40,959 bases of DNA from a virus: positions 1 to 40,959 of the IMG/VR virus record IMGVR_UViG_3300037246_002612; one strand, 5' to 3'. Positions 1 to 40,959 of this stretch are shown one piece after another; within the stretch, counting starts at the first letter, position 1; each line of letters begins with the position of its first letter. A program made the translations under genes and the position numbers. The notes under the pieces were generated by a model, which was not told where the DNA came from, made no database searches, and saw nothing but the letters and a program-made list of their open reading frames with translations.

Positions 1-197
1 CCGATAGAGGCGAGGTTCCAGTCTTCGTAGCGGCCTCCCGGCTCGGTAGCGAAAAACGCCTGCATGAAAGTCTCGTTGCTGAAGATGATCCCGTATTCAT
101 GATCGCCGAGATTGCCGAAGAGGGGGTCGGCGTATTCTTGCGCTGCGGCCGTGAACGAAAAAATGCTGGCCAGGGCGATGATCCAGATGCGTGTCAT
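1..197 (-). CDS. Small secreted protein, N-terminal part (continues at 40959 if circular)
   Basis: The gene starts at ATG 197-195, overlapping the upstream zinc-ribbon gene's stop as ATGA, and runs off the left edge without a stop. It begins with a basic residue and a hydrophobic stretch ending in TAAAQE, which looks like a type I signal peptide cleaved after AAA. The following residues are acidic and aromatic. If base 1 joins base 40959, the frame continues for 16 more codons and stops at 40910-40908, giving an 82-residue exported protein. No family recognised. An exported product in a leftward operon that also carries the endolysin could act in the host envelope, but that is inference only. 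Confidence 0.7.
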   Translation of the reverse strand, partial: MTRIWIIALASIFSFTAAAQEYADPLFGNLGDHEYGIIFSNETFMQAFFATEPGGRYEDWNLASI

Positions 198-451
198 TGG
201 GCTGCCTCTCGTTCTTCTCTTCTGAGTCTGGCTGCCGCGCTGCGGCATGCACTTCCAAAGCACATCGTATTGTCTGTGCGTGTCTTGCGTCCGCTAGGCT
301 TCTTCGCTGGCACCGCACTGCCACAATGAGAGCAGTAGATCGTATTCTTGATCCGGTGCAGGTTGTCGATGCAGCCGTAGCATAATTCCAATGCGTAGTA
401 TTTCACCTTCGCATCGAGTGGGTCGCCGCAAGCGCTACAGGCCTGCATCAT
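194..451 (-). CDS. Small zinc-ribbon protein with three CxxC pairs
   Basis: An 85-residue protein. Three CxxC pairs lie at residues 5/8, 24/27 and 40/43, followed by a basic, Arg/Lys-rich tail. The pattern suggests a zinc-binding ribbon similar to DksA/TraR-type or generic phage zinc fingers, but I cannot name a family. It starts at ATG 451, in an ATGA overlap with the Lys-rich gene upstream, and ends in an ATGA overlap with the secreted protein downstream, so translation is probably coupled. The second Met codon is also a possible start. Role unknown; nucleic-acid binding is inferred from the cysteines and basic tail. Confidence 0.75.
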   Translation of the reverse strand: MMQACSACGDPLDAKVKYYALELCYGCIDNLHRIKNTIYCSHCGSAVPAKKPSGRKTRTDNTMCFGSACRSAAARLRREEREAAQ

Positions 452-672
452 CCGGCATTCATTCTGGTGCGTCGAGCCCGAGCGAGGATGGCATCTGTTG
501 TAGCAGCAGAGTTTCTCTGCGCTGCAAGTGAAGCGGCCTTCCTTTTCTTCTTATCGGCGCTCTTCTTTGTCGACGACTTCTTGCGGCGGGCTTTGGTCTT
601 CTTGCTAGCGGTTGTCCTGCTACCACTCCCAGGCTTGTGGGGAGATGCTATGCGAGGTCTTTTCTGTGCCAT
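448..672 (-). CDS. Lys/Arg-rich basic small protein
   Basis: A 74-residue protein that is extremely basic in its first two thirds, with runs of KK, RRKK and KKKRK, and Ala-rich at the end. The reading frame is open further upstream, but an AGGAG ribosome-binding site sits a few bases before ATG 672-670, and the upstream part would overlap the repeat gene, so 672 is preferred. It resembles histone-tail-like or small DNA-compacting phage proteins in composition only. A second Lys-rich protein lies at 9489-9851 beside the portal. Nucleic-acid binding is inferred from charge. Confidence 0.65.
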   Translation of the reverse strand: MAQKRPRIASPHKPGSGSRTTASKKTKARRKKSSTKKSADKKKRKAASLAAQRNSAATTDAILARARRTRMNAG

Positions 673-676
673 TGAA

Positions 677-1003
677 TCAGTCTCCTGTTCCCACCCACGT
701 GCCGTCGGGTGCGAGCTTCGGGGTGCCGCCCACCCAGGTGCCATCCGGTGCCAGGCTGGGGCTACCACCCACCCACGTGCCATTGGGCGCGAGCTTGGGA
801 GAGCCACCCACCCAGTTTCCGTCCGGTGCCAAACTGGGGGAACCGCCCACCCAGCTACCAGACGGCGTGAGGCTGGGCGTGCCGCCTACCCACGTGCCAT
901 TCGGTGCGAGCTTGGGCGGATCGGCCTTTACGGTCATGCCTACCAGTGTGATCAGCAGAATGCCGGCGATAGCTGCCAAAGTTACGATCGTGTTGTGGTT
1001 CAT
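677..1003 (-). CDS. Membrane-anchored protein of six 13-residue WVGG repeats
   Basis: A 108-residue protein. Residues about 5-23 form one hydrophobic helix, probably a signal anchor, with the remainder outside or in the periplasm. Residues 29-106 are six back-to-back copies of a 13-residue unit with consensus P-x-L-A-P-D/N-G-T-W-V-G-G-S/T. Each repeat has one invariant Trp and a turn-forming Pro/Gly pattern, suggesting a beta-solenoid or binding repeat. It starts at ATG 1003-1001, overlapping the previous gene's stop as TGATG; the longer in-frame extension upstream is only a shadow of that gene. Function unknown; a cell-surface or peptidoglycan/glycan-binding role is a guess. Confidence 0.75.
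   Translation of the reverse strand: MNHNTIVTLAAIAGILLITLVGMTVKADPPKLAPNGTWVGGTPSLTPSGSWVGGSPSLAPDGNWVGGSPKLAPNGTWVGGSPSLAPDGTWVGGTPKLAPDGTWVGTGD
686..919 (-). repeat. Six tandem 39-bp coding repeats
   Basis: Six contiguous 39-bp units encode the 13-residue WVGG repeat. The period is a multiple of three and there are no spacers, so this is a protein-level repeat. Silent third-base differences between units show that they are not fresh duplications. Confidence 0.85.
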
Positions 1004-1413
1004 CAGAACAGTCTCCCTTGTGGATCTCGGCCCTCGAGCCATAGCTCGTGGCACTCTGCACACTGCTTCGGATCGTGGGTGTGCTGTGTCCCCTGTGCAG
1101 GGAACCGCAGCGGAGTGTCGGGGATGAACCCCGTCAGCTCGTACACATTGACCAGACGCTCGGTCAAGTCGTTGTAACGCTTCTCGGCCAGCTTGCGGAG
1201 CACTCCTCCGCGTAGTAGCTCGCTGATACGTTTGCCCATGACCTGGCGACCGTGGATGAGTCCGCGAGTCTTGCGGTACCACCACTCTTCGGCTTCGAAC
1301 GCCGCGGCTTTGCCCTTGAGGGCCACAAAAGCCTCTGCACAATCGCGCTGTTGCTTCCCGAGATTGGGAGAGGCAAGCAGCTTGTGCCAGGACTCTACAC
1401 TGGTGTGTTCCAC
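1003..1413 (-). CDS. Winged-helix-like protein with C-terminal CxxC
   Basis: A 136-residue protein. Residues about 15-95 read as helices followed by a recognition-type segment (GKRISELLRGGVLRKLAEKR) and a hydrophobic strand ending near YELTGF. This is the layout of small phage winged-helix proteins that test a marker and then bind DNA. A CAEC pair lies near residue 120 and may bind metal or be degenerate. The start is GTG 1413-1411 with a consensus AGGAGG four bases upstream. It follows the 106-residue gene after 11 bases and overlaps the WVGG gene. It could regulate this leftward operon, but the family is not firmly identified. Confidence 0.6.
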   Translation of the reverse strand: MEHTSVESWHKLLASPNLGKQQRDCAEAFVALKGKAAAFEAEEWWYRKTRGLIHGRQVMGKRISELLRGGVLRKLAEKRYNDLTERLVNVYELTGFIPDTPLRFPAQGTQHTHDPKQCAECHELWLEGRDPQGRLF

Positions 1414-1424
1414 GAACCCTCCTG

Positions 1425-1745
1425 CTAGGCCTGGGCAGCAGCGCCTGCTCTGGATGCATCCATAGCCCTGGCGTTCTCGTCTTCCAGGCGCTTCACGGAG
1501 TCCCTGGCCTTGCCCTGCGCAATGGACATGTCCTGCGTGGCTGCCAGGCTCTGTCCCACAGAGCCTCCGGTGAACGTGCTCACGGACTCCTGGAATCCGT
1601 CGTCCGGGGATATGGTTCCGCTCTGCTTCGACCGCATGTTGGGGTCGCTCATGGGCATGTCGTCTCCGCCGACAACATCCGCAGCTACGCCTCCGCTGGG
1701 AATGTTCGCTGCGGGCTTCTTCACGTCGGGCATAATTTCGGGCAT
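1425..1745 (-). CDS. Unknown 106-residue low-complexity protein
   Basis: The protein begins MPEIMPD. Its first half is rich in Pro, Gly, Met and Asp, and its C-terminal third looks like a charged amphipathic helix (KARDSVKRLEDENARAMDA) ending in Ala. The start at ATG 1745-1743 overlaps the endolysin stop as TAATG, and an AGGAGACTGTA-like ribosome site lies just upstream, within the endolysin gene. No transmembrane segment or known motif is visible. It directly follows the endolysin, but nothing in the sequence shows that it works in lysis. Confidence 0.7.
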   Translation of the reverse strand: MPEIMPDVKKPAANIPSGGVAADVVGGDDMPMSDPNMRSKQSGTISPDDGFQESVSTFTGGSVGQSLAATQDMSIAQGKARDSVKRLEDENARAMDASRAGAAAQA

Positions 1746-2152
1746 TACAGTCTCCTTGGCTTGATCAATTGGAAATGGGGGCCGTCGAAGAATAGCTTGC
1801 CGTTCCTCCGCTTGAAAAGCCCGCCCCACTTGATGCGAATGCCCAGAATGTGGGCTTCGTTCAGCATGATGGTGGCGAGCTGCCAGAAGGCGGGAATATC
1901 GTGCCAGTCGAGAGGGTGAGGCAGGAGGTCTGCGGCCGGACTGGGGTTCTTGTTGTGCGAGCTGTTGGGAAATTTCGCGAAGCTGCGCTTCTCCGCCACC
2001 GCCTTGTCCTGCCTGGCCTTGTTGCGGTGCCCTTCGTTCACGCTGAAGTCGAGGCTTCTCTCCGTGCACCGCTTCACGGTACGGAGGATGACCTTCTGCA
2101 TGTCGGGATGGAGGGTGGCGAATTCGCGCTTGCTCTTGGTGCCGAGGATCAT
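1745..2152 (-). CDS. Endolysin, M15-type L-Ala-D-Glu/D-Ala-D-Ala peptidase
   Basis: A 135-residue zinc peptidase predicted to cut peptidoglycan stem peptides at the end of infection. The motif EGHR near residue 40 is followed by SSHN at 64-67 and PSPAADL at 70-76, then DWHD and, near the C-terminus, WGGLF and GPHFQL. His66, Asp75 and His126 are the expected zinc ligands of the M15 (VanX/T5 Lys-like) family, and the length fits a single-domain endolysin without a wall-binding domain. An in-frame GTG lies at 2164, but ATG 2152 overlaps the upstream stop as ATGA and is preferred. There is no signal peptide, so a holin is needed; the best membrane candidates lie in the late operon. Confidence 0.9.
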   Translation of the reverse strand: MILGTKSKREFATLHPDMQKVILRTVKRCTERSLDFSVNEGHRNKARQDKAVAEKRSFAKFPNSSHNKNPSPAADLLPHPLDWHDIPAFWQLATIMLNEAHILGIRIKWGGLFKRRNGKLFFDGPHFQLIKPRRL

Positions 2153-2286
2153 CGTTGCCACCACAGTCTACCCGTCAGACGGATCATGGGAGTGCCGGAC
2201 ATGTTCAGCGTGGAAGTACTGGGGAGGTGGTGTCGGGAATACCAGAGCCTCCACCAGTGCCATTTCCAGAGCGTAGGTTCTTTCAC
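2149..2286 (-). CDS. Trp-rich cationic 45-residue peptide
   Basis: The start is GTG 2286-2284, overlapping the upstream stop as GTGA, with an AGGAGG ribosome site four bases before it. The stop overlaps the endolysin start as ATGA. The product has seven Trp in 45 residues, five of them within residues 7-15 (WKWHWWRLW), plus many Arg/His/Lys, a composition like that of membrane-active peptides. A 31-codon alternative (MALVEALVF...) exists in another frame but lacks a ribosome site. The gene is small enough that it could be spurious; the start/stop arrangement is the main support. Confidence 0.5.
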   Translation of the reverse strand: MKEPTLWKWHWWRLWYSRHHLPSTSTLNMSGTPMIRLTGRLWWQR

Positions 2287-2861
2287 CCGTCCTCCTTGGC
2301 CTGGCGCTCTGAGAAGGAGATCGTCTTGCGAACGCTGGCGCTGCAGGGAATGCAAAAGACTCCCCAGCCACTTATTTCGTAGAGCGAAATGCGTGGCTTG
2401 TCTTGCCCGCACAGCTCACAGCTGGAGCGCTCTGCGCGCGTAGGATTACTACCGCGCCTTTCTTTTAACACGTCCAGACTATGGTGCCTGGTGATACTGT
2501 TCCATACGCGTTGCAGCTCGGAAGGCTCCGGCCACTCCCAGGGACACAGCTCGTCTTCCATGCAGCAAATGGTGCGATTGCATGAGCGGCTGAACCGAAC
2601 GGAGCCTGTGATGTCACTAATGATGGTGGGCTTTGTCGGGACCAGGCCCTCGATGCAGCGCATCACCAGCGGATTTCCGAAGACATTGAACTCGTGAACG
2701 ATGCGCGCTCCGTGTTCTTCAACAACGCCTACTCTGGAGCGATTGTGCCTTCCTCCGTCTTCAAACATCGAGGAGAAATACTTCTCGTAAATACTCCGTC
2801 GCACAGCCTTGGTCTTACGTCGTTGCTCGTGGGTGATACGTCGTTGCTTGTCGGTGATCAC
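2283..2861 (-). CDS. Unknown 192-residue protein with C-terminal zinc-ribbon
   Basis: The start GTG 2861-2859 overlaps the upstream stop as GTGA, and an AGAGG ribosome site lies about eight bases before it; the frame is open further upstream but only as a shadow. The N-terminus is strongly basic (KQRRITHEQRRKTKAVRR). The C-terminal part has CELC at about 151-154 and CIPC about 21 residues later, a likely zinc site. The middle has a C-rich stretch (CNRTICC) and no recognisable enzyme motif. Function unknown; nucleic-acid binding is inferred from the basic end and zinc site. Confidence 0.65.
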   Translation of the reverse strand: MITDKQRRITHEQRRKTKAVRRSIYEKYFSSMFEDGGRHNRSRVGVVEEHGARIVHEFNVFGNPLVMRCIEGLVPTKPTIISDITGSVRFSRSCNRTICCMEDELCPWEWPEPSELQRVWNSITRHHSLDVLKERRGSNPTRAERSSCELCGQDKPRISLYEISGWGVFCIPCSASVRKTISFSERQAKEDG

Positions 2862-3022
2862 CGCTTGAACCTCTTCATCGGCTTCTCGGGCAGGTTGCGC
2901 AAGTCGATGATCTGCTCGACGCAGACCGGCCCCAGCTCTGCGTTGACGATGTTCACCATGGCCTTCACCTTTGCGGTGACGAGATGCTTGGGGACACTCT
3001 TCCTGCGCGTCGGGCCTTTCAC
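2858..3022 (-). CDS. Basic 54-residue protein
   Basis: It starts at GTG 3022-3020, overlapping the previous gene's stop as GTGA, with AGGAG eight bases upstream. An ATG at 3029, in the frame of the downstream gene, sits only one base from the ribosome site and is rejected. The product is rich in Lys/Arg at both ends (GPTRRKSVPKH and KPMKRFKR) with a hydrophobic helical middle containing one Cys. No family recognised. The tight coupling on both sides suggests co-production with its neighbours. Confidence 0.6.
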   Translation of the reverse strand: MKGPTRRKSVPKHLVTAKVKAMVNIVNAELGPVCVEQIIDLRNLPEKPMKRFKR

Positions 3023-3516
3023 CGTCCATACTCCTGGTCTGCAGACACCCAGTCTTCGGCGTCGAGATGCAGCTCTAGCAAGTATCCCCGCTCGCTGTCC
3101 AGGTGCAGGGACTCCAGATCGTAGATCTGGAATCGGCTCTCCTGGGTCGCGGTGCCGGCCAGGCGCGTGTGCACGTGCCACTGGTGTTTCACGGTGACCC
3201 AGGCAACGGATTCCAGCTGATTGGCGGCGTCGGTGTACTTGACGACGCACTCCGGGATCTCCGCGGTCTGCGTGATGCGCTGCTGCGCGTGCTGGGCACG
3301 CACAGTGCGGAGGCGATTGTTGCGATTCTCGGACGCCTTGACCTCTTTCTCCAGGCTCTCCGTCTTGAGCTTCATACGTCCGAGCTCGACGCCCCTCAGT
3401 GCGGCCCGCTTCTTCTCGTGATCGCGTGCCACCCTCAGCTCTGCGCTCCGCTCCTTCTCTCTCTTGACCAGCGCTCTCAGCACCCGGATTGTCCCCTCGG
3501 GGGTTCTGACACTCAC
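3019..3516 (-). CDS. Coiled-coil protein, first gene of leftward operon
   Basis: A 165-residue protein. Residues about 10-80 are a highly charged helix (Lys, Arg, Glu) with heptad-like spacing, so a coiled coil is likely; residues 90-165 look like a beta-rich domain with many His and aromatic residues. The start is GTG 3516-3514 with AGGAG six bases upstream. It is the first gene after the divergent region at 3517-3710, so its promoter should lie there. Function unknown. Confidence 0.7.
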   Translation of the reverse strand: MSVRTPEGTIRVLRALVKREKERSAELRVARDHEKKRAALRGVELGRMKLKTESLEKEVKASENRNNRLRTVRAQHAQQRITQTAEIPECVVKYTDAANQLESVAWVTVKHQWHVHTRLAGTATQESRFQIYDLESLHLDSERGYLLELHLDAEDWVSADQEYGR

Positions 3517-3710
3517 CTCATGCTCCTTTCGCGGCGTTCCGCACCGCTTTGCGCAGCGTACCGCACGGCGTTGCAGCGCGCCAGCGCCTATTTCGGTAGC
3601 GGGGGGAAAGCGCTACAGAGGCCGCGACGGGGGCTAGGTGGTGATTCACCTCGCCGTTCCGGCCGGACCCTCCACTCCGGTTCCTGGCCCCCGTCCTGTA
3701 GGGAGTGTCG
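3517..3710. promoter_or_regulatory. Divergent intergenic region between leftward operon and late operon
   Basis: This 194-base gene-free stretch separates the leftward coiled-coil gene from rightward terS, so both operons should have promoters here. It is very GC-rich and I see no clear -10/-35 pair for a standard sigma factor. It contains two perfect inverted repeats, GTAGCG at 3596-3601 with CGCTAC at 3611-3616, and AGGTG at 3636-3640 with CACCT at 3647-3651, which are operator-like. Confidence 0.5.
3596..3616. repeat. Inverted repeat, operator-like (GTAGCG/CGCTAC)
   Basis: A perfect 6-bp inverted repeat with a 9-base spacer, in the divergent region. It shares the half-site GTAGC with an inverted repeat in the other divergent region (34213-34239), though with different spacing. 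Confidence 0.45.
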
Positions 3711-4379
3711 GTGCCTAGAGGTCTCACGCAGAAGCAGCGGGCGGTCTGGAACCTCAAGAAGGAGCACCCGGACTGGACCTTTGCTCGCCTGGGGGCCTGC
3801 CTAGGCATCGCAGGCACCAGCGCCAACCGCCGCTTCAACACCGCCAAGAAGATCCTGGGTGAGCCGATCGAGAATGCGGGGTTCAACAAGGCGGAGCCGG
3901 ACCGTCTGGGTGAGATCCTGGCTGACTTCAGCGATCCACGCCTGAAGCCGATTGCCGAGATGGCCCTCGAGGAGGGGATGAACCCGGTCGCTGTGCAATC
4001 TCTGCTCCGCCGACTTCAGGAAAAGTACATCAAGACCACCGCCCTGGTTGGCGAGGTGAAGACCGAAGACACCATCAGGGTATTGGAAGGCGGCTACCAG
4101 CGCATCTTCGAATCGGTGCTGCGTACGCCCGATGCCGAACTGGACGAGGTGCCGCTTCGGGATCGTGCCGTGGCAGGGGCAGTCCTGCTCGACAAGGCCC
4201 AGCTGCTGAAGAACAAGCCCACTGAAATTGTGCGCACGCAGGCCGAGGTCGAGAAGCTGACTCAGGTGGGGGCCTGGCTCAGCGAAGAGGTACAGCGCCG
4301 CGCCAAGGCGACAGAGTCGGACATCGACTTCGTCGTGGACCCCGATACTGGCGAAGCGCATCTTGTGGAGATGGGCTGA
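3711..4379 (+). CDS. terS: Terminase small subunit (DNA recognition)
   Basis: A 222-residue protein directly before the large terminase, overlapping it as TGATG. Residues about 5-45 form an N-terminal helix-turn-helix (TQKQRAVWNLKKEHPDWTFARLG, then ANRRF), typical of small terminases that bind the packaging site; the rest is helical and should form the oligomer. GTG 3711 is chosen over GTG 3705 because GGAG lies five bases before the former and too close to the latter. It would recognise phage DNA and recruit TerL to start packaging. The family assignment rests on position plus HTH, with no diagnostic motif. Confidence 0.7.
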   Translation: MPRGLTQKQRAVWNLKKEHPDWTFARLGACLGIAGTSANRRFNTAKKILGEPIENAGFNKAEPDRLGEILADFSDPRLKPIAEMALEEGMNPVAVQSLLRRLQEKYIKTTALVGEVKTEDTIRVLEGGYQRIFESVLRTPDAELDEVPLRDRAVAGAVLLDKAQLLKNKPTEIVRTQAEVEKLTQVGAWLSEEVQRRAKATESDIDFVVDPDTGEAHLVEMG

Positions 4380-6151
4380 TGGTGATGGAGCGGCAGCTGC
4401 ATCAGAAGCGGTCCCAAGGCTCCTGGGTGCCGGGAGACCTTACCATCGAGAAGCTGCTGGGCATGTCCAAGAACGAGCTGAGACGGCTGAACGAGAATCA
4501 GCTTCGCCAGGCCGCTGGGCTCTTCAGGACTGAGACCAATCGTGATCGGCGTGAGAACGCCATCAAGTACTACATCTCCAACAGCTCTGCGGCCCTTTCG
4601 TTTCATACCTCTACCGCGCAAACCGTGTGTGCTGGCGGAGGCAATCGATCTGGCAAGACGGAGGGCATGCTGGTCGAGTTGGTCAGCTGCTGTACTGGGA
4701 TCTTCCCCGCCAGCCTGAAGCCGCACATCGACATCGCCGAAAAGTTTCGCGGCCCGGTAAGCACTCGCGTGGTGGTGGAGTCCCTTACGACCACGCTCTA
4801 CCCAACAATCCTGCCGAAATTGATGTGGAACCAATGGACAGGCATCGATGAGCAGTGGGGAGAGCGTGGTCATTGGGGCTGGATTCCTCGTTGGAGTCTG
4901 ATCCACGGGAGCTGGAAGGCGTCCTGGGATACCAAGCTCCGTATCTTGCGAATGCACTGCCGAGATCCAGACACCATGGAGATACTTGGCCAGTCCACGA
5001 TTCAGTTCATGAGCAAGGATCAGGATCCGCAGGACTTTGCGTCAGGCGAATTCCACATAGTGTGCCACGACGAGCCTCCCACCGAGGCAATATGGCGAGA
5101 GAACGAGATGCGCTGCATGTCTGTGGGTGGACGTATGCTGCTCGCAATGACCTGGTACGACGATCCGGCTATTGCTGTGGACTATCTCTACGACAACATC
5201 TACGAGCCCGGAATGGACCCGGACAACAAAGACATCACATGGGTCAACTACTGGACCGTGGACAATCCGAATCTGGATCAGGATGCTGTCGCAAGGACGG
5301 AGGCCAAGTACTCCAAGGAGATATCCGATGTGCGAATGCGTGGTCAACCGATTCGCTTCTCTGGTCGCATTCATCCTGGCTTTCAGCACCATGGCCAGAC
5401 TTGGTGCTTCGATTGTCACGAGTCCTGCACGAACCTCTCCGGCAGTTGTTCACATTGTGGTGGTGAGAACCTAGAGGAGTACTGCCACGTCCAGGATTTC
5501 GACATCCAGCCGGGGTGGCCTGTCGTCTACGTGCTCGACATGCATCCGCGCAAGCCACACATGATGAGCTGGTGGTACGTGACGCCTGCAGACGACCTGT
5601 GGTGTGTTGCCACCTGGCAGGAGATCGGTGACCCGGTTTCTTGTCGTGAGAGCATGGATGTGATCGAGAACGATTTAGAGCTCGACGTGAAGAGGTGGCT
5701 ATGTGACCCAAAGATGGGTGCGCAGAGTGCCAGCAGCTCCAGAGACACTACCTGGATTCAGGCATTCAACGATGCACTCGTTCCTGTCGAACCTGCGAAC
5801 TCCAGTGGCCATGGCATCGAGTTGATCAACGAGCTGATGAAGCCGGACGCCCACACCCGCCAGCCGCGCATGCTGTTTCACCCTCGCTGCGAGGACGCCA
5901 TCCAGCACTTCAGTCGTTTCGCATGGCAGAACTTCAAGCGAGCCCTGGAGAAAGAACAGAACCAAAAGCCTGGCGAGAAGTACTCAGATTATCCCGCCAT
6001 GGCTAGATACCTGGTGAATGATGACCCGACCTTCGAATGGCTGATGATCGAGGATCACGTGATTCGAAAGATCGGGACTCAGAGGGTCAGCAACTACAAG
6101 AGCAGGCAGTCGAAAGAGCCGATTGCCCAGTGGCAAAGGGGACAGAGGTGA
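4379..6151 (+). CDS. terL: Terminase large subunit, with embedded zinc-ribbon
   Basis: A 590-residue packaging motor. Walker A is GGGNRSGKT at 86-94; Walker B is FHIVCHDE with Asp231/Glu232; a coupling-motif-like segment (MLLAMTWYDDP) follows at 253-263. The C-terminal nuclease domain begins near 382 with VVYVLDMHP (Asp387), and a second acidic candidate is in WLCDPKMG (Asp443). Between ATPase and nuclease sits a Cys cluster (343, 346, 350, 357, 360, 369) that looks like an inserted zinc ribbon. ATG 4379 overlaps terS, with GGAG upstream. The enzyme pumps DNA into the prohead through the portal and cuts the concatemer. Confidence 0.95.
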   Translation: MVMERQLHQKRSQGSWVPGDLTIEKLLGMSKNELRRLNENQLRQAAGLFRTETNRDRRENAIKYYISNSSAALSFHTSTAQTVCAGGGNRSGKTEGMLVELVSCCTGIFPASLKPHIDIAEKFRGPVSTRVVVESLTTTLYPTILPKLMWNQWTGIDEQWGERGHWGWIPRWSLIHGSWKASWDTKLRILRMHCRDPDTMEILGQSTIQFMSKDQDPQDFASGEFHIVCHDEPPTEAIWRENEMRCMSVGGRMLLAMTWYDDPAIAVDYLYDNIYEPGMDPDNKDITWVNYWTVDNPNLDQDAVARTEAKYSKEISDVRMRGQPIRFSGRIHPGFQHHGQTWCFDCHESCTNLSGSCSHCGGENLEEYCHVQDFDIQPGWPVVYVLDMHPRKPHMMSWWYVTPADDLWCVATWQEIGDPVSCRESMDVIENDLELDVKRWLCDPKMGAQSASSSRDTTWIQAFNDALVPVEPANSSGHGIELINELMKPDAHTRQPRMLFHPRCEDAIQHFSRFAWQNFKRALEKEQNQKPGEKYSDYPAMARYLVNDDPTFEWLMIEDHVIRKIGTQRVSNYKSRQSKEPIAQWQRGQR

Positions 6152-6411
6152 TTCTGATTCATTGTGACGGGGGCTGTGGCAAGCAAACGAAGGAAGTAAA
6201 AGAGTTCCACGAGATGGGTCGCATACGAACGCGTCACTACTGCGACGACTGCAAGCAGAGTGTGATGGAATTCGAGAGAGACCTGGACGAGATCCATACC
6301 GAAGTCGCAGATGTGTTCTCACAAAAGCAGGACGCCCTTCGTTACGCTTGGCTGGGGAAGCACCCGGAAGGCACACTCCCGGACATAGAAGTGGTTCAGA
6401 ATGATGCATGA
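6148..6411 (+). CDS. Small zinc-finger protein
   Basis: An 87-residue protein starting at GTG 6148, which overlaps the terL stop as GTGA and has AAGGGG upstream. CDGGC near residue 6-10 and CDDC near 32-35 form a probable zinc site, followed by an acidic helix. Similar small zinc proteins sit beside terminase genes in other phages, but I cannot assign a function. It lies in the packaging cluster, between the terminase and portal genes. Confidence 0.7.
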   Translation: MILIHCDGGCGKQTKEVKEFHEMGRIRTRHYCDDCKQSVMEFERDLDEIHTEVADVFSQKQDALRYAWLGKHPEGTLPDIEVVQNDA

Positions 6412-6817
6412 CATGCGGAGATTCGCTGCCTGTGTCTCGTGTGACCTGGAGCTTTTCGACAGCAAAACGAGACAAAAGGAACCGCACCCCTTTGCCGGCG
6501 AGATCAGCATTCGTGGCAAGGCGCTCTCCAGTGCATGGAGAATCACCTGGGTGTTGATGAACGGGGATCTCAATCGACAGCTGATCTGTGCCGATTGCCT
6601 GGCTGACGAGAAGCTGCTGTCGAACTTTCCGAGAATCTGGAAGCGATGTATCAATCGGCAACTTCTGAGCCTCGAGCCGGACGCGCGCAAGGCTATGAAC
6701 TACCCGCCCCTGAACAGTGAGCAACTGAAAATTCAGCAAGAGTCGACTCTGGAGCTGATGCACAACCGACCGCTCGGCATCATTGATGCGCAGCGATGGC
6801 TGGAGATCGTGACATGA
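6401..6817 (+). CDS. Unknown 138-residue protein with two CxxC pairs
   Basis: It starts at ATG 6401 (or ATG 6404), overlapping the previous gene by 11 bases, and ends in an ATGA overlap with the portal gene. CVSC lies near residues 11-14 and CADC near 63-66, making a likely zinc knuckle split by a 50-residue insert. The C-terminal half is helical and ends in IDAQRWLEIV. Position suggests a packaging or head-assembly accessory; no family recognised. Confidence 0.7.
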   Translation: MMHDMRRFAACVSCDLELFDSKTRQKEPHPFAGEISIRGKALSSAWRITWVLMNGDLNRQLICADCLADEKLLSNFPRIWKRCINRQLLSLEPDARKAMNYPPLNSEQLKIQQESTLELMHNRPLGIIDAQRWLEIVT

Positions 6818-9489
6818 GAGCCAATCCGTTCCACAAGAACCTTGACGAGAAGCAGCCTGGCGGCGGCGCAGAGCCTGGAGTCCTGGGAGGCGAGGCCGGA
6901 GGCTTAGGTGCTGCTGGCCCGTTGGCACTGGGCGGAACAGGAGACCATGGGCGCACTGGGGGAGTGAAGGATCCATCCGGTCCGGGGAGCGGAAAGATCA
7001 CTACCAAGGAGATGCAGGCCGCTCTGGGCAATGGTGCCGGAGTACCGTTTGCGCCGCCGGAAATCGCCGCCGGGGAAGGCGAGCCGCAGATCACCGAGAC
7101 CGAGCCGCCCGCGGACACCGTCAAGCGGAAGCGTCGTCGCGCACGCAAGTTCCCGGACTCATGGAAGATGAAGATCGCTACGCGCGTGTGTCGCATGGCA
7201 TCCGAGTCCGAGCTGGAGCGCGTCACCGAAATGGAGATGCGCCTGCAGCGCAATGCGAAGCTGAGACAATGGACGGAAGGGAAGACCTTCCCCTGGCCGG
7301 ATGCCTCGGATGTGGCGATCAGCGACATGATGATGGACTCGCTGAGACAGCAGGACACTCTGCACAACGCAGCCATGCAGACACGCCCCGTGATCACTGT
7401 CACGGCCGAGGAAGAAGAGGACATGCAGACCCAGGAGGCGGTCGAGAACCACCTCGATGTTCAGCTGTTCGAGGAGCAAGACGGGGAGGACTTTATCGGC
7501 GACCTGGCCGAGGCCTTCGTGAACGAGGGGCATGCCACAGTCTTCACGCCGTGGGTGCGTGAGGAGAGGATGGTAAGAACTGTCCGCACCTTTGGTGCCA
7601 TCACTCCGAACATTCAGCCTGGTGACTACTTCAGGGAGATCCTTGCGCGCGAGTTCCCTGGCCATGCTCTCTACGCTCAATCTGAAGACTTTTTCGACTG
7701 GAGCGTGGTGGATCCGAAGGACGACAAGCACGACCTGAAGGTCAGCTTCTACACGAACGAGCGTGACGGTCAGGTGGAGATGGACACCTCCGGGATGTCC
7801 GTGGTCTATGACGGCCCGAAGTGCATCGTAAAATACTGGCGTGAAGTGTTGGCTCCGCAGCGTTGTAAGAACCTGCAGGCTCCTAGCCCGAAGAATCCCG
7901 GTGGTGCTGCGTTCGTCATCATCGTGGACACGGTGAGCGTGGACGAGCTGATACGACTGAAGAAGTCTAACTTCTACGATCTGCTGGACGAGAATGACAT
8001 CAAGGGCTTCTTGGGCGCTTCGTCTACCAAGGACGGCGACAAGGAGTACATGGACCAGCAGGACGATGCGTTCGAAGGGAAGAACACCCAGGAGAACCAC
8101 CCGCTGGACGACCGACACAAGGCCTTGACTAGGTTTATGTGCTTCGACCTGCATGCGCTCTACGAAGGGGCCGAAATAGAAGACGTGATCTTCTGGGTGA
8201 TCAAGGAAACCAAAACGCTCTGTCGTGCCAAGTACTTGACCGAGCAGTACCCGGCTAACCCGCCGCGCAGGCCGCTGTCGGAGGGCGCATTCGTTCCGTG
8301 GATGGGGCGAAGAGAAGGCATCGGCCTGCCCGAGCTTGTCGAAGGTCTCTACGACATGAAGAAGCAGGTTGTTGACCAGGGCATAGACGCTGGCACGCTC
8401 GCGAACACACCGTTCTTCTTCTACAAGCCGCACAGCGCATTGAAGCCCGAGGTGCTGACCATGGCTCCTGGGGACGGCATGCCACTGCAGGATCCCAGCA
8501 AGGACATCAAGCTCGCGGACTTCAGCAACCGTGGGCAGGAGTTCATGTTCAACACGGTGCACATGCTGGATCAGATGCGAGAGCAGCTCACGATGCTGGG
8601 CGACATCCAGCGCGGCGCGGTCCCGGCCGGCAAGTCGAGTGCGTTGCGCACGGCTGGTGGGATACGCCAGTTGCTTCAGCAGGGGGAGGCCAGGCCGGAG
8701 CGTATCATTCGTCGCTACATGTCCATCCTGAAGCAGGTAGTGAGCTGGATGCACGACATGAATTCGACCTTCCTCTCGGACGAGAAGAAGTTTCTCGCCG
8801 GCACCGCCACTCCTGGCATCCCGAGGCAGCGTGTCACCAAGGACATGTACAGGACCAAGAAGCGCTTCAGCTTCAAGGCCAACATCCTGAACAGCTCACG
8901 CGCTGCGAGACAGGAAAGTCTGGAGGCCCAGATCCAGGTGTTCGTGACACCGATCGCGATCCAGCTTGGGATCATGCAGCCGGATGGTATCTGGCGTCTG
9001 TTCCGTGATTGGGCAAAGGTGCATGGGTCCACAGACCCCGAGCAGTACCTCACTAAGCCGACACCGCAGGCGCACGAGGTTCGCATCACTGCTGACGATG
9101 CGTTCCGCATGATCCTCGATGGGCGCATGCCGGAAGGGTTCCCGTCCGAGGGAGCGCAGGAGCACATTGGTAGGCTGCAGGAGCTGTCACAGATTCCGGT
9201 GGAGAACATCATCAATGGCGTCACCAAGCGCACGCCGGCAATCGAGATGCTCGGGAAGATCGAGCTGGAAGTGTTTGGTGTGTACGCGCGTCAGATGACT
9301 GCTGCTGCAGAGGCAGAGCAGCAGATGATGGCGAGACAGGAGGCGGCGGCTGGTCTGCAGCAGCAGATGGGCAATAGCAATGTCGGCGGCAGGCCAGCAA
9401 ACGGGCAGCTCGGTGACACGTCACCAGGACAGCTCGGGCCTGGGCAGGTCGCAGACAAGTCGCTTCCGAGCGAAAGGGGGTTGGCGTAA
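6814..9489 (+). CDS. Portal protein
   Basis: An 891-residue protein forming the predicted dodecameric vertex ring through which DNA enters and leaves. ATG 6814 overlaps the previous stop as ATGA. After a Gly/Pro-rich N-terminal stretch of about 100 residues ending in the basic KRKRRRARK, the core contains FPWPDASDV, a PW-x-AS/N-D motif common in podovirus portals, followed by acidic helices. Further on, AGKSSALRTAGGIRQLLQQG and the following long helix resemble the stem/crown region of portals of this type. The C-terminus is Gln/Met/Ala-rich. Its length exceeds the usual 500-750 residues. The call rests on size, motifs and its place between terL and the capsid genes. Confidence 0.85.
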   Translation: MRANPFHKNLDEKQPGGGAEPGVLGGEAGGLGAAGPLALGGTGDHGRTGGVKDPSGPGSGKITTKEMQAALGNGAGVPFAPPEIAAGEGEPQITETEPPADTVKRKRRRARKFPDSWKMKIATRVCRMASESELERVTEMEMRLQRNAKLRQWTEGKTFPWPDASDVAISDMMMDSLRQQDTLHNAAMQTRPVITVTAEEEEDMQTQEAVENHLDVQLFEEQDGEDFIGDLAEAFVNEGHATVFTPWVREERMVRTVRTFGAITPNIQPGDYFREILAREFPGHALYAQSEDFFDWSVVDPKDDKHDLKVSFYTNERDGQVEMDTSGMSVVYDGPKCIVKYWREVLAPQRCKNLQAPSPKNPGGAAFVIIVDTVSVDELIRLKKSNFYDLLDENDIKGFLGASSTKDGDKEYMDQQDDAFEGKNTQENHPLDDRHKALTRFMCFDLHALYEGAEIEDVIFWVIKETKTLCRAKYLTEQYPANPPRRPLSEGAFVPWMGRREGIGLPELVEGLYDMKKQVVDQGIDAGTLANTPFFFYKPHSALKPEVLTMAPGDGMPLQDPSKDIKLADFSNRGQEFMFNTVHMLDQMREQLTMLGDIQRGAVPAGKSSALRTAGGIRQLLQQGEARPERIIRRYMSILKQVVSWMHDMNSTFLSDEKKFLAGTATPGIPRQRVTKDMYRTKKRFSFKANILNSSRAARQESLEAQIQVFVTPIAIQLGIMQPDGIWRLFRDWAKVHGSTDPEQYLTKPTPQAHEVRITADDAFRMILDGRMPEGFPSEGAQEHIGRLQELSQIPVENIINGVTKRTPAIEMLGKIELEVFGVYARQMTAAAEAEQQMMARQEAAAGLQQQMGNSNVGGRPANGQLGDTSPGQLGPGQVADKSLPSERGLA

Positions 9490-9851
9490 TGCCGAATCGC
9501 AAGCTGACTGATATCGAGAGGCGAAGGGCCTCCCAGAGAGCTGGCGGTAAAGTTCGCCCTAGCAGAGGCACCAGGAGCAATCCTGGGAAGCTCAGCGCTG
9601 GGGCGACAAAGGTAGTCGGCGGCGGAACTGTCCCTGGCAACCCAAATAAGACGAAGTTCTCTACGCGGAAGAAGAAGGCCACCCGCAAGAAGTCAGCGGG
9701 TCGCAAGAAGGCTGCAGTAAAGCGCAAGATGACCGGCTTGAAGAAGGCGGTTGCCAGAAAGACACGCGAGATTTTTACTCGCGGCGTTTTGCGTGATGCG
9801 GGCATGCTGCGGCAGGGCAGCCGGCCTTCCGACTTCGACAGGAGACGCTGA
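9489..9851 (+). CDS. Lys-rich basic protein next to the portal
   Basis: A 120-residue protein, highly basic, with repeated KKK, RKK and KRK blocks between residues 50 and 95. ATG 9489 overlaps the portal stop as TAATG. The C-terminus carries RQGSRPSDFD, a 10-residue string that occurs identically in the 734-residue ejection-type protein at 27043-29247. The charge suggests DNA binding, perhaps a packaged DNA-associated protein, but nothing proves it. Confidence 0.75.
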   Translation: MPNRKLTDIERRRASQRAGGKVRPSRGTRSNPGKLSAGATKVVGGGTVPGNPNKTKFSTRKKKATRKKSAGRKKAAVKRKMTGLKKAVARKTREIFTRGVLRDAGMLRQGSRPSDFDRRR

Positions 9852-10255
9852 TGGCCAGCTACGACAACATCGATGACATCTCCGACTGGAAGGCGTTACA
9901 GCAGACGCGCGTGGCCAAGGCCCGGCAGCGCGCCAGGCCCGTCCTCGAGGAGCATGTCCAGGCGGCTGTGCACGCCTCCCAGCTCACGTCGAGCTCGACG
10001 TGGAATACTTTCCTGCAGATGCTGCAGCCCAAGCTGGATGAGGCGGCGGTGGCTCTGGAGGGTCTGGAGGGCCGCTTCTCCTCCCCGGAGATGCTCACGG
10101 ACGACGAGCTGAGGGGGCTCCGGGAGCAGGCCATGTTGCTCACCGAGAGGATCAACACAATCACGGAAGTGCTTGAAATGCCAAGGGAAATCATGTTGAA
10201 GGGGGAGGCCTCTCGTGAGCAACTGCACAGCTCAGCCACAGCCGAAGCTGACTGA
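9851..10255 (+). CDS. Unknown helical 134-residue protein
   Basis: It starts at ATG 9851 in a TGATG overlap. The sequence is mostly amphipathic helix, with Ala, Glu, Leu and Gln dominating, and no Cys. Residues 55-120 could form a coiled coil. Its place between portal and scaffold suggests a head-assembly role, but no family is recognised. Confidence 0.7.
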   Translation: MASYDNIDDISDWKALQQTRVAKARQRARPVLEEHVQAAVHASQLTSSSTWNTFLQMLQPKLDEAAVALEGLEGRFSSPEMLTDDELRGLREQAMLLTERINTITEVLEMPREIMLKGEASREQLHSSATAEAD

Positions 10256-10409
10256 GCTGCGCTGTCTATGTGGCCGATATCGTGGGTCTTTTGGCACCCC
10301 CAGCTACTTCACGACGGACCCCTGCCCGCGCTGCAAGCGGGTTGTAGTCGTTGTGGGCAGTGCAGTCTCCTATGAAGAAAAGTTGACGGAGCCCCGTGCT
10401 GTGCGGTAA
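10215..10409 (+). CDS. Mini zinc-ribbon protein
   Basis: A 64-residue protein with CLCG near 18-21 and CPRC near 37-40, a classic small zinc ribbon, followed by a Val-rich strand. GTG 10215 is the start: GGGGGAGG lies six bases upstream, inside the preceding gene, so the two overlap by 41 bases in different frames. Role unknown. It is the last gene before a hairpin that may end the packaging transcript. Confidence 0.7.
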   Translation: MSNCTAQPQPKLTELRCLCGRYRGSFGTPSYFTTDPCPRCKRVVVVVGSAVSYEEKLTEPRAVR

Positions 10410-10442
10410 TGGACCCGCATAGCCATTGCCCTGTGCAGGGAG

Positions 10443-10480
10443 AAGGCCGGACCCACAGCGGGATCCGGCCTTTCGTGCGT
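10443..10480 (+). terminator. Hairpin, possible Rho-independent terminator
   Basis: An inverted repeat AAGGCCGGA-CCC / GGG-ATCCGGCCTT with a 5-base loop and one bulge, followed by TTTCGTGCGTTT. The stem is strong but the T-run is short, so it may only attenuate transcription before the scaffold and capsid genes. Confidence 0.55.
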
Positions 10481-10511
10481 TTAGGGATCAGGCGTGGGGG
10501 AACGGGGAACG

Positions 10512-11264
10512 ATGCCGGACGCCAACGGTAATTATTCGCAGAGCGAAGTGGACGAGATGCTCGGGAAGTCCAACGCAGCGGCAGCCGCCGCGAATGCGAA
10601 GCTGGAGCTTCTGGAAGGCCAGGCCGAAGAGCAGGCAGTGAAGAGCGAGAAGGACGAGCGCGAGCGCCGTGTATCCGCAGCGAGTGCCTCCACCGACCAG
10701 CCAAGAGACTTCACGCCAGACCAACTCTCCCAGGCTGTCGAGCGTGGCGAGATCACTCAAGAGACTGCAGACGCCCAGGTGGATCTTCAGTCCCGCAGGT
10801 CACTGAAGCGCGAAGTCCTCGAGGAGGTACGCGCGGAGACGGCGTCTGACAACGATGCGCGCGTCGCCAGTGCCGGCATCAAGAAGTACAAGGAAGCCTT
10901 CCCCGACCTCGACGTGAGGCGCAGCGACATGCGCACCTCAGTCCTGGTCGAGGTGGAGCGTCTCGGTGAAGAGTACGGCATGGACAAGGACGCTCCCAAG
11001 ACCGAGCTCCTCGCCATGGAGCGCGTATGCCCCAACCCGGACATCAGCATTCGTGAGCGCACTGCGGAAAGCACGCAGCACGAGCAGGGTGTTGGCGGAG
11101 ATGCCAACAGCGGTGCAGGAGGGCGTTCAGAGTCCGAAAGTGCCGGGTGGACGACCCTCTCGAAGGACCGCCAGACCTATTACGACCATCTCATCACCCA
11201 GGGCATCTTCAAGGGTCGAGACGACCCTCAGCTGCTCGATGAAATGAAGTACATCAGAGTATGA
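10512..11264 (+). CDS. Putative scaffolding protein
   Basis: A 250-residue, strongly acidic helical protein (many Glu, Asp, Ala, Ser) without Cys in the first 150 residues. It lies upstream of the major capsid gene, as scaffolds usually do. The C-terminus ends in a conserved-looking segment (KDRQTYYDHLITQGIFKGRDDP) resembling the short helical hairpin by which scaffolds dock on coat proteins. ATG 10512 has GGGG five bases upstream; GTG 10494 in the same frame is less well placed. Scaffold function is inferred from position and composition. Confidence 0.65.
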   Translation: MPDANGNYSQSEVDEMLGKSNAAAAAANAKLELLEGQAEEQAVKSEKDERERRVSAASASTDQPRDFTPDQLSQAVERGEITQETADAQVDLQSRRSLKREVLEEVRAETASDNDARVASAGIKKYKEAFPDLDVRRSDMRTSVLVEVERLGEEYGMDKDAPKTELLAMERVCPNPDISIRERTAESTQHEQGVGGDANSGAGGRSESESAGWTTLSKDRQTYYDHLITQGIFKGRDDPQLLDEMKYIRV

Positions 11265-11647
11265 AAGCCCTGATGCTACCGCGATATCTCGCTGAAGAGC
11301 GTGTGAAGCAAGGCAAGGCCAAGCGGGTCGGGGCACCTCTCAAGAATCATGGTGCAGCGGTAGTCCATACTCTGCCTTCGCCTGAGCGCCGCATCGGTGC
11401 CACGGAAAGCTCCTGGGTGTCCGACCTCTCAGAGTCGCAACACTGCGTGATTCTGTGCCACCTCTGCACGCACAAGTTCGATCACGAGAAGTACCACTAC
11501 TACAAGGATCGGAAGTTCGACTACATCACGGGGGACTGTGATGGCTGTCGGACCAAATACACGCGTGCTGCGATCTATTTTCATCAATCAGTTCTCACGG
11601 ATCCGGGCGGGCGCACAAAGAGCGGCCAGTCCTGGACTCCGCGCTAG
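11261..11647 (+). CDS. Unknown 128-residue zinc-binding protein
   Basis: ATG 11261 overlaps the scaffold stop as ATGA. It has CVILCHLC near 62-69 and CDGC near 94-97, with His/Tyr-rich residues between (HEKYHYYKD), a probable zinc site. The N-terminal third is basic. It lies between scaffold and decoration genes, where a head-maturation or accessory role is possible, but no family is recognised. Confidence 0.7.
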   Translation: MKALMLPRYLAEERVKQGKAKRVGAPLKNHGAAVVHTLPSPERRIGATESSWVSDLSESQHCVILCHLCTHKFDHEKYHYYKDRKFDYITGDCDGCRTKYTRAAIYFHQSVLTDPGGRTKSGQSWTPR

Positions 11648-11660
11648 ATAGGAGATCGAA

Positions 11661-12386
11661 ATGGAAGTCATTGGAACCATCAGCGGCGGAGCGCCGCTCA
11701 TGAAGCGACTCATGACCAGTGCAACGGTCACGTCTGGCGCGCAGCTTCTCGGGGAGGCCGAATCTGGAGCGAACCCTGGATCCGTCGTACACGCAGGAGC
11801 CTCGGCAGTCGCTGCCCCCGGAGAGCAGGCCGGCGTGTCCATCGACGCCAGCGGCACCTTCTCGGCGACCGCAGCCACTGGGCACCTGGCAGGGTCGGCC
11901 TTCGTGACCGTGTGCATCAACCCGGACGCCATCCTGCGCGTCAAGATGAGCGACGGGACGACGGCAGACACCGCCCTGCCGATCACAGATGTGGTCACCA
12001 CGGCAGATGCCGGCGGCGCGACGCTCACGGGCATCGCGACCATCGATGACGGGATGGCGTGGGGCTACAGCGGCTCTAACCCCGGCATCTACCGATTCGC
12101 TGATTCCACTGCTGGCTCGATGTCGGTGAACTACCCGGACGGAACGAACGTCGGCGACGTGTACCTGGTTGCCAACTGCAAGCCGTTTCAGTTCCAGGAC
12201 ATCTACTGCGACCTGACCACGGACATCACGCAGGCAGATGCCACCACGGTCATCGCGGACGCCAACAACTACGTCTTGATCGACGTGGAGACTCGCGACT
12301 CGTCCGAAGATGGGGAGTCCAACTCCTTCTATCACTTCGTCCAGATGAACCACATCTTGGGCGGATCCACTCAGCGCGGCGTGTAA
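11661..12386 (+). CDS. Putative capsid decoration protein
   Basis: A 241-residue protein rich in Gly, Ala, Thr, Ser and Asp, with the beta-strand pattern of a virion surface protein; an internal segment (AGVSIDASGTFSATAATG) looks like strand-turn-strand. It starts at ATG 11661 with TAGGAG before it. It sits immediately upstream of the major capsid gene, the usual position of head decoration or stabilising proteins. The call is positional. Confidence 0.6.
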   Translation: MEVIGTISGGAPLMKRLMTSATVTSGAQLLGEAESGANPGSVVHAGASAVAAPGEQAGVSIDASGTFSATAATGHLAGSAFVTVCINPDAILRVKMSDGTTADTALPITDVVTTADAGGATLTGIATIDDGMAWGYSGSNPGIYRFADSTAGSMSVNYPDGTNVGDVYLVANCKPFQFQDIYCDLTTDITQADATTVIADANNYVLIDVETRDSSEDGESNSFYHFVQMNHILGGSTQRGV

Positions 12387-12411
12387 GGCGTCGTAGAGAA
12401 GGAGAACAGGC

Positions 12412-13332
12412 ATGCCCGTTCCGCACATTTCTACCAATTTCAGCGACCTTCTGGACCCGCGTTTCCAGAGGATCTACTACAACCAGTACGATCAGCTCCC
12501 GGATATGCTTCCGATGCTGTTCGACTTTCCGCCGACGAACAGCCGGGACACGATGACCTGGTCAGAGGTCGGGATGATCGCGGACTGGAATCAGTTCAAC
12601 GGGACAGTCCAGTACGCGTCGCAGAGCCTGGGGTACGACACGACTTCCACGCCGCTCGAATGGGTGTCAGGAATTCAGGTCGAGAGAAAGTTGTACGACG
12701 ACGATCAGTACAACATCATGAACCAGCGCCCCCAGGGCCTGGCGATCTCCTCGAACAGGACGCGGCAGAAGCACGGTGCACGGTTGCTGAACAACAGCTT
12801 CGCCGTGGACAACTTCTTCTACAACAACACCGAGGGAGTGGCACTGTGTTCGAACAGTCACACCACGACCTCGCCCGGAGTTTCGACGGCCTCTGGCTTC
12901 GACAACCTCGGGACATCCGCTCTGAGTGCGGTGGCGCTTGCGGCCGCTCGCATACAGATGGTGGGGTACCGGGATGATGTCGGGGGGCGCATCTCGGTGG
13001 TCCCCAGCGAACTCTGGATTCCCAACAACCTGTATGAGATCGCTTTCGAGATCGTGCAGAGTCGCGGGAAGCTCGACGTTGCGAACAACAACAGGAACGT
13101 GCACGAAGGCGCGTACACCATCTACGAATGGAACTACCTGAACGACACCAACAACTGGTGGGTGATGGACGGCTCTCTCAAGAAGCAGTTCTTCCACTGG
13201 GTCGAACGTGTCAGCCAGGAGTTCGCGATGGTGGAAGACTTCGACAAGCTCATTGCCAAGTGGCGCGGCTACCAGCGCTACTCCAACGCGTGGACCGACT
13301 GGCGCGCGATCTTCGGCGCTAACGTCAGTTAG
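12412..13332 (+). CDS. Major capsid protein
   Basis: A 306-residue protein, the predicted shell subunit of an HK97-like head. The C-terminal half contains segments similar to Mu gpT-type capsid proteins: VVPSELWIPNNLYEIAFEIV, then NNWWVMDG, and a terminal YQRYSNAWTDWRAIFGANVS. The N-terminus begins with an aromatic-rich arm without a long pre-sequence, so a separate scaffold is likely. GAAGGAG lies just before ATG 12412. It is flanked by decoration and beta-helix genes. Identification rests on length, context and the C-terminal pattern. Confidence 0.8.
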   Translation: MPVPHISTNFSDLLDPRFQRIYYNQYDQLPDMLPMLFDFPPTNSRDTMTWSEVGMIADWNQFNGTVQYASQSLGYDTTSTPLEWVSGIQVERKLYDDDQYNIMNQRPQGLAISSNRTRQKHGARLLNNSFAVDNFFYNNTEGVALCSNSHTTTSPGVSTASGFDNLGTSALSAVALAAARIQMVGYRDDVGGRISVVPSELWIPNNLYEIAFEIVQSRGKLDVANNNRNVHEGAYTIYEWNYLNDTNNWWVMDGSLKKQFFHWVERVSQEFAMVEDFDKLIAKWRGYQRYSNAWTDWRAIFGANVS

Positions 13333-13382
13333 ACGGAGCCGAACCCACACAGGCGCATAAGACCCGCGCTGGGAGCAGAACG

Positions 13383-13604
13383 ATGGCCGAAGGCAAGGGA
13401 ATCGAGAACCCGACTAAAGAGTCGATGGGTACTGGTAAGGGTGCGTCCACTGGGGCGCGTGGGAAGACTGCTGGTCTTCCCGGCTACAGCACCGCAAAGT
13501 GGGCAGGCCTCCCCGGCAAGCCCAGCCCCGACCGTTCCGATGGCACACCCAAGAAGGGCGGCTTCGGTGCGAAGTTCAACTTCTTTAAGTCGGAGGGCTG
13601 CTAG
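13383..13604 (+). CDS. Gly/Lys-rich 73-residue protein
   Basis: A small, basic, disordered-looking protein rich in Gly, Lys, Pro and Ser, ending in GGFGAKFNFFKSEGC. ATG 13383 has GGGAG upstream. It lies between the capsid gene and four beta-helix genes. It could be a small structural linker; no family recognised. Confidence 0.65.
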   Translation: MAEGKGIENPTKESMGTGKGASTGARGKTAGLPGYSTAKWAGLPGKPSPDRSDGTPKKGGFGAKFNFFKSEGC

Positions 13605-13606
13605 CC

Positions 13607-14515
13607 ATGCCCGATGGACTTCTGGCAGGCTCTAGCCCGTTTGGCTGCGTGCCTCAATATGACTGGGTCGCCGGCAATGCATTTTACGTGGACAGCGTAA
13701 CCGGCAACGACCGTTACGACGGGTCACAGCCTGACTCGCCGATCCAGACTCTGGGCGCTGCCATTGGCAGGTGCACAGCAAACAAGGGTGATGTCATCTT
13801 CCTGATGCCTGGAAGTGCCTTCGCCTCTGTGGCAGACATCACGTCCGTGGATGTGGCCGGAACCTCCATCATTGGTATGGGATTCGGGAATAACAGGCCA
13901 GAGATAACCCCTGGCCCTGGCGGGGTTGCGCTTATCGTCACCGCAGACAATTGCAGGATCAGCAACATCGTCTTCGATATCGACGCCGCTGGCATCGGCA
14001 CGGCTGCCAGGTCTGTGCAGATCGACGCGGCCGGAGTGATGGTCGACCACTGCACCGTAAAACCCCATGCTACAAGCCAGTACACATCTCTGATGGAGCT
14101 GACCACGGCAGGCGGGGGAGACTGTGTGATTGCTTACAACGACTGCCACTCGTTGCCAGGGACCGGCAGCGTCCGTGGGATATACACGAACTCTGCCAAT
14201 GGACACAGGATGCAGATCATCGGAAATCTGGTGTACGGATTCCTGGATGGTGGTGGCTGTATTCAGCAGGGTGCTACGACTACGGAAACGCTGGTTGCCT
14301 ACAACATGCTCCACAATGTTGCCGACACGTCTGACGCGGACGTAGCGATCGACATGGACGACGCTTCTACCGGGATGTGTGTTCACAACAGGTGCAATCA
14401 TCAGCGGGCGCTCGTGGTTGGGCTCGACAACGGCAACCTCTATTCATGCGAAAACTACGTGGCCGACCTCGTGGACACCCACGGAGTCGTCGTCCCTGTC
14501 ACGGCCTCTACCTAG
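13607..14515 (+). CDS. Beta-helix virion protein 1
   Basis: A 302-residue protein. After a short N-terminal arm it has FYVDSVTGNDRYDG, the start of a right-handed parallel beta-helix, then rungs with repeated asparagine and hydrophobic ladders (CRISNIVFDID, MVDHCTVKPH, RMQIIGNLVYG). The C-terminus ends CENYVADLVDTHGVVVPVTAST. It is one of four tandem paralogues downstream of the capsid gene. Such proteins often trimerise into surface fibres or spikes; here the position favours a head-associated protein over a tail spike, but that is inference. Confidence 0.75.
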   Translation: MPDGLLAGSSPFGCVPQYDWVAGNAFYVDSVTGNDRYDGSQPDSPIQTLGAAIGRCTANKGDVIFLMPGSAFASVADITSVDVAGTSIIGMGFGNNRPEITPGPGGVALIVTADNCRISNIVFDIDAAGIGTAARSVQIDAAGVMVDHCTVKPHATSQYTSLMELTTAGGGDCVIAYNDCHSLPGTGSVRGIYTNSANGHRMQIIGNLVYGFLDGGGCIQQGATTTETLVAYNMLHNVADTSDADVAIDMDDASTGMCVHNRCNHQRALVVGLDNGNLYSCENYVADLVDTHGVVVPVTAST

Positions 14516-14524
14516 GAGCTTGTC

Positions 14525-15430
14525 ATGCCTGTAACTTCCTACCCGAGCGGCTTTGCCAACATTGGCGGTCGGCCGATTCTCGGACCCGGACCCATCCCTA
14601 CGACAGGCAACGTGTTCTTCGTAGACGCAACAAATGATCGATCCTCTGCGGGTACGTCTGCTGGTGACCGGGATACACCGTGCTCGACAGTGGCCTCTGC
14701 CATTTCCAAATGCACGGCCAACCAGGGGGACTGGATCTTCGTCATGCCGGGTCACACCGAGATCTTGGACGGTGACCTGAACATGAACGTCGCGGGGGTC
14801 ACGCTGATGGGGATGGGCGTCACCATGTCCAGGCCGACCTTCGATTTCCTGGCGGCTGGAGACACGATCAACCTGACGGCAGCCAATTGCAGAGTCAGCA
14901 ACATCATCTGCAGCCTGGACAACAGCGCTGTGACTGTGACCGCGGCTTTCACAGTGGCAGCGTCTGGGTGCACGATCGACAACACCCGCATCATGCCGCA
15001 TGCCACCAGCCAGTTCACTGGTCTTTGTGACATCGGTGATTTTGACGATGTTACCATCGCCTACAACAGTTGGTACACGCTGGCGGGTACTTCCAGCGCA
15101 ACTGGAATCAGGATCACTGGCACGGCGGAGCGCTGCAAGATCATCGGCAACTTCGTCTATGGAAACTTTTCAGGCTTCATACTGAGCGCGTTGGCGGCAG
15201 CCCTGGATCTCACCATCGCAGATAATGTGATGGGCAACGGGAACTCTGCCGACCTGATCCACGTGGTGGCCAACACCACTGGCCAGGTTCACAACAACGC
15301 CTTTGCCACGGGTGCAGCCGACGTTGCGGCGGGAACCTGGGACTTCGAAGCGATGATGTGCACCGAGAACTTCATGGTCAACGTATTGACTGAGACCGGG
15401 GGGCCTGTCCCTGCCGCCGCGGCTGCGTAA
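14525..15430 (+). CDS. Beta-helix virion protein 2
   Basis: A 301-residue paralogue of the proteins on each side. It shares the FFVDATNDR start of the helix, the MPGHTEI rung, FDFLAAGDTI, NCRVSNIICSLD, TIDNTRIMPHATSQ and the terminal CTENFMVNVLTETGG region, and is very similar to the next gene along its whole length, so the two form one subfamily. Ala-rich C-terminus. Function as for protein 1: probable virion surface. Confidence 0.75.
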   Translation: MPVTSYPSGFANIGGRPILGPGPIPTTGNVFFVDATNDRSSAGTSAGDRDTPCSTVASAISKCTANQGDWIFVMPGHTEILDGDLNMNVAGVTLMGMGVTMSRPTFDFLAAGDTINLTAANCRVSNIICSLDNSAVTVTAAFTVAASGCTIDNTRIMPHATSQFTGLCDIGDFDDVTIAYNSWYTLAGTSSATGIRITGTAERCKIIGNFVYGNFSGFILSALAAALDLTIADNVMGNGNSADLIHVVANTTGQVHNNAFATGAADVAAGTWDFEAMMCTENFMVNVLTETGGPVPAAAAA

Positions 15431-15455
15431 ACTCTTTTGCTGGCTCTGGAGACTC

Positions 15456-16388
15456 ATGCCTTCCACGACGAATTACCCCGGAGGCTTCGCGAACTTCGGT
15501 GGCATGCCCATCCTGGGCACTGGACCCATTGCCACCACTGGTGATGTGTTCTTCGTGGACGCTACGGATGATCGTGCCAGCGCTGGTGCCTCTGCCGGTA
15601 GTCGCCATACCCCGTTCTCCACGGTGCAGGCGGCGATCAATCGATGCACCGCCAACCAGGGCGACTACGTCTTCGTATTGCCAGGACACACAGAGATCAT
15701 CGACGGCGACATCAGTCTGAATGTTGCTGGTATCACAGTGATGGGCTTAGGGGTTGGCATGTCCAGGCCCACTTTCGACTTCCTGGCAGCCGGAGACACC
15801 ATCGAGCTTGCTGCCCCCAACTGCAGGGTCAGCAACATCATCTGCAGTCTCAACAGTAGTGCCACCACTGTGACTACTGCGTTTACGTTTGAGTCAGATT
15901 CTGACGGTGGCACTATCGACAACACCAGAATAATGCCGCATGGGTCCAGGCAGTTCACCAACCTGTGCGATGTCGGTGGAGGCGCTGCTGCTGCTTTGGA
16001 CGATGTGACAATCGCTTATAACAGCTGGTACACATTGCTAGGAGCTAGCAGCGCTGACGGTATCGCCATTTCTGGCGCATCAGACCGCATCCATGTCATC
16101 GGGAACTTGGTGTACGGCCATTTCACGAACCACGCCATAGGCTCTACAGCCGCCAACCTAGACGCAATGATCGTGAAAAACATCTTTCGCAACGGCAACA
16201 CGAGCATGTGCATAGACATGCACAACAGCGCCACTGGATTTGCCGCTTACAACGCCTTCGCCTCCGGTGCCTCTGCCATCACGCAGGACACTGGGTACGA
16301 CTTTGGTGGCATGGGATGCTCCGAGAACTTCATGGTCAACTTGGTGACTGAAACCGCCGGTATCATTCCGACAGGGGCGGCAACCTGA
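15456..16388 (+). CDS. Beta-helix virion protein 3
   Basis: A 310-residue protein, closest to protein 2. Conserved blocks include FFVDATDDRAS, FVLPGHTEIIDGDI, MSRPTFDFLAAGD, CRVSNIICSLN, TIDNTRIMPHGSRQF and the terminal CSENFMVNLVTETAG. An insert of Gly/Ala/Asp separates the rungs in the middle. It starts at ATG 15456 with TCTGGAGAC before it and its stop overlaps the next start as TGATG. Confidence 0.75.
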   Translation: MPSTTNYPGGFANFGGMPILGTGPIATTGDVFFVDATDDRASAGASAGSRHTPFSTVQAAINRCTANQGDYVFVLPGHTEIIDGDISLNVAGITVMGLGVGMSRPTFDFLAAGDTIELAAPNCRVSNIICSLNSSATTVTTAFTFESDSDGGTIDNTRIMPHGSRQFTNLCDVGGGAAAALDDVTIAYNSWYTLLGASSADGIAISGASDRIHVIGNLVYGHFTNHAIGSTAANLDAMIVKNIFRNGNTSMCIDMHNSATGFAAYNAFASGASAITQDTGYDFGGMGCSENFMVNLVTETAGIIPTGAAT

Positions 16389-17251
16389 TGTTCCGAGAAG
16401 ACCTACGCGCGCCTTTCCCGATTCCTGGCAATGTGTTCTTTGTCGGCTCGACGCATCTGAATGCTAGCGATAGCAATCGTGGAATCAGGCCCGAATCTCC
16501 TATGGCTACGCTGGAGGCTGCCCTGGGACGGGTCACTGCAGACAAGGGGGATGCGGTTCTCCTGATGCCTGGCCATGTAGAATCTGTGAATTCGGGGTGG
16601 ACCTGGCCCACTACGGCTTCTGGCTGCTACGTCATCGGATTGGGAGAGGGAAGGAATCGCGCTCGTTTTGAGTCTACTGTTCTCATGCAGGTGTCTCCGG
16701 CGAATGTACACATCGAAAACGTCGAGTTGGTCCCTGTTGCAGCAGCTGTGGTAGGCCCACTTCTCAACGTCACTGGCAACGGAGACATACTTCGCAGAAT
16801 CTACTACGGCGACTCTAGCGGTGGTGACATCCTTTCCACCAGCAGGATTATCTCCATTTCAGGAAATGACTCAGTGATGGAAGACTGCACTCTGACGGAG
16901 ACGGCCAATACCATTGCTTTTGGCGTCAGCCCTGGACCTATCTCGGCTCGACACAGATTCAGTCGCAATCGCATTATTGTGGACGGCAGTACCGCCGTGG
17001 TATCCCACCTCGGTGGGGCTGCAGGCGATTTCATCATGGACGAGAATTTCATCCGGTCCAACCATGCCACTTCCCTCACGGTAGATCTCGCAGACACCAC
17101 CACCGGCATGAGCGCCTGGAATCACATCTTTGGTGGCATCGCCAGCCCTGAAGCTACGTTCGATCCTGGAGACACGATGTGTGTTGAAAACTACGCTTCG
17201 GATGCAGTCGATGCCCATGCCATCGTCGTGCCACTGACTGCGTCCACATAG
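16388..17251 (+). CDS. Beta-helix virion protein 4
   Basis: A 287-residue protein. It starts at ATG 16388, overlapping the previous gene, and lacks most of the N-terminal arm of the others. It keeps the FFVGSTHLNASD start, the LMPGHVES rung and the terminal CVENYASDAVDAHAIVVPLTAST, which matches protein 1, so proteins 1 and 4 form a second subfamily. It is the most divergent of the four. Probably a virion surface component. Confidence 0.7.
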   Translation: MFREDLRAPFPIPGNVFFVGSTHLNASDSNRGIRPESPMATLEAALGRVTADKGDAVLLMPGHVESVNSGWTWPTTASGCYVIGLGEGRNRARFESTVLMQVSPANVHIENVELVPVAAAVVGPLLNVTGNGDILRRIYYGDSSGGDILSTSRIISISGNDSVMEDCTLTETANTIAFGVSPGPISARHRFSRNRIIVDGSTAVVSHLGGAAGDFIMDENFIRSNHATSLTVDLADTTTGMSAWNHIFGGIASPEATFDPGDTMCVENYASDAVDAHAIVVPLTAST

Positions 17252-17260
17252 GAGAGAGAC

Positions 17261-18199
17261 ATGAGCGCGCCCGTAGCCATGCCCAACCAGGTGGCCAAGT
17301 CCACCAATCCGCATCTGGATGACCCTGCCGCACAGGCCCCGCGGAAGTCCAGGTATCTCACCAAGGGCCAGCGCGCAGAGGTGGCACAAGACATCGCCAA
17401 CGCGCAGGGCTTCCTGGGGCAGACAGAGCCCCATCTGCGTCCGCAAGTTCCCAACGACGTGCGGCGTCAGATCGTCAACCTCAACGAGATGCTCATCAAG
17501 GGCAGCCCGCCGGAGCTGCGAGGTGGCAATCTCGACACTGCCGTGCGGCGTCGTGACGAGCTCCAGGAGCGCATTTCTGGTGCCATGCTCTCTGCGGAGG
17601 AGATGCGGAAGAACCCGCCCGGAGCAGTGGGCAAGTACCTTCGCCAGGAAGCCTCCTCGAGGGCCACGGCAGACATCATGGAGTGGAAGAATCTCCAGGA
17701 GGCCATCTACCCCGAAAGCGAAGATCCCGACAAGTGCAACATCGAGATGTTGCGCCGTCACACCAGCGCGAACGATCTGAACATGGACAACGCTCAGATC
17801 TCAGGTGCGAGCTTCAGTCTTCCCAGCGACCGATACATGCAGAACTACGATGCGGTGTTCGGAGCGAAGCCTGCATCCAACCTGAAGAACGACGAGCCGG
17901 AAGAGCTGTTGAGCGACGACGGGAAGACCATGGAAGAAATGCGGGCAGAGCTGAAGACCATGCTCGCCCGTCTCGACCAGACGGAGGCTGACGACCCCGA
18001 AACGCGCAAGAGGAAGAATGCTTGGACTCCAGAGAAGCGCGCAGAGGCGTCAGCTCGCAGTCTCAGGCAGCACGCTGAGAGGCGGGCATTGAAGACCCAG
18101 GGAGAAGATGAAGAACCCTCCGGGTTCGGAAACCCTGTGTCGGTCGCAGAACAGATCACCGAGCAGCTTGCCGCAGAAGCGGAAGCCGATCAGGAGTAA
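17261..18199 (+). CDS. Unknown 312-residue helical protein
   Basis: A hydrophilic protein, rich in Arg, Glu, Gln, Ala and Asp, with probable long helices at 45-130 and 215-290 and no Cys except one near residue 163. A GGAGAGAGAC site precedes ATG 17261. The C-terminal part (EEPSGFGNPVSVAEQITEQLAAEAEADQE split over residues 285-312) is acidic. It lies between surface proteins and a lectin-like protein, so a virion assembly or internal role is possible. No family recognised. Confidence 0.7.
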   Translation: MSAPVAMPNQVAKSTNPHLDDPAAQAPRKSRYLTKGQRAEVAQDIANAQGFLGQTEPHLRPQVPNDVRRQIVNLNEMLIKGSPPELRGGNLDTAVRRRDELQERISGAMLSAEEMRKNPPGAVGKYLRQEASSRATADIMEWKNLQEAIYPESEDPDKCNIEMLRRHTSANDLNMDNAQISGASFSLPSDRYMQNYDAVFGAKPASNLKNDEPEELLSDDGKTMEEMRAELKTMLARLDQTEADDPETRKRKNAWTPEKRAEASARSLRQHAERRALKTQGEDEEPSGFGNPVSVAEQITEQLAAEAEADQE

Positions 18200-18202
18200 G
18201 CC

Positions 18203-19273
18203 ATGGCCAACAACTTTCCCCTCCTTACCGTCGAGACTTTCGATGACGGGACCAGCGGCGGGCAGTTCACCGAGACCCTGGCCTCTGGCAAGGGCACGTT
18301 CGAACTCTGGTACGACCTGGTCAGGGATCCGAACGCACCGATGCCGTACCGTGGCAGCGGGGTGTTCAAGGTGAACCTTGCCGCCAGCACCACCGACTGC
18401 CATCTCCAGGAGACGGATCACGACCTCACGACCGGCACCGACAGTGGCAATGTGAGGTTCTACTTCTACGTGTCCAAAGACCTCGTCATGGCCGACGCAG
18501 ATCAGTTCCAGATCATGTCCTACTTCTCTGGTGGAGGTACTTCGGCAGAAGAGGGAGTTGTGGCCATTCGGTTCACCACGGCAGCCGGATTCCAGGTTGG
18601 CGTAGGCGAGAAAGCTGGGACTGTGTGGGTGGAGCTGGTGCTGGGTGAGTGGCACTCCATGGAGACCTTCAACGACCCGCACGCGTCTGCCGGCACCTTC
18701 GACTGGTGGCTGGATGGCCAGGCGCAGACGCAGATCACCGGCATGGCCAACTCGACCACTACCTCGCTGGCTTTCGGCGTGCGCGAGCAGGACTCCGGCA
18801 CCTCTGCCGGAGCAGTGTACTTCGATCAGATCGCCATCGATGACGACACCACCGCTGCCGCCGCGGAGCGCATCGGGCCATTTCCCGAGCGCTACCCGCA
18901 GACAGTGGTCACGAATTCCACTGGATCCAATGGGCACCAGACGATCTTCGTCGGCCCTGGAGTCATTACCAACATCTCACTCATCGACGGCGGCAACGCG
19001 GACTCATCGATCGAGGTGTACGACACGGACAGTGGGAGCGTATTCGCTGGCAATATGGTGCTTCGCCTGGAAGCCACTGCAGCGAACGAGATCGTGGACA
19101 GCGCGCATCCGCCAATCCACTTCAAGCGTGGCTGCTACATCTTCAACACAGGGACCGCAGTGACCTCGGACAACCGAGTGTCTGTCACGCTGGGGCCTGG
19201 AGCGGCGTACAGCGACGGTGCAATGCGCACCCTGGCTACGGGTCGCAGGCCGAACCAGTACGGAGTCTCCTGA
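18203..19273 (+). CDS. Lectin-like jelly-roll virion protein
   Basis: A 356-residue protein. Residues about 1-215 look like a concanavalin-type beta sandwich: LLTVETFDDGT near the start, GTFELWYDLV, EWHSMETFNDP, FDWWLDGQ and AVYFDQIAIDDD, the last typical of the closing strand. Residues 235-345 form a second beta domain ending in a flexible tail. It may bind sugars on the host surface or stabilise the head. The gene sits between head and neck genes. Domain call is from pattern only. Confidence 0.65.
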   Translation: MANNFPLLTVETFDDGTSGGQFTETLASGKGTFELWYDLVRDPNAPMPYRGSGVFKVNLAASTTDCHLQETDHDLTTGTDSGNVRFYFYVSKDLVMADADQFQIMSYFSGGGTSAEEGVVAIRFTTAAGFQVGVGEKAGTVWVELVLGEWHSMETFNDPHASAGTFDWWLDGQAQTQITGMANSTTTSLAFGVREQDSGTSAGAVYFDQIAIDDDTTAAAAERIGPFPERYPQTVVTNSTGSNGHQTIFVGPGVITNISLIDGGNADSSIEVYDTDSGSVFAGNMVLRLEATAANEIVDSAHPPIHFKRGCYIFNTGTAVTSDNRVSVTLGPGAAYSDGAMRTLATGRRPNQYGVS

Positions 19274-19812
19274 TGGCAGCGCGGCAACCGACACTTCCTG
19301 GCGCTAACGATCTCTTCAGTCTCTTGCGGGTGATCCAGGATCCGAAGATCGTCAAGAAGTTCTTCGATGAATACCACTCTGCGAGCAAGGGACTCGACAA
19401 GCAGCTGAAGGAAATAGAAGCTGCTGGAGATAGATTCGGCAAGCTCAAGGCTGCGAATCAGATGATCGCCACTGCGGAAGAGCAGCGATTGGAAGGCGTG
19501 CAAGCACTGAAGAGTGCCAAGGAGAAGGCATCCGAATCTACTGCACGAGCCAAGGCAAAGGCGGACAAGGTCGAGGAAGAAACGAAGGCCTGGGCGGATG
19601 AAATGCAGGCAACAATGAAGGAAAAAGCCGACGCACTCTCCGTGAAGGAGAAGGCTCTGGACAGCCTGGTCAAGAATCTGGAGAAGCGCGAAAATGCAGT
19701 GGCTATCGGTATGGCAGAGGCCAAGAGCCTGAAGGCCGTTGGCGTCGCTCTTCAGAAACGATACGAGCAGAGGGTGGCGTTGCTCGAGGGGGCCATGCGT
19801 GAGGCTTCATGA
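19273..19812 (+). CDS. Coiled-coil protein
   Basis: A 179-residue protein that is nearly all charged helix from residue 35 onward, with Lys/Glu/Ala heptads (AKEKASESTARAKAKADKVEE) and a long uninterrupted coiled coil. The start ATG 19273 overlaps the previous stop as TGATG. A rod-like structural or chaperone role is plausible; nothing further can be said. Confidence 0.7.
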   Translation: MAARQPTLPGANDLFSLLRVIQDPKIVKKFFDEYHSASKGLDKQLKEIEAAGDRFGKLKAANQMIATAEEQRLEGVQALKSAKEKASESTARAKAKADKVEEETKAWADEMQATMKEKADALSVKEKALDSLVKNLEKRENAVAIGMAEAKSLKAVGVALQKRYEQRVALLEGAMREAS

Positions 19813-20270
19813 AGTTTGTGCTTGTCACCTTTCGGAAACCTGATCTTTCCACACGTCAGACTCGTAACCCAGAGTCAGGCTTCCAGTACCCGCGCCTCTA
19901 CGACGCGCAGGAAGTGCACGTAGAGGGACACGGTCCTATCTACGATCGTCCCATCCTCAACAAGCGAACGGGCGTTGGGCGTTGCCTCATCTACATTGAC
20001 GACGTGATTGCTGACAAGTACGACGCTGCTGCTGGGATGAGAATTCTCACCGATGTGCAGGCGGATACCTGGGTTGCTGCCAACAAGAACGTGCAGGACA
20101 TGGCCGAGTACGATGTGGACGCTGATATGGTGCAGGCCATTCAGGTTCGCATCGCTGCTGGTAATGTTCCCACAACCCAAGAACAGGAGATGCTAGATCC
20201 AGACCACCCGCGTCGTGGCATTCGCCGCCGGCTTCGCACCAAGGAAGCTCTCTTGAGGATTCTACCCTGA
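19809..20270 (+). CDS. Unknown 153-residue protein
   Basis: ATG 19809 overlaps the coiled-coil gene as ATGA. The first 80 residues look beta-rich (KFVLVTFRKPD, then VEGHGPIYDRPI and GRCLIYIDDVI), the middle is acidic, and the C-terminus is very basic (RRGIRRRLRTKEALLRIL). It is in the neck region between head and adaptor genes. No family recognised. Confidence 0.7.
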   Translation: MKFVLVTFRKPDLSTRQTRNPESGFQYPRLYDAQEVHVEGHGPIYDRPILNKRTGVGRCLIYIDDVIADKYDAAAGMRILTDVQADTWVAANKNVQDMAEYDVDADMVQAIQVRIAAGNVPTTQEQEMLDPDHPRRGIRRRLRTKEALLRILP

Positions 20271-21049
20271 TGGCGTATTCGAGAAGCGTAGGGGATGACC
20301 TCGTGACCACCGACTTTGCGGCGATGCTGACCTACCGCCACACAGGGTTCACGGACTCCGTTCACGATACCCAGACCCTCGACGGAGCTGGCAACTCAGC
20401 TCGTGGCTGTGACTTCGATGCAGATGCGAACTTCATCTGGACTGAAGGAGTGAACCCGGTCCATTCTCTTCACAAGATGACTGGGTACACAGAAACCCCG
20501 CTGGACGAATTTGATCGTGATGGAGCCGGGAACGAACAGGGTGTCTGTATAGATAGCGATGGGGACGTTATTACGGTCGACGGGGCAAGCATCCGTGAAT
20601 ATGCCGGGTTCACAAATTCAGTGGATGATACCTACGACATCTCCGCACAGGGGAACACGGCTTACCGCGGGATAGCCGAGAAGCCTTCCACTGGGCTTTT
20701 TGCGTATTGGCAGGTCAACTTCATCGACGGGGATGGGGGTAGTGAAGAGTACATCGCGCGCACCAATTCCCTGAATGACAATTTGGACAACACTTTTGAC
20801 TTGATTCTTAGAGGCGCGGATTGGGATGGTACCAACCGTATACATGCCCACAAATTTGGTTCGATACAGCAGTACAGACGCTTTGAAGGATTCAGCCAAA
20901 CCCTGGATGTAGGATTCGATTCGGAGGGTGGCGGAAATGTTTACGGGGCGACCGGGTTCCCGACAGCAGCACCAGTGGCAGCGTCTGGAGGCACGTTGCG
21001 CCAGCGGCAAGTCAAGGGCTTGAGCAGGAAGCCACAGCGGAGTAAGTGA
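20270..21049 (+). CDS. Repeat protein, beta-propeller-like
   Basis: A 259-residue protein starting at ATG 20270 (TGATG overlap). A unit of about 40-50 residues recurs with the pattern Y/F-x-G-F/Y-T/S-x-S/T-V/L-D-D/V-x-F/Y-D followed by G-x-G-N: for example GYTETPLDEFD, GFTNSVDDTYD and GFSQTLDVGFD. Such spacing resembles blades of an NHL/SMP-type propeller. The C-terminus is basic. It lies just before the adaptor, so it may belong to the neck or tail. Fold call is tentative. Confidence 0.65.
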   Translation: MAYSRSVGDDLVTTDFAAMLTYRHTGFTDSVHDTQTLDGAGNSARGCDFDADANFIWTEGVNPVHSLHKMTGYTETPLDEFDRDGAGNEQGVCIDSDGDVITVDGASIREYAGFTNSVDDTYDISAQGNTAYRGIAEKPSTGLFAYWQVNFIDGDGGSEEYIARTNSLNDNLDNTFDLILRGADWDGTNRIHAHKFGSIQQYRRFEGFSQTLDVGFDSEGGGNVYGATGFPTAAPVAASGGTLRQRQVKGLSRKPQRSK

Positions 21050-21050
21050 C

Positions 21051-22163
21051 ATGGCAATCATCGACGCACCGAAGACATTCGCGAATCTTGTAGAAGATCT
21101 GCAGAAACGAGTGCGCTCGGAAAGTGGGATAGACGCCAGCACCAACATCGCCAAGCGCTTCCTGAACACAGCGCTGCGGACCATTCACATCCGCAACGGA
21201 GACGCACTCCCCTGGTCAGAGGATGAGGCCGTTCTCCAGACGCGAGACACTTACTCGACCGGCTTGGTCACCATTGCCAGGGGCAGCACCGCGCTCACCG
21301 GAGTGACGGACTCGGATGGCGTTGCGACGGCGTGGGTTGATACAGACGACTTCGGCGTGGCCAACATGCGTGCAGGCGGCAAGGTGTCCATCGGTGGCAG
21401 TCGGGAAAGCTACCAGATCGCATCTGTATCCTTCGGGAACCAGGCAACCCTGAGCAGGGCTTTCCTGGGAACGACCATCGACGGCACCACACAGCCGGAC
21501 AACGGTGGCACCTACCAGTACTACGAGGACGTGTACGACCTCGACGGGGACTTCCTGCGCCCCCTCGACCACCGTCACTTCGACCCGGATCGTGGCATCA
21601 AGCTGTACGGCATTCGGGAGTTCCGGCGCAGGTACGGCAGGAACAGCTCGCCCGGTACTCCTGTGACGGCCACCATCTTGCACCGAAACACCACGAGCTC
21701 CTCCGAGCTGACGCCCACGATCCAGTTTGCGCCCCCTCCCAGCACGGCTAAGGGGATCGACTACCACTTCGTGACGCGCAAGCTGGTGCTATCAGCAGGC
21801 ACGGTCAATGCGAACGGCTCTGCGGCATCCAACAGTGCAGGGGATCGCATCGAGAACATGGTCGATGACGATGACGAGCCGGTGATGCCCGTTCAGTACC
21901 GGGTGATCATAGTGCTTCATGCATTGGCTACCTGGTACAGGGATCGCAAGGATGATGCTCGGGCGGGGAGCGCGCAGGCGGAGTTCGACGGGATGCTGGG
22001 GGCCATGATTGCTGACAATCAGATTGGCAGCTCGAGGCCTCACATTGCTCCTGCCGTCTCGCACTATGCGCGCCGTGCTCAGCAGCCGTGGAGCGGTAGC
22101 GGGCGCGGTCGCTCCACGGTTCGTTATGACCTGGACGACCGCTTCGACAGGTTTGAGGACTAG
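21051..22163 (+). CDS. Head-tail adaptor (neck) protein
   Basis: A 370-residue protein. The N-terminal helix (FANLVEDLQKRVRSESG, then IAKRFLNTALRTIHIRNG) and the C-terminal helix with YRVIIVLHALATWYRDRKDD followed by AQAEFDGMLGAMIADNQ are the usual marks of podovirus adaptor proteins (P22 gp4-like role), with a beta insert between. It would sit below the portal and join the tail hub. It is directly followed by the probable hub protein. Assignment is by pattern and order. Confidence 0.75.
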   Translation: MAIIDAPKTFANLVEDLQKRVRSESGIDASTNIAKRFLNTALRTIHIRNGDALPWSEDEAVLQTRDTYSTGLVTIARGSTALTGVTDSDGVATAWVDTDDFGVANMRAGGKVSIGGSRESYQIASVSFGNQATLSRAFLGTTIDGTTQPDNGGTYQYYEDVYDLDGDFLRPLDHRHFDPDRGIKLYGIREFRRRYGRNSSPGTPVTATILHRNTTSSSELTPTIQFAPPPSTAKGIDYHFVTRKLVLSAGTVNANGSAASNSAGDRIENMVDDDDEPVMPVQYRVIIVLHALATWYRDRKDDARAGSAQAEFDGMLGAMIADNQIGSSRPHIAPAVSHYARRAQQPWSGSGRGRSTVRYDLDDRFDRFED

Positions 22164-23945
22164 ATGCCCACCTCGGACTCCACAACAGACGTTCGGCATG
22201 GCTTCGGAGGAGGCTGGGTCACCGACTTCGGGACCAATGCACAGCTGATGGACGATCGTGCCGTCAGTGGCAAGGATGGATTGTCCATCCCCTACCTGCT
22301 GACTGCTGAAGACATCGAGTGGAATCTGAACGGTGGCTGGAAGAAGATTGGTGGCGCTGGGATCCTGAACACCACGAAGGTGGCGTCCACCACACCCGCC
22401 ACGAACAACATCCGCAACATCACAAGCTTCTGGTACAACGCTTCGTCCAGCGAAGTACATCGTTTCGTGGCCATCGTGAATAATGAGCCTTGGTACATGC
22501 TCACCACCGAAACCGCCATGACGAAGATCACCAGCAATACCTTGACCACTGGCGGTGGCCTGATCATCAGCTTTGCGCAGCTGGACGATAAGCTGTACAT
22601 CGCTGATTCCGCTGGCGGAGTGTTCCTACAGTGGGATGGCACCGACCTGCTGAGCGGGGATGCGACCGGGACTCCAGGAGCGACTGAGTTCGGGACCAAC
22701 GTACCATCCGCTTCCATCCTCTGCGTTCACAACAACTTCCTCTTCGCAGCCGGGGACTCCAGCAATCCCAGCACGCTCTACGTGAGCCCCAACTTGGGGG
22801 ATACAGTAGCGTCAGGGCGTGGTCCCGCAGGGGACTGGGATCCCGTCGGAGGTGACGGAGCTACCTACGAGATCAGCCCTGACGATGGGGACGTGATCAC
22901 TGGGATGGCATCGTTTCGAAACAACCTGTTCATCTTCAAGGGGCCTCACACCGGGAGCATCTGGAGGCTCACCGGGACCACATTTGCGGGTGGATACGCA
23001 GACGCATCACTCCAGGAGTTCTCCATCGGGGTTGGCTGCGTTGCGCACAACTCCATCTTCCGATTCGGAAATTCAATGGGATTCCTATGGAAGCACGGAG
23101 TGGTGTACACGCTCAATGCAACAGAGCGATTCGGAGACATGGAATCCAGCACAGTCTCCTTCGGTCTGAACGATGAGTTCCTGCGCAAGCGCGTGAACAA
23201 TGCACAGGTCAACAAGGCCTGGGCGTCTGTGAACGAAGAGGCTGGCCAGGTGCTGATCGGGCTCCCGATCGACGGGTCAACGGAAGTGAATGCCATCATC
23301 ATGATGGACTTCCGGTTCCCACAATTGAGATGGGCTCACTGGAAGGGCTTGTCAGATTTCACCTCCCACACCACGGCTTTTTACCCTGCGCAGTGCGCAG
23401 CCTTCGTAGTGGATAGTGCCGACTCGGATAGGTCGGTGATGTTCATCGCTGGAAGCGACGGGTACATCCGCAAGCTGGACCGGAAAGACAGGGAGTTCGC
23501 GATCACTCCCACCACCGGGTCCGCTGGGTCCGGCGAAACCAGGGCTATCAGCTGTCGCGTCAGGACTCCGTACCTGTCCTACGGGAATACCAGGCAGATG
23601 AAGACGCTGATGGGTGCCAGCATCGGGAACCGTACCGTCCAGCCCAGCATGTTGAATTTCAGGTGGACACGAGACGAGAACGCTACGCAGTCGACCGCCA
23701 TATCCATAAGTGGTGGTCACGTGCTGGCTGGTCCCACCACGGATCCTGACGAGGAGTTCATCCTGGGGCATGCCATCAGGGGAGTGCTAGGAGGGGCTGC
23801 AATCTCGCCCACCTTCTTCGACCTTCCTACGGGAGACGAGTTCAGGCAGATCAGCTACGAGATTCATAACGATCAACTCAACCCGGACATAGAGGTGGAT
23901 GACTTTTCCGTCCTGCTGTCCTTCAACGCTGACTCGGAGGAGTAG
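22164..23945 (+). CDS. Tail hub/nozzle beta-propeller protein
   Basis: A 593-residue protein resembling P22 gp10-type packaged-DNA-stabilising tail proteins. It has repeated blade-like segments (FVAIVNNEPWYMLT, DDKLYIADSAGG, NNFLFAAGDSS, FRNNLFIFKG, HNSIFRFGNSMGFLWKHG) and a C-terminal beta domain with RTPYLSYGNTRQMKTLMG. ATG 22164 follows the adaptor stop directly. It probably forms the tube that closes the head and carries fibres. Confidence 0.75.
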   Translation: MPTSDSTTDVRHGFGGGWVTDFGTNAQLMDDRAVSGKDGLSIPYLLTAEDIEWNLNGGWKKIGGAGILNTTKVASTTPATNNIRNITSFWYNASSSEVHRFVAIVNNEPWYMLTTETAMTKITSNTLTTGGGLIISFAQLDDKLYIADSAGGVFLQWDGTDLLSGDATGTPGATEFGTNVPSASILCVHNNFLFAAGDSSNPSTLYVSPNLGDTVASGRGPAGDWDPVGGDGATYEISPDDGDVITGMASFRNNLFIFKGPHTGSIWRLTGTTFAGGYADASLQEFSIGVGCVAHNSIFRFGNSMGFLWKHGVVYTLNATERFGDMESSTVSFGLNDEFLRKRVNNAQVNKAWASVNEEAGQVLIGLPIDGSTEVNAIIMMDFRFPQLRWAHWKGLSDFTSHTTAFYPAQCAAFVVDSADSDRSVMFIAGSDGYIRKLDRKDREFAITPTTGSAGSGETRAISCRVRTPYLSYGNTRQMKTLMGASIGNRTVQPSMLNFRWTRDENATQSTAISISGGHVLAGPTTDPDEEFILGHAIRGVLGGAAISPTFFDLPTGDEFRQISYEIHNDQLNPDIEVDDFSVLLSFNADSEE

Positions 23946-23952
23946 GGGAAAC

Positions 23953-24228
23953 ATGTCGGACGAGGTATACAAGTGGATTCTTGGAGCAGGGCTTGTCCCG
24001 CTCATTGGGGTGGGTATTTACATGGTTTCCGGGATGAGAGAGCTTTTATACATGCACAGAAACCCGGACAAGACTGAGTTTGGGACCGTGGGGATCCGTG
24101 AGGTCATTCAATCCAACACGCAGGCCTTCAAGGATCTGCGCGTATGGGTGGAGTGGATTACCAAGGAGATGGGCCACCAGGCACCCCCGCCTCGCGTGAG
24201 AGGCTCTACGGACCAGGGAAGGAAGTAG
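23953..24228 (+). CDS. Small single-span membrane protein, holin candidate
   Basis: A 91-residue protein. Residues 8-27 (WILGAGLVPLIGVGIYMVSG) form one transmembrane helix; the rest is a hydrophilic, partly helical tail ending in basic residues. ATG 23953 has GGGGAA upstream; the longer frame is a shadow of the tail gene. Many podoviruses carry a membrane protein here that serves in lysis, so a holin or spanin subunit is possible. The endolysin needs a holin, but no motif proves this is it. Confidence 0.6.
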   Translation: MSDEVYKWILGAGLVPLIGVGIYMVSGMRELLYMHRNPDKTEFGTVGIREVIQSNTQAFKDLRVWVEWITKEMGHQAPPPRVRGSTDQGRK

Positions 24229-24232
24229 TCAG

Positions 24233-24688
24233 ATGGCCATCGGACGAGTCATGAGCTGGATGGAGGGAGATGTTCTCTCCGCCACCGACCTGAACGCTGA
24301 GTTCAACAACATCACTCAGGCCGGCATCGACTTGGTCAGCCCTCTTCTCACGGGAGAGTCCCTGGACCTGAACGGAGAGGCATTGATTCTGGATCCTGGC
24401 GGGACCAGCAGCTTCACGACCTCCACCAATGGTCAGACCCAGCTCACATTGCTCGGAGTCAAGCTGTTCGAGTTCGACGGGCGCACTGCATCGAGCGTCA
24501 ATGGCCTGACGTGGAAGAGCGGTGAGACAGCGGTTGCACCCACGATCACCGCAATATCTGACGGCGCAACGGATGATAATGTGGACATCAACCTGGTTCC
24601 ACTGGGGGACGGACACGTGCAGATAGCAGGGATAGACTTCAACAACATCGCAACACTGCATTACTCTACTCGGTACTACGGGAGCTAG
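24233..24688 (+). CDS. Short tail-fibre-like protein
   Basis: A 151-residue protein. It begins with the N-terminal motif SWMEGDVLSATDLNAEFNNI, commonly seen at the start of phage tail-fibre-type proteins, followed by beta-rich, Gly/Thr/Asn-rich sequence with VPLGDGHVQIAGIDF. It is too short for a full fibre, so it may be an adaptor to which other proteins attach. Located after the tail hub. Confidence 0.65.
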   Translation: MAIGRVMSWMEGDVLSATDLNAEFNNITQAGIDLVSPLLTGESLDLNGEALILDPGGTSSFTTSTNGQTQLTLLGVKLFEFDGRTASSVNGLTWKSGETAVAPTITAISDGATDDNVDINLVPLGDGHVQIAGIDFNNIATLHYSTRYYGS

Positions 24689-24691
24689 ATC

Positions 24692-25048
24692 ATGAGCACA
24701 CTTTCCAAGCTGGCCCTATCTGGTTCGATTGGGGGCCACGGCATTCTCATCACTGACACCACGTCACCCGGTACCACCCTGCACACGCCTGACGCCGACG
24801 ATACGGATGAGATCTGGATCTACGCAGACAGCAACCACACCGAAGAGCTGTTTCTTAACGTACTTTTCGGAGGCGTAAGTGACCCGGCGCATGTCATTCA
24901 TCAGTGGATCTACCCAAACCAGGGGCTCCAGCTGGTGGTGCCAGGTTTGGTCATCGTGGCGGATGCGGCACCAGTAGTGTCATGCTACGTGGACACCACG
25001 GGTAGCAAGGTATCCGTCTTCGGGTACGTCATCAGGGACACTGCGTAA
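24692..25048 (+). CDS. Small beta-rich structural protein
   Basis: A 118-residue protein. The DEIWIYADSNHTEELFLNVLFGG segment and the following QGLQLVVPGLVIVADAAPV resemble compact beta domains common in phage tail or decoration proteins. ATG 24692 lies three bases after the previous stop. The stop overlaps the next start as TAATG. Function unknown beyond a probable virion role. Confidence 0.6.
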   Translation: MSTLSKLALSGSIGGHGILITDTTSPGTTLHTPDADDTDEIWIYADSNHTEELFLNVLFGGVSDPAHVIHQWIYPNQGLQLVVPGLVIVADAAPVVSCYVDTTGSKVSVFGYVIRDTA

Positions 25049-25602
25049 TGCCTACCCGCGAAGGTAAGATCCTGACGACTCGCAAGACGATCATGCTTAC
25101 GGCAGGAGCACACCTCCGCCCAGGAAGCGGCGACGAAGCTGATCAGACCATCGGCAGCGGGGAGCAGTTGATCATGACCACTCAGGCCATGACCAACACC
25201 GGAACTGAAGTGGTGTACGTCATTCTTCCGTTCACTTCTAAGGGTGGTATCGACGGGCCGTTCTACTTCCGTTACTACTGGAGCGTTGACAACACGGCAG
25301 CCGGTGACATCGTTATTGAATGCGCGATCTACCCGGTGGCAGACGACGAGTCACTGGCCGTCACGGGTGCCACCTACATCCAGGTTGTGGACAGCACCCA
25401 CGAAACGGGTGACGACCTGATGGTGTCAGCATGGAGCGCTGCCGTTGCTTTGGACAGTGCCTGGAACGCCGACGACCTGTTGATTGCCGTGTTCCGCAGG
25501 CCTACTGCTGATGGCAGCGACACGCTTTCTGGAACTGCGGCATTGCTGGCGGTCGAACTCTCCTATCTGGAGACGGATGCAGTAGGGGCTGACCCGAGAT
25601 GA
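25048..25602 (+). CDS. Beta-rich structural protein, jelly-roll-like
   Basis: A 184-residue protein. Alternating strands (VVYVILPFTS, GPFYFRYYWSV, IVIECAIYPV, DDLLIAVFRR) suggest a jelly-roll. It overlaps the genes on both sides. Located in the fibre and tail region; it may be part of the tail or fibre assembly. No family recognised. Confidence 0.6.
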   Translation: MPTREGKILTTRKTIMLTAGAHLRPGSGDEADQTIGSGEQLIMTTQAMTNTGTEVVYVILPFTSKGGIDGPFYFRYYWSVDNTAAGDIVIECAIYPVADDESLAVTGATYIQVVDSTHETGDDLMVSAWSAAVALDSAWNADDLLIAVFRRPTADGSDTLSGTAALLAVELSYLETDAVGADPR

Positions 25603-26060
25603 GCCGTGCCCAGCTGTCCATTCGAATCGTCAGCGATGACGACTGGAGGAAGCTGGAGTCACTCGCGGAGAACAACGACTTTGTGTTCGAGGATTTCGAA
25701 ATCGACTGGAGGTCTGTGGCTCCATACTGGGTCGGCGCTTACCACGACGAAGACAATCTGGTAGGGGCTCTCAATGTGTGTCCTGGCAGGCCGATCGGTA
25801 GGATGGAGTGTCTGTTCCTGCTCAATGGCCTGTCGCATCGTGATCGAACCATCGCAGCCAGGGAGCTGCTCGCTATGGCAGAGGCTGTTCTCAGAAGGCA
25901 GGGTGCCCAGATAGTGTGCGGCCTGATTGAAGATGGCACCCCTGGGTACGAGCGTATTGCTGAGCGCAAGGGGTGGGTCCAGCTGGCACACGGTACCATG
26001 TACGCCAAGGGCATCGTGGAGAGTTACATACGAGATCGGGAAGAGAGGCTGTCCGCATGA
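25599..26060 (+). CDS. GNAT-like acetyltransferase domain protein
   Basis: A 153-residue protein. Features fit a GNAT fold: VGAYHDEDNLVGALNVCPG as the paired strands, LSHRDRTIAARELLAMAEAV as the helix after the cofactor loop, and GTPGYERIAERKGWVQLAHG as the C-terminal helix and strand, typical of GNAT proteins. The acceptor is unknown. GNAT-like proteins are frequent in the tail region of related phages, where a virion or host-modifying role has not been settled. The classical Q/RxxGxG/A loop is not obvious, so activity is uncertain. Confidence 0.6.
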   Translation: MSRAQLSIRIVSDDDWRKLESLAENNDFVFEDFEIDWRSVAPYWVGAYHDEDNLVGALNVCPGRPIGRMECLFLLNGLSHRDRTIAARELLAMAEAVLRRQGAQIVCGLIEDGTPGYERIAERKGWVQLAHGTMYAKGIVESYIRDREERLSA

Positions 26061-27043
26061 GCAAGAAGAGCACCTCCAAGGTCCGCACGAAGAAGGCCGG
26101 GGCCATCGAGCTGGAGCTAAGCGAGATCAATCTGTCTGTGGCCCAGCTCTATCGGGACATGCTGTTCGCCAACTCCCCGGAAGAGTACGAGGAGCGGTCT
26201 CAGAGACTGTTTGAACTGGAAGCGCAAGCCATCGAGATGCAGTCTCAGATCATCTCGACCAGTGGTTCCGCCACCGACCAGCAGGCACAGCAGATCGATG
26301 ACGCCTTCAGCGCAGAGATCTCGGTGTTGAACCAGGACTTGCTGGAGTTCGGAGGCCTGGCCCAGGAGCAGGCCTCTGCAGAGTTCCGTGCGCGTGGGCT
26401 GGACCCCGGACGTGCACACTCTGTCGGCGTGGACCGAAGCAACGACATCGCACAGGAACTCATGCGCCAACAGGCCAAGGGGGCCACCGCATTGCGCGGC
26501 CAGGGCGCTCTGCTGAAATCCACCTTCAACAAGCCCACATTCGCTGGGCTGGTTGGGAACATTGGTGCAGGCCTTGGCACTGCCGGAGCGCTTGGCGGCG
26601 CTACCACGGGAGTCGCAGGCCAAGAGCTGGCTGGTCTGCGCGGCATCCGTGGCCTCAACACCAAGACGACCAGCATCATGTCCGGTCAGCAACAGGCCTC
26701 CATGATCACTCAGGACATGGCTGCCAACGTGAGTGCTGCCGGATCCCTGATGGGTGGCATGGGCGGGATGATGTCCTCGAGGAGCTTCAAGGAAGACAAG
26801 AAGGACGTGGACACGCGGAGCCTTCTGAAGCTGATCCAGAACCTGGAGGTTCAGCGCTGGAAGTACCTGGGAGAAGACACGGAGCACATCGGACCCTATG
26901 CCGAGGACTTCCAGGAGGCCTTCGGTCTGGGCAACAGTGACAAGACGATCGACGTGGTGGATGCCGTAGGCGTACTGTTCGCCGGCATCAAGGAGCTGAG
27001 TGATCGGCTCGACCACGAAGAGGCGATGCGAAGGGCGGCTTGA
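26057..27043 (+). CDS. Virion protein with C-terminal S74-type chaperone/protease domain
   Basis: A 328-residue protein. It is helical at 20-100, has a Gly/Ala-rich hydrophobic stretch at about 165-200 that could be membrane active, and ends in an intramolecular chaperone-type (peptidase S74-like) domain from about 240. That domain has SRSFKEDKKDV with the Ser/Lys pair, VQRWKYLGEDTEHIGPYAEDF and IDVVDAVGVLFAGIKEL. ATG 26057 overlaps the GNAT gene as ATGA. S74 domains usually trimerise and cleave fibres; here it sits on a protein next to the ejection genes, so it may help fold an ejected or tail component. Confidence 0.7.
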   Translation: MSKKSTSKVRTKKAGAIELELSEINLSVAQLYRDMLFANSPEEYEERSQRLFELEAQAIEMQSQIISTSGSATDQQAQQIDDAFSAEISVLNQDLLEFGGLAQEQASAEFRARGLDPGRAHSVGVDRSNDIAQELMRQQAKGATALRGQGALLKSTFNKPTFAGLVGNIGAGLGTAGALGGATTGVAGQELAGLRGIRGLNTKTTSIMSGQQQASMITQDMAANVSAAGSLMGGMGGMMSSRSFKEDKKDVDTRSLLKLIQNLEVQRWKYLGEDTEHIGPYAEDFQEAFGLGNSDKTIDVVDAVGVLFAGIKELSDRLDHEEAMRRAA

Positions 27044-29247
27044 TGGCAGAATTCACTCCTGCACATCGCAATGACGAGCTCGACGTGCTCGCTGCGCTCC
27101 GGTCAGACCCCGACCTGGACAGGCGGGTGGTAGCTCCGATCGTTCGCGAGACGGAGAACACGGATCCCGATGCCAACCTGATCAACACCACGGAAGATGG
27201 GACCATGATCTCTGTGGTCTCTCCCAACGTGCAGGACATAGACCCCGCCGCATTGGAGAGGGACGAGGCGGTCATGGGGCTGGGTGACATTGCCTCGGAA
27301 GTGAAGGCCCAGGTAGCCGAAGAAGCCAAGCAAAATGTGCGCTTCAGGCCGGCAGGGAACGCCAACACTGGTGGATTTGCTGGGGTCATCCCCTTCTGGC
27401 AGAAGCAGCAGGACGAACGAGAAGCACGTGCCCTACAGCTGCTTGGCGGAGCCACCCAGCTGAAAAGCTACGCCAGGCAGACCCGTTTCGAGCTGGTTGC
27501 GGCTGAGCTGCGCAGCGAGGAGCTGGGCCACACGCCGGACAGCTTGGACGACTACCGACGCGAGGTGCGCGAGATCCTGGACACCCGCATCCGCGCCATG
27601 GAAGAGGCCCAGCCAGGCTCCAGTGCCTACCTGATCACCCATCTGGAAGTGAATGGCGGCAGGGAGGTTCTTGGATCGTTGCAGGACGATCTGACGGCGT
27701 CGCCACACCTGGGTGATGCGATGAAAGAGGGAGATCTCCAGGAAGCTCTCCGCATTTTCGGAAGCGTCGAGCACCACACACGTATGCGAAACAATCGCAA
27801 CGCGGAGCAGCTCGACAAGTTCCGTGACATCTACGGACCCGTAGTGAAGAGGATGGAGGACGACAAGAGCGGCGAAGGTCAAGCCATGCTGGACAAGCTG
27901 AACGAGAACGGCCTGACCATCGCAGAGCTGCAGCAGATCCGGCGTAGCAAGTGGGTGGACCAGACGCCTGGCGGAGAGGCCGACATCATCGGTGCCTCTA
28001 CCAACGCAATCCTGGAGGCTCATGAGCTGGTCTCCGATCTCTTCACACTGTCCACCACCGAAGAGGGGCGGCAGTCCCATGCGGACCAGTCACTGCTGGC
28101 CGCGCAGCGCACTGACGGAAGGCGGGCCATCGAGGCGGAGGCCAAGAACGTCGCAGCCCAGATCATTGCGGCAGGCGAAGGTGTCGGATTCCACATCGAC
28201 ATGAACGCTGCCGCTGTGACCAAGGCCATGGAGCGCATCAGTGCGCACTACCCAGATGATCCTACGGCCCAGATCGAGGCGCGTGCATCGTTGCGCTCCC
28301 TGATACAGGGGTTCCTGGTGGAGCAGGAAGCTGCGAGCGCTGTCAATGCGACCCAGATGACCATCCCGATGCTCGGGCTCGATGCGATCACGAAGTTCAA
28401 CGAGGGTGGGCTGGCGTCGCTTACTCCACGCGACCGTGCCATCCTGATGCATCCCCAGGTGGATCGCATGTTCATCGACCCTGTCGTCTCCATGCCGGAC
28501 GGCTCTCCGGTCTACATCTACTCGCAGGATCCGGCAGAGGATCGCAAGCATCGCGAGGCCATTGGGCACTTGCGATTGATGATGCCGAAGATGCACGCCG
28601 CCTTTAAGCAGCTGGAAGAGACCGGCAACTTCGTGGACCAGGGTGGCTGGCTGGGCCTCGACGCCGTGCAGATCGCCTTCCGGGACATCGGCATCCAGTC
28701 CCAGGAGGCCGCGCTCTACATGTCGATGAGTCGGGAGTTCGTCTCGATCTTCCTGAAGGCTCGCCAGGGCAGCCGGCCTTCGGACTTCGACATGATGTTC
28801 TACCTCTCGTTGCTGCCGACCCTCTCGGAGGTCAGGAGTGGCTCGGCCTCCGGGCGTTTCGCCAACATGATGGCGTCCCTGGAGATGGAGGCGAACTCAG
28901 TCTTCGACCCGGAGACGCAGCGCTACATCATGGAGCTGAAGGAAGGCAAGCACCTCTCCCCGGAGATGGTTACCGCCAACCTCCAGATGGAGCAGCAGGT
29001 CAACCTCTTCCGCGCTCGCATGGAAACGGCACGTGCCGCTGGGGACCAGTCTGCCGAGGGCTTCGCATACAAGGAGCTCGGGGAGGCTCAACAGATCTGG
29101 ATGGACTCCGGGGCTGGAGCCGCCATGAACCCAGCCAAGTTCCGGGCTGCGTCTCGTGAAGCGGCGGGGCTCCCCAACAACAGCGCCAACGTAGACGATG
29201 ACTCTGCAGCTGGGGCGGCTTTTGCGCGCGGGTTTGCGGACGAGTAG
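27043..29247 (+). CDS. Large internal/ejection-type virion protein
   Basis: A 734-residue, mostly helical, hydrophilic protein. ATG 27043 overlaps the previous stop as TGATG; a TTG three bases earlier is less likely. It carries VSIFLKARQGSRPSDFDMM near residue 575, similar to the R-P-S-D-x-D motif seen in large podovirus internal proteins, and its RQGSRPSDFD core recurs in the Lys-rich protein at 9489-9851. It would be packaged in the head and ejected with DNA to form a channel. No catalytic motif seen. Confidence 0.65.
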   Translation: MAEFTPAHRNDELDVLAALRSDPDLDRRVVAPIVRETENTDPDANLINTTEDGTMISVVSPNVQDIDPAALERDEAVMGLGDIASEVKAQVAEEAKQNVRFRPAGNANTGGFAGVIPFWQKQQDEREARALQLLGGATQLKSYARQTRFELVAAELRSEELGHTPDSLDDYRREVREILDTRIRAMEEAQPGSSAYLITHLEVNGGREVLGSLQDDLTASPHLGDAMKEGDLQEALRIFGSVEHHTRMRNNRNAEQLDKFRDIYGPVVKRMEDDKSGEGQAMLDKLNENGLTIAELQQIRRSKWVDQTPGGEADIIGASTNAILEAHELVSDLFTLSTTEEGRQSHADQSLLAAQRTDGRRAIEAEAKNVAAQIIAAGEGVGFHIDMNAAAVTKAMERISAHYPDDPTAQIEARASLRSLIQGFLVEQEAASAVNATQMTIPMLGLDAITKFNEGGLASLTPRDRAILMHPQVDRMFIDPVVSMPDGSPVYIYSQDPAEDRKHREAIGHLRLMMPKMHAAFKQLEETGNFVDQGGWLGLDAVQIAFRDIGIQSQEAALYMSMSREFVSIFLKARQGSRPSDFDMMFYLSLLPTLSEVRSGSASGRFANMMASLEMEANSVFDPETQRYIMELKEGKHLSPEMVTANLQMEQQVNLFRARMETARAAGDQSAEGFAYKELGEAQQIWMDSGAGAAMNPAKFRAASREAAGLPNNSANVDDDSAAGAAFARGFADE

Positions 29248-29256
29248 GAGTAGGTC

Positions 29257-31707
29257 ATGGGTGTTGGTAAAACCGTAGCGGAGCTTCTCCTCGACGCGAA
29301 CATCGAAGGGCCGCAAGAGTCCTCGGATCCTCGCCAGGAGAAGAAGTCCAGATCCATCGAAGCCGTCATGGAGGAGATGACTTCGGACCCCCGGTACAAG
29401 GATCTCTCCCCGAACGCACAGAAGGCTGCCAGGGAACACAAGCTGCGCACAGCCACCAGGGCACGCGAGCTGGCCGTCAAGCAGGACGCTGCGTTGGTGA
29501 GGGAGTACGACAAGAATCACACCGGGGAGTCCCTCAAGGGTTTCGCTACCGGCGTGCTGGACACCGCCACATTCGGTCAGATCCCCAACATCGTCGGCGC
29601 TCTCGGTGGAGACGAGGCGGAGGAGGCTCTGCGACGCAAGCTGGAGGCACGTGCTGCCGCCAGGCCCGTGAGCACCACGGCAGGGGAGATGGCTGGCTAC
29701 TTCGTGGGGCCGGCGGGCGTCGTTGGACGTGCCGTGTCCACGGTTGCAGCGAGCGGAATGCGGTTGGCCACAGGGCGTGCCGCGTTGCTGGCAGGCAAGG
29801 TCGGCGTTCCGACTGTCGTCATGGGAGCTATGGAAAAAAGCTTCTTCGGACGCTTCATGGCTGCGACGGGAGAGAACGTGGCTGGTGGCTCCGCGGCAAT
29901 CGTTGCCCAGCGTGCCCTCGAGGACAACAACGGATCCAACATGTGGGGAGAGGACAGCGCTAGCACGCGCGGCTACTCGCTCAGCTCACGCATCGACTCC
30001 GTCACTTCCGACCTCTCGCATCCGCTGACTGCAGCCCTGATGTTGGGCGGTGCAGGGGTGTCCACCGCGCTCACCAAGAGCAGGTCCAAGGAGATGGCTA
30101 AGGCCATCGCGTTCTACGAAAAGGAGACGGGACAGAAGGTGCCGGTCGAGGTGCTGACAGACTCGTTCGCTTACTCGCAGTTCATGGATAACCTGCGTGC
30201 TCTGCCAGGATCCCTGAAGGTGCAGGAGGCCACGCGCACTGGGTTGCTCGCGGGCTTCCACAAGATCGCGGAAAAAGTGAGAGTGCGTGCTGGTGTTGCA
30301 GACTCTGCGAAGGCCGGAGCCGCTGCGCGTGCCGCGGCCGGCAGCCAGGCATCCGAAGGTGTCGTGACCGGAGTGCGACGAGGCACCGGGGCTCGTGCCA
30401 TCCAGGAAGCGGACGGCATCGGCCCTCTGCCGGAGACTGTGCATGTAGAGCTGCGGGCAGGGCTGGAGACCGTTCTCAGCCGCCGTCAGGGCGGGGCCTA
30501 CGGCGCTGAGACAGGCATCGCCACTGCTGGACGCACCAAGGCACAGGGGGCTCGTGGTGGAGAACTCACCTCCGCCGTGAAGAACATTCTGGCGGCGTCG
30601 AGAAAGCTCAAGCGCACCCCGCGAAAGGGCGTCGAAGTTCGTGACGCACGTGGACGACTGGTACCGAAGGGGCATCTCACAGAGCGCTCCGGCCAGCTGC
30701 ACGAGACCATGTACGTCTCGGACCTGGAGGACATGCGCAAGCAGCTTGCTCGCATCGCATACTCCCGCGGAAGAAATCCACAAATGGGGATGCACAGCCA
30801 GGCCGACGTGAGGGAGGCGCGAGACCTCTACCACGTGCTCGGGAATGTGATCGAGTCTGCGTCGCCCAAGTACCGTCGCAAGCTGGAGCTGATGGACAAG
30901 TACCGGGCCATGGAGCGCGGGTTCAAGCACCAGGACGTGCCGCAGATCGACAACCGCGCAGCCAGAGAGTTCTGGTCCAGCAAGGACATCCTTCCCAGGC
31001 TGGACTATCTGGAGCAGGTCTCCCTGCCCGGAGACCGCCAGGCCCTCACTGCCTGGTACCTGAGCGACTTCATCGACAACGTATTCGACCCGAGCACTGG
31101 CTTCGTGTCCAGCGCCAAGATGAAGGCCTTCCTCAAGGGCGGAGGCGACGGGCGCTTCGACCGCCAGATCATGGACCGTGTGATGCCTGGATTGGCAGAC
31201 GACATGGTGGACATGGCCAAGCTCAACGAGAAGATGAAAAGAGCAGGAGGCACAAGCTCTGGACCTCTCGGTAGTGAGGGGTCTTCGACGGCCCGCCGAC
31301 AGTTCAGTGGTCTCAACATGGGGCTCAACCTCGTAAACCTTGGCGGCGCTGCCTTCTTGTCGCAGATGCTGACCAACCCGTTCATCAGCATGGGATCACT
31401 GGGCCTGGCCGGAACGAAGTTCCTGATCCTGAAGCAGCTCGCCTCACTCCAGGGGATGCACGCTGCGTCGGAGAATGCGGCCATCAAGATGCTGCGCAAG
31501 GGTCAGGACGTGGGCGCACTCCCGAACTTGAGACTCTCGGTGGGAAGGCGACGGGCGGAACTGACAAGAGGCGGAGCCAGTGCGCGGCGGGCAACGGGGC
31601 AGGTTCTCACGGCAGCCAACTCCCAGAGCGGAGAAGACACGGCAGGCAACGCCCGCGAAGCCACAACGCAGCAGCTCAACGACCTCCAGAAGCGCAGCCT
31701 CCCGTGA
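29257..31707 (+). CDS. Large ejection-type protein with hydrophobic segments
   Basis: An 816-residue protein. A charged helical N-terminus is followed by Gly/Ala-rich, hydrophobic segments at about 125-210 (MAGYFVGPAGVVGRAVSTVA and others), a long helical middle, and a second hydrophobic block near 690-740 (LNLVNLGGAAFLSQML). Such alternation is typical of internal proteins that insert in the inner membrane during DNA entry. ATG 29257 has GTAGGAGTAGG upstream. It pairs with the preceding 734-residue protein. No lytic transglycosylase motif recognised. Confidence 0.6.
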   Translation: MGVGKTVAELLLDANIEGPQESSDPRQEKKSRSIEAVMEEMTSDPRYKDLSPNAQKAAREHKLRTATRARELAVKQDAALVREYDKNHTGESLKGFATGVLDTATFGQIPNIVGALGGDEAEEALRRKLEARAAARPVSTTAGEMAGYFVGPAGVVGRAVSTVAASGMRLATGRAALLAGKVGVPTVVMGAMEKSFFGRFMAATGENVAGGSAAIVAQRALEDNNGSNMWGEDSASTRGYSLSSRIDSVTSDLSHPLTAALMLGGAGVSTALTKSRSKEMAKAIAFYEKETGQKVPVEVLTDSFAYSQFMDNLRALPGSLKVQEATRTGLLAGFHKIAEKVRVRAGVADSAKAGAAARAAAGSQASEGVVTGVRRGTGARAIQEADGIGPLPETVHVELRAGLETVLSRRQGGAYGAETGIATAGRTKAQGARGGELTSAVKNILAASRKLKRTPRKGVEVRDARGRLVPKGHLTERSGQLHETMYVSDLEDMRKQLARIAYSRGRNPQMGMHSQADVREARDLYHVLGNVIESASPKYRRKLELMDKYRAMERGFKHQDVPQIDNRAAREFWSSKDILPRLDYLEQVSLPGDRQALTAWYLSDFIDNVFDPSTGFVSSAKMKAFLKGGGDGRFDRQIMDRVMPGLADDMVDMAKLNEKMKRAGGTSSGPLGSEGSSTARRQFSGLNMGLNLVNLGGAAFLSQMLTNPFISMGSLGLAGTKFLILKQLASLQGMHAASENAAIKMLRKGQDVGALPNLRLSVGRRRAELTRGGASARRATGQVLTAANSQSGEDTAGNAREATTQQLNDLQKRSLP

Positions 31708-31913
31708 AGTGGGGGCTGCTGTTGCTTTCGCTCTCCTTCGGCTGTGCTGCACACCTTGGTCCGATCGACGTGATCATTGGAGATGGCTCCATCACGACGT
31801 GCGAGGGCGGGGTGGAGATCGTAAGTGACGGTCTAGAGGGTGGAATCGTTGGGATCTTCAAGCCGGTGCTGGATGCAGTGGCGAGAGCCCTGACCAAGAT
31901 CTTCGGAGGATAG
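31704..31913 (+). CDS. Small exported or lipoprotein-like protein
   Basis: A 69-residue protein. GTG 31704 overlaps the ejection gene stop as GTGA. Residues 4-14 are hydrophobic and are followed by Cys14 (SFGC), which could be a weak lipobox, or by a type I cleavage at CAA. The C-terminus is amphipathic (PVLDAVARALTKIFGG). It sits in a small cluster of membrane-type genes at the end of the late operon, so a lysis role is plausible. Confidence 0.6.
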   Translation: MKWGLLLLSLSFGCAAHLGPIDVIIGDGSITTCEGGVEIVSDGLEGGIVGIFKPVLDAVARALTKIFGG

Positions 31914-31915
31914 TG

Positions 31916-32137
31916 ATGAGGTGGCTGCTTCTGGTACCGCTGCTTGCGCTGAGCTGCGAGGGGTTCAGCTTGAAGGGCACGCAGGACGAGCTGTGCGCCA
32001 TCCTTGGCTACGGCGAAGGCGAGGAGCTCGAATGCCTACACCGTGGCTGCATCATCGGGGGAGAGTCGGAAGAGGAGTGCGATGCCCGGTTCGGACACCC
32101 GGAGCCTGCCCCGGAACCTGAAAGCGATGAAACCTGA
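31916..32137 (+). CDS. Small lipoprotein, outer-membrane spanin candidate
   Basis: A 73-residue protein. A short hydrophobic start ends in LLALSC, a lipobox-like site with Ser at -1, though its -3 residue is Ala rather than Leu. The mature part has Cys pairs and an acidic, Pro/Glu-rich tail. GGAGGA precedes ATG 31916 by five bases. The next gene overlaps it by 11 bases and encodes a single-span protein, the arrangement of two-component spanins. Lengths and order fit, but the o-spanin would normally be second, so the call is tentative. Confidence 0.55.
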   Translation: MRWLLLVPLLALSCEGFSLKGTQDELCAILGYGEGEELECLHRGCIIGGESEEECDARFGHPEPAPEPESDET

Positions 32138-32402
32138 GCGCACGATCGCGCTGATAGCGAGCGCCTTGGCACTCGCACAGGGCGCTGGTCTTCTGAATCA
32201 GAGATCCACCATCGGTGGTCTCGAGGAAGACCGGGTGCAGATCAAGTACGTGGTGGAGGAAGCGGTGAACCGCCACCTACATCGGATTGCTGTGCTGGAA
32301 GCAGTTGAGGCCGCGACCCGCGGTGCATCGCCGCCACCGTGTGAGTTGGGGACGGGATTCGATGCTGACAGCGCAGGCCACGGCCTCGGGGGCCAGGAGT
32401 AG
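32127..32402 (+). CDS. Single-span membrane protein, inner-membrane spanin candidate
   Basis: A 91-residue protein. The N-terminus has a transmembrane helix at about 6-23 (TIALIASALALAQGAGLL) followed by a helix (LEEDRVQIKYVVEEAVNRHL) and a Pro/Cys-containing tail. ATG 32127 lies inside the lipoprotein gene. It is the last gene of the late operon; its stop is only three bases from the stop of the convergent erf gene. A spanin role is inferred from topology and neighbourhood. Confidence 0.55.
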   Translation: MKPERTIALIASALALAQGAGLLNQRSTIGGLEEDRVQIKYVVEEAVNRHLHRIAVLEAVEAATRGASPPPCELGTGFDADSAGHGLGGQE

Positions 32403-32405
32403 CAG

Positions 32406-33446
32406 TCAGAACGGGATTTCGCTGTCATCCCCTACTGCCCCGCCTGACACAGGGGCTGGCCCAGTGGGTGCCAGGCTGGGGTTCTCCACCCAGGCAGGAT
32501 CGAAGTTGTTGATCACCTCGTAGAGGCGACCGTACACCGGGTCCGGCGGGCAGGTTGCCATCAGGTGCTGTCTCACTTCGACGCTGTGGCTACCGCTCGG
32601 GAAGTACTGGAGCCCGCAGATCCCCAGCGCCCAGTTGATAATGTCGAAACCGTGGGTCGGCTTACCCTCTGCGTTGGGCAGGGCCTGACCCCGTCCGGCC
32701 CCTGCCGCAATGAGTCGCTTGGCCATCGGCTCGGTGATCCCGCTGTACTGCGAACCCGAGACCGTCGCAGCCCCACCGTTACCGGATTGTGCCGGCGGTC
32801 GCGGAGCCGCTGCCGGCGCTCGCGGAGCTGCCTGCGGTGCCACTGCAGGAGTCGCTGATGCCGGATTCGCCGGAGGCGTCGGAGGCCCCGGACCTGGCGT
32901 CGGATTGACCTGGTAACCGCTGTAGCCCGGTTCATCGAATGATGCCTCCGCATCGATGGTCGCGTCTTCGATCGTCACGGAGAACGTCTCCCACACGAAC
33001 GACTTGTACGCATTGGACATGGCCTTCGCCGCGCCCTTGTCACTCTTGTCCATCCCCTGGCCAACCACCGTCACCTCACGACTCGTGCCTGTGCCGGCGT
33101 GCACCAGCTCGTAGGTGATGTCGATGGTGGTGAGGATGAAGGTGCCCTTCGAAGACTCGATGAAGTTCACCTTCACGTCGTTCAGTGACGGAATGATGTT
33201 GACTCCGTACTGCAACTGTACGGGACGGAGCGCAGCCAGTGCGTCGTTGATCCCGCGGAACGAGTAGCCTCCGATGATGTCGGGGGCCTTGTTGGTCAGC
33301 CCCACCGATCCGATGTCTCTGGTCATGCAGTGGATGGCGTGGTCGATGCCGGCGAGCGCGGTGCCGCTGACTTGCATCTTCTGGTGCTCCACCTCTGACT
33401 GGGCCTCTGGGCTCATCTCCTGCATGGGTATCTGTGTATCAGTCAT
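32406..33446 (-). CDS. erf: Erf-family single-strand annealing protein with SSB-like tail
   Basis: A 346-residue protein. The N-terminal core (about 30-165) has the ERF pattern: YSFRGINDALAALRPVQLQYG at 61-81, followed by GQGMDKSDKGAAKAMSNAYK at 129-148. A Pro/Ala-rich linker (about 180-235) leads to a second domain (about 240-320). It ends DDSEIPF, closely resembling the acidic tip of SSB. Erf anneals complementary single strands, for example to circularise terminally redundant genomes. ATG 33446 overlaps the upstream stop by 8 bases. Linker sequence near the end includes WVENPSLAPTG, similar to the WVGG repeats. Confidence 0.9.
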   Translation of the reverse strand: MTDTQIPMQEMSPEAQSEVEHQKMQVSGTALAGIDHAIHCMTRDIGSVGLTNKAPDIIGGYSFRGINDALAALRPVQLQYGVNIIPSLNDVKVNFIESSKGTFILTTIDITYELVHAGTGTSREVTVVGQGMDKSDKGAAKAMSNAYKSFVWETFSVTIEDATIDAEASFDEPGYSGYQVNPTPGPGPPTPPANPASATPAVAPQAAPRAPAAAPRPPAQSGNGGAATVSGSQYSGITEPMAKRLIAAGAGRGQALPNAEGKPTHGFDIINWALGICGLQYFPSGSHSVEVRQHLMATCPPDPVYGRLYEVINNFDPAWVENPSLAPTGPAPVSGGAVGDDSEIPF

Positions 33447-33897
33447 GTGTTCCGTACTCCTTGTCAAAGGCATTGAGAATGGACTCAGCGAGGACCACCT
33501 GGGTCTTCGTGAGTTCTCCAATTTTGGCGCTGTGAATCATCATTGCGAGAGTGGACCGCAGCTCTGTGTCAGATGGGGGCACAGGCTTCGAAACATCTCC
33601 GACCGTTGCGAAAAGCTCAAGCGGTTCCAGCAGGTCGACCTTCAGCATCTCCACGTCGAGCAGGATGCGATCGTTCTTCGTCCCGATCCATATACACTGG
33701 TCTGCGTAGCCTGTCGCCACCATCACGTGGCAGCGTGTCTCGTTCAGGTCCAGGAAGCGGTGGATGCGTGTGGAACGCTCGTGCCCCTCCGCATCGCGGA
33801 GATCCTCGGCTGCGTTGGTGAGCTGGTCATCCAGGTTCATCTCCGCCACATCCTCACTCCAGTCGTGTTCCTTGATGAGACGCCTGTCGTTGGTCAT
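33439..33897 (-). CDS. Unknown 152-residue acidic protein
   Basis: ATG 33897 overlaps the preceding gene as ATGA. Acidic, with a helical N-terminus (DDQLTNAAEDLRDAEG) and a beta-rich middle containing CHVMVATGYADQCIWIG; the C-terminal helix is KTQVVLAESILNAFDKEYG. It is the middle gene of a three-gene operon ending in erf, so a role in recombination or early takeover is possible. No family recognised. Confidence 0.65.
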   Translation of the reverse strand: MTNDRRLIKEHDWSEDVAEMNLDDQLTNAAEDLRDAEGHERSTRIHRFLDLNETRCHVMVATGYADQCIWIGTKNDRILLDVEMLKVDLLEPLELFATVGDVSKPVPPSDTELRSTLAMMIHSAKIGELTKTQVVLAESILNAFDKEYGTHD

Positions 33898-34181
33898 GAT
33901 GTGGCCCTCTGGATGGAGATGATCAGTGCACAGAGCACCACCACCAGCGCGATGGCGGTCCACGCCTGTTGCCAGAAGTGGATGCGATTGACGCGAGCGA
34001 TGGCGCGGGTGAGTGGCGAGACCTGATGAATCCGGTCGCCAGGAGCGACGGGGCCAGGCCACTGGATGTAGCAATCGATGTCGCAGAATTTGCGGACGCC
34101 ACCGACGACAGGGTTGAGCTGGTACACCTGGATAGCGTCGTCCAAAAAAGTGCCGCAGGTCTCACACTCGAACTGGGCCAT
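33894..34181 (-). CDS. Membrane-anchored zinc-finger protein
   Basis: A 95-residue protein. CETC at 6-9 and CDIDC at about 33-37 form a likely zinc site, reminiscent of MYM/TRASH-type knuckles, and residues 74-90 (TAIALVVVLCALIISI) form one transmembrane helix at the C-terminus. GGAGGGAG lies a few bases before ATG 34181. It is first in the leftward operon with erf and divergent from the HTH gene. Function unknown; combining a cytoplasmic zinc domain with a tail anchor is unusual for a phage early gene. Confidence 0.7.
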   Translation of the reverse strand: MAQFECETCGTFLDDAIQVYQLNPVVGGVRKFCDIDCYIQWPGPVAPGDRIHQVSPLTRAIARVNRIHFWQQAWTAIALVVVLCALIISIQRATS

Positions 34182-34248
34182 GCTCCCTCCACAGTTGATG
34201 GCAACGCGGGGTGTAGCAGGCCTGACGTGAGCGTGCTACCTGCCTGGG
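34182..34248. promoter_or_regulatory. Divergent early control region
   Basis: 67 bases between the leftward erf operon and the rightward HTH gene, so both start points should be close. It holds an inverted repeat GTAGCA (34213-34218) / TGCTAC (34234-34239) with a 15-base spacer, and TGACGTGAG at 34223-34231, a motif seen again as TGACGTAAG at 34689-34697 in front of the replication genes. No clear -10/-35 pair seen. Confidence 0.5.
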
Positions 34249-34527
34249 ATGATGCGAATCACGCTGAAGCAAATTGAGGAAGAGCCCAATCCCTTCAGGA
34301 AGCTCAAGCTCACCCTGACCAAGCGCATCGGCAGGGACGTGTCCTGGACGGACGTGTCCAAGCTGTTGGGGATCTCGGCCTCGAGGATGCGGAGGATCGG
34401 GTGCGGAATGGAGCGCCCCTTCAACCCGGCGACGGCCACCCGCTGGGCCACAGCCACCAACGGGCTGCTGTCGGTCGATGAGCAGCTCCTGTGGCGCATG
34501 ACGGCAAAACCCCGCCGGAGGCCATAG
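34249..34527 (+). CDS. Cro/CI-like HTH regulator
   Basis: A 92-residue protein with a helix-turn-helix of the lambda repressor type: WTDVSKLLGISASRMRRIGCG at about 32-52. It follows a charged N-terminal helix and lacks a dimerisation/autocleavage domain, so it is small like Cro. ATG 34249 or ATG 34252 is the start. It is divergent from the erf operon and precedes the replication genes, so it could control both from the inverted repeats nearby. Target not shown. Confidence 0.7.
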   Translation: MMRITLKQIEEEPNPFRKLKLTLTKRIGRDVSWTDVSKLLGISASRMRRIGCGMERPFNPATATRWATATNGLLSVDEQLLWRMTAKPRRRP

Positions 34528-34713
34528 GACAAAAGGGGTTGCACAAAGGGCCGTCACAGCTCATCCTGGACGGCCAGACAGCATGTTCTGGTCTGGGGCC
34601 TGATCTCCCCGGACTGAGCGGGCGCAGCGCGATCGGGTTGGGGTTCTCTTTCCCCCTACGTCCCCGGTCGCGCGGCCCCGCTCGCTTGTGACGTAAGACC
34701 GAAAGAGGAGCAC
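34528..34713. promoter_or_regulatory. Structured 186-base non-coding region before the replication operon
   Basis: No gene is seen. It contains three successive inverted repeats: GGCCGTC 34549-34555 / GACGGCC 34569-34575; CCAGAC 34574-34579 / GTCTGG 34591-34596; and a long composite hairpin at 34616-34683. It also holds TGACGTAAG at 34689-34697, 16 bases before the start codon of the next gene. It may be a leader RNA, an origin element or a regulatory hub. I see no T-run for a simple terminator. Confidence 0.5.
34616..34683. repeat. Long composite inverted repeat (7 bp plus 11 bp)
   Basis: GAGCGGG (34616-34622) pairs with CCCGCTC (34677-34683); inside, GCGCGATCGGG (34627-34637) pairs with CCCGGTCGCGC (34663-34673) with one G-T wobble; further inside GGGG pairs with CCCC. 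About 18-22 base pairs in all, just upstream of the replication-initiator ribosome site. Confidence 0.75.
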
Positions 34714-35412
34714 GTGAAATACCGACGCATCCCGGAATCGGCCCAGGCAGAGTCGCGGAAGTACCCCTGGGTCATCGATTTCTACATCGAAGTCGACCGT
34801 GCTGAATTCCGTGAGGACGTGCGTCCCATCGCCTACTACGCGTCCAAATACTCCTGTGATCGCAAGGTGATACGGAGACTCTTGCGCACTCGAAAAAGGG
34901 AGTTGGATGGTGGGAACATTGGCGGACCAATGCCTCCCCAGTACAGGACCAGCGAGGGACAGCCGCCCCCAGCAGAATCAAGCACTTACGGCGGCAACGG
35001 GACAGGTACGGGACAGGTACGGGACAGCAATGGGACAGCAATGGGACACGTAAGAGAAGAGAACAAGAGCAAGAGCAAGAGCAAGAGCAAGAAGAAGATA
35101 CAGATGCCCGAGAAGTTGGGGGAGACGATGGTCGAGGAGCTGATGCTGAGAATCTCCATCCGCCACTCGGATGAGAAGCGCCGTCATCACCGGGGCCGGC
35201 TGGAGATGGCCATCGAAGCGCTGCGGAACAAGGGCGAGCTGAGCGACAACTGGACGCGCAGGATCTGGGGCTACCTGAACCAGTGCGACATCTCGGAGGC
35301 CAAGCGAGCCGGCAAGCCGCACCCCGGCGCTATCAGCGACCAGCTCAAGGGCTACCACCGGACCCACCCGCCACGTGGAACACCCTCCAGCGCCCAAGGA
35401 GAACTGTCTTGA
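34714..35412 (+). CDS. Replication initiator-like protein
   Basis: A 232-residue protein. GTG 34714 has AAAGAGGAG three bases upstream. The N-terminal ~70 residues are helical (DRAEFREDVRPIAYYASKY and KVIRRLLRTRKREL) and look like a DNA-binding winged-helix domain. A low-complexity linker of Gly/Thr/Asn then KSKSKSKSKKK follows, and a C-terminal helical domain (EELMLRISIRHSDE, then WTRRIWGYLNQCD). Its gene contains five 11-bp repeats, as initiator genes such as lambda O carry their origin. It directly precedes the primase-helicase, which it may load. No firm family match. Confidence 0.6.
   Translation: MKYRRIPESAQAESRKYPWVIDFYIEVDRAEFREDVRPIAYYASKYSCDRKVIRRLLRTRKRELDGGNIGGPMPPQYRTSEGQPPPAESSTYGGNGTGTGQVRDSNGTAMGHVREENKSKSKSKSKKKIQMPEKLGETMVEELMLRISIRHSDEKRRHHRGRLEMAIEALRNKGELSDNWTRRIWGYLNQCDISEAKRAGKPHPGAISDQLKGYHRTHPPRGTPSSAQGELS
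34999..35053. repeat. Five tandem 11-bp iterons within the initiator gene (candidate origin)
   Basis: Five back-to-back 11-bp units start with GGGACA: 34999-35009, 35010-35020, 35021-35031, 35032-35042 and 35043-35053. Units 1-2 are identical and units 3-4 are identical. The period is not a multiple of three, so reading frame changes from unit to unit; the sequence is kept at DNA level. Iterons inside an initiator gene are the mark of lambda-type origins. Confidence 0.65.
35065..35088. repeat. Four tandem AAGAGC hexamers, purine-rich tract
   Basis: AAGAGC occurs four times in a row, followed by AAGAAGAAG, giving an all-purine-biased strand of about 45 bases directly after the iterons. It encodes the KSKSKSKSKKK linker. 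It could be an unwinding element or just a coding low-complexity stretch. Confidence 0.7.
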
Positions 35413-37073
35413 CCGACATGCTGCGCCACCGTGACCCTTCGTCCAGCTGCCCAATTTGCGGAGGTCACGAGTTCTGTCAGAGGGGAACGGGCACGCGCTG
35501 CTTCGGATACACGACAGATAAGACCGTCTTCTGCACTCGCATGGAGAGCAAGACGTACCACGACGGAGCTGCAGTCTGGAGCCACAATCGGAACGGCCAG
35601 TGCGACTGCGGCTACCGTCATTCTGGTGACGGTCTCCCTGGCCCGGTTCATGCCGGAATGCCGGGAATGACTCCCACACCGCCAGAGGATCGTCCCCCAA
35701 GCTCCGCAGGTGCCCCCAGGAGCGACGAAGACGCTGAAGCGGTCTACGTGTACCACTCGGTGGAGAACGCGCCTCTGATACGCGTGCTGCGCTTCTCAGA
35801 CCCTAAGGAATTCCGCCAGCAGCGCTGGAGCAGGGAGCTGGAGGAGTGGATTTGGGGCCTGGGACCGCGCGAGACCCGTCCGGCTGCGGTGCTCTACCAC
35901 CTGGCAGAGGTGCGTTTCGCCGTCGCCCAGCGTCAGCCGATTTGGCTGTGCGAGGGGGAGAAGGACGTGGAGGCTCTGAACCTTCATTTCTCGGAGCGGA
36001 CAGGCGAAGATCCGGTGGAGGGCTTCGCGACCTGCAACGCCGGAGGATCCTCCCAATTCACGTACCACCATGCGGAGCAGCTGCGAGATGCGGTACAGGT
36101 AAACGTGATCCGGGACAAGGACGATGCCGGAGCCGCCTGGAGCCGAAAGATATTCGGTCTGCTCGAGGACGCTGCCGGCACCGGGATGATCGACATCCGC
36201 ATCTGGGAGGTGCCCATGGAGAAGCAGGGCGCAGACTGGTCGGACTGGGCTGCGGAGGGCGGCAGCGTGGACGGCCTCGTGCTGGTGTTCCCGACCCCAG
36301 TCGAGCGTCAGCGCTTCGCAATTCGCGGCGGGGCTTCTGTGCCAAAAGCACTGCACAGGGTCAATCTGAAGGTCTTCAATTCAGTGCCGGCGCTGTCGTG
36401 GCCTTCGGACCTGCCGAAGTTCCCGGAGTGTAGTGGCCTCACGATCCTGTCGGGGCAGACCGGATCAGCGAAGTCGTGGCTGGCCATCGCGATGAGTCTT
36501 CAGTCGGCGATGTTGGGGATCGAGGTGGCCTACGTGTCCGTCGAGCTCGACGTGGCAACGGTCATGAAGCGTGCGCAGGCGTACTTCTCCGGCAACCTGG
36601 GATTGGTGCCGGAGTGTTGGGGCCTCTACGTGCCGATGGCACACGAGCCGTGGGAGAATGTGCTTAACGTGTTGGAAGAGAGATGCACCGGCAACCCGCT
36701 GTTGCTGTTCATCGACAGCATCAACACCTTCGTGGTCAACGAAGAGGCTCCCGGTGAGCATGACACCTTCCAGCTCGGCACGATCTCGGAGCGCATCATG
36801 CAATGCAGGACGATGGTCAACCGGGGCCGTGGTCTCATTGGTGTCGTGCTGGTCAGTGAAGCCAACGCGGCCGGCGGCATGAAGGGCCGGCTGGATTTCC
36901 GCGCGAACATCTCGATCAACATGGAGAAGCGCGAAGACAACCATAGACAGATTGACATCACGATCGTGAAGAACTGGGACGGTTACGCCGGCCAGCTCGG
37001 ACTGCATGAATTGGATACAGAGAACGGTCGCTTCACCTTCATCCCCGAACACGAAGAGGAGTGTGCTCTGTGA
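35409..37073 (+). CDS. Primase-helicase (zinc, TOPRIM and RecA-like domains)
   Basis: A 554-residue protein. It begins with a zinc-binding domain (CPICGGHEFC and later CDCGY), then a TOPRIM primase region (WLCEGEKDVEALN near 180 and IRDKDDAG near 235), then a RecA/DnaB-type ATPase (LSGQTGSAKSWLAIAM near 347 and LLLFIDSINTF near 430). It would unwind the fork and make primers. The start TTG 35409 overlaps the initiator stop as TTGA with AAGGAG seven bases upstream; ATG 35418 is in frame but too far from that site. No phage DNA polymerase is present, so host polymerase is expected. Confidence 0.85.
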   Translation: MTDMLRHRDPSSSCPICGGHEFCQRGTGTRCFGYTTDKTVFCTRMESKTYHDGAAVWSHNRNGQCDCGYRHSGDGLPGPVHAGMPGMTPTPPEDRPPSSAGAPRSDEDAEAVYVYHSVENAPLIRVLRFSDPKEFRQQRWSRELEEWIWGLGPRETRPAAVLYHLAEVRFAVAQRQPIWLCEGEKDVEALNLHFSERTGEDPVEGFATCNAGGSSQFTYHHAEQLRDAVQVNVIRDKDDAGAAWSRKIFGLLEDAAGTGMIDIRIWEVPMEKQGADWSDWAAEGGSVDGLVLVFPTPVERQRFAIRGGASVPKALHRVNLKVFNSVPALSWPSDLPKFPECSGLTILSGQTGSAKSWLAIAMSLQSAMLGIEVAYVSVELDVATVMKRAQAYFSGNLGLVPECWGLYVPMAHEPWENVLNVLEERCTGNPLLLFIDSINTFVVNEEAPGEHDTFQLGTISERIMQCRTMVNRGRGLIGVVLVSEANAAGGMKGRLDFRANISINMEKREDNHRQIDITIVKNWDGYAGQLGLHELDTENGRFTFIPEHEEECAL

Positions 37074-37498
37074 ACGGAGACTATGACATTGACGACTTGC
37101 ATTTTCAGACCTGGCCAGGCAGCTCTTTGCTGAAGCTGGAGAAGAGTCTGCGCGTCTCCAGCGAGCGGCTCGACATCGTGGTGCCTGCCAACTTCGTGTG
37201 CGACGGAGCCTCTGTCCCGGCAGCGGTGTGGCCGATGCTCGACGTGGATTTCATGCAGTTGCTGGCTCCTGGCGTCGCGCACGACTTCATGTACCGGGCC
37301 GGCTCTCGTATCATGCTCGATGATGTTTTCATAGAGCCTACCCGCGTACAGGCTGACGTGATCTTTAGGGGCCTGGTGCGGGAGTGCGGAGGCGGCTGGC
37401 GTGACGCTGCGAAGTGTTACTACGGTGTCAGGGTCGGAGGCTCTAGCAGCTTCCTGAAGAAGGCCTGGGACTGGTGGCCGGGGCTAAGTGATGCCTAG
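37070..37498 (+). CDS. DUF1353-type protein
   Basis: A 142-residue protein. VPANFVCDGASVPAAVWPML and PGVAHDFMYR, followed by QADVIFRGLV and AKCYYGVRVGG, match the DUF1353 family seen in many phages, whose function is unknown. GTG 37070 overlaps the primase-helicase stop as GTGA with GAGGAG upstream. It overlaps the next gene by 8 bases. Confidence 0.75.
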   Translation: MNGDYDIDDLHFQTWPGSSLLKLEKSLRVSSERLDIVVPANFVCDGASVPAAVWPMLDVDFMQLLAPGVAHDFMYRAGSRIMLDDVFIEPTRVQADVIFRGLVRECGGGWRDAAKCYYGVRVGGSSSFLKKAWDWWPGLSDA

Positions 37499-37934
37499 AA
37501 CGCTCCGATCCGTGGCACGAGCTGCAAAAGCAAAAGGTGAACGCAGAGTCCAGACTGGAGAAGTTGCAGCTGGAGGCACTCCAGGCCTGGGCTCTGTCGT
37601 AATCAAACGTCATAAGCGACGTGAGATGAATGGTCTGGAAAAGCGGTACGCCGCGCATCTGGACCTGCTCAAGCTCGGAGGTGAGATCGTGCATTGGGAG
37701 TTCGAGCCGCTGCGCTTCAGGCTGGCGGACGGAGCCTGGTACAAGCCGGACTTCTTCGTGGTCAGAGCCCTCGTGGCCAAAGGCCTCGGGTTCGAGCTCC
37801 ACGAGACGAAGGGCCGGTGGATGGAGGCGGCGCGAGTGCGGATCAAGGTGAGTGCCGATCGCCATCCGTTCTTCAAGTTCCGGGCGGTGCAATGGAACAG
37901 GACAGAAAAGGTCTGGGAGGTGGAGGAGTTTTGA
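37491..37934 (+). CDS. DUF1064-type nuclease-like protein
   Basis: A 147-residue protein. After a basic N-terminus, MNGLEKRYAAHLDLLKLGGE, FEPLRFRLADGAWYKPDFFVV and ELHETKGRWMEAARVRIK form a PD-(D/E)xK-like core, with Asp of KPDFF and Glu/Lys of ETKG as likely catalytic residues. DUF1064 proteins are thought to be resolvase-like or endonuclease-like. Start ATG 37491 or GTG 37488. It lies between DUF1353 and a thermonuclease, in a DNA-metabolism block. Confidence 0.75.
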   Translation: MPRTLRSVARAAKAKGERRVQTGEVAAGGTPGLGSVVIKRHKRREMNGLEKRYAAHLDLLKLGGEIVHWEFEPLRFRLADGAWYKPDFFVVRALVAKGLGFELHETKGRWMEAARVRIKVSADRHPFFKFRAVQWNRTEKVWEVEEF

Positions 37935-38335
37935 TGAAGTTCAAATACACGTACAACGCAAAGGTGATGCGCGTCGTGGACGGAGACACGGTGGACCTGC
38001 TGGTGGACATGGGATTCCACATGCAGGCCAAGCTGCGCTTCCGATTGATGGGATACAACGCGCCGGAGGTGCGGGGGCCGGAGCGTGTGATGGGGCTGGA
38101 GGCCAAGAACAACCTCCAGGAGGTTTTGGCAGTCGGAGAATTCGTCACGGTAAAAACGTACAAAGGGGATGCATTCGGACGTTGGCTTGCAGACTTCGAA
38201 ATCTTGGGCCGGGATCTGGTGGAGATGCTGATCTTCCAGGGCTGGGGCGTACCGTGGAACGGCAAGGGCAAGCGGCCTGGCTTCTCTGATGTACATACCT
38301 ACCCGAACCCCGCCAAGATGGAGTTGCCGGTATGA
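37934..38335 (+). CDS. Staphylococcal-nuclease-like (thermonuclease) protein
   Basis: A 133-residue protein with the SNase core: VVDGDTVDLLVD (Asp18 matches the metal-binding Asp21 of the model), RFRLMGYNAPE (Arg37, Glu45) and AFGRWLADF (Arg83), which correspond to the catalytic Arg35, Glu43 and Arg87. Asn42 replaces the usual Asp40, as in many relatives. There is no signal peptide, so it acts in the cytoplasm, perhaps on host DNA or in phage DNA processing. ATG 37934 overlaps the previous stop, with GGAGGAG upstream. Confidence 0.85.
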   Translation: MKFKYTYNAKVMRVVDGDTVDLLVDMGFHMQAKLRFRLMGYNAPEVRGPERVMGLEAKNNLQEVLAVGEFVTVKTYKGDAFGRWLADFEILGRDLVEMLIFQGWGVPWNGKGKRPGFSDVHTYPNPAKMELPV

Positions 38336-38550
38336 CCGAAAAGGATTTCGTGAAAGTGATGGCAAGTGCCATGCGCGAGAGCGGAGCATTGTCCGTGGTG
38401 ATTGCGGACGAGATAGGTGAGGTAGAAACGATGGAGGACGCCATAGCAATCATGGCTGCGTACCTGCCGGAGCAGTCCCGGATTGCGGAGCTTATGGGTG
38501 GTGCCATCCAGGAGATGTGCCCGACAATGGAAAAGGAGGCCTGGCATTGA
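38332..38550 (+). CDS. Unknown 72-residue acidic helical protein
   Basis: ATG 38332 overlaps the nuclease gene as ATGA. Rich in Ala, Met, Glu and Ile, with helices at 4-17 and 33-65. No motif recognised. It is followed by a TTGA overlap with the Gp157-like gene, so the two are probably translated together. Confidence 0.65.
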   Translation: MTEKDFVKVMASAMRESGALSVVIADEIGEVETMEDAIAIMAAYLPEQSRIAELMGGAIQEMCPTMEKEAWH

Positions 38551-39110
38551 GTCAGTCACTCTACAAGCTCGTGGACGCCCTCGAGGAGGCCCTGCTGTCC
38601 GTCGTGGACCCGGAGACCGGGGAGATCGTCGGAGACGAGCAGGCCGTGGAAGCGGTGGAGATGGACCTGCGCGCCAAGGCGCTCGGAGTCGCGGCGTACT
38701 GCAAAGGGCTGGTGTTCGAAGCGGAGCGCACGGAGGCTGTCGGAGCTGCCATTCGCAAGCAGGCCGACTCGCATGCGGAGCGGGGCAAGAAATTGCGGAG
38801 CCAGGCTACCTATTGGATGGCTTACCTCGACGCCCAGCTCGACCGTGCGGAGATCAAGCCTCTGCCGAAGCAGACGATGGCCAAGCTCGGAGACGAGCGG
38901 GTGGAGATCGTCTACGCGAAGTCGCAGCGCGTCATCGTGGATGCGGAGACGGGGATGATCCCGGACGAGTTCATGCGCGAGAAGACGACTCGGAGCCCGG
39001 ATCTGAAGGCGCTCGGAGACGCCTGCAAGCTGCGCAAGGATCACGCGCTGGTGATCGACGGGGCCAAGGTGGCCCATATTGAGCACCGCCAGGCCCTGAA
39101 GGTGAAATGA
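38547..39110 (+). CDS. Gp157-like phage protein
   Basis: A 187-residue protein. It fits siphovirus Gp157: LYKLVDALEEALLSVVDPETGEI at the start, a long helical middle (RKQADSHAERGKKLRSQATY with YLDAQLDRAEIK), and the beta C-terminal half (KQTMAKLGDERVEIV). Gp157 proteins are found near phage recombination and replication genes and are linked to phage-encoded resistance or DNA metabolism, but function is unsettled. TTG 38547 overlaps the previous stop, with AAGGAGG seven bases upstream; GTG 38517 would lack such spacing. Confidence 0.8.
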   Translation: MSQSLYKLVDALEEALLSVVDPETGEIVGDEQAVEAVEMDLRAKALGVAAYCKGLVFEAERTEAVGAAIRKQADSHAERGKKLRSQATYWMAYLDAQLDRAEIKPLPKQTMAKLGDERVEIVYAKSQRVIVDAETGMIPDEFMREKTTRSPDLKALGDACKLRKDHALVIDGAKVAHIEHRQALKVK

Positions 39111-39430
39111 TGAAGATGAAGGTGGAGGGGTTTGTGCTCGACGTGTCCACGGAGCATGGCTTCGATGGAACCATCGAAGTGAAGATGGGAACGCCATGCC
39201 GTGTGCTCGGAGCGGACTGCGACTTCGGGACGCCGATGTTGTGGGCGTTGGTCACAGTCGGAGGCCAAGTCAGGACGACTCGGATCCTCATGTTGGAAGG
39301 CCAGGAGATAGACTCGGAACTGGCACGGCGTTGTTTGCCGGTGGACACATTCACGCAGGGGATTCGGACCTGGCATGTCTTCTTGGAGCTGCCGGACGTT
39401 CCGCTCGGCGACGCTCCGCAGATTCAGTAA
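39107..39430 (+). CDS. Unknown 107-residue beta-rich protein
   Basis: Start ATG 39107 (ATGA overlap) or ATG 39110. The sequence alternates strands (VEGFVLDVSTEHGFDG, MLWALVTVGGQVRTTRILMLEG, WHVFLELPDVPLG) with two Cys at about 31 and 38. No family recognised. It is the last gene of the early operon and is followed by the shared terminator-type hairpin. Confidence 0.65.
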   Translation: MMKMKVEGFVLDVSTEHGFDGTIEVKMGTPCRVLGADCDFGTPMLWALVTVGGQVRTTRILMLEGQEIDSELARRCLPVDTFTQGIRTWHVFLELPDVPLGDAPQIQ

Positions 39431-39469
39431 AAAAGGGGGCCGGAGAGCAACTGCCCTCCGACCACCCTT
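39429..39469 (-). terminator. Rho-independent terminator of leftward operon
   Basis: On the minus strand a GC-rich hairpin, AAGGG-GG-CGGAG (39433-39445) pairing with CTCCG-CC-CCCTT (39456-39469, one bulge), is followed by TTTTTT (the AAAAAA at 39429-39434 on the plus strand). That is a standard intrinsic terminator for the leftward operon. It overlaps the end of the convergent rightward gene and may also slow transcription from that side. Confidence 0.75.
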
Positions 39470-39585
39470 AGTCTGCGCGCACGCCCTTGCGAGTACTGGA
39501 CCATGCCCAGCGCCCCCTCGCCTGCAGGACGTGCCGTTGTAAAGGATCCCGCAACGGACCCTTGGAGGTGGGGCACTGGAAACCC
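39431..39585. other. Convergent intergenic region
   Basis: About 155 bases between two convergent operons. It holds the terminator above and an inverted repeat CCGTTG (39534-39539) / CAACGG (39552-39557). I see no supported gene in it; open frames here lack ribosome sites. Confidence 0.5.
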
Positions 39586-39813
39586 CTACAAGCACTTCCG
39601 ATCGGGCGGAGCGCCGGCTCGCGCGAAGTCGTAGCACCGCATCGACAGGCACCGGGTGCTGATCATGCAGTCCTTGTCTACCTCGCACGGCTTCATGGTC
39701 GGGCACGGGTCATCCTGTAGCGAGCAGTGTGCCTCCTGCGGTGCGCACATCGACCCGATGCTCAGTATCACGATGACAGCAATTGCCGCCATGATCACAT
39801 GTTCCAGTCTCAT
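39586..39813 (-). CDS. Exported Cys-rich mini-protein
   Basis: A 75-residue protein. Residues 7-21 are a hydrophobic export or anchor segment; the remaining 53 residues hold eight Cys (23, 30, 37, 43, 49, 55, 60, 74), enough for four disulphides, with CEVDKDC resembling a knottin or WAP-type core. ATG 39813 overlaps the previous gene as ATGA. It is the last gene of the leftward operon. Disulphide-rich exported proteins are rare in phages; a periplasmic inhibitor or envelope-acting role is a guess. Confidence 0.7.
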   Translation of the reverse strand: MRLEHVIMAAIAVIVILSIGSMCAPQEAHCSLQDDPCPTMKPCEVDKDCMISTRCLSMRCYDFARAGAPPDRKCL

Positions 39814-40187
39814 CTGAAGTCCCTCCCTTTGCAGGATGGTATCGCGCTCCTGAGTTGTGCGTTCGCTTTCAGGATTGCTGGGTGTTGGGCGAGCTTCTTG
39901 TGCGTCGCCCGGAAGACGCAGACTGCGGGCACGGAGTGCTCAGCCCCTGTCGCGTCACTGAAGACCTCTGCGATCACTCCATGGTCGGGGTTATCGACCA
40001 GGCCCGTGCAGAGCGCCCAAAAGCCGCCCTTGCTGCGCTTGCGCACCCGGACGCGGTCTCCCACGGAGACGACGCGACCGTTGCCGTCCTTGAATGACTT
40101 CGGATGCCGCTTGTCTTCCGACACACGACGCATAGCACCGTAATCTACCGAGACACCACGGCCGAACCCGTCTACTCCATCACCCAT
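39810..40187 (-). CDS. KOW/SH3-like basic protein
   Basis: A 125-residue protein. Strands GRVVSVGDRVRVRKRSKGGFWALCTGLVDN and GVIAEVFSD resemble a small SH3-like or KOW domain, and the C-terminal tail is helical and basic. ATG 40187 overlaps the upstream stop by 8 bases; the frame upstream is only a shadow. Function unknown; nucleic-acid contact is inferred from the fold pattern. Confidence 0.6.
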   Translation of the reverse strand: MGDGVDGFGRGVSVDYGAMRRVSEDKRHPKSFKDGNGRVVSVGDRVRVRKRSKGGFWALCTGLVDNPDHGVIAEVFSDATGAEHSVPAVCVFRATHKKLAQHPAILKANAQLRSAIPSCKGRDFR

Positions 40188-40419
40188 TGCGTTCCTCCCT
40201 TCCGCGCCGCAACGCGTCGATTGCGCGGAGCTTTGTGGTGTCATCCCACGCGTGATAATCGAGGACCATGGCCACGTCGGAGACAAACTCGGCGTCGAGC
40301 TCATCCGAGGTCTGGATCTCCTCGGCCAGTATGGCCTGCTCCTCGAGGAAAGCCGAAGCCTTGTCCATCTCGGCCTGGCTCGGATCCTCGCCCCAGTCGT
40401 CGGAATCGAATCTGCTCAT
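40180..40419 (-). CDS. Acidic 79-residue protein
   Basis: ATG 40419 overlaps the HicA-like gene as ATGA. The first 55 residues are acidic (SRFDSDDWGEDPSQAEMDKA, then EEIQTSDELDAEF) and the end is basic (LRAIDALRRGREERNG). Its place directly after a HicA-like gene makes it a candidate partner or antitoxin, but it has no HicB motif. Unknown family. Confidence 0.6.
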   Translation of the reverse strand: MSRFDSDDWGEDPSQAEMDKASAFLEEQAILAEEIQTSDELDAEFVSDVAMVLDYHAWDDTTKLRAIDALRRGREERNG

Positions 40420-40619
40420 TTCGTTACCGCCAGTTGACGGAGCATTTCCGCCTCTAGATTTTTCAGTGCTCGGCTGCAATCGGATGCAGACGAACCAGCG
40501 ACAACGAAGCGGCCGTTCGGAAGCCGAACTTTGGCATGACCGCTGCGTGCCTGCTTCTCTAGCTTCGCGTGGTACTTCCGCACGAGCTTTCTTAGTTCCT
40601 TTCGGTAGTTCGATGACAT
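40416..40619 (-). CDS. HicA-like small protein
   Basis: A 67-residue basic protein with the layout of HicA mRNA-interferase folds as found in phages: a helix (YRKELRKLVRKYHAKLEKQ), then SGHAKVRLPNGRFVVAGSSASD with the His that is catalytic in HicA, then a helix (SRALKNLEAEMLRQL). Consensus AGGAGG is six bases before ATG 40619. A perfect 9-bp inverted repeat lies 32 bases upstream of the start. The family match is by pattern only; it may be inactive or a plain RNA-binding protein. Confidence 0.55.
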   Translation of the reverse strand: MSSNYRKELRKLVRKYHAKLEKQARSGHAKVRLPNGRFVVAGSSASDCSRALKNLEAEMLRQLAVTK

Positions 40620-40650
40620 TCTTAACCTCCTATGGGTTGAGTGCATCCTA

Positions 40651-40679
40651 GATCGCACGCCTGCGGAGCACGTGCGATC
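40651..40679. repeat. Perfect 9-bp inverted repeat upstream of the HicA-like gene
   Basis: GATCGCACG (40651-40659) and CGTGCGATC (40671-40679) with an 11-base spacer, inside the largest gap (76 bases) of the otherwise overlapping leftward operon. No T-run follows, so an operator or leader hairpin is more likely than a terminator. Confidence 0.65.
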
Positions 40680-40695
40680 AGAGATCCGCTCATCC

Positions 40696-40911
40696 TTATG
40701 CATCGCCAGTCACGTCGGATCCGACGTTGAAGGCGTTGTGCGAATCGAGGCTGCGGCGACCGCTCATCTTTGGCTTGAGAAGCTTGCGTCGCATGAGATC
40801 TTCCTCGGTCGCTTTGCCTTCGCGAACCTTCGTGCGCATCGCTTGGTAGTGCCCATGGCACAGCCCGCGTGTGCGGACTGAGCCATTGCACTTCGGATAC
40901 ACGCAGGTCAT
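40696..40911 (-). CDS. Small treble-clef-like zinc protein
   Basis: A 71-residue protein. CVYPKC at 3-8 and CHGHY at 18-22 make a likely zinc site, followed by a basic region (MRTKVREGKATEEDLMRRKLLKPK). AAGGAGG lies seven bases before ATG 40911, which overlaps the previous gene's stop as ATGA. Similar small Cys/His proteins are seen in many phages, function unknown. Confidence 0.65.
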   Translation of the reverse strand: MTCVYPKCNGSVRTRGLCHGHYQAMRTKVREGKATEEDLMRRKLLKPKMSGRRSLDSHNAFNVGSDVTGDA

Positions 40912-40959
40912 GACATGGCCTCCTTCGCGCGGTGGAAGGTGTCCACCACCGCTGCCTGC
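40908..40959 (-). CDS. C-terminal end of the small secreted protein (joins position 1)
   Basis: Sixteen codons in frame (QAAVVDTFHRAKEAMS) plus one base run to TGA 40910-40908, which overlaps the zinc protein's start as ATGA. The frame is the one that continues the gene beginning at 197 if base 1 is joined to base 40959. Read alone it is a very short fragment; the supporting facts are the frame match, lack of other stops and the coupled start. Confidence 0.6.
   Translation of the reverse strand, partial: QAAVVDTFHRAKEAMS

Follow-up and report, generated by a model that had tools for sequence, protein, structure and literature searches.

A candidate replication origin resembling SPP1 oriL inside an initiator-like gene of an uncultivated virus

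The replication origin of phage lambda lies inside the initiator gene O and has four iterons of about 18-20 bp with dyad symmetry, after which comes a tract that is asymmetric and opens easily; the helicase loader is lambda P. Also in Bacillus phage SPP1, direct repeats of an origin, oriL, are situated inside gene 38, and it is the product of this gene, gp38 (G38P), that binds them (PMC6316719). In the case of PLE RepA, an initiator of the RepA_N type, the DNA-binding domain of the initiator and the iterons of the origin covary and swap specificity together (PMC8263062, PMC7145576). Here we describe a repeat array in the window, by which the whole analysed stretch of DNA is meant, a virus record of 40,959 bases. 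It is quite probable that the array represents the iterons of an SPP1-oriL-like origin in the initiator gene, which the encoded protein would bind for the opening of an adjoining tract and the loading of a primase-helicase, and a likely origin of an uncultivated virus would thereby have been located from sequence alone.

Array, tract and genes in the window

Five 11-bp units with an exact GGGACA core follow each other head to tail at 34999-35053 (plus strand), namely GGGACAGGTAC at 34999 and at 35010, GGGACAGCAAT at 35021 and at 35032, and GGGACACGTAA at 35043, which is what the sequence-only reading had described. TRF gives the array a period of 11, 5.0 copies and 88%. No other exact 6-mer in the window builds up so long a chain at a constant spacing of 8-14 (5 copies here), and in 60 dinucleotide shuffles of the window the longest chain had 2 copies (58 times) or 3 (twice), and never more than 3. 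As the unit length of 11 is not a multiple of 3, successive units encode different residue pairs, and the claimed change of residues from unit to unit is indeed found: the units lie in frames 0, 2, 1, 0 and 2 and encode GT, GQ, RD, GT and GH. With the protein held fixed and the phage's own codon usage, the probability that all five units read GGGACA is 1.4e-6, and the repeat therefore resides in the DNA and is no by-product of a repeated peptide; in 20,000 synonymous resamplings, GGGACA never appeared more than 3 times. Across the units the six-base core is invariant, whereas the last five bases vary. That the array is under selection on the DNA rather than on the protein, as had been suspected, is thus supported in the window, and strongly so in an independent family of the same layout that is described below. 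A sixth GGGACA is present at 34956, with an AGGACC 11 bp before it (34945), and the two may form an outlying half-cluster (34945-34961, plus strand) 43 bp before the main array; members of the DnaD/O-like family also carry an upstream cluster.

The array lies in an ORF of 232 aa (34714-35412, plus strand) with a GTG start after AGGAG. The position and the layout of this ORF fit the earlier description as initiator-like, but homology to initiators finds no support, as there is no match in Pfam or PHROG. An N-terminal helix-turn-helix-like segment is followed by the iteron-encoded linker, a low-complexity K/S linker and a C-terminal helical domain. Residues 37-65 (RPIAYYASKYSCDRKVIRRLLRTRKRE; 34822-34908, plus strand) make up the helix-turn-helix-like segment, which may be the DNA-reading part, judging from a weak alignment and from an AlphaFold model of the single sequence, in which helices H37-45 and H50-65 are predicted with low confidence (pLDDT 45). 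The C-terminal domain (35098-35409, plus strand), to which the same low-confidence model gives four helices within residues 133-217, possibly recruits the primase-helicase. As a source of information on the window protein, AlphaFold with this protein alone was discarded as uninformative. Because the linker is disordered, it would be free to carry the array.

Directly behind the repeats lies a purine-rich tract of low stability (35046-35109, plus strand), which contains (AGAGCA)x5.5 at 35060-35092 (TRF). The purine richness that the sequence-only reading had seen there is the maximum of the whole window for 50-, 60- and 80-mers, with the most purine-rich 60-mer starting at 35045 (0.83), and by stability, the 60-mer cluster starting at 35046 is the second lowest of the window. 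The tract looks as a DNA unwinding element beside iterons should and is a candidate for this function. The cumulative GC skew, which had been named as a check, gives no support for an origin near 35 kb, as its minimum is at 3594 and its maximum at 39447, with no extremum near that position. A DnaA-dependent origin finds no support either, as the DnaA box TT[AT]TNCACA is absent throughout the window.

The next gene downstream (35418-37073, plus strand, ATG at 35418) encodes a primase-helicase with a Toprim-like part and a RecA-like ATPase. Its product weakly matches the DNA primase/helicase PHROG 239 (E 2.5e-4) and also PHROG 6088 and 19, has Pfam AAA_25 and Toprim_2 below the cut-off, and shares 28% identity with gp78 of Arthrobacter phage BruhMoment (E 5e-9); the weak PHROG match and the BruhMoment gp78 match bear out the claim that the array gene stands just before a primase-helicase. 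No separate helicase loader was recognised beside this gene. In BruhMoment itself, four TGTTCCCT-type palindromes are found between gp79 and the primase/helicase gene (L276:5460-5620), a possible operator or origin region.

Relatives of the window initiator, the primase-helicase and the portal were not found in the viral contigs searched, and there were none of the initiator among phages and none of the primase among genomes. Terminase relatives of the virus do exist, and the two long ones (including G004) contain no GGGACA pairs. The initiator-like ORF of G004 is a different one, in which loose repeats of AACGT are accompanied by an (AAGCAG)x5 tract, and it is not counted as evidence; an ORF of this kind in a terminase relative, with the (AAGCAG)x5 after the AACGT repeats (L277:10892-11374), echoes the array and hexamer tract of the window. 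Elsewhere in the window, an ORF at 677-1459 (minus strand) has an in-frame repeat with a unit of 39 bp (5.8 copies at 690-916; a period of 78 is also called), which encodes a peptide repeat of the TPSLxPxGxWVGGSP type.

Iteron arrays and recognition helices of DnaD/O-like initiators

So that loci would not be chosen by the motif, a search was restricted to the N-terminal domain of DnaD/O-like initiators (alignment A2, which contains no linker), and it yielded 80 loci. In all of them (80/80), an 11/12-bp hexamer array was called in the linker DNA that directly follows the winged-helix domain; the caller was limited to the register GNN[ACG]C[AG], and an unrestricted caller gives the same cores. 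Among 63 non-redundant linkers, the top hexamer recurring at 9-13 bp is GGGACA (29/63), a share that may be inflated, as the seven seed sequences of A2 all come from GGGACA-bearing loci, whereas these seeds select neither for the presence of an array nor for its covariation with the helix. Control stretches matched in length and taken from other parts of these loci gave at most 1/57 for any hexamer. The same layout is found with the cores GACGCA, GATACA, GAAACA, GAGACA, GCGACA, GGAACA, GAACCA, GGACCA, GACCCA and GTCGCA, and the linker peptide follows in each case from translating the hexamer in three frames (GT/GQ/RD for GGGACA, DT/IQ/RY for GATACA, DA/TQ/RR for GACGCA, ET/KQ/RN for GAAACA). 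After the array, the AT content is 62% versus 43%, with weaker stacking (n=37). Gene 38 of SPP1, a member that has been mapped by experiment, falls in this family (tblastn E 9e-5); units of 11 bp with (A/C)GACA are present in the DNA of its linker, and an AT-rich repeat tract comes after them.

The core of the array goes together with the recognition helix of the encoded protein (positions in the numbering of L282). Positions 75 and 71 rank first in mutual information with the core among the columns of the winged-helix domain, and at matched background identity the residues 71/72/75 are shared to 0.74-0.88 in pairs with the same core and to 0.11-0.17 in pairs with different cores. Leave-one-out prediction of the core reached an accuracy of 0.86 from the helix residues versus 0.59 from the rest of the domain. 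On a tree from which the helix columns were left out, the core has switched at least 24 times, and common descent therefore does not explain the link. At loci that were not used for deriving the rule and have helices close to known ones, the cores agree (GACGCA in L365, L414 and L432, GAGACA in L417); some new loci carry cores that the rule had not seen (AACGCA, GGCACA, GGTACA), the core of L362 does not fit its nearest training helix, and L366, L394, L427 and L428 have no clear array. An AlphaFold model of the family domain is a winged helix with pLDDT 90, in which the second helix of the HTH spans 71-83, so that residues 71, 72 and 75 are at its start. The best structural match is a CAP-type wHTH, with generic winged helices as matches and no DnaD or RepA_N entries among those listed, and a PDB sequence search with the family profile found nothing. 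In CAP-type winged helices, the residues equivalent to 71, 72 and 76 contact DNA bases.

From these sequences a rule can be proposed, by which K71-S72-D75 would specify GGGACA, E71-R75 GACGCA, Q75 GATACA, N75 GAAACA, and H70-R71-D/E75 GAGACA. The window protein scored below 0 bits against the family HMMs of SPP1 G38P-like and DnaD-like organizers, and it resembles other array-bearing proteins only in the repeat-encoded linker. A weak ungapped alignment with negative bit score places its R, K, R and R at positions 71, 72, 75 and 76 (DRKVIRR), and L119 combines the helix DRKKVRR with nine GGGACA units; the resemblance of the two helices, both accompanied by GGGACA, may be taken as suggestive only. 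It is probable that DnaD/O-like phage initiators of many host phyla carry the origin in the linker of their own gene, in the form of an 11-bp iteron array with a core that can be read from two to three residues of the recognition helix, and that the window is a further, sequence-diverged instance (R71/R75 by weak alignment). The helix-iteron rule across the family is a more novel result than the window array itself, and no paper describing GGGACA iterons or such a rule was found in the open-access literature. With it, the unusual GTxGQxRD linkers of phage replication proteins, so far an anecdotal pattern, become a testable link between a DNA-binding helix and its iteron, and for many uncultivated phages the origin and the specificity of the initiator could be predicted and swapped.

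Arrays with three GGGACA spaced by five bases (GGGACA-N5-GGGACA-N5-GGGACA) occur in at least 120 viral contigs versus 32 for the permuted GGAGCA motif, a raw count that is not used as proof because many of the arrays sit in other contexts. Some adjoin integrases, others precede small-terminase-like genes or form minisatellites, and the motif alone is therefore no proof of an origin. In betaproteobacterial chromosomes (Limnohabitans, Comamonadaceae), 11-bp arrays of the GGGGACAAAAC type (L195:1965, L231:4410, L223:5108) adjoin a tyrosine-integrase-like ORF (MKLTDAKLRTLTQPGKHADGAGLYLE) and are possible integrase arm sites. Marine phages have non-coding arrays GTGTCCCTGAGGGACACCATAGGGACACCAT just upstream of a small-terminase-like ORF (DLTPKQRMFVEIYVKDWG), which may be a packaging signal (L048:2504, L058:8501, L061:6531), and in two Lentisphaera/Lentisphaeria MAGs, GGGACACGGAC or GGGACACAGTT minisatellites are present on many contigs (L163, L181, L184, L202, L206, L249 and others).

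Other possible functions of the array

It could be argued that the array is a coding minisatellite, in which replication slippage multiplied a unit of 11 bp within a disordered linker, without any function at the level of the DNA. Adjacent units are near-identical in pairs (GGTAC twice, GCAAT twice), as after a recent duplication, a second simple repeat, the (AGAGCA)x5.5, comes next, and GGGACA minisatellites are known from the Lentisphaera MAGs. This is nevertheless unlikely, as the six-base core is constant and only the five bases after it differ between units, the same core is found at the same place in initiators unrelated by sequence, and the core in the family tracks the recognition helix of the protein, a link that slippage does not predict. 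Still less likely is that the encoded protein binds the array for autoregulation, copy control or incompatibility and not for initiation. Plasmid iterons often double as control sites, and an intragenic array could act as a roadblock. The SPP1 protein gp38 has been proposed to stall forks at oriR (PMC6316719). However, the array begins 285 bp into the gene and is not promoter-proximal, and its location in the initiator gene, by an unstable tract and a primase-helicase, suits an origin of the kind represented by SPP1 oriL.

The same core might also serve another factor, for example in packaging (pac) or in the arm binding of an integrase, and similar GGGACA arrays are indeed present in marine phages, where they precede small-terminase-like ORFs, and in betaproteobacteria, where they adjoin tyrosine integrases. 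The window array, however, is inside the gene that precedes the primase-helicase, with the terminase gene about 29 kb away (in window coordinates), and 22 of the 48 array-bearing viral ORFs match one DnaD-like helicase-loader family of PHROG, with most of the other listed families named as replication initiation or primosomal, which makes such a function highly improbable.

Proposed mode of action and comparison with known origins

The candidate replication origin of the sequence-only reading is supported by the layout, by the constraint on the DNA, and by the organisation of SPP1 oriL. We infer three steps, namely binding of the window array by the window protein, unwinding of the tract, and recruitment of the primase-helicase. 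The encoded protein would bind the iterons, one copy per helical turn, with GGGACA being read by a winged-helix or HTH domain, and several bound copies, aligned along the same face of the helix, would put the DNA under strain. The purine-rich tract beside the array, which is unstable, would then open, the primase-helicase of the next gene would be loaded at the opened tract, and theta replication could start.

A lambda-like intragenic origin had been suggested for this locus, and the iterons are indeed inside a gene and followed by a tract, as in lambda, but the short 11-bp units of SPP1 oriL fit better. The window array differs from a lambda-type ori in its period of 11 bp and in the lack of an internal dyad in the GGGACA core. 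A link to the iterons of plasmid pPS10 was not confirmed. PLE RepA is like the present family in the covariation of initiator DNA-binding domain and iterons; its iterons, however, are semi-palindromic, about 30 bp long and located in a non-coding region, and they belong to a different initiator family (PMC8263062, PMC7145576).

The DnaD-like and O-like phage initiators (PHROG 2514, 35955, 186, 345 and 678) have GGGACA arrays with 11/12-bp spacing in the linker after the winged helix, and the array is followed by an A/purine-rich tract, as in the window, though the window protein matches none of these PHROGs. In SPP1, the repeats are just after the winged-helix domain of gene 38, the core is (A/C)GACA and not GGGACA as in the window, and there are a separate loader (gp39) and a DnaB-type helicase (gp40) where the window has a primase-helicase; furthermore, the window initiator has no detectable sequence homology to the winged helices of the G38P family (family HMM below 0 bits). 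Like SPP1 oriL/G38P, however, the window has direct repeats spaced by 11 bp in the initiator gene, then an unstable tract, and a gene for a replication helicase nearby, and thus shares three layout features with the G38P-like loci: the 11-bp linker array, the adjoining tract of low stability, and the helicase gene directly downstream. By layout and likely mode of action, rather than by proven homology, the window is most likely to be assigned to the SPP1-oriL-like origins, and SPP1 oriL is the best experimental model for its layout.
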